Origin: a virus
Virus record (IMG/VR): IMGVR_UViG_3300021356_000112
Span: 1-30,254 of that record
DNA: 30,254 bases
Direction: 5' to 3' (one strand)
Part shown: piece after piece, positions 1 through 30,254 of the stretch
Layout of the letters: every line of letters begins with the position of its first letter
Position numbering within the stretch: position 1 is the first letter of the stretch
Made by a program: the position numbers and the translations under genes
Notes under the pieces: generated by a model
Told to the model about the DNA's origin: nothing
Seen by the model: the letters and a program-made list of their open reading frames with translations, nothing else
Database searches by the model: none

Positions 1-1
1 T

Positions 2-595
2 AAGCAGAAGCGCAAACTGTCCTACTATGCCAACATCTATGTTGTGCAGGACAAAGCAAACCCTCAGAACGAAGGTCAAGTCTTCCTGTACAAGTTCGGC
101 AAGAAGATCTTCGACAAGATCATGGAATCCATGCAACCTGAGTATGAGGATGAGACTGCCATCAATCCTTTCGACTTCTGGCAGGGTGCTAACTTCAAAC
201 TCAAACTGAAGAAAGTTGCAGGTTACTGGAACTATGACTCATCTGAGTTTGCTGCCCCTGGTCCTCTCCTGGATGATGACGATGCACTGGAAGCACTGTG
301 GAAGAAAGAGTATTCTCTGACTGCTCTCACTGCTGCTGATCAGTTCAAGTCCTATGAGCAACTGCAGACTCGTCTGAAGATGGTTCTGGGTCAGAAGTCT
401 GCTCCTGCTCGTTATGATGAGGAGACTGCAGATGAAGACAACACTCGCGGTAACTTCACTCCTGACTTCAACTCCCGTGATATTAATCCTATGCCTGCAA
501 GCATGAAGGAAGAACTCAACAATCTGAGTCCTACCAAGTCTGATGCAGACGAAGATGATGCCCTGTCTTACTTCCAGAAGCTTGCCGAGGAATGA
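2..595 (+). CDS. 32: gp32 single-stranded DNA-binding protein (3' part, 5' end outside window)
   Basis: This is the C-terminal part (about 197 residues) of the T4-type single-stranded DNA-binding protein, which coats ssDNA in replication, recombination and repair. The frame is open from the window edge, so the start lies upstream; the internal GTG at 44 is not a start. The opening residues KRKLSYYANIYVVQD and the stretch NEGQVFLYKFGKKIFDKI follow the T4 gp32 core. The end is the usual acidic tail (DADEDDALSYFQKLAEE) that recruits partner replication proteins in T4. The gene is richer in G/C-ending codons (CTG, AAG, GAC) than the tail genes that follow, which fits a highly expressed protein. 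It converges with gp53 on the other strand. Confidence 0.95.
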   Translation, partial: KQKRKLSYYANIYVVQDKANPQNEGQVFLYKFGKKIFDKIMESMQPEYEDETAINPFDFWQGANFKLKLKKVAGYWNYDSSEFAAPGPLLDDDDALEALWKKEYSLTALTAADQFKSYEQLQTRLKMVLGQKSAPARYDEETADEDNTRGNFTPDFNSRDINPMPASMKEELNNLSPTKSDADEDDALSYFQKLAEE

Positions 596-607
596 GATGG
601 ACTTATG

Positions 608-628
608 AGAGGGTGTGTCTTACCCTCT
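608..628. terminator. Hairpin in the convergent gap between gp32 and gp53
   Basis: A perfect 7-bp stem (AGAGGGT / ACCCTCT) with a 7-nt loop begins 13 nt after the gp32 stop. No good T-tract follows on either strand, so it is at best a weak terminator or an mRNA 3'-end stabiliser. A stronger terminator lies about 60 nt further on. Confidence 0.4.
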
Positions 629-654
629 TAGTAATTGCAACTTATTATAGTTTG

Positions 655-1326
655 TTATTCAAATAGTCTGATATTGTCAGCACGCTTTAAGGTTTCACTC
701 ACGAACTGAGTGGAACCTTTTTTATATTCCATCATTTCTTCAAGATCGTCAATTATAATATTTAAATACTTTGCCTTTAATACAAAGATTTCTCTCTTTT
801 TATCATTGAGTTTTTCTTCATATTGATAATTAGTCACTTCTGTAACCATCTCATTAATGGTTACATAAGATTCAGATCCTCTGTCAAAGTAGGTGACCGA
901 TTGATCTTCATCGACCTCTAAACCTTCTGGAAATATGACTTTACCATCAGGGTCTTTTACTTCAATTGATTCATAGTGATGAGTATCTTCGGTAAGTTCT
1001 ATGGTAAGATATTTTTCAAGAAGGTATGTCTCAAAAACTTGTTGAGTCATAGGCCATTCACTTTGAACATTCAAAATGTTGTTTGATAATAAAATTACCC
1101 AGTCTAATGTTGGGTCACCATATAATTCATTGGCAACATTGTCTGGGCGATCATTTCCTTTAATATAATACTTGTCAAAGAAGGTTACATTTTCAAAGAT
1201 ATCCGATCTTATCTTTGCTCTTTTAAAAAGATTTTTAACCTTGGTATAATCTGATATGATTTTACCATCAACTGTGCGGTTTACATATTCAAAATCTGGT
1301 ATGTTGCGGAAATATGAATTTGACAT
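655..1326 (-). CDS. 53: gp53 baseplate wedge subunit
   Basis: This 223-residue protein is a baseplate wedge component, close to the T4 gp53 length (196 residues). The N-terminus MSNSYFRNIPDFEYVNR and the segment YGDPTLDWVILLSNNI followed by a Trp-Pro motif are what I associate with the gp53 family. In T4, gp53 joins neighbouring wedges and allows them to assemble around the hub. The C-terminal third is charged and helical (LNDKKREIFVLKAKYLNIIIDDLEEMM). The gene follows gp48 on the minus strand with a one-base gap, so the two are probably translated from one late mRNA. Its 3' end carries the antisense terminator for gp32. Confidence 0.85.
   Translation of the reverse strand: MSNSYFRNIPDFEYVNRTVDGKIISDYTKVKNLFKRAKIRSDIFENVTFFDKYYIKGNDRPDNVANELYGDPTLDWVILLSNNILNVQSEWPMTQQVFETYLLEKYLTIELTEDTHHYESIEVKDPDGKVIFPEGLEVDEDQSVTYFDRGSESYVTINEMVTEVTNYQYEEKLNDKKREIFVLKAKYLNIIIDDLEEMMEYKKGSTQFVSETLKRADNIRLFE
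689..723 (+). terminator. Strong intrinsic terminator for gp32 transcription, inside the antisense gp53 coding region
   Basis: AAGGTT-T-CACTC, a 7-nt loop, then GAGTG-G-AACCTT gives a 12-bp stem with one T-G wobble. It runs straight into a tract of six T (718-723) on the plus strand. No T-tract follows on the minus strand, so it should stop only rightward transcripts coming from gp32. It overlaps the last codons of gp53, which is read in the opposite direction. Confidence 0.75.
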
Positions 1327-1327
1327 T

Positions 1328-2710
1328 TTAGAAACCTATTTGACTGTCTGAATTACCATCAAGAGCCGTATAATCATCATTGTAAATGGGTTCAAGTTCA
1401 CTAAATTGGAATTGTAGTTCATATGCGACCATGGAAGAATTTTCAAATGTAGCATAAGTTCCGTCTGGGACATAATTTACATTGAATGATATTAGGGCAC
1501 ACTCTTTAACTTTAGGTAGAAAATTATGCTCTGCATCTGTTGACTTTCTAAAAGTTAGTTTATATGTATTTGGAGATTTTAAAAATAAATTAGAAGTTGA
1601 TCTTTGAACTGCCATTGACTGTTTGAACATTCTAATAATTTTTAGAATCTGTGTGGTTTCAGGCTCACTTCTGGCACTCATTCTATAAGTGAATGAAAAC
1701 GATCTTAATTTTGGTCCATTAAACAAGAGTTCAAAGTTGGGGTTGATGATTGCACCTTCGGTTCGTGCTAAGAGACCTCTGGTTCCTGTCGCTGCTTGAG
1801 CAAAATATGCTGCAACACTGCCTTTGATACCAGACTTTTCATTATTAGCAGCACTTAAAATTTCTTTTGCTTGAGCACTAAACCCTTCACCACCGTCTTT
1901 TATAGTATTTAATGCAAGTCCTGCCATCGCTACTTGCATGGCATCCATTTTTTCTCCGCCCCATCCAACACTATTTTGATCCTTAACATCATTTACTGGA
2001 AGAATAACTGATCCAACAGGAGATCTGGTTCCATCCTCTCTTCCTCTAGTAAATCCTAAACCCTGAATTTTTCTAGGAGAAAATTTTAGGACATCAATTT
2101 TCAGGGTATCTTGAGTTCTTGCTTCAAGTGTCAGTGGATATCTTAAAGTTAAATCATAACTTTGTCTTGTTTGTGCATTATCACCAACACTAAAATCTGA
2201 TTGTACTCCTGGTGCTGGTGTAGAAGTATCCCCTCCAGTTTGATTTGGATTTTCTCTATTGCTTGATCCAGTCATTGAATCTGCAACATCTCTCTCTTGA
2301 GGAGTTTGTGCTAGTGCTTTAATTCCTTGATCGTTTTTTAATTGAGATTTGATAAGACGATTAACTTTTCCTCCTGTAATATCGTCTGCTAAGGTAGGAT
2401 TTGAGTTTTTAATATCAGCACTTACATCCAGATATGTCCTCGTAAAATCATCTCCTCCAAGTTGAGCTTCCCCACCTGAACGTGCGCTGTTTGTATAAGT
2501 ATATCCTGTGGCAATTGTTTTTGGATTTGTTCCTTTTGCATCATCATATTGAATTACTTCCAAAGCAAAAGTTGGGGTCCCGTCAACAGAAGTTGTTTTG
2601 GTTACTTTGGTTGATACAAATACTTGTTTACTAACGCCACCCCATCCTAAGAATCCACCCTCTTTTACCTGAGCACCGATAGAACCAATTTTGCTAGTTG
2701 CGCTAGACAT
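1328..2710 (-). CDS. 48: gp48 baseplate tail-tube cap protein
   Basis: This 460-residue protein is assigned as gp48, which in T4 caps the hub and, with gp54, forms the platform where the tail tube starts. The C-terminal half has a tube-like pattern (LRSFSFTYRMSARSEPET, a helical segment LKIIRMFKQSMAV, then KSPNTYKLTFR) shared by gp48, gp54 and gp19-type proteins. The N-terminal 180 residues are polar and Gly/Thr/Asn-rich, making it longer than T4 gp48 (364 residues). It sits between the small unknown gene and gp53 in a minus-strand late operon. The start at 2710 (MSSATSKIG) follows a 14-nt gap and lies just after a late-promoter-like box. The gp48 rather than gp54 assignment rests on the neighbour order and on the second candidate at 3554. 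Confidence 0.7.
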   Translation of the reverse strand: MSSATSKIGSIGAQVKEGGFLGWGGVSKQVFVSTKVTKTTSVDGTPTFALEVIQYDDAKGTNPKTIATGYTYTNSARSGGEAQLGGDDFTRTYLDVSADIKNSNPTLADDITGGKVNRLIKSQLKNDQGIKALAQTPQERDVADSMTGSSNRENPNQTGGDTSTPAPGVQSDFSVGDNAQTRQSYDLTLRYPLTLEARTQDTLKIDVLKFSPRKIQGLGFTRGREDGTRSPVGSVILPVNDVKDQNSVGWGGEKMDAMQVAMAGLALNTIKDGGEGFSAQAKEILSAANNEKSGIKGSVAAYFAQAATGTRGLLARTEGAIINPNFELLFNGPKLRSFSFTYRMSARSEPETTQILKIIRMFKQSMAVQRSTSNLFLKSPNTYKLTFRKSTDAEHNFLPKVKECALISFNVNYVPDGTYATFENSSMVAYELQFQFSELEPIYNDDYTALDGNSDSQIGF

Positions 2711-2724
2711 TATGCATAGATCTT

Positions 2725-3072
2725 TTATTTATTTAGTATCATTTTTCCATATGGAATAGAAAGTAAATCATCTAGTTCTGTTGGATGAACAATGTAAACT
2801 TGACCAGCAAGTTCTGCCCAAGTATATTGGCGAGACTCTTGATGATGAAAATTCAATCCACGAAATCCCCAGTTGAATACATCAGTGACAGCAACTAGGG
2901 GATGTTGATCGTATTGAATACCAGGAGTCTTTGCATTATAAACGAATGTGCATAACATACCAACATCAGGAATTGGAGTCACTGTATCTTTTAGGACATC
3001 CATGATTTCCATCATCATATCCTCTTGGTCATTCGTCCCATTATTAATATTGTTTCCTTCTAGACGACTCAT
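2725..3072 (-). CDS. Small unknown protein between gp4 and gp48
   Basis: This 115-residue protein is of unknown function. It starts MSRLEGNNINNGTNDQEDMM, with a polar Asn/Asp-rich head of about 25 residues, followed by a compact, aromatic-rich domain (MLCTFVYNAKTPGIQYDQHP, FNWGFRGLNFHHQESRQYTW). The core resembles a small beta-rich domain. There is no signal peptide or membrane segment. Its start overlaps the gp4 stop by 4 nt (ATGA), implying translational coupling. Its place among gp4, gp48 and gp53 suggests a structural or assembly role in late infection; that is inference only. Confidence 0.8.
   Translation of the reverse strand: MSRLEGNNINNGTNDQEDMMMEIMDVLKDTVTPIPDVGMLCTFVYNAKTPGIQYDQHPLVAVTDVFNWGFRGLNFHHQESRQYTWAELAGQVYIVHPTELDDLLSIPYGKMILNK
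2726..2736 (-). promoter_or_regulatory. Possible late promoter upstream of gp48
   Basis: Read on the minus strand this is CTAAATAAATA, containing AATAAATA, close to the T4-type late consensus TATAAATA. It ends only about 15 nt before the gp48 start, so the leader would be very short. It overlaps the stop codon of the upstream gene. Confidence 0.4.
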
Positions 3073-3512
3073 TTAAGACCTAACTCCTCTTCGGTGATGA
3101 TTTTGAATTCTATTCGATGATCCTTACAAAATTCAACTGCGGCTTTCCACTTTGCTTGGTTGACTGCATACATGTTACACTCATAGATATATGATTTAGT
3201 TTGTCGTTTTGGTTTTTTAGGTGGGGCAGTTTGTTTTTTGGGTTTTACTTCAACCACATAAGTTTTAGTTTTCCCGTTTGACTCTTTAACTTTAATTAAA
3301 TAGTCTGGAAAATATCGATGAACACGATTGTCAACAGGGGAAACATATGGTATACTAAACTCTTCGGAAGCCCATGAAACAATATTTTCATTTAGGTCAC
3401 ACCATCTACAAAAGCGTCTTTCCCAACTACTTCTACAAATAATATTGTTGGGATCTCCTTTATACTTCTCTGGATAAGACGGTTTGTATTTACTCTTAAT
3501 ACTTTCTGCCAT
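3069..3512 (-). CDS. 4: gp4 head-completion protein, nuclease-like fold
   Basis: This 147-residue protein matches the T4 gp4 head-completion family in length (T4: 150 residues) and in the motif CRSSWERRFCRWCDLNENI followed by FSIPYVSPVD and YFPDYLI. In T4, gp4 acts after DNA packaging so that heads can join tails. The sequence also carries a PD-(D/E)xK-like arrangement: Glu31 in the ERRF helix, Asp70 in FPDY and Glu88-x-Lys90 in VVEVKPK. This is the layout of the small endonuclease fold seen in phage resolvases and TnsA-type nucleases. Residues 91-105 are Lys/Pro-rich. It is the first gene of the minus-strand operon, 33 nt downstream of a perfect TATAAATA. Confidence 0.85.
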   Translation of the reverse strand: MAESIKSKYKPSYPEKYKGDPNNIICRSSWERRFCRWCDLNENIVSWASEEFSIPYVSPVDNRVHRYFPDYLIKVKESNGKTKTYVVEVKPKKQTAPPKKPKRQTKSYIYECNMYAVNQAKWKAAVEFCKDHRIEFKIITEEELGLK

Positions 3513-3544
3513 TAACTTGACTACATAATATATAAGTCAAAAAT

Positions 3545-3552
3545 TATTTATA
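3545..3552 (-). promoter_or_regulatory. T4-type late promoter for the gp4-gp48-gp53 operon
   Basis: The minus strand reads TATAAATA, exactly the T4 late -10 consensus, with its inner edge 33 nt before the gp4 start. It lies in the 41-bp gap between the divergent gp4 and gp54 genes. Confidence 0.65.
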
Positions 3553-3553
3553 A

Positions 3554-4381
3554 ATGGCTTCCGTCTCTGTAGCGCCAAGCTCACAAAAAATATCGCAAAT
3601 AAAAAGCAAGTTATTAAATCCTGCTTTAACATCTCACTTTATGATTTATCTTGGTCTCCCCAGAGATCAGCAAGGTTTTAGACAGTACATGGCAGAAAAT
3701 GCTCTTGTTCTAGATCAAGATAGATTGCAACTATCATGTTGTGATGCATCTCTTCCTGGTTCTTCTCTTGCAACCACAGAGTTAAAAAATGATTTTACTG
3801 GATCAACTGAAAGACACGCATATCGTCGCATCTATCAAGATCGAATTGATCTTACTTTCTATTGTGATGCAGAACAATATATGCCGATAAGATTCTTTGA
3901 ATCTTGGATGAAATTTATCATGAACGAAAGTGGATCTAATGGAGTATCTAAGGAAAATTATTCTTATCGAGTTAAATATCCTAATCAATATAAGGGATGC
4001 GGGTTAGAGGTTACTAAGTTTGAAAAAAATATCAATCAGAAAAGTTCAGTAGTTCCTCTTACATACAAATTCGTTAATGTGTTCCCTGTAGCGATTACAT
4101 CGATGCCAGTTTCTTATGATGCATCGTCTCTTTTAAAATGTACAGTGTCTATGAATTATACGAGGTACTTTATCGGTCCTGGTGGTTCTAATGAGGTTTC
4201 CTCATCATCATCTCTTACTGGAGGCCCGAGCAATCCATTTAATTCATTTACTAATGATTTGGGTTTGAATTTGAATCTCCCAAAATATGATAGTGAAACT
4301 AATTTCTTTAATCCTGCAGGTCAAGCATCTTTTAATTTCAACCAAGCATTTAATTCAGGACTATCCTCATTTCTCCAATAA
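3554..4381 (+). CDS. 54: gp54-like baseplate tail-tube initiator
   Basis: This 275-residue protein is probably gp54, the T4 protein on which the tail tube starts to polymerise (T4: 320 residues). The N-terminus is polar, followed by NPALTSHFMIYLGLP. The tube-like fold is suggested by YRRIYQDRIDLTFYCDAEQ, RFFESWMKFIMNES, GCGLEVTKFEKN, and PLTYKFVNVFPVAITSMPVS ending in VSMNYTRYFI. The last 60 residues are Asn/Ser/Phe-rich and probably flexible. It is divergent from gp4 and precedes gp26. I cannot fully exclude that the gp48 and gp54 names should be exchanged, since both are tube-like proteins. Confidence 0.65.
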   Translation: MASVSVAPSSQKISQIKSKLLNPALTSHFMIYLGLPRDQQGFRQYMAENALVLDQDRLQLSCCDASLPGSSLATTELKNDFTGSTERHAYRRIYQDRIDLTFYCDAEQYMPIRFFESWMKFIMNESGSNGVSKENYSYRVKYPNQYKGCGLEVTKFEKNINQKSSVVPLTYKFVNVFPVAITSMPVSYDASSLLKCTVSMNYTRYFIGPGGSNEVSSSSSLTGGPSNPFNSFTNDLGLNLNLPKYDSETNFFNPAGQASFNFNQAFNSGLSSFLQ

Positions 4382-4384
4382 ATA
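4377..4384 (+). promoter_or_regulatory. Late promoter box upstream of gp26
   Basis: AATAAATA overlaps the gp54 stop codon and lies 26 nt before the gp26 start. It differs from the T4 late consensus by one base at the first position. Confidence 0.5.
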
Positions 4385-4410
4385 ATCACACTGAAGATCT
4401 ATAAGACATC

Positions 4411-5130
4411 ATGCCTTTACCAAAAATTGCAGCTCCCACATATGAACTTGAATTACCATCAACTGGGGAGACAATTAAGTATAGACCTTTCCTTGTTAAA
4501 GAGGAAAAACTTCTTGTCATTGCCTTAGAAAGCGAAGAAACAAAACAAATTACTAATGCTATTAAAGCAGTAATTAAAAATTGTATTTTGACTAGAGGTG
4601 TTAAGGTAGAACACTTGCCAACTTTTGATATTGAATATCTCTTCTTGAATATTCGTGGTAAGTCTGTTGGTGAGCAACTTGATGTCAACATTGTTTGTCC
4701 TGATGATGGTGTTACTGAGGTAGCAGTTCAAATTGATTTGGAAGACATTAAAGTAAATCGAAGTGATGATCACACCAATAGAATTAAACTAAATGATGAT
4801 CTCATGTTGGAAATGAATTATCCTTCACTAGATCAATTCATTAAGAACAACTTTGAATTCAGTGAAAAGAATGCCATGGATCAATCATTTGATCTTGTCG
4901 CATCTTGCATGGGTAAAATTTATAATGAAGAGGAAGTTTGGGTTGCTGAAGATTGTAGCAAAAAAGAATTGTCCGATTTCTTGGAGCAGATGAACTCTGC
5001 ACAATTCAAAGAGATTGAAAAATTCTTTGAAACAATGCCTAAACTATCACACTCTATTACTGTAACTAATCCCAAAACAAAAGTAGAGAGTGATGTGCTC
5101 CTGGAGGGACTAGCAAGTTTTTTCGCCTAG
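4411..5130 (+). CDS. 26: gp26-like baseplate hub or tail-assembly protein
   Basis: This 239-residue protein belongs to the T4 gp26-type family (T4: 208 residues), which is needed for baseplate hub assembly. Diagnostic stretches are PTYELELPSTGETIKYRPFL, KEEKLLVIALES, and FDIEYLFLNIRGKSVGE. The first half is beta-rich and the second half helical and acidic. Its start is preceded by late box AATAAATA. The last codons (Ser-Phe-Phe-Ala-stop) contain a run of six T and sit upstream of a hairpin. The -1 frame stays open from there into the gp51-like ORF, so a second, longer product of about 301 residues is likely (see the frameshift site). Position directly before tape-measure-like genes fits a tail-assembly chaperone role. 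Confidence 0.8.
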   Translation: MPLPKIAAPTYELELPSTGETIKYRPFLVKEEKLLVIALESEETKQITNAIKAVIKNCILTRGVKVEHLPTFDIEYLFLNIRGKSVGEQLDVNIVCPDDGVTEVAVQIDLEDIKVNRSDDHTNRIKLNDDLMLEMNYPSLDQFIKNNFEFSEKNAMDQSFDLVASCMGKIYNEEEVWVAEDCSKKELSDFLEQMNSAQFKEIEKFFETMPKLSHSITVTNPKTKVESDVLLEGLASFFA

Positions 5131-5152
5131 CCCTAGTCCACATGGACTTGGG
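5118..5152 (+). promoter_or_regulatory. Predicted programmed -1 ribosomal frameshift site at the gp26/gp51 junction
   Basis: In the gp26 frame the sequence is T TTT TTC (5118-5124), a valid X XXY YYZ slippery heptamer. A 6-nt spacer, GCCTAG, contains the gp26 stop. Then comes a hairpin at 5131-5152: CCC, a T-T mismatch, AGTCC, loop ACAT, GGACT, GGG. The -1 frame is open from here to 5315. The fusion would contain gp26 residues 1-238 followed by 63 residues starting Arg-Leu-Ala-Leu-Val-His. The hairpin also buries the ATG at 5142. Confidence 0.65.
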
Positions 5153-5315
5153 TAGTTATTATAAAATTAATTTTGCTTTGATGCAGTTTCATAAATATAG
5201 TCTAACTGAAATTGAAAATCTCATTCCATGGGAAAGAGACATTTATGTTGGACTGTTACAGCAGCATCTTGAAGAAGAAGAATTAAAACGAAAACAACAA
5301 GCATCTAATGGATGA
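5142..5315 (+). CDS. 51: gp51-like short ORF, probably the frameshift extension of gp26
   Basis: This 57-codon ORF starts MDLGSYYKINFALMQFHKYS and continues with IENLIPWERDIYVGLLQQHL and a charged EEEELKRKQQ tail. The pattern short linker, His-Lys-Tyr-Ser, Leu-Ile-Pro-Trp-Glu-Arg, Tyr-Val, Leu-Leu resembles phage tail-assembly chaperone extensions. The position after gp26 matches T4 gene 51. T4 gp51 is far longer (249 residues), so the symbol rests mostly on gene order. Neither possible ATG (5142, 5181) has a ribosome-binding site, and the first lies in a hairpin. The frame is open upstream through the end of gp26, so it is probably expressed by -1 frameshifting. It overlaps the next gene by 8 nt. 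Confidence 0.6.
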   Translation: MDLGSYYKINFALMQFHKYSLTEIENLIPWERDIYVGLLQQHLEEEELKRKQQASNG

Positions 5316-7497
5316 TACTGTAACCACACCAGTAATAAAATCTACCACAATATCTGCATCTAAGATGATGGGTAGAGAAGTTGATGGTGCATCTGGTTCA
5401 GTTGGAAAAGAATCAAAGATTGGAAAACTATCAAGAATTTTAAGAACCACCCGTATCAAAGTGAACGCGGTGGAGACTCAAGTACAAAATTTTGATAGAA
5501 CAATAAAACTGAACTCAGAGAAGATAACAAGATTAAAAAATATAATTAAGATACAAAAGAGTGATTTAGCAGAAAATTTGAGTAGTCTTGATCAGACTGC
5601 AGAATTTGCTTCTGTTGAGAAAGGTCTTGATGAAATCATTAAGACATTACAAAAGGAAAGAAAAGCAGAAGAAAAAGCAGCAGAGGCGGCAAGGAGAAAG
5701 AAAGAGAGAGATCGTGCCAAGGCCAGAGAAAAGAAATTAGAATCTGGACTAGGGAAGGGAATTAAGAAAGTTGTTGGAACAGTAGTAAAACCATTTAAGA
5801 GTATCTTTGATAAGATATTTGATTTCTTACTTAATGTTCTTGTGGGTAGAACTATTATAAAATTAATTGGTTGGTTTAGCGATGGGAAAAATCAAGAAAA
5901 AATACAGTCATTAATTAGATTCGTTAAAGACTGGTGGCCTGCACTAACTGCTGCTGTTCTTTTATTTGGAACTGGTTTTGGATCATTGGCAGGAGGTCTT
6001 GTAGCATTAGTTGCTGGATTTATTCCAAAATTCTTAGCATTAAGTGTAAAATTAGCAGCAGCTATTGCAAAAAATCCATTTGCTATTGGCACTGCTCTTT
6101 TCCTGGCAGGTGCTGCAGTTCCAGCACTGTTCCCACAAACTGTTGAGGATGAAGCAGATAAGCAAGCAAATAAAGCAGCGGAAGAGAAGGGAAACGAACA
6201 AGCAGCGGCGGACATAAGAGCACAAAATGAAAATAGAAATCCTTTACAACGATTTGGTGATTTTATTACTGGTGCAGGTGCAGAAAGAGAAGAACAAGCA
6301 CAGAGATTAGAGACTGGTGAAGAAAAGAGATATGGATTCTTTGGTGAACTAAATGGTGGGGGAAGAGTTCCAGGTAGAGGTTTGAATAAGGATACTGTCC
6401 CTGCCATGCTTACTCCAGGTGAGTTTGTGATGAGTCGTGGTGCCGTTGATAAATTTGGAGCAGATACTTTAGAATCCATGAATGCCATGGGAGGTGGAAC
6501 AAATATTCCAAAAAGATCCTCCGGAATTACCGATGCATCTGGTGGAGGTATGATTGGTGAAGGTGAACATAGGGAGAAGATGTCTTCCAAACTGGCCAGA
6601 GAGATGGAACAGAGAGATAAAGCAGTTCAAGCACCAGGTGGGATTGATGCAAGACATGCTGAATTGATGAAGACTACCAATCCACAAAAGATTGCTGACT
6701 ATGATTCTAATCATGGTGCTGGAGCATATTCTAAGAAACTTCGTGAGAAACTGACTAAAATTTATGTTACACCTACTCAATCATCAATTGAAAAATCAAT
6801 AGTCCCTACCGGTCAAGTTGTTGGTAGAGAAAATCTCCCTGCTTCTACAGTTAAAGTTCTTGAGAGAATGGACGCACAAAAAGCAGGAAATTTACCGCCA
6901 GATGTAAAAACTACAGGCCCACTCATAGGTAAATTAGTTATGGAATCTGGATCATTTGGACTTCCGCCAGGTGTGTCTGGACTGAGTGGAGGTGGCGGTG
7001 CCACAAATGTTCTAACTGAACAAGCAAAAGTCAGATCTCTTCCTGCCATTCTTGGTGATATATTTGGTGCCTTTAGGAAAAAGGAGATTGATCCGCAGAC
7101 CATTCTTGAGGATGTAAAATCTAAAGCGAAGAACATGGCAACATCTATGGGTGGAACTATTGTTGATAGTAACAGTCAAGAACAAAACATGAAGAGAGTC
7201 ATGGCTCTACCTCCTGAAATGAGGAAGGCAGTTCTTGCAGACATGAAGCGATCTGAGTTGCAACCAAAAATATCTCCCACTCAACCATCCCCTGCCCAAA
7301 TGTCACATGTTCAATCAAGAAAACCTGACATAAAACCACCAGTCAGGCCTGAACCAAAGGTTGAATTTTTACCAATGCCAGCACCAGGTGATTCTTCTGC
7401 ACCAGCAGCACCGACTGGCAGGAACAATATCCCACCATTTAGTGCATCAACTGTAGGGTCGAATTTAAAATCAGAAGTACTGGGGTTAACGCGATAA
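5308..7497 (+). CDS. Tape-measure-like tail protein 1 (gp29 position)
   Basis: This 729-residue protein lies where T4 carries hub and tape-measure genes. Residues 1-150 are helical and highly charged, with a coiled-coil-like Lys/Glu/Ala-rich stretch (120-145). Residues 165-200 (FDFLLNVLVGRTIIKLIGWF) and 210-278 are hydrophobic and could form membrane-interacting segments, as in many tape measures. Residues 352-396 contain the tape-measure signature VPGRGLNKDTVPAMLTPGEFVMSRGAV (read here in two parts). The rest is polar and Pro/Gly-rich. The protein shares the FLxNVLxG hydrophobic module with the next ORF, so the two are likely paralogues. By analogy with T4 gp29 it may set tail length. It ends TAA directly before an in-frame ATG. 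Confidence 0.7.
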   Translation: MDDTVTTPVIKSTTISASKMMGREVDGASGSVGKESKIGKLSRILRTTRIKVNAVETQVQNFDRTIKLNSEKITRLKNIIKIQKSDLAENLSSLDQTAEFASVEKGLDEIIKTLQKERKAEEKAAEAARRKKERDRAKAREKKLESGLGKGIKKVVGTVVKPFKSIFDKIFDFLLNVLVGRTIIKLIGWFSDGKNQEKIQSLIRFVKDWWPALTAAVLLFGTGFGSLAGGLVALVAGFIPKFLALSVKLAAAIAKNPFAIGTALFLAGAAVPALFPQTVEDEADKQANKAAEEKGNEQAAADIRAQNENRNPLQRFGDFITGAGAEREEQAQRLETGEEKRYGFFGELNGGGRVPGRGLNKDTVPAMLTPGEFVMSRGAVDKFGADTLESMNAMGGGTNIPKRSSGITDASGGGMIGEGEHREKMSSKLAREMEQRDKAVQAPGGIDARHAELMKTTNPQKIADYDSNHGAGAYSKKLREKLTKIYVTPTQSSIEKSIVPTGQVVGRENLPASTVKVLERMDAQKAGNLPPDVKTTGPLIGKLVMESGSFGLPPGVSGLSGGGGATNVLTEQAKVRSLPAILGDIFGAFRKKEIDPQTILEDVKSKAKNMATSMGGTIVDSNSQEQNMKRVMALPPEMRKAVLADMKRSELQPKISPTQPSPAQMSHVQSRKPDIKPPVRPEPKVEFLPMPAPGDSSAPAAPTGRNNIPPFSASTVGSNLKSEVLGLTR

Positions 7498-9828
7498 ATG
7501 GCAATTACTGCAGAAAAATTTCTACCCACCTCTAATACATCCACAGTTCCAAAAGGAACAAAGTTCAGGATGAAAACTATTAAGGTGAAAATTGATAAAA
7601 TCAATGACATCTTAAAGGGAACACTAGCTGCTGAAAAGAAACAGAAGGATGATGAAAGAAAAACAACCGAAAAAGAAACTTCAACTAAAGCAGAGAATGA
7701 ATTAGAGAAGGAGCAAAAGAAAGTTTCTAAGTTTAAACTTCCTGCTCCCCTCAAAAAGTTGAACCCCATAGATAGGATTAAAAATTTCCTATTTAATGTT
7801 CTTGGTGGATATATTGCTGTAAGGTTAATTAAACATCTTCCGATGCTAGAGGCATTGATTCCTAAGATAAAGGCAGCAATAGATTTTATTGAGGATTGGG
7901 GTGGAAAAATATTTAATGGTCTTGTCACTCTTGTGGACAAGGGGTATGAAATGTATGATGGGCTTAGGGGTAAAGTTGAGGAGTATTTTGGTGAAGATGG
8001 TGTCAAAAAATTTGACGAGATTTCTGGAGTTCTAAACAAAGTTCTTAATGGGGTGCTCATAGCATCAATGGTTGGTTTGAAAGCGGCTCAGTTCATGCCG
8101 AAAAAACCACCTGCTGTCAGACCTCCTGGTGGTGTACCAAAAGGAACAAGACCTGGTGCAGTTAGAAGATATGCTCAACGCTTTGGAAGAGATGCTGCAA
8201 TAAGGAGATTTGGTAAAGATGCAGTAACAAGATTTGGTGGAAGTGCTGGTAGATCCACTGCCACTAGTCTTGCTAGAAGAGGTGTAGTTGGAGCATTGGG
8301 AAAGGGAGGAACAAGAGCATCCCTGAGATTTGTTAAAAACTTCATTCAACCGATTGTCAAAAAGATACCTCTTATTGGTGGACTGATTGATTTTGCTTTA
8401 AATTATTTTGTCTTTAAAGAACCAATTGGCAGGGCTGCTTTTGCTGCCATTGGTGCTACGGTTTTTGGAGCTCTTGGTGCTACTGCAGGATCTATCATTC
8501 CAGTTGCTGGAAACTTCGTTGGTGGTATTTTGGGTGGTCTTGCTGGCGACTTTGCAGGTAAATGGTTATATGATACATTCTTCTCTGGCAAGAAACCTGT
8601 TAAAGTTCCAGAGAGTGATGATGATCAATTAGAAACCACTGTCCCTCAAACAGAAGTCTCTGGCGCACAAGAGATGGATTTGCTGAAGAGACTTGTTGCT
8701 GCTGAGTCTGAGAGTGAAGGTTTACTTGGTATGGCACTTGTTGCTCGTTCAGTCTTGAATCGTGCTGGATTAATACAATCAGGTAAAGCATCAACTGGAA
8801 CATTCCTTGCTAAAGATGATACGGTGACAGGTGTTATTATGGGAAGAAATCAATATCAACCAATATCAGATGGAAGAATTAATAATAATTTTGGCGATGT
8901 AACATTAGAAACTGCTGAAAAAGCAATTGAATTGGCTCAAGATATTAATAGGTTAAAACAAACTTTAAAGTCTGAGGGATTTAATGACAGCGATATATCC
9001 AAACTTTTAGCAGCAACAGGATTCAGAACAGGATCTGCATTTAATGACCCTTCCCAGAATGTTAATGTAGTTAAATTTAAGAATCACTACTTCAATACCG
9101 CAGGGAACTCTCAGTTAAAAATTGCACCAGCAAATGTTGATACTTCTATATCAGCACCAGCAGCGAATGTAGATATAAGCACTGTATCAGGAGATTCTAG
9201 AGCGGATAGTGAAGGTTCAAAAATTGCTGGTAATCTTGGTAGATTCTTATATAAAGAATTAAATTCTCCTAGAGATTTCCAAGCAGTTACTGAGCACCCA
9301 GATTTTGGTGGATCATTTAGAAGATCCTATGATTCTTATCACAATTATGATCGTGCTATTGATATTGGAGTATACCCTCATGAGCAACCAAAAATTTTAG
9401 AGGCAATAAAGAAATTCAATCGGTTAAATGAAGTTAGTCCTGCTGAATTACTTCATGCTGGAAATGATCCTAAAGGTGACCATGATGACCATGTTCACAT
9501 TGCATATAGAAAAGGTGGTGTGACATTGGGCAAATCACACCTGGCAACTCTTGGTGAAGAGGGTCCTGAAATTGTTATTGATGCTGATAGTATGGGCCCC
9601 GCAAAAGATATGTTGCTGGCAATCAACCAAGCTAGTACATATGATGGAGTCATGGAAGCAATTCAAGAATATGCTCCTTATGATGCGATGGCACCACAAA
9701 TGGTTATGGTTCCGCCACCACCACAAGGACAATATGGTGGAGGTCAAACTCAGAAGACAGTTGCTGTTCCAATTCCAGATTCTGAAAGATCTTCTAGTCA
9801 ATTTGATCTTTTATATCAGGGTGCGTAA
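7498..9828 (+). CDS. Tape-measure-like tail protein 2 with two predicted cell-wall-degrading domains
   Basis: This 776-residue protein has a charged helical N-terminus and a hydrophobic module at residues 95-130 (FLFNVLGGYIAVRLI) like that of its upstream neighbour. A long Gly/Ala-rich hydrophobic segment follows near 290-360. Residues 392-530 look like a SleB-type cell-wall hydrolase (Hydrolase_2): LLKRLVAAESESEG with Glu403, ALVARSVLNRA, then NQYQPISDG. Residues 570-670 resemble an M15-type peptidase: SYHNYDRAIDIG with His615 and Asp622, and HDDHVHIAY with His665 and His667 as zinc ligands. The C-terminus (GGVTLGKSHLATLGEEGPEI) is typical of tape measures. It could open peptidoglycan during DNA injection. 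It starts immediately after the upstream stop. Confidence 0.7.
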   Translation: MAITAEKFLPTSNTSTVPKGTKFRMKTIKVKIDKINDILKGTLAAEKKQKDDERKTTEKETSTKAENELEKEQKKVSKFKLPAPLKKLNPIDRIKNFLFNVLGGYIAVRLIKHLPMLEALIPKIKAAIDFIEDWGGKIFNGLVTLVDKGYEMYDGLRGKVEEYFGEDGVKKFDEISGVLNKVLNGVLIASMVGLKAAQFMPKKPPAVRPPGGVPKGTRPGAVRRYAQRFGRDAAIRRFGKDAVTRFGGSAGRSTATSLARRGVVGALGKGGTRASLRFVKNFIQPIVKKIPLIGGLIDFALNYFVFKEPIGRAAFAAIGATVFGALGATAGSIIPVAGNFVGGILGGLAGDFAGKWLYDTFFSGKKPVKVPESDDDQLETTVPQTEVSGAQEMDLLKRLVAAESESEGLLGMALVARSVLNRAGLIQSGKASTGTFLAKDDTVTGVIMGRNQYQPISDGRINNNFGDVTLETAEKAIELAQDINRLKQTLKSEGFNDSDISKLLAATGFRTGSAFNDPSQNVNVVKFKNHYFNTAGNSQLKIAPANVDTSISAPAANVDISTVSGDSRADSEGSKIAGNLGRFLYKELNSPRDFQAVTEHPDFGGSFRRSYDSYHNYDRAIDIGVYPHEQPKILEAIKKFNRLNEVSPAELLHAGNDPKGDHDDHVHIAYRKGGVTLGKSHLATLGEEGPEIVIDADSMGPAKDMLLAINQASTYDGVMEAIQEYAPYDAMAPQMVMVPPPPQGQYGGGQTQKTVAVPIPDSERSSSQFDLLYQGA

Positions 9829-9851
9829 ATAGAAATAAGAGGTAATAACGA

Positions 9852-11165
9852 ATGGCAAATTCAACATCTAAACAAGCAGTTCCAGCTACAGTATCTAAGT
9901 TAAAAATAACTTCTAATAAGGAGAAAGGTAAGACTGTCAATTTAATTGATGGATTAGTTCGCCTCATGTATTATGAAAGCATTTTACAAGATACAATTAG
10001 ATCTGAAATAGTCTTTGCTGATACGGGAAACTCTATAGATGAAAAGTCTGTGCTAGAAGGCCTTCCTATAGTAGGGACGGAAGATGTTGAGTTAGAATTT
10101 AAAGACAATAATGATACAACAATTAAGATAGATCTAAATGTAAACAAAGTCAGTCAGGTAAACGAAGAATCTACTGCATCCATGATAAAATTGGATCTGG
10201 TTTCAGAAGAATTTTTAAGAAATGAAGGTGGAACTTCGAGACTTAATGTAAGATTTGATGGGAAAATTTCTGACCACATAAGAAGAATCTTAACTGATTT
10301 TTTAAAAACGGAGAAAACATTAGATATTGAAGAGACCAGTAACAATTATAATTTCATAGGAAACAATCGCAAGCCGTACTATGTGATGAACTGGTTGTCT
10401 AAGGCATCGATACCCACAGTTGCTGGAGAGAAAGGAAAGACTGGTGGGTTTTTCTTGTTTGAAACCTCAGAGGGATTTAAATTTAAATCTATTGATGGAC
10501 TTTTTAAACAAAAGCAGAAAAAGTCTCTGATTTATAATTTGACAACGAACTTACCGGCAGGGTATGATACTAAGGTATTGGATTATCAAGGAGACAACCG
10601 CGTACAATCTCAAGAAAAATTTAAGATGGGTGCATACGGAACACGATTAGTTGTGTTCGATCCATTCAATTGTTTCTATGAGGTTATAGAACAAACAGCA
10701 AATGACTCAAAGGATGGCACAGAGTTAGCTGCAAAAGAGTTGCCAAAGTTAAATGATAAGTTTGAATCCGACAGTAAATTTACACGGACAACTTATAAAC
10801 TCATTGATACTGGAACTCTCCCTACAGGGACAACGCAGCAGCAAATTGATAAGTCAACAGAGCAAAATTTTGAACTGCAACAAGTATTGAATCAGACCAT
10901 TCGTAGATACAATCAATTGTTTACTGGAATGCAAACTGTTACTATTCCAGGTGATTTCAGTTTACATGCAGGAGATGTCGTATTTCTTGATACTCCTAGT
11001 CTTAGAGCAGAAAAAGGAGATAAATTGAACAAGGAATATGGTGGTCTATATATTATAGCTGATTTGTGTCATTACATATCATCCGAAGAGACCTATACTA
11101 AACTAAATCTTGTACGAGATTCCTTCGGAAGAAAAGGAAACCACACTACTAACATCCCATTATGA
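9852..11165 (+). CDS. 27: gp27-like baseplate hub protein
   Basis: This 437-residue protein is assigned as gp27, the trimeric hub ring that holds gp5 in T4 (391 residues). Supporting features are the beta-rich N-terminal half with VNLIDGLVRLMYYESILQDT, LEGLPIVGTEDVELEF, a second domain near 280-437 including FSLHAGDVVFLDTPSL, and the C-terminal GGLYIIADLCHYISSEETYT followed by TKLNLVRDS. The gene lies between the tape-measure-like genes and gp5, as expected for hub genes. A ribosome-binding site (AAGAGG) precedes the start. Its stop overlaps the next start by 4 nt (ATGA). Confidence 0.75.
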   Translation: MANSTSKQAVPATVSKLKITSNKEKGKTVNLIDGLVRLMYYESILQDTIRSEIVFADTGNSIDEKSVLEGLPIVGTEDVELEFKDNNDTTIKIDLNVNKVSQVNEESTASMIKLDLVSEEFLRNEGGTSRLNVRFDGKISDHIRRILTDFLKTEKTLDIEETSNNYNFIGNNRKPYYVMNWLSKASIPTVAGEKGKTGGFFLFETSEGFKFKSIDGLFKQKQKKSLIYNLTTNLPAGYDTKVLDYQGDNRVQSQEKFKMGAYGTRLVVFDPFNCFYEVIEQTANDSKDGTELAAKELPKLNDKFESDSKFTRTTYKLIDTGTLPTGTTQQQIDKSTEQNFELQQVLNQTIRRYNQLFTGMQTVTIPGDFSLHAGDVVFLDTPSLRAEKGDKLNKEYGGLYIIADLCHYISSEETYTKLNLVRDSFGRKGNHTTNIPL

Positions 11166-11383
11166 GCGAAGAAAAAAGTATTCAGCAACACATCAACGAC
11201 GACAAAGATCTATTAGAGAATTCTACTTTGTCTCCTCAGATGCGTCGTCACATAACGGACGAACTAGATCACCTTGAGAAATATCAGGCAGCACACCCTG
11301 ATGAGGATCACGATCCAACAGCATTTGAAATGTACTGTGATGAGAACCCAGAAGCAGACGAATGTAGGATTTACGAGGATTGA
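11162..11383 (+). CDS. Small acidic protein of unknown function
   Basis: This 73-residue, strongly acidic protein begins MSEEKSIQQHINDDKDLLEN and contains many Asp, Glu and His residues plus two Cys near the end (MYCDENPEADECRIYED). The first 45 residues look helical (TLSPQMRRHITDELDHLEKY). It is coupled at both ends: its start overlaps the gp27 stop by 4 nt and its stop overlaps the gp5 start by one base (TGATG). That tight placement between the two hub genes suggests a chaperone or small hub partner, but there is no recognisable family. Confidence 0.75.
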   Translation: MSEEKSIQQHINDDKDLLENSTLSPQMRRHITDELDHLEKYQAAHPDEDHDPTAFEMYCDENPEADECRIYED

Positions 11384-13854
11384 TGGAAGGAGGAGCGTTA
11401 TTCAATCCAGGATTTCTTGGCGGTAATTTTCTCTGGTGGGTCGGAGAGGTTGCCGATGATTCAACTTGGCGAGAAAACATAAGTGAATCAAAGATAAAAA
11501 ACAAAAACCAAACTCCTGGATGGGGATATCGCTATAAGGTTAGAATTATTGGTCTTCATGACCAAGAAGAATCTTCCATCAAATCTGACCAATTGCCTTG
11601 GGCCCAAGTGATGTATCCCATCACTGCAGGTGGTGGCCAAGGTGGATCTTTTCAAACACCTGCTATTAGACAGGGCAATTTTGTATTTGGATTTTTCTTA
11701 GATGATCAGGACAAACAAGTCCCTGTGATCATGGGGGTTCTTGGAAATAATTCTAAGACAAAACTGAACACGAAAACTGGATTGACTGGGGGTAAGAACT
11801 TTACTCCTCAGAGCCATTATTCCAGGACGCAAAAAAGAGATCCTACAAAAAGAACAGCAGACTCTGAACTTACAACCAACAAACCTGGGAGTGGTGAGTT
11901 TCCCAGTCAAGAGTCTGCTGATGCCGTTCATCTTGAATGTGTTCGTGATGTAAAGAAGGATGATGTCTTAAAAAGAAAGCACGCCCTTGCTTGTCCTGAT
12001 CCACATGAAGATAGTCCGATGAAGTCAATTCAGACTATCATGGAAAATTTGACTGAGAAAATACAAAACATACAAAAATCACTTCAGTTCTATGCTAATG
12101 CGGCCGCACTTCCAGTAAAGGATGCTTTAAAAGAAATCGATAGAGTCATATCTGAAGCTGCTGCTGAAATATCAAAGCATATGAAAGAAATATATGCTAA
12201 GGTACAAAATTTCGTAACAGATACTTTTAACAAAACAACTCAACCATTATTAAATTTAGCACCTCCAACATTCAGAACAGATTTATTAAAGAAACAACTG
12301 AAAGGTTTTGAGGCACTTGTATGCATTTTCAATAAAATTATAAAAGGTCTCCTTGATCAAATTCTAAATGCTCTAAAAAATGCTTTTAATAGAAAGGGAA
12401 AAAGTTCAGGATCTGGAACAGGTCCAACTCCTCAGACAGATTTGGATCCTAGACTAGCAGGGCAGGGAAATACACCACCAATTTCAAATACATTGGGCAA
12501 TCTGGGTGCAGATAATTTGGGCACTGGAGGTGGTGTGGGTGATGGCACTACACCAGGAGGTGGTGGTATCAATGATGCTACCAATATCGATAACAGACCA
12601 AGAATTCCTTTGCCAACACAACCACAAGTTGGAACTCCATCAGAATTTGATACAGACTTTCCAATTCCACCACTTCCACCAACAGGTTTTTATTCACCAA
12701 ACCCTATTTGCGATACTGAAGAATTAATTAGTGAGGTATTGGGAATAAATCTTAACGAGATAATGCAAGCATTTGATGCTGCAGTGACTCCAGTAGTCTT
12801 CGCAAGCAGAGACTTTTTATCTTTGGGAGACTATTCTGGAACTACATATGCCAAACAAATTCTGGGTGCCAAACCACAAAAAATAGTTCGTAAAGCTGTT
12901 TCCCCTGCTGCCGTCCGAGCGACACTTTCTTCAGGAGAATTGCAAACCGAGATGGTCAGGTTTTTAGCAGCTCAACTTGGAGTACCACAATTCCGATCAA
13001 CAACTAATAATTCTCGTGACTTTGTACGAAATCCGATTGAAGGACTTAAGTCTATTCTTGAATCTAGACCAGGAACTTCAGGTGGGAATCTGAGAGATAT
13101 TTTACTTTCTGCAGCATCTATCGGTTCATCCACCCCATTATTTCAAACTGAGGGGACAATGGCATCATTCATTGATTCCACAGTTGGTCTTTTACAAAGT
13201 GGTGATTTGAAAAGAGGATTCTCTGCTCTTGCAGGCGTCCTTCAAGGAACTAATCGGGCAACGCTTGGAAACATTGGATCTGCATTTGATGCAATGAAGT
13301 CTGGAAACATTACTGGACTGGTGAAATCTTTAGGCCCTCTTGTTGGCATTGATCCTCAACTCTCAGATTTGGTTACAGATTTTATAGAAGACCCTGCAAC
13401 CGCAGCATTTGGTATTGTTGATGACTTAATTGGTGGATTGGGAGCAATTGGTGGAATTAATTTTGATGTTGGTTCAGCACTATCGTTTATATCATCTATA
13501 ACAGACTTCTTCTCTTGCGATCCAAAACCAGAGTGTTCTCCAAATAATACATTTACTCTACAAGATGGTGGTAGTGGAAAACCTGGGGTTGAAAATCCAA
13601 ACCTAATTAATATTGGTGATGCTGCTATAGAAAAGGCAGAAAATTTTGAAGAAAGTGGTGTTGAATCGACTACACCTGAAAGAGGATCTTTCGCAGATGT
13701 TTCTAATGATAGAAGAAATACAAATGTAGATCGATCATTAGACGCTACTCTTGCTAGAGAAGATGCAGCAGTTGAGGCAGCACTTGATGCAGAACTCGAA
13801 AGAGCAAGAGCGGGTGATAGATCTGGTCTTGATGATGCACTTGACATCAGTTAA
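11383..13854 (+). CDS. 5: gp5-like baseplate hub / central spike protein without a visible lysozyme domain
   Basis: This 823-residue protein begins with a gp5-type OB-fold (residues about 10-125): FLWWVGEVADDST, YKVRIIGLHDQEESS, LPWAQVMYPITAGGG, and FGFFLDDQDKQVPVIMGVLG. The ATG at 11383 is chosen over the TTG just upstream because it gives the usual TGATG coupling. Residues 210-340 are helical, 345-440 are a Gly/Thr/Pro-rich linker, and the rest is helical and Ser/Ala-rich, ending in an acidic coiled-coil-like tail. T4 gp5 has an internal lysozyme domain and a C-terminal beta-helix; I see neither here. The beta-helix seems to be encoded separately at 15131. T4 gp5 is 575 residues. Confidence 0.75.
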   Translation: MEGGALFNPGFLGGNFLWWVGEVADDSTWRENISESKIKNKNQTPGWGYRYKVRIIGLHDQEESSIKSDQLPWAQVMYPITAGGGQGGSFQTPAIRQGNFVFGFFLDDQDKQVPVIMGVLGNNSKTKLNTKTGLTGGKNFTPQSHYSRTQKRDPTKRTADSELTTNKPGSGEFPSQESADAVHLECVRDVKKDDVLKRKHALACPDPHEDSPMKSIQTIMENLTEKIQNIQKSLQFYANAAALPVKDALKEIDRVISEAAAEISKHMKEIYAKVQNFVTDTFNKTTQPLLNLAPPTFRTDLLKKQLKGFEALVCIFNKIIKGLLDQILNALKNAFNRKGKSSGSGTGPTPQTDLDPRLAGQGNTPPISNTLGNLGADNLGTGGGVGDGTTPGGGGINDATNIDNRPRIPLPTQPQVGTPSEFDTDFPIPPLPPTGFYSPNPICDTEELISEVLGINLNEIMQAFDAAVTPVVFASRDFLSLGDYSGTTYAKQILGAKPQKIVRKAVSPAAVRATLSSGELQTEMVRFLAAQLGVPQFRSTTNNSRDFVRNPIEGLKSILESRPGTSGGNLRDILLSAASIGSSTPLFQTEGTMASFIDSTVGLLQSGDLKRGFSALAGVLQGTNRATLGNIGSAFDAMKSGNITGLVKSLGPLVGIDPQLSDLVTDFIEDPATAAFGIVDDLIGGLGAIGGINFDVGSALSFISSITDFFSCDPKPECSPNNTFTLQDGGSGKPGVENPNLINIGDAAIEKAENFEESGVESTTPERGSFADVSNDRRNTNVDRSLDATLAREDAAVEAALDAELERARAGDRSGLDDALDIS

Positions 13855-13878
13855 TGTAGACTAACTAAGGAGATAATA

Positions 13879-15102
13879 ATGCCATTCATCGCAGCATCAA
13901 GAGAAAGAATACGAGTAGGATACATCAGTAAGTTTGATGGATATATCAGTGGATTGTCTATTGATGATGCCAATGCTCACGAGAAATTGTCTCCTGGAAC
14001 AACTTTTATTTTTGTCAATGGAGATGGTGAAATAGAATATTTGAATATTAATCAAGTCAATGCATTAACATCTCGCGACTTGAGAAGAACAAAACCATGT
14101 AATGTGGGCCCATCTCCATGTGGCCCTCCAACCATTAATTTTTTTGGTGGAGGAGGAATAGGAGCTGCGGGAAACCCAGTCATAGATCAAAATGGAACGA
14201 TCATAGCGATTGATATGGTTGACAGGGGAGTTGGATATGCAACTCCCCCGCGTATTATTGTCATAGATCCATGTAATAATGGCAGCGGAGCAGTTTTAGT
14301 TCCGACCATTACTGACGGTACAGTTGATAATGTCATTGTACAAGATGGAGGATCTGGATATTTACCATCGGGCCAACCACCATTAAATCCAGATGGAGGG
14401 ACTGCATCAGAATATCCAACACTGGTAACTCTAACTGATGTAATAGTCACAAATCCAGGTATAAATTACTCTCCTACAGATGAGATAGTGATCACGCCCA
14501 ATAATGGCACCACATTGACATTTGTATTGGATCCTTTCGGAAAAGTTAATTCTGTTAAAGTCAATCCTGGTGGAAATTATACTTCTTTACCAGATATATA
14601 CATTGATAGTGACACCGGACTTAATGCTAGATTTGTTCCTGTCTTTGATGTTATTCGAGATCCATTAGTTCCTCAGGTTGCGGATCCTGGAGATGTTGTT
14701 CAGGTATATGATCTTGTTGGATTGAGAATTAATGGATACATTGACGGAAAACCTTACTATGGGAATGTATTTTATGATAATGGAATAAAATATGCTGGAG
14801 TCAGGAATACTGGAGTCAGGGTATATGAATCTCTGCAAGAAAGTATAACCAAACAAGTTCAACCAGCGGTAACTCAACTCACACAACCACGAACAGAATC
14901 TGCAGAAACTCCCACAGAGTCAGCAGAGGTTGAAGAAACTTCGGTGGTTGAAAGAGCTGAGACTCGTCAAGTCACGACACCTACACAGAATATTACGAAT
15001 ACAACCACGACTACCACAACTCCAAGTCCATCACCATCCCCAAGTCCTTCTCCATCTCCAAGTCCTTCTCCAAGCGGTGGCGGTGGCTACGGTGGTTACT
15101 AA
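13879..15102 (+). CDS. Structural tail protein with Gly-x-Gly-Tyr repeats and a Pro-Ser tail
   Basis: This 407-residue protein has a clear ribosome-binding site (AAGGAG). The first 75 residues form a compact domain (RVGYISKFDGYISGLS). Residues 105-260 contain at least four beta-rich repeats, each ending in a Gly/Asn-Tyr turn (GVGY near 117, GSGY near 158, GINY near 193, GNY near 230), about 35-40 residues apart. Similar modules occur in the 1989-residue protein at 18505. Residues 320-380 are Thr/Glu-rich, and the end is nine Pro-Ser dipeptides followed by GGGGYGGY. It is probably a virion protein attached near the spike; no specific T4 counterpart is recognised. Confidence 0.7.
   Translation: MPFIAASRERIRVGYISKFDGYISGLSIDDANAHEKLSPGTTFIFVNGDGEIEYLNINQVNALTSRDLRRTKPCNVGPSPCGPPTINFFGGGGIGAAGNPVIDQNGTIIAIDMVDRGVGYATPPRIIVIDPCNNGSGAVLVPTITDGTVDNVIVQDGGSGYLPSGQPPLNPDGGTASEYPTLVTLTDVIVTNPGINYSPTDEIVITPNNGTTLTFVLDPFGKVNSVKVNPGGNYTSLPDIYIDSDTGLNARFVPVFDVIRDPLVPQVADPGDVVQVYDLVGLRINGYIDGKPYYGNVFYDNGIKYAGVRNTGVRVYESLQESITKQVQPAVTQLTQPRTESAETPTESAEVEETSVVERAETRQVTTPTQNITNTTTTTTTPSPSPSPSPSPSPSPSPSGGGGYGGY
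15022..15075 (+). repeat. Nine Pro-Ser dipeptides in the tail of the 407-residue structural protein
   Basis: Eighteen codons encode alternating Pro and Ser. The codons vary (CCA/CCT/CCC, AGT/TCA/TCC/TCT/AGC), but the 15-nt unit CCAAGTCCTTCTCCA occurs twice (15046-15060 and overlapping 15058-15072). An extended stiff linker before the Gly/Tyr end is likely. Confidence 0.8.
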
Positions 15103-15108
15103 TAAATA
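15101..15108 (+). promoter_or_regulatory. Late promoter box upstream of the spike-like gene
   Basis: AATAAATA lies at the stop codon of the previous gene and 22 nt before the start at 15131. It has the same form as the box before gp26. Confidence 0.5.
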
Positions 15109-15130
15109 CTAACAATCTCTCTATTATTTC

Positions 15131-15673
15131 ATGGCGGAAAAGAAGAATTTTTGGACTCAAGTAATTGGAGCGATGAATGGTTCGATCTCTTTTGGAGGTC
15201 TCACCAAGGATAAGGCGGTAACTTCTAGTGTTGAGATTCAAGGTCTTGATGGCAGACACTTTATAGATTTAACCGAAGATGGTGTGCGTGAAGGATGGAC
15301 TACAGTAAATGCTCCTGGAGCAGTTAATATTAATGCAGGAGAGGATTTATCAAAAGGTCAGAATGGGATCTTTTTAAATTCAGAAAATGGTGATATAATT
15401 ATTAGGGCTAGAGATGGAAAAGTTCGTATTGAGGGAACTGATGTAGAAATATGTGCTCAAGGAAAGGATCCTGAGGGTAATTTCTGGGTTAGTTCCAATC
15501 AAAGTGCTAAGATTGATTCAAAAAATATTACTCTCGATGCAAAACAGTCATTAAAACTACTTTCAACTGGTTTTATGACAATAAATGGAAAGTTGGGCAC
15601 TCAAATTTTATCTTCCATAATTCATGGAGTATCTTGTGCAACAAATCCAGACAAAAAACCAGGTCAAATATAA
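15131..15673 (+). CDS. Beta-helix spike-like protein (gp5 C-terminal-domain-like)
   Basis: This 180-residue protein has the repeating strand-turn pattern of the triple-stranded beta-helix that forms the T4 gp5 C-terminus and VgrG needles: GIFLNSENGDIIIRARDGKV, then RIEGTDVEICAQG, SAKIDSKNITLDAKQSLKLL and TGFMTINGKL. The first 60 residues (FWTQVIGAMNGSISFGG, VEIQGLDGRHFIDLTEDG) may dock it on the hub. Together with the gp5-like protein lacking a helix, this suggests a spike split into two genes. The next gene may provide the tip. I see no catalytic motif. It is driven by its own late box. Confidence 0.65.
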   Translation: MAEKKNFWTQVIGAMNGSISFGGLTKDKAVTSSVEIQGLDGRHFIDLTEDGVREGWTTVNAPGAVNINAGEDLSKGQNGIFLNSENGDIIIRARDGKVRIEGTDVEICAQGKDPEGNFWVSSNQSAKIDSKNITLDAKQSLKLLSTGFMTINGKLGTQILSSIIHGVSCATNPDKKPGQI

Positions 15674-15682
15674 GGAGAAGAC

Positions 15683-16471
15683 ATGGCATTTCAATTTGAT
15701 GAATCTCATGTATACGATGGTCAACAACTCGTATGTAAAAATAATGTGCTTCCAGTAGCACTTGGTCTTGGTCCATCCAAAATCAAGTGTTCATCATATC
15801 ATCAAGGACCACTGTTAGTTGGTAGTCCAGGAACATTCCCATCTGTGTTCGCCACTGTTATGATTGCTCCTTCCGCACATGGATCACCAGCACCAACGGT
15901 TCCTGGTGGCCTCTGTAGTGGTATTAGTAATCCATATTCTCTGGCAGTTTCTGGTAGTTCTGCATTTCTAGGACAAGTTGATACAAATGCAAACATTGGA
16001 TGTGGTGGAAATGTTCTTGCACAGGGACATGTGATTTCTAACTGTGGTGGCCATATTCTTGCTGCTAAGAAGAACTTTGATATCCCTCACCCAACAAAAG
16101 AAGGATGGAGACTTCGCCACACTTGTCCAGAGGGCCCATCAAATGATGTTTACTATCGAGGTAAACTAAAAAATAAAACAGAAATTCAACTCCCAGGATA
16201 CTGGGAAGAACTCGTTGATCCAACAACAATTACAGTGAGTTTAACTCCTATCGGATCTCATCAGAATATAATTGTAAAGAGGATCAGCGAAAATAAAGTC
16301 TATCTTCAGGCAAATGGCGGAATGCCAATCAATTGCCATTTTCATATCTTTGGAACTCGTGCAGATGGTGAACGATTAATTCCAGAGTATGAAGGAGAGA
16401 CACCAGCAGATTATCCAGGAAATAATGATGAATATTCCGTTTCTGGATACCATTACGATAAAAGAGGTTAA
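15683..16471 (+). CDS. Tail protein with PAAR-like front and a conserved C-terminal domain (copy 1)
   Basis: This 262-residue protein has a good ribosome-binding site (AAGGAG). The front half is Gly/Ser/Pro/Cys-rich with short hydrophobic strands (GPLLVGSPGTFPSVFATVMI, GCGGNVLAQGHVISNCGGHI), faintly like PAAR or spike-tip proteins. Residues about 130-262 form a domain repeated in the next gene: NFDIPHPTKEGWRLRH, EGP, YYRGKL, YW, LVDPTTITVSLTPIGSHQNI, and EYEGETPADYPG. I know this domain as common at the ends of marine phage fibre and spike proteins. The position after the spike-like gene is consistent with a tip or small fibre. The biochemical function is unknown. Confidence 0.6.
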   Translation: MAFQFDESHVYDGQQLVCKNNVLPVALGLGPSKIKCSSYHQGPLLVGSPGTFPSVFATVMIAPSAHGSPAPTVPGGLCSGISNPYSLAVSGSSAFLGQVDTNANIGCGGNVLAQGHVISNCGGHILAAKKNFDIPHPTKEGWRLRHTCPEGPSNDVYYRGKLKNKTEIQLPGYWEELVDPTTITVSLTPIGSHQNIIVKRISENKVYLQANGGMPINCHFHIFGTRADGERLIPEYEGETPADYPGNNDEYSVSGYHYDKRG

Positions 16472-16473
16472 TT

Positions 16474-17121
16474 ATGTCAGACGCATTGGAATTTCAACCA
16501 GGAGAAAGTGGAAAAGATTGCTCCGAGAAAGCAGGTGGATGGGGAATCAAATCGGCTCAGTATGATTATATTTGGAAGGGAGATATTGATCAGTCCAAGT
16601 ATCCAGAAGATGCATGTCCTCCAAGATATCATGGCAACGCCCAGATTGATAACTTACAAGTAAATCAAACTTGTACTGCAACAAATTTCCAAGGGACAAT
16701 CAATCAGCAGGCTTGGAAAGGTTTTGATATCAAACACCCTAACAAAGAGGGTCAGCGTCTTCGTCATATTTGTTTAGAGGGTCCAGAGGCTGGAGTTTAC
16801 ATCCGAGGAAAACTTACTGATAATAATGTGATTGATCTTCCTGATTATTGGAAAGGATTAATTGATCCAGAGTCAATCACAGTTTCTCTTACTCAGATTG
16901 GATCCTCTCAGGATTTGATTGTTGATAAAATTGAATGGGGTAGGAAGGTTTATATTAGATCTGGAAATGCATCAACAATCAATTGTTTCTACACAATCCA
17001 GGCATCTAGAATTGATGGAGAACCTCTGATTGTTGAGTATGAGGGAGAGACGCCAGCAGACTACCCAGGTGGATCAAGACAATTCTCTATCTCTGGATAC
17101 GACTATGATGCACGGGGTTGA
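16474..17121 (+). CDS. Tail protein with conserved C-terminal domain (copy 2)
   Basis: This 215-residue paralogue of the preceding gene starts 2 nt after its stop. Residues about 82-215 align with the C-terminal domain of copy 1 (FDIKHPNKEGQRLRH, LEGPEAGVYIRGKL, LIDPESITVSLTQIGS, and the identical EYEGETPADYPG). The first 80 residues are different, short and polar, with several Cys (KDCSEKAGGWGIKSAQYDYI). The pair probably arose by tandem duplication, with exchange of the attachment domain. The stop codon overlaps the -35 box of the sigma70 promoter that follows. Confidence 0.65.
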   Translation: MSDALEFQPGESGKDCSEKAGGWGIKSAQYDYIWKGDIDQSKYPEDACPPRYHGNAQIDNLQVNQTCTATNFQGTINQQAWKGFDIKHPNKEGQRLRHICLEGPEAGVYIRGKLTDNNVIDLPDYWKGLIDPESITVSLTQIGSSQDLIVDKIEWGRKVYIRSGNASTINCFYTIQASRIDGEPLIVEYEGETPADYPGGSRQFSISGYDYDARG

Positions 17122-17146
17122 CACAGGGGTCTCACCGTCCTATAAT
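17118..17146 (+). promoter_or_regulatory. Consensus sigma70 promoter
   Basis: TTGACA (17118-17123), exactly 17 bp, then TATAAT (17141-17146). Both boxes and the spacing are perfect consensus. The -35 box overlaps the stop codon of the tail gene at 16474. Transcription should start near 17153, just ahead of the ORF at 17170. It should be read by the unmodified host polymerase, so the genes after it can be expressed early, unlike the late-box tail genes on both sides. Confidence 0.8.
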
Positions 17147-17169
17147 AAGCAGGTAATCAAACAAACCTC

Positions 17170-17352
17170 ATGCAAGAAGATTATCTGACTCGCTGTGTTG
17201 TCGATCCCGTGGCACGGAAGTTCTATCTGTATTCTGAGCAAGGTGATGAGAAGGTAGTAGACTGTGAAACCGTGGAGCAGTTCATGGATGTTCTTGAAGT
17301 TTGCCGGGGTGTTCTTGATGAAGAGACTCTTGCGTATGCGGATCCTGTCTGA
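17170..17352 (+). CDS. Small unknown protein, first gene after the sigma70 promoter
   Basis: This 60-residue acidic protein starts MQEDYLTRCVVDPVARKFYL and ends in a helical stretch (EQFMDVLEVCRGVLDEE). It looks like a small alpha/beta fold with a hydrophobic core. No family is recognised. It uses more G/C-ending codons than the surrounding tail genes, as gp32 does. The consensus promoter about 17 nt before its predicted transcript start makes it a likely early gene, possibly a host-takeover protein; that role is inference. The ribosome site is weak (AGG about 20 nt upstream). Confidence 0.7.
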   Translation: MQEDYLTRCVVDPVARKFYLYSEQGDEKVVDCETVEQFMDVLEVCRGVLDEETLAYADPV

Positions 17353-17475
17353 GCAAAATTAGCTTTTAATTCCAAAAAAGTCGGAAAAAAAATTCCGGGC
17401 CAAAAACGACCTATTACTTTTTTATGCTAATTCATCCATCATCTTTATATCAAGAAATTCTAGAGTGTTACGAAT

Positions 17476-17631
17476 ATGAGACCCGAAACCCGACAATCTA
17501 TGGAAATGTTGTTCGCTGCCCGATGGAATTTACCCAAGGCAGCAAAGAATTGCAATCTGACGGACAAAGAGATGAAAATCACCTTTAACGAATATTGTCG
17601 TCTTAATCCTCCTACCTATGAGACTGAATAA
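17476..17631 (+). CDS. 51-residue unknown basic protein
   Basis: This short ORF encodes MRPETRQSMEMLFAARWNLP, then KAAKNCNLTDKEMKITFNEY and a short Cys-Arg-Leu-Asn-Pro-Pro tail. The pattern (Met-rich helix, Ala-Ala-Lys, a turn, second helix) resembles a small helix-turn-helix-like fold and I believe it is conserved among cyanophages, but I cannot check. It overlaps the next start by 14 nt, which supports it being real and coupled. The 123 bp before it has no clear promoter; it holds an A-rich small hairpin (CGGAA/TTCCG at 17382-17397). Confidence 0.6.
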   Translation: MRPETRQSMEMLFAARWNLPKAAKNCNLTDKEMKITFNEYCRLNPPTYETE

Positions 17632-17905
17632 TCTTAAAATCTACTGTCAGACCGAAGAAGACCAATCTAATGTATTTGATTTTCTTTTCGAGATTTATCT
17701 TAATGACATTAAATACTGCACTTGGGAGCCTGATGGTGATGACGAGAATCCAGGAACTTGGGGAATGTTTATCGACGACTTTCCTCCCGAATTATGGGAC
17801 AAAATGGTCAATTTTCTAGAAAGTGAAGATTCTTGGGTTTTGGAAGAAAGTGTTGAAATGTCTTTAGATGATGAAGACGCCAACATTTGCAGGGAATATC
17901 CCTGA
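17618..17905 (+). CDS. Small acidic unknown protein upstream of the tRNA
   Basis: This 95-residue protein is very acidic and rich in Trp (MRLNNLKIYCQTEEDQSNVF, NPGTWGMFIDDFPPELWDKM). It looks like a compact alpha/beta domain with an acidic tail (SLDDEDANICREYP). Its start overlaps the preceding ORF, and its stop is 5 nt before tRNA-Leu, so the tRNA is probably cut from the same transcript. No family is recognised. An acidic DNA-mimic or regulator role is possible but unsupported. Confidence 0.7.
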   Translation: MRLNNLKIYCQTEEDQSNVFDFLFEIYLNDIKYCTWEPDGDDENPGTWGMFIDDFPPELWDKMVNFLESEDSWVLEESVEMSLDDEDANICREYP

Positions 17906-17910
17906 TTTTT

Positions 17911-17995
17911 GGGAGCGTGGTGGAATCGGTAGACACACCAGACTTAAAATCTGTTGACCATTAAGGTCGTGGGGGTTCAAGTCCCCCCGCTCCTA
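17911..17995 (+). tRNA. tRNA-Leu (anticodon UAA)
   Basis: The 7-bp acceptor stem pairs GGGAGCG with CGCTCCT (first pair G-U). The anticodon loop CTTAAAA (17943-17949) gives UAA. A long variable arm (GACC...GGTC) is present, as in leucine tRNAs. The T stem-loop is GGGGG-TTCAAGT-CCCCC (17971-17987). The discriminator base is A, and CCA is not encoded. UUA codons are frequent in this AT-rich genome, so it may supplement the host supply. Confidence 0.95.
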
Positions 17996-18002
17996 CTAAA
18001 TA
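17996..18002 (+). promoter_or_regulatory. CTAAATA late-like box after the tRNA
   Basis: CTAAATA follows the tRNA directly and lies 22 nt before the start at 18025. The same CTAAATA variant occurs upstream of gp48 (minus strand) and at 29172. It is weaker evidence than the AATAAATA and TATAAATA boxes. Confidence 0.35.
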
Positions 18003-18024
18003 CAAAAAAACTAGGAGATTTCCT

Positions 18025-18294
18025 ATGAAATATCGCATTGATGCAAAGTATGTGTGGTATGATGATGGAAATATGCTTGTTTTGATGTACTTCATTCAAG
18101 GTGTTCCGTTTACCTTTGATGAACTACCTGATGAAGTACAAAAAGACCTAGATATCATTAAGCTAGCTGATAAAGAGAAGAGATGGTCTCCTGAAGATGT
18201 GTATCGTGGATATTCTTATCTGATGGAAGAACAATGCCATCCTTGTCTATTTGAACTAGAATTAGAAAATCCAGAATGTTTGCCCGTAGACTAA
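18025..18294 (+). CDS. Small unknown protein after the tRNA
   Basis: This 89-residue acidic protein begins MKYRIDAKYVWYDDGNMLVL and includes FIQGVPFTFDELPDEV and a helix SPEDVYRGYSYLMEEQ. There are two closely spaced Cys residues in the tail (Cys236-type spacing is not present; they lie near QCHPCLFE), reminiscent of a metal-binding pair but too few for a zinc finger. A good ribosome-binding site (TAGGAG) precedes it. No family is recognised. It is followed one base after its stop region by another small ORF. Confidence 0.7.
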   Translation: MKYRIDAKYVWYDDGNMLVLMYFIQGVPFTFDELPDEVQKDLDIIKLADKEKRWSPEDVYRGYSYLMEEQCHPCLFELELENPECLPVD

Positions 18295-18295
18295 T

Positions 18296-18457
18296 ATGCA
18301 GATACAACTTTGGTACGCAGAGGATATGCAACAATGGCGTTGGACTTTAAGTGATGATGGAGATCCATATATTCAGGAATCGGGACAACAACCATACCTT
18401 CGTGATGCAATGCATGATGTTGCAACAACAGTAGAATATATTTTACAAAGCGACTGA
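18296..18457 (+). CDS. 53-residue unknown acidic protein
   Basis: This short ORF encodes MQIQLWYAEDMQQWRWTLSD, a polar middle (PYIQESGQQPYL) and a helical end (AMHDVATTVEYILQSD). The Trp-rich beta-hairpin start followed by one helix suggests a small alpha/beta fold. It begins one nt after the stop of the 89-residue ORF, so coupling is likely. Coding character and tight packing support it; the function is unknown. I recall similar short ORFs in cyanophages but cannot verify this here. Confidence 0.55.
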   Translation: MQIQLWYAEDMQQWRWTLSDDGDPYIQESGQQPYLRDAMHDVATTVEYILQSD

Positions 18458-18466
18458 TTGTTAAAT

Positions 18467-18474
18467 GATAAATA
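18467..18474 (+). promoter_or_regulatory. Late promoter box upstream of the large tail protein
   Basis: GATAAATA lies in the 47-bp gap before the 1989-residue gene, 30 nt ahead of its ATG. It fits the NATAAATA form reported for cyanophage late promoters. Confidence 0.5.
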
Positions 18475-18504
18475 ATCCATAACAGAACTTATAGTGCAAA
18501 TAAG

Positions 18505-21500
18505 ATGGGTCTTTCCAGATTAGAGAATTTTCTTAAGAATGCTCGTGGTAATATTCTGTATGTAAGTCCTAATGATCTGGATTCTACAGATAGTATCGAA
18601 AATAAAGGAAATTCGTTAACTCGTCCCTTTAAAACAATTCAGAGAGCCTTAATCGAGGCTGCTAGATTTTCATATCAGCGTGGTTTAAGTAACGATAGAT
18701 TTGGTAATACTACAATCTTATTATATCCAGGCGATCATATCGTTGATAATAGACCTGGTTGGATCCCTGTCCCAGACGGAGCAGATGCTAAATTTAAACT
18801 AAGAGACGGAACAGAGTCGTCGGATTTCCCTGCATGGGACTTAACGACTGTATATGATCTGAATAATACGGATAATGCCCTTTATAAGATGAACAGTATT
18901 CATGGGGGAGTTATTGTCCCTCGTGGTACTTCGATTGTTGGTCTTGATTTAAGAAAGACCAAGATTCGCCCAAAATATGTTCCAAACCCATCAAACGACA
19001 ATATTGAAAGATCTGCAATATTCAGAGTAACTGGTGCCTGCTATTTCTGGCAGTTTTCTATGTTTGATGCAGATCCTAACGGTCTCTGCTATCAAGATTA
19101 TACTTCAAACCAATTTGTACCTAATTTCTCTCACCACAAACTCACTTGTTTTGAGTATGCTGATGGTGTGAATAATGTAAGTATTAATGATACATTCCAA
19201 ACATTCAGTACAAACAGAACTGATCTTGACATGTATTATGAAAAGATTGGTCTGGTCTATGGTAGTGCAAGTGGAAGAGAAATTCAACCAGATTATCCAT
19301 CTTCCAGCATTGATATTCAACCAAAAATTGATGAATTTAGAATCGTTGGATCAACCGGTGCAACTGCAGGAATTACGAGTATTAAGGCAGGTAACGGAGT
19401 TATTCCAACAGATGTAATTACTGTGACGACGGCAGCTGCTGTTAGTGGTCTTGATGTTGATACGCCATTCAGAGTTGAAGGTATCACTGCGTCTGGATAT
19501 AATGGACAATTTGTTGTCAGTGAAAAACTGAGTGATACTGAGTTTAAGTATGAAGTCCAAAATGCTCCAGTATTAGCTTTACCCTCTGTAACTGGTTCTA
19601 CAGTTACGCTTCAGTCAGACACAGTAACATCTGCATCACCATATATCTTTAATATCTCTCTGAGATCTGTATTTGGTGTTTGTGGTATGCACGCAGACGG
19701 CAACAAGGCAACTGGCTTTAAGTCAATGGTTGTTGCACAGTTTACTGGGATCAGTCTCCAAAAGGACGATAATGCGTTCATTAAGTATAATTCCACGACA
19801 GGTGTTTATGATGATGCCACCGTCCCAGGAAATGAAAAGCTGAGTAATGACTCTAGTTCAATCTACAAACCATCTCACGCTAATTTCCACATTAAGTGTT
19901 CTAATAATTCTGTTATTCAGGCAGTTTCTATCTTTGCTATTGGATATGCAGAGCACTTTGTCGTGGAAACTGGTGGTGATATGTCCATCACCAACTCTAA
20001 CTCCAACTTTGGTGCAAAATCACTGATTGCATCTGGATTTAGACCCGATGCATTCCCTCAAGATGATTTTGGATTTATCACTCATATTTTACCACCAAAA
20101 GAAATTCCGATTACTGAGAATGTAATTGAATTTAATGCAATTGACCTTAACACAACAATTGGTGTTGGAACCACGGGACACTTATATCTTTATGATGAAA
20201 CAAACCTAGATAGTCCTCCCGAAAATGTATTAGAAGGATTTAGAGTTGGTGCAAGAGAACTTGATTCCTTAAAAGTTCTTGTCCCTTCAGGGGGAACACC
20301 TACAGAATTCAGTTCTCGTATTGTTATGCCGAATGGAACTGGATTCAATACCACTACACAATATAGTTCTGAGAAAGTATTCAGAGTCGATAGAAGTGCC
20401 TCTGGTATTAACAGCATTACCAGTAGCGTTATCACTCTGACAAAACCTCACACATTCCAAGATGCAGAATCTGTTAGAGTTCTGAGTGACACTGGAAGAC
20501 TTCCAGATGGTTTAGAACCCAATACTGTTTATTTTGCCATTACCAACCAAAATGCAAGTTCAGGATTAACCACTCACAATACGATTAAGTTAGCAAAAAC
20601 TCAAACTGATGCTAGAAACGCAGCAGCTTTGACTATTAATAATCTTGGTGGTGCGCTCAAAATTGTAAGTAGAGTATCTGATAAAAACTCTGGTGATATT
20701 GGCCACCCAATTCAGTTTGACAATAGTCCAGATGATAACAGAAAACAATGGTATATTAATGTATCAACAGCATCTACAGATAATAGAATCTATAATGATG
20801 TTGTTTTAGATGCAAACGGTCTTGGACTTGGTTCAACGGCATTAGGAGAAGCAACACCGAGATCATTTATTAAGAGAAAATCAGATTCAAGAAGTGCCAC
20901 TGATACTCTCTATAGAGCAAGATATGTAATTCCTGCAAATAACGGTGGGGCTATTGCAAGACCACCAACTGATGGTTTTATTATTCAAGAGAGTAATACT
21001 TCTATTGGATCAACAAATGATGAAGTTGGAACTTACTTTGGAACTGGCAATTTAAATCATGTTAATGAAAACAGAAACTTTAGATTCATTGCCCATGCAA
21101 ACTGGGGATCAAATGTTGGTAATATTCTCACAGAACTTCCACATAAACTTTCTGTTGGATCTTTAGTTGAACTAGTTGACATTAAGAGTGGTGTCAATAC
21201 GACTGGTATCGGAAATTCTGGATTTAATGGCACTTTCCCAGTTACCGGTATCACTAGTGCTAGAGAATTTACTGTTGGAATCAACACTGATCCTGGAGCA
21301 TTTACTAACGATCTTCTTACAAGAAACACCAGTCTTCCTAGATTCAAGAGAAAAAAATATAATACAACATATTATCTTCAGAATGTTAAAGAGATTCAAC
21401 CATACATTAGAAGTGAGCAAGATGGTATCTATCATGTAACTATACTCAATTCTTCTGTAAATCCAACAGTAGATCCATTCACTGTAGATAAGTTCACTCA

Positions 21501-24474
21501 ACCTGTTACCAGACTGTTTCCTCAGGTTGATAGAGATACAACAAATTCTGATCCAGATTCTGCAATTTCTTTTGCGGACTCTGCAGATATTGGTAAGACT
21601 GAAGTTGATGATGTCAAAAATAGTATCACTAAAGAAACTATTGACAAACTGATTAGAGATGTTGATGTTGGCGTTGGACTGACTGATGTTATAACTGCTG
21701 TCGGTGGAACATCACATAGATTCAATACCAATATTGATCATGGATTAAACCGTGTTACTAATGTTAGTATCGCAAACAGTGGTGCTGGATATGGAACAGG
21801 TGTTGATGCAGATTACTACAACGCTAAACTTATCAGTATTGGTAGTTCTACAACAGGCCAACATGCAACTGCAAAGGTAAGTGTTGATGCAACTGGTGGT
21901 ATTACCGATGTCCAGATTATGGATGGTGGTAGTGCTTATGGTATCGGTAATACTATGCATGTTGTTGGTATTACCACAGCATCTGGTCACTCTAAAGCTG
22001 TTGTAACTGTAACCAAGATTTATGATAATGTTGGTGATATCATTAAATTGACTGGAGTAACTTCAGAAACTTATAAACCATATAATTCACTTTACAGAAT
22101 CACCGAAGTTGTGGTTGGTGGGGCTAAGAGTTTCACTGCAATTAGTGATCCTCCAATAACAGGTGTTACGACTACTGGTATTGGTACAGCGATGCTAAAC
22201 AATGCATCTGCATATTTGACTGGAGAGGGTCTGAGAGTTTCTAATATCACATATGATCCAACATTAGGAATTTCAACAATTACGACAGTTAATAATCATG
22301 GACTGAAGGTCAATAACAAAGTTAAGGTTGTCACTGGCATTTCAACTCTTAAGAATGGTCCATTTGATGGCGAATTTATTGTAAAACAAAATATTGACCT
22401 TAAGAACTTTGTTGTTACCATCGGAGTTGGAGCAACGACTGAGATCGTGGCAGCGGGCGCATCGATGTTTGCAATGAGAGGTGGTATTCAATCTAATGAT
22501 GGAGATTCTACGCTTGAGAATGAGAGTTTAAATGGAAGAATGGTGCCAACATATGCTGGTATCACAACTACATTGTCTACTCCAATTGCAGATGCAGTTA
22601 CAACTGAAATTAGATTAACAAATGTTGGAGATATTGGTCTTCAGATTGGAGACTTCTTAGCAATTGATGATGAAATTGTTAGAATAAAGAGTGCTCCAAC
22701 AAATCCTGCCACTAATCCAATAACTGTCTTCCGTGCTGTTCTTGGAACTAGAGCTACATCACATATTTCAGGATCTGTTGTCCGTAAAATTAAACCATAT
22801 CCAATTGAATTAAGGAGACACTCCATTAATAGAGCGTCTGGACATACTTGGGAATATGTTGGATATGGTCCAGGTAACTATTCAACTGCACTGCCTGACA
22901 GACAAAACAGATTGGTTACAGATGTTCAAGAACTTCTTGCACAGTCTACTAAGAAAGAGGGTGGAGTTAACTACTTCACTGGAATGAATGACCGTGGTAT
23001 TTCTTATGCGGGTAATAAGAAACTGAGCACGGTTACTGGTAGAGAAGAAATTTTCGATACTCCAGTAAGAAGTATTACTGGAGAAGACATTTCAGTTGAG
23101 TCTGGTATTAACCTTGTCAATGCAACAGAAGCAACATTCTCATCTTCTATTCGTATTGATGGTGGAGACGAAGGAAAAGTCATCTCCGAATTTAATGGAC
23201 CAGTTATTTTCTCTAACAAAGTAACTTCAACTGCTGCAAGAGGTATTGAGGCTAACAATCTGTTCTTACAGGGTGATTCGACAGTATCAAGAAAGTATAC
23301 TGTTGGTATTGCTACACCAGTAAATGCAGGAACGCCTGGTGATATCGTATATTTTGAAAATCCATCTCAGGGTGCATACATTGGTTGGGTTTATACTTCG
23401 GAAAATGCTTGGAAGAGATTTGGTAATGTAAGTCTTTCTGCCGTTGCAGACATTCATAGATTTGATCAGGTTGGTATTGCTACCACTACTCCTGGAGCAA
23501 ATGCATTCCAGGTTGGTGCTGGAGACACTATATTTGCTGTAAGTAGAGATAGTAGTGGCGTTGGGGTTGGTATCGGAACAACCGCAAATCGCAAGTCTCT
23601 CAGAATTCACGGCGATACCGAACAAGTTGGTAATGTAAGCATTACTGGTATCTTGACTGCAGGATTCTTGGCAGGTGATGGTAATGCTATTACCAATCTG
23701 AACGCATCGGCAACTGGTTGGTCACCAGTAAATGAAACATATGCGGGTGTTGGTAACACTGGCATCTGGGCAACTGTTCCTCCTGACACCGACTCAAGAG
23801 TTGGTATTGGCACATCAGTTCCTCACTTTAATCTTTCTCTTGGATCTTCTGGTACTGGAAGAACTGATCTTCATGTACATAATAAGGCAGTTTTCTTAGG
23901 TTTAGTAGATGCTAATGACATCAATGTTAGTGGAACACTTACATCAACGGACTATCGATTAGATAGCACATCCAGCAACATTCGGGAGGGGGTTGTAACC
24001 TCAACAACTTTGGTTGTCGGAACTGCGGTATCAACAAGTGGATCAAATGTTGGTATGGGAACTCCAACACCGAGAGCAAAGCTTGATGTTGATGGTGCTG
24101 TTAGATTCAAGACCAGTTCTGAAAATGTAGAGCAACTATCAATTTCTGCAGGAAATGTTGATGTTGATCTCTCATTAGGTCAATCTTTCAACTTAAATGT
24201 TACTTCTGCTGTTGCTGGATTCACTATCTTGAATCCACCAAATGAAGCTACTGCATTTACGATCAAAATCACTCAGGATTCTACATCGTACTCTGTGGGC
24301 ATAAATACCTTTGAAAGCAACGCTGGGGCAGGAATCACCGTATACTGGCCTGGTGGAGTTATACCAATCGTAACACAAGTTGCAGGTAAAACCGACATAT
24401 ATTCATTTAAAACCTTTGATGGAACTACTTCCTTGTTCGGTATTGTTGGCGGTCAAAACTTTATTGGTTCATAA
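18505..24474 (+). CDS. 1989-residue virion tail protein (fibre-like)
   Basis: This is the largest gene of the window. The N-terminus (MGLSRLENFLKNARGNILYV, then LTRPFKTIQRALIEAARFSY and TTILLYPGDHIVDNRPGW) looks like a pectin-lyase-type beta-helix entry and is, as I recall, typical of large structural proteins in marine T4-like phages. The body is beta-rich and full of Gly-Ile-Gly-Thr and Thr-Gly-Val-Thr turns. A Gly-Tyr repeat module near residues 1085-1180 matches the 407-residue protein. The end (about 1700-1989) has fibre-type segments (GNVSITGILTAGFLAGDGN, GTLTSTDYRLDS) and a compact C-terminal domain (FTIKITQDSTSYSVGINTF). No enzymatic motif is seen. It probably links the baseplate to fibres or contacts the host surface. 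Confidence 0.8.
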   Translation: MGLSRLENFLKNARGNILYVSPNDLDSTDSIENKGNSLTRPFKTIQRALIEAARFSYQRGLSNDRFGNTTILLYPGDHIVDNRPGWIPVPDGADAKFKLRDGTESSDFPAWDLTTVYDLNNTDNALYKMNSIHGGVIVPRGTSIVGLDLRKTKIRPKYVPNPSNDNIERSAIFRVTGACYFWQFSMFDADPNGLCYQDYTSNQFVPNFSHHKLTCFEYADGVNNVSINDTFQTFSTNRTDLDMYYEKIGLVYGSASGREIQPDYPSSSIDIQPKIDEFRIVGSTGATAGITSIKAGNGVIPTDVITVTTAAAVSGLDVDTPFRVEGITASGYNGQFVVSEKLSDTEFKYEVQNAPVLALPSVTGSTVTLQSDTVTSASPYIFNISLRSVFGVCGMHADGNKATGFKSMVVAQFTGISLQKDDNAFIKYNSTTGVYDDATVPGNEKLSNDSSSIYKPSHANFHIKCSNNSVIQAVSIFAIGYAEHFVVETGGDMSITNSNSNFGAKSLIASGFRPDAFPQDDFGFITHILPPKEIPITENVIEFNAIDLNTTIGVGTTGHLYLYDETNLDSPPENVLEGFRVGARELDSLKVLVPSGGTPTEFSSRIVMPNGTGFNTTTQYSSEKVFRVDRSASGINSITSSVITLTKPHTFQDAESVRVLSDTGRLPDGLEPNTVYFAITNQNASSGLTTHNTIKLAKTQTDARNAAALTINNLGGALKIVSRVSDKNSGDIGHPIQFDNSPDDNRKQWYINVSTASTDNRIYNDVVLDANGLGLGSTALGEATPRSFIKRKSDSRSATDTLYRARYVIPANNGGAIARPPTDGFIIQESNTSIGSTNDEVGTYFGTGNLNHVNENRNFRFIAHANWGSNVGNILTELPHKLSVGSLVELVDIKSGVNTTGIGNSGFNGTFPVTGITSAREFTVGINTDPGAFTNDLLTRNTSLPRFKRKKYNTTYYLQNVKEIQPYIRSEQDGIYHVTILNSSVNPTVDPFTVDKFTQPVTRLFPQVDRDTTNSDPDSAISFADSADIGKTEVDDVKNSITKETIDKLIRDVDVGVGLTDVITAVGGTSHRFNTNIDHGLNRVTNVSIANSGAGYGTGVDADYYNAKLISIGSSTTGQHATAKVSVDATGGITDVQIMDGGSAYGIGNTMHVVGITTASGHSKAVVTVTKIYDNVGDIIKLTGVTSETYKPYNSLYRITEVVVGGAKSFTAISDPPITGVTTTGIGTAMLNNASAYLTGEGLRVSNITYDPTLGISTITTVNNHGLKVNNKVKVVTGISTLKNGPFDGEFIVKQNIDLKNFVVTIGVGATTEIVAAGASMFAMRGGIQSNDGDSTLENESLNGRMVPTYAGITTTLSTPIADAVTTEIRLTNVGDIGLQIGDFLAIDDEIVRIKSAPTNPATNPITVFRAVLGTRATSHISGSVVRKIKPYPIELRRHSINRASGHTWEYVGYGPGNYSTALPDRQNRLVTDVQELLAQSTKKEGGVNYFTGMNDRGISYAGNKKLSTVTGREEIFDTPVRSITGEDISVESGINLVNATEATFSSSIRIDGGDEGKVISEFNGPVIFSNKVTSTAARGIEANNLFLQGDSTVSRKYTVGIATPVNAGTPGDIVYFENPSQGAYIGWVYTSENAWKRFGNVSLSAVADIHRFDQVGIATTTPGANAFQVGAGDTIFAVSRDSSGVGVGIGTTANRKSLRIHGDTEQVGNVSITGILTAGFLAGDGNAITNLNASATGWSPVNETYAGVGNTGIWATVPPDTDSRVGIGTSVPHFNLSLGSSGTGRTDLHVHNKAVFLGLVDANDINVSGTLTSTDYRLDSTSSNIREGVVTSTTLVVGTAVSTSGSNVGMGTPTPRAKLDVDGAVRFKTSSENVEQLSISAGNVDVDLSLGQSFNLNVTSAVAGFTILNPPNEATAFTIKITQDSTSYSVGINTFESNAGAGITVYWPGGVIPIVTQVAGKTDIYSFKTFDGTTSLFGIVGGQNFIGS

Positions 24475-24480
24475 TAAGAT

Positions 24481-26730
24481 ATGACGACTAAGATATGGGA
24501 TGATGTATTTACAGGTTTAGACCTAAATGGTCCTAAACTATCTATTGTTACTGACACATTTTCTCATGTAGAAGATGATGAAAGCACTGCCCAATCTCAT
24601 GTTTGTGCTTCAGGGCCAAGAACGGGCGAAGGTCGAAGGACCATTGCATTCACTGGACTTGCAACGGCAACTTTTCCAGCAGGTTCAAATCCAAGTTTTG
24701 ATGGAACTGTTGAATATCAATGGTATAAAATTGCTCTTGATGGAACAGAAACAAAGTTAGGACCATCAACAACATATAATGGAGAGACTACTTCTAACTT
24801 AGTACTTTTTTATGTTGATAGTCCTGCACAGAATGGTGAGAGATATTTCTTTGAGGCAGATTATAAACCAAGAGCATATGGTGAGGTCGGTTCTGGGAAA
24901 TCGACACCAAATGCAATTAATGAACCTCTTAGATCGACTCCTGCAACTCTTAATGTTAAACCAACATTAGAAATTACTGCAGGAGTTTCTACATCAATTG
25001 TTACTGCTGATAATCAGACATCATTTTCGGTTGTTGCATCAATGGACCGAGGACTTAATCCCTCGGCAGACAGTCAAATTCAATATCAATGGTGTCTTGA
25101 TGGTGATTGCAATATTACTGATGGAGTTAGAGAAACTCAATCGGTTGCAAATCAAATTGTTAAAGAGTTTTCATACACTGGAGGCACTCAATCATTAGTA
25201 ATTCCTGATGATGCTACAAATGTAAGAATTAAAGTCGAAGCAGGTGCTGGTGGTCCAGGCGGATCTGATTCAAATGGTGTAGGTGGAAATGGTGGATTAG
25301 GCCGTTATGGCACATTTTCCCTTGCTGATGGCGGAAGGACCTTAACCATCGATATTGGAAATCGTGGTGGTAGTGGAGGATCATCAAGAAAAGGTGATGG
25401 TGGAGGAACTGCAGGAACTGGTGGTCCAAAAGGTGCTGGACGCGGTGGTCATGCAGGTACTAGTGGATCCTCTGGTGCAGGCGGAGGCGGTGCTGACGGA
25501 ATTTATATTCAAGATTCAATTTCGGGAACATACATTATCGCAGCAGGTGGTGGAGCTGGAGGCGGTGGTGGAAGTTTAAATAGAAATTGCATCACAGACG
25601 GAACTGCTGACGGAAAAGTATTTCAAAGTATTGATGGTGGATTAAGCGGATTTAATGGTCCATTTGATGGAGAAGATAGGGGAGCAGTAAATGGAGGAGG
25701 AGGCGGCGGCGGAGCTAATGGTTATCGTGCCGGAGCCGGCGGTAGAGCAGGAACAGATAATCCACCACCACCTCCACCACCACCTCCACCAGTGCCGCCC
25801 CCGCCACCGGAACCGACACCGCCAAGACCAGTGCCAACTCCGGTTCGATTTGGCAGAAGGGTTAATCGTGTAGTTCCAACACCAACTCCGGTTCGAGTTG
25901 GTAGACGAATTAATCGTAGAGTAAATCGAAGAAGTGATAGATATATACCACCCCCACCACAAAGGGTGCCAGCACCACCCGATAGGCGTGGTCGTAGAAG
26001 CGGCAGAAGTCGCAGACGGAGACGTAGAAGGAGAAGAAGAGGTGGAGGATGCTTCACTGAAGAAACGATGGTCCTGATGAGAAACCCTTGGGTTCTCAGC
26101 GGATCCGGAAAAGGAGCCTTCTATGAGAAGGCAATTTCAGATGTTGTTATTGGAGACTATGTTTCAAGCATAGATAAAACCACTGCAAATGAAGTTGTCT
26201 TTATCGAAAAACATGATAAATCAATGAACTGGAAATTATATTCTCCAGATCCTGACATGAAACCATTTGCCACCATTAACCACATGGTTAAAAAGGATGG
26301 AGAATGGGTTGCAGTTGATAATGAATTATATCCTTGGTTGGATGTATGTCAAAAACTTGAAGATACTCTTGTTGAAGAGTTAAAAGGTGAAAGTGTTTAC
26401 AACCTGTGGGTTACCGGAGACGGCACTTATAATGTAAATGGTTATGGAACTCACTCTATCATGTTTGATGGTGGATTTATGAGAAATGCTTATGATCAAA
26501 GGGTCATAACATATAAAGATGTTCTCAATTTGATGAAGGAATTTACCGTGAAGAAAAAAGAAGTTCTTCACGGAGCATTCTTGGTAAATAAGATATTTGG
26601 AAAAGTTAATTTTCCGATCGCGAATAAATTATTTGCATATATCTTATTAGCTGACGATGAAACACTTCGCAAAAAACTTGTATTGGTCTTGATGAAAGTT
26701 CTTACCAAAATTGGAGGATTACTAAAATGA
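24481..26730 (+). CDS. Gly-rich adhesin-like protein with Pro-rich and poly-Arg linker and C-terminal Hint domain
   Basis: This 749-residue protein has five parts. Residues 1-245 hold two Ig-like beta domains (YQWYKIALDG, YQWCLDGDCN). Residues 249-425 are Gly-rich, like phage adhesin tips. Residues 428-500 are Pro-rich, beginning with ten consecutive Pro. Residues 502-520 are mostly Arg. From Cys524 comes a Hint (hedgehog/intein) domain: CFTEETMVLM, ISDVVIGDYVSSID, the TxxH motif TINH (Thr598-His601), and the last block TYNVNGYGTHSIMF with His658-Ser659. Its span (136 residues) is normal for Hint. The usual terminal Asn is replaced by Ser, so N-terminal cleavage is more likely than splicing. 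A 90-residue helical tail follows. Confidence 0.75.
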   Translation: MTTKIWDDVFTGLDLNGPKLSIVTDTFSHVEDDESTAQSHVCASGPRTGEGRRTIAFTGLATATFPAGSNPSFDGTVEYQWYKIALDGTETKLGPSTTYNGETTSNLVLFYVDSPAQNGERYFFEADYKPRAYGEVGSGKSTPNAINEPLRSTPATLNVKPTLEITAGVSTSIVTADNQTSFSVVASMDRGLNPSADSQIQYQWCLDGDCNITDGVRETQSVANQIVKEFSYTGGTQSLVIPDDATNVRIKVEAGAGGPGGSDSNGVGGNGGLGRYGTFSLADGGRTLTIDIGNRGGSGGSSRKGDGGGTAGTGGPKGAGRGGHAGTSGSSGAGGGGADGIYIQDSISGTYIIAAGGGAGGGGGSLNRNCITDGTADGKVFQSIDGGLSGFNGPFDGEDRGAVNGGGGGGGANGYRAGAGGRAGTDNPPPPPPPPPPVPPPPPEPTPPRPVPTPVRFGRRVNRVVPTPTPVRVGRRINRRVNRRSDRYIPPPPQRVPAPPDRRGRRSGRSRRRRRRRRRRGGGCFTEETMVLMRNPWVLSGSGKGAFYEKAISDVVIGDYVSSIDKTTANEVVFIEKHDKSMNWKLYSPDPDMKPFATINHMVKKDGEWVAVDNELYPWLDVCQKLEDTLVEELKGESVYNLWVTGDGTYNVNGYGTHSIMFDGGFMRNAYDQRVITYKDVLNLMKEFTVKKKEVLHGAFLVNKIFGKVNFPIANKLFAYILLADDETLRKKLVLVLMKVLTKIGGLLK

Positions 26731-27074
26731 GTTGGCAATCATGGGAACCAGAATACATGAGTGATTTTGATAATTGTATTTTTTACAATGCAATTATGAA
26801 AAATAGTAATCCTTATGATGATAGTGAAATTAGTGACTTGAAGAACTTACACGATTTGCCCAATTCCATTCTGGATGAATATTATGGTAGAAGTAAAAAA
26901 ATTATTTCTAAGATGATTGAATTGGGTGTTGATACAAACTCTACTTGGGATGAGATAGATAGAGTACATTTGACTGAAATTAGACAACAGGTTAGAGATG
27001 ACAAGAGACATTCTCTCGTGGAAAATATTAGAAATGTTCTTATCACATTAGAATCAAAGTACGGAGTAGTATAA
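26727..27074 (+). CDS. Small unknown protein between two Gly-rich tail proteins
   Basis: This 115-residue protein is helical and charged (MSWQSWEPEYMSDFDNCIFY, SILDEYYGRSKKIISKMIEL, VENIRNVLITLESKY). Its start overlaps the stop of the Hint protein by 4 nt (ATGA), so translation is coupled. Its first four residues (MSWQ) are the same as those of the 244-residue oxygenase. Sitting between two adhesin-like genes it may be a fibre chaperone, as small genes beside fibre genes often are in T4-like phages; this is inference. No family is recognised. Confidence 0.75.
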   Translation: MSWQSWEPEYMSDFDNCIFYNAIMKNSNPYDDSEISDLKNLHDLPNSILDEYYGRSKKIISKMIELGVDTNSTWDEIDRVHLTEIRQQVRDDKRHSLVENIRNVLITLESKYGVV

Positions 27075-27075
27075 A

Positions 27076-28392
27076 ATGGCCTCAGCAACAAACGGAAAGG
27101 GAGCAGAAAGTGCTTATAATAATCAAGTAGTTACCTTGATTAATCAGGGATTAAGTTCTGTTCCTAGAGTTGAAGTATCTTACACCTCAGAATCAGAAGG
27201 AACTGGTGGAACTGTGGTTACCACCAAAACCACAATATCTGGTTCACAAACTCCAAACTTAGTTGTGTCTTCTGATAGGGTTGGGATTCAAACTGTTCGA
27301 GCTCTTGTCAATCACCCGAACAAGTGTTTTGATTTAGAACAAGTTGATGGCACAGATACAAGAGGAATTTCTGGTGGAAAAATTACTCGTGGTAGCACTG
27401 AATGGTTAGCAAGTAATACTGCTACTTTTGAGACGATTAGTGCTGTTAACTTATCAAGATCATTCATTAATCATGAAATTGTAACTGAAGAAGATGATGA
27501 TTATAATTTTGTTAATCAAAATTTATTCATAGGACCTCTTCCTTTACAGTCAGCACTTTCTGAACCAGAATTTGCTGCAGATGTTGTTTATGCTCCTGAA
27601 GAAGATCTAACCGTCATTATTACAATGGCAGCATCTGCAGGACAAGACTTTAACGGCAATAAAGGTGGTGAAGGTGGAACATGTAAGTTTTCATATACTC
27701 TTAAAAGAAACACTGAATATGTGTTTAAATTGGGAACAACCATTGAACCAACTGGATCTCTTGGTAGAGGAGGAGCAGGTGCCTATTTCTACGAAAAAGG
27801 TAGACTTTTAGTTGCTTGTGGTGGTGGCGGAGCATCTGGATGGAGTAGTGGAAGGGGTGGCGCAGGTGGCGGCCCAAGCGTTGCAGGTGCTCCAGGATCA
27901 GGTTCTGATGGTGGTGCTGGTGGTCAGAATGTTCCTGATGGTCAACTTTCATCTGAAGGTCAACTGGCTTCAGGAACTACAGGAGGTAAAATAGAATCTT
28001 GTACTACTGGAAACTACTATGCTATCAATGGTTTTAGTCCTTGTGAAGATGTAGAAAATATTTTTACTAAAAATTCTCTTACAAAATGGTATGATTATAA
28101 GGGCGATGAGAATGAGGAAAGTGCTGAAATCACAAGAGGATATAAAGCAAGTGACCGAACCACATATGGTTACAGGCACAATGGAGGAGATAGCCTTTCT
28201 TCTAATACAAGTGGCACATTCTTTGGTGGTGGCGGAGCAGGAGCATATGGAGGGAATGCTACATCTGGATTCTCTGGCGGAGGAGGTGGTGGTAGTGGAT
28301 ATACTAGTGGAGATGTAGAAATTATTGAAACAAATCAGGGAGGAAATGCAACGAGTAGAGCATGGGCCACAATAGCATTAAAAGGTGTATAA
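27076..28392 (+). CDS. Gly-rich virion protein, adhesin-like
   Basis: This 438-residue protein starts one nt after the preceding stop. Residues 1-225 are a beta-rich domain with Thr/Val-rich strands. Residues about 228-310 and 385-420 are Gly-rich (GRGGAGAYFYEKGRLLVACG, GGGGAGAYGGNATSGFSGGG), a pattern like the Gly-rich domain of the Hint protein upstream and of T-even receptor-binding adhesins. The last strand (ATSRAWATIALKGV) closes the fold. The Gly-rich loops suggest a receptor-binding tip. It has no Pro-rich, Arg-rich or Hint part, so it may be the simpler relative of the protein at 24481. Confidence 0.75.
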   Translation: MASATNGKGAESAYNNQVVTLINQGLSSVPRVEVSYTSESEGTGGTVVTTKTTISGSQTPNLVVSSDRVGIQTVRALVNHPNKCFDLEQVDGTDTRGISGGKITRGSTEWLASNTATFETISAVNLSRSFINHEIVTEEDDDYNFVNQNLFIGPLPLQSALSEPEFAADVVYAPEEDLTVIITMAASAGQDFNGNKGGEGGTCKFSYTLKRNTEYVFKLGTTIEPTGSLGRGGAGAYFYEKGRLLVACGGGGASGWSSGRGGAGGGPSVAGAPGSGSDGGAGGQNVPDGQLSSEGQLASGTTGGKIESCTTGNYYAINGFSPCEDVENIFTKNSLTKWYDYKGDENEESAEITRGYKASDRTTYGYRHNGGDSLSSNTSGTFFGGGGAGAYGGNATSGFSGGGGGGSGYTSGDVEIIETNQGGNATSRAWATIALKGV

Positions 28393-28429
28393 TTAGTAAT
28401 GTAGTCTTTTATTCAATTGGAGAAACATA

Positions 28430-29164
28430 ATGAGTTGGCAATTTGAATTTAATAATATTGATGAAAAAGAAATTGTTGATGTTATCGAAAAAGTAAATCT
28501 TAATGATGATAAAGAGAATGATGGTGAAGAGATAGATGTCAATAAAGAGAGCATGGCATTGTTCGCTCCTAAAAGAGAGGATGTAGTTGATGACTTATAT
28601 CACAAGTATTGTGATCCATATATGAATTTCAGTTTATCTGAACAAAATTTGAATTTATTAACAAATCTTGTTTATAGTTTTAAAGAAGACGAATGGTCTC
28701 AAGATAGATACGATTACGAAGACACTAAAGATTACCGGTATGTTGACATAATTGGGTTATGCGAAGATGAAGATGGTGATGTTTATGAGTTGGTAGAAAA
28801 TTTATTTGAACATGTAAATGATAATAATTTTGATTATGATATACATGGAGATTTGATTGACGTACAAATACTTAGATATAAAGAGGGTGGTAATTATAAT
28901 TGGCACGCTGATTATGGAATATCTCGAAATTCTAAAGAAGGAATGACCAGAAAATTGAGCATGTCTATCCAACTCTCAGATGAATCTTCTTATGAAGGTG
29001 GTGAATTGGAATGGATTGATTACTCTGCACGACATGTAACCTTAGCGAAAAACATTGGTGCTGGAGTCGTATTTGATTCACGATTACCGCATAAAGCAAA
29101 CCCACTTAAGAGTGGTGAAAGATTTGCTTTGATTGCATGGATAAGTGGGCCACCGCTGAGATAA
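28430..29164 (+). CDS. 2-oxoglutarate/Fe(II)-dependent oxygenase (prolyl-hydroxylase-like)
   Basis: This 244-residue protein has the iron-binding triad of the 2OG-Fe(II) oxygenases: His159-x-Asp161 in YNWHADYG and His221 in LPHKANP. Arg231 in SGERFALIAW would bind 2-oxoglutarate. The pattern MSIQLSDESSYEGGELEW is typical of the prolyl 4-hydroxylase/PKHD branch. The first 50 residues are acidic and probably a flexible extension. T4-like cyanophages often carry such genes. Its substrate is unknown; the Pro-rich tail protein at 24481 is a plausible neighbour target but this is inference. It has a ribosome site (TTGGAG) and lies downstream of the Gly-rich gene. Confidence 0.85.
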   Translation: MSWQFEFNNIDEKEIVDVIEKVNLNDDKENDGEEIDVNKESMALFAPKREDVVDDLYHKYCDPYMNFSLSEQNLNLLTNLVYSFKEDEWSQDRYDYEDTKDYRYVDIIGLCEDEDGDVYELVENLFEHVNDNNFDYDIHGDLIDVQILRYKEGGNYNWHADYGISRNSKEGMTRKLSMSIQLSDESSYEGGELEWIDYSARHVTLAKNIGAGVVFDSRLPHKANPLKSGERFALIAWISGPPLR

Positions 29165-29170
29165 ATCTTT

Positions 29171-29178
29171 GCTAAATA
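29171..29178 (+). promoter_or_regulatory. Late-like box upstream of the terminal fibre gene
   Basis: GCTAAATA lies 30 nt before the ATG at 29209, in the 44-bp gap after the oxygenase. It matches the CTAAATA variant seen elsewhere in the window. Confidence 0.4.
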
Positions 29179-29208
29179 GTAAAAAATAGAGGGGGAGAGT
29201 GAACCCTA

Positions 29209-30254
29209 ATGGCAATTAATAAGAATTTTGTCGTCAAGAACGGCATAGAAGTCAATACTAGTCTTATTGTTGCGGATACCACGCTTAATAAGGTTGGCGT
29301 AGGTACGACAGTTCCGGGGTATACCTTACATGTTGGTGGTAGTAGAGGTGGTATCGGCGCGACCGATATTACTATCACTGGTATTGCTACAGTAGGAACC
29401 TCTGGCAGCACATCTGCAGCTCTTAGTGTTGTTGGAGTTTCTAGTTTTCAGGGAGATATTCATCTTTTAGGATCTGCTGGCGTATCCACCATCAGTTTTG
29501 ATGCGTCTTTAGATAAATTAAATTTTGCTGATAATGCACGGGCAACTTTTGGTGCCAGTGATGATCTACAAATCTTCCATGATGGATCAAACTCCATCAT
29601 TAGGGAAACAGGCACTGGAAATATTGTCCTTGAAGGATCTGGAGAGACTCTTGCAGTCTTTGCTGATGATGGTGCAGTATCATTATATTACGATAATGCA
29701 AATGTTTTCCAGACAACTCCACAAGGGGTTAATGTCTCTGGAGTCACCACCTCTGCTAGATTAAATGTATCTGGTATCTCTACATTAGACGGTGGTGTTG
29801 TAATTGGTAGTGCAACATCAATCTTTGCAAATGGTAATGTTACATTTGCTGGGCTTGCAACTGCTAATGGTGGTGTACAAGTTGGTACAGCAGCATCAAT
29901 CTATACCAATGGTAATATTGCTGCAGCAGGAATAGTAACTGCCAATGGTGGTTTAGCAGTTGGTGCTGCGGTTACCTTAGCATCTAATGGTAATGCTGGA
30001 TTCACCGGTATTGTAACCGCAAAAGGAGTTATTGATGCAAATGGTGGTATCAATGCATCATCTGCAAAGATAGAAGATCTTACAGATAATAGAGTTGTCA
30101 TCGCTGGTGCTTCTGGTGAGTTAGAAGACGATTCTAACTTTACCTTCGACGGAGCGATGTTGAAGGTTGGAACTGCTGCGACGGTAGCAGTTAATGGAAA
30201 TGCAGCCTTTGCTGGTATTGTTACCGTTGGTGGAGACCTTAAGGTTACTGGTGA
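29209..30254 (+). CDS. Repetitive long tail-fibre-like protein (5' part, runs off the window)
   Basis: This frame is open from the ATG at 29209 to the window edge (348 codons), with the ribosome site GAGGGGGAGAG upstream. It begins MAINKNFVVKNGIEVNTSLI and contains LNFADNARATFGASDDLQIF followed by HDGSNSIIRETGTGNI, which I associate with fibre proteins of marine T4-like phages. From residue 195 on, 26-residue units with Gly-Asn-Gly-Asn and Gly-Ile-Val-Thr-Ala turns follow one another, giving an extended beta-structured shaft. No domain with enzymatic motifs is visible. The C-terminal tip, which would name the receptor-binding part, lies outside the window. Confidence 0.8.
   Translation, partial: MAINKNFVVKNGIEVNTSLIVADTTLNKVGVGTTVPGYTLHVGGSRGGIGATDITITGIATVGTSGSTSAALSVVGVSSFQGDIHLLGSAGVSTISFDASLDKLNFADNARATFGASDDLQIFHDGSNSIIRETGTGNIVLEGSGETLAVFADDGAVSLYYDNANVFQTTPQGVNVSGVTTSARLNVSGISTLDGGVVIGSATSIFANGNVTFAGLATANGGVQVGTAASIYTNGNIAAAGIVTANGGLAVGAAVTLASNGNAGFTGIVTAKGVIDANGGINASSAKIEDLTDNRVVIAGASGELEDDSNFTFDGAMLKVGTAATVAVNGNAAFAGIVTVGGDLKVTG
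29791..30024 (+). repeat. Three tandem 78-bp (26-residue) repeats in the fibre gene
   Basis: The units start at 29791, 29869 and 29947. Each reads Gly-Gly, a Val/Leu-x-Val/Ile-Gly strand, Ala-Ser/Thr-Ile, an Asn-Gly-Asn turn, then Gly-(Ile/Leu)-(Val/Ala)-Thr-Ala. A further degenerate copy is visible near 30162-30226. The repeats are shaft building blocks and may allow length change by recombination. Confidence 0.8.

Follow-up and report, generated by a model that had tools for sequence, protein, structure and literature searches.

The gp26 and gp51-like open reading frames (ORFs) of T4-like cyanophages raise a simple question: are they two genes, or a single gene whose two products differ by a -1 frameshift? 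We addressed it in a stretch of 30,254 nt, one strand, from IMG/VR record IMGVR_UViG_3300021356_000112 (hereafter the window, i.e. the whole stretch of DNA analysed), which, among named phages, is closest to cyanophages such as Bellamy and SynMITS9220M01. We consider it very probable that the locus encodes the tail assembly chaperone (TAC) of a T4-like cyanophage and that the short and long forms of this protein are produced through a -1 frameshift.

The end of gp26 and its surroundings

In the window, the 3' end of gp26 reads AGT TTT TTC GCC TAG. As a preliminary description of this DNA had it, the heptamer T TTT TTC lies in the gp26 frame at 5118-5124, a 6-nt spacer (5125-5130) containing the gp26 stop codon follows it, and the -1 frame is fully open until a TGA at 5313-5315 (64 codons counted from 5121): the sequence observation of a frameshift-type junction at the end of gp26 is confirmed. 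The fusion of gp26 with the -1 extension is predicted to be a 301-aa TAC-NC protein. The heptamer is more than a chance occurrence, since, across the window's genes (9,095 codon positions), no other T TTT TTC is in frame and no other in-frame slippery heptamer is located at most 15 nt from a gene end. An in-frame A AAA AAT is present inside another ORF (15131-15673), 151 nt before the end of that ORF; the -1 frame is open there for 59 codons, probably by chance.

The position of the putative chaperone gene directly upstream of a tape-measure gene was likewise borne out: the ORF at 5308-7497 adjoins it, albeit with a weak profile match, and in phages HTVC008M and phiM12 the tape-measure annotation is carried by a nearby downstream ORF. 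Two consecutive large ORFs, tape-measure-like or tail-lysin-like, follow the chaperone gene (5308-7497 and 7498-9828). Further downstream, between a tail protein gene and a gp5-like hub/lysozyme gene, lies an ORF with a CP12 domain (11162-11383; 8.3e-15), a gene of the auxiliary metabolic type.

Table 1. Features of the gp26 locus in the window
Feature	Position	Strand	Basis or remark
gp26, short tail assembly chaperone form (TAC-N)	4411..5130	+	239 aa; PF12322, phrog_150
Shine-Dalgarno-like GGAGG, predicted stimulator	5103..5107	+	exactly 10 nt upstream of the heptamer
Slippery heptamer T TTT TTC	5118..5124	+	gp26 frame; P-site TTT, A-site TTC
-1 frame extension (gp51-like ORF)	5124..5315	+	phrog_634, phrog_150, alignment with the T4 gp51 C-terminus
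gp26 stop TAG, bypassed by the predicted -1 shift	5128..5130	+	window sequence
Stimulatory stem-loop, predicted	5130..5153	+	folding energy, synonymous-shuffle z, covariation
Parts of the stem-loop	outer 5130-5133/5150-5153; inner 5135-5139/5144-5148; loop 5140-5143	+	
Tape-measure-like ORF	5308..7497	+	start overlaps the end of the extension; phrog tape-measure match weak (1.9e-7)
Second large tail ORF	7498..9828	+	Hydrolase_2-like and endolysin-like segments (profile search)

Conservation of the slip site and of the flanking elements

Relatives of the locus were gathered in a close set, made up of 80 IMG/VR loci and P-SSM2 (81 loci), and a wider set of 194 loci, which takes in Kyanoviridae, a Pelagibacter phage, Sinorhizobium and Rhizobium phages, Schizotequatrovirus, Emmerichvirinae and others (gp26 of Aeromonas phage 65, used as a scan query, gave five loci only). 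Codon, hairpin and Shine-Dalgarno (SD)-like statistics were obtained from 141 dereplicated relatives. The heptamer and an open -1 frame are present in all 81 close loci; in the wider set the heptamer is present in 191 of 194 loci (T TTT TTC in 175, T TTT TTT in 15 and T TTT TTG in 1), and none of these 191 contains a -1-frame stop between the two ORFs, bearing in mind that the loci are related and not independent samples, so that the counts overstate independence. Among the exceptions, one locus (L102) carries a single nonsense codon within gp26 and has an intact slip site, and two phages, K444 (L090) and Kuja (L093), have CTT TTT in place of T TTT TTC and retain an open, homologous -1 extension. 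Kuja belongs to the Ackermannviridae, and the CTT TTT of these two phages is possibly a tetramer-type slip site. None of the phage records examined carries a joined gp26-gp51 coding sequence (CDS).

The alignment of relatives that had been proposed as a check shows that the heptamer, the spacing and the open -1 frame are kept while nearby synonymous bases vary. Indeed, third-base entropy in the gp26 alignment (141 dereplicated loci) is lowest at the three slip codons, the start codon excepted. The codon preceding TTT varies (AGT, TCT, AAT, GAT, GGT, GCT and others) and ends in T in 140 of 140 sequences, to be compared with a background of 59% T-ending codons among the serine codons found elsewhere. 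The P-site codon is TTT in 140 of 140 sequences and the A-site codon is TTC in 132 of 140, even though Phe is more often encoded by TTT elsewhere (69%).

The GGAGG at 5103-5107 is an addition to the features listed in the preliminary description. GAGG occurs at precisely this 10-nt distance from the heptamer in 90 of the 141 relatives (GGAGG in 42), and the Glu codon at that spot is GAG in 90 of 118 cases, versus 31% elsewhere (Fisher, 3e-23): the element is maintained through codon choice. In a published study, SD-like stimulators were sought 6-17 nt upstream of the motif, and stimulatory structures were stated to begin generally 5-8 nt downstream of it (PMC4066793).

Downstream of the heptamer, a hairpin of 3+5 bp had been proposed to bury the first ATG of the downstream ORF. 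Such a hairpin is present in the window (folding energy of -14.3 kcal/mol) and does cover the first downstream ATG, located at 5142-5144 within the loop and stem, but its outer 3-4 bp are not conserved in relatives. Covariation of the inner 5-bp stem is seen in an alignment of 78 sequences (e.g. GC in 26, AU in 19 and GU in 18 at one pair); pairing is poorer in the outer part, and the two outermost pairs mostly fail. We therefore rejected the full 3+5 bp hairpin as a family-wide feature, the inner 5-bp stem alone being broadly conserved. When the 35-nt stretch beginning with the stop codon was compared with synonymously recoded versions, the mean folding energy of the family was -7.7 kcal/mol, versus -3.5 kcal/mol in the recodings (mean z of -1.81, versus +0.09 for a control stretch); about half of the relatives have no hairpin that is individually significant. 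The window displays the elements of a dnaX-type site, namely an SD-like element about 10 nt upstream, a heptamer and a downstream hairpin, and GGAGG, heptamer and hairpin would together constitute a dnaX-like three-part signal, in which stimulation by the flanking elements is predicted.

Relation to T4 gp26 and gp51, and other explanations

In profile searches, the gp26 of the window matches PF12322 (5.8e-74) and positions 5-232 of the 282 positions of phrog_150 (4e-78). For the -1 ORF, the matches are phrog_634, "baseplate hub assembly catalyst" (1.2e-29), and again phrog_150, at positions 232-281: the family profile itself therefore crosses the junction. In T4, PF12322 matches both gp26 (8.8e-64) and gp51 (3.9e-52); T4 gp51 covers positions 13-280 of phrog_150 and matches phrog_634 as well, whereas T4 gp26 stops at position 235. 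In the alignment, the slip site marks the end of T4 gp26, and T4 gp51, which is one continuous protein across both parts, extends beyond it into a region homologous to the -1 extension. In T4 and several relatives, genes 26 and 51 are adjacent and divergent, and in an unrooted tree the 26s form one group and the 51s another. By these comparisons, gp26 and gp51 of T4 are paralogues, and T4 has a separate gene for each of the two forms, short and long. According to Sullivan et al. (2010; PMC3037559), the cyanophage gp51 is about 20% as long as is usual and is devoid of the first ~200 aa; it appeared truncated because the missing part is gp26, to which it would be joined by the predicted frameshifting.

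We also examined an AlphaFold2 model of gp26, built on 55 sequences (pLDDT 87). A plain Foldseek search of the PDB with this model gave no match at E<=0.001, and a profile sequence search of the PDB with gp26 gave nothing relevant; TACs were raised by a second-look structure aligner only, whose top matches were 3fgx (Z 8.0), the HK97 TAC 2ob9 (Z 8.0) and YqbN 3klu (Z 7.3), the matches next in rank having Z values of 4.8 and 4.1. The TAC matches span residues 1-96 of gp26 (about 85 residues), with middling Z values. Among the top three structures, 2ob9 alone is titled tail assembly chaperone; YqbN and 3fgx are tail-chaperone-type prophage proteins. From this model, gp26 is predicted to fold like known TACs. 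The fourth match, 5ir0 (ORF19; Z 4.8, gp26 residues 6-90), is a protein of a Vibrio cholerae PICI-like element and may be a satellite chaperone-like protein. Both the homology with the T4 gp51 C-terminus and the prediction of a TAC-like fold for gp26 support the proposal that the "gp51" ORF is the T-like extension of gp26.

Were gp51 a separate gene, it would be translated by coupling or by re-initiation at an ATG just past the gp26 stop codon; many relatives do have an in-frame ATG 5 or 14 nt past this stop, and most depositors have annotated two CDSs. However, an SD-like tetramer before the first -1-frame ATG is absent in 135 of 140 relatives (a 4-base match being found in only 5), in agreement with the earlier claim that the downstream ORF has no ribosome site; nor was there any sign of a well-translated independent start. 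Moreover, the first -1-frame ATG lies more than 40 nt past the gp26 stop in 30 of 141 relatives, in which the upstream -1 codons are still conserved; throughout the 141 relatives, the peptide F-R-[ILV]-[AGS]-[ML]... encoded in the -1 frame is conserved ahead of any ATG. We rejected independent translation of gp51 because the SD sequence is lacking and conservation reaches upstream of the ATG. Since re-initiation also leaves the third-base constraint on the slip codons unexplained, and T4 gp51 is continuous over both parts, we regard two separate genes as very unlikely.

A -1 product could also originate from transcriptional, rather than ribosomal, slippage on the T run, which comprises six T, and seven or eight in a few relatives. 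Yet the run is held at six T in 134 of 141 relatives, the X XXY YYZ register is invariant, and the SD-like element and the hairpin stand at ribosomal spacings, which makes transcriptional slippage even less likely than separate genes. Least probable of all is that the heptamer has been kept only for the sake of conserved residues in the two overlapping frames (SFF in gp26, F-R in the -1 frame). The Phe-Phe pair does show almost no variation, and the -1-frame Arg also depends on the C of TTC, but the T that precedes TTT is the third base of a changing codon, and such a coding constraint presupposes translation of the -1 frame at the slip site.

Proposed mechanism and comparison with known systems

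In the -1 frameshifting that we favour, most ribosomes would stop at 5130 and release the short form, gp26. A fraction of them would slip from TTT-TTC to TTT-TTT at 5118-5124, aided by the upstream SD-like GGAGG and the downstream stem-loop, and would read the -1 frame to 5315, thereby making the 301-aa long form, whose C-terminal part is what has been annotated as the gp51 ORF. If lambda G/GT is taken as a guide, the short form would coat the tape-measure protein encoded just downstream, and the extension would recruit tail-tube or hub components. T4 makes the same two forms from the paralogous genes 26 and 51. We put forward, tentatively, that marine T4-like phages set the ratio of short to long chaperone by a conserved dnaX-type signal, at a rate that is maybe well above that of lambda G/GT (a few percent), whereas the T4 lineage would rely on separately expressed genes 26 and 51.

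On the frameshifting reading of the locus, the essential T4 hub protein gp51, whose function has been described as unknown (PMC3004832), can be read as the long chaperone form, and gp26 and the gp51-like ORF should count as one gene with two products. The preliminary description held that a shared chaperone strategy would change how gp26 and gp51 are read, but T4-like chaperones were known before: as cited in the PRFect paper (PMC10885494) and the phage Adele paper (PMC12846349), Vladimirov et al. (2022, Virology 566:9-15) had already identified T4-like TACs, some T4-like phages having separate short and long TAC genes, as well as poly-T slippery signals in T4-like TAC-N genes. The core idea is not new, since both the T4-like TACs and the poly-T signals have been reported; the locus is a well-supported example of a frameshift trick already known in tailed phages, T4-like ones included. 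No description of an SD-like element and a covarying stem at the gp26 locus was found in the literature searched, which covered Vladimirov et al. (2022) through the papers citing that study.

The window resembles several known systems to different extents. T4 gp26 and gp51 belong to the same protein family, T4 gp51 spanning gp26 and the extension, but they are encoded by two divergent genes, with no frameshift, unlike what is predicted for the window. In phage P2, the -1 shift of E/E+E' takes place towards the 3' end of the chaperone gene, which directly precedes the tape measure gene; the lambda G/GT heptamer differs from T TTT TTC. As is predicted for the window, lambda G/GT has its -1 shift close to where the chaperone gene ends, and the tape measure gene follows directly (PMC5009743). 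According to the citing papers, the T4-like TACs of Vladimirov et al. (2022) have short and long forms, as is predicted for the window, and poly-T signals in TAC-N. The TAC locus of Vandenendeviridae and Andersonviridae has a poly-T stretch near the end of TAC-N and a conserved open -1 frame, as in the window, but its motif is GTTTTT and these are other phage families (PMC12846349). Finally, Escherichia coli dnaX displays the same arrangement as the window, i.e. an SD-like element 10 nt upstream, a heptamer and a hairpin about 6 nt downstream (PMC11162774), but with an A AAA AAG heptamer and in an unrelated gene.
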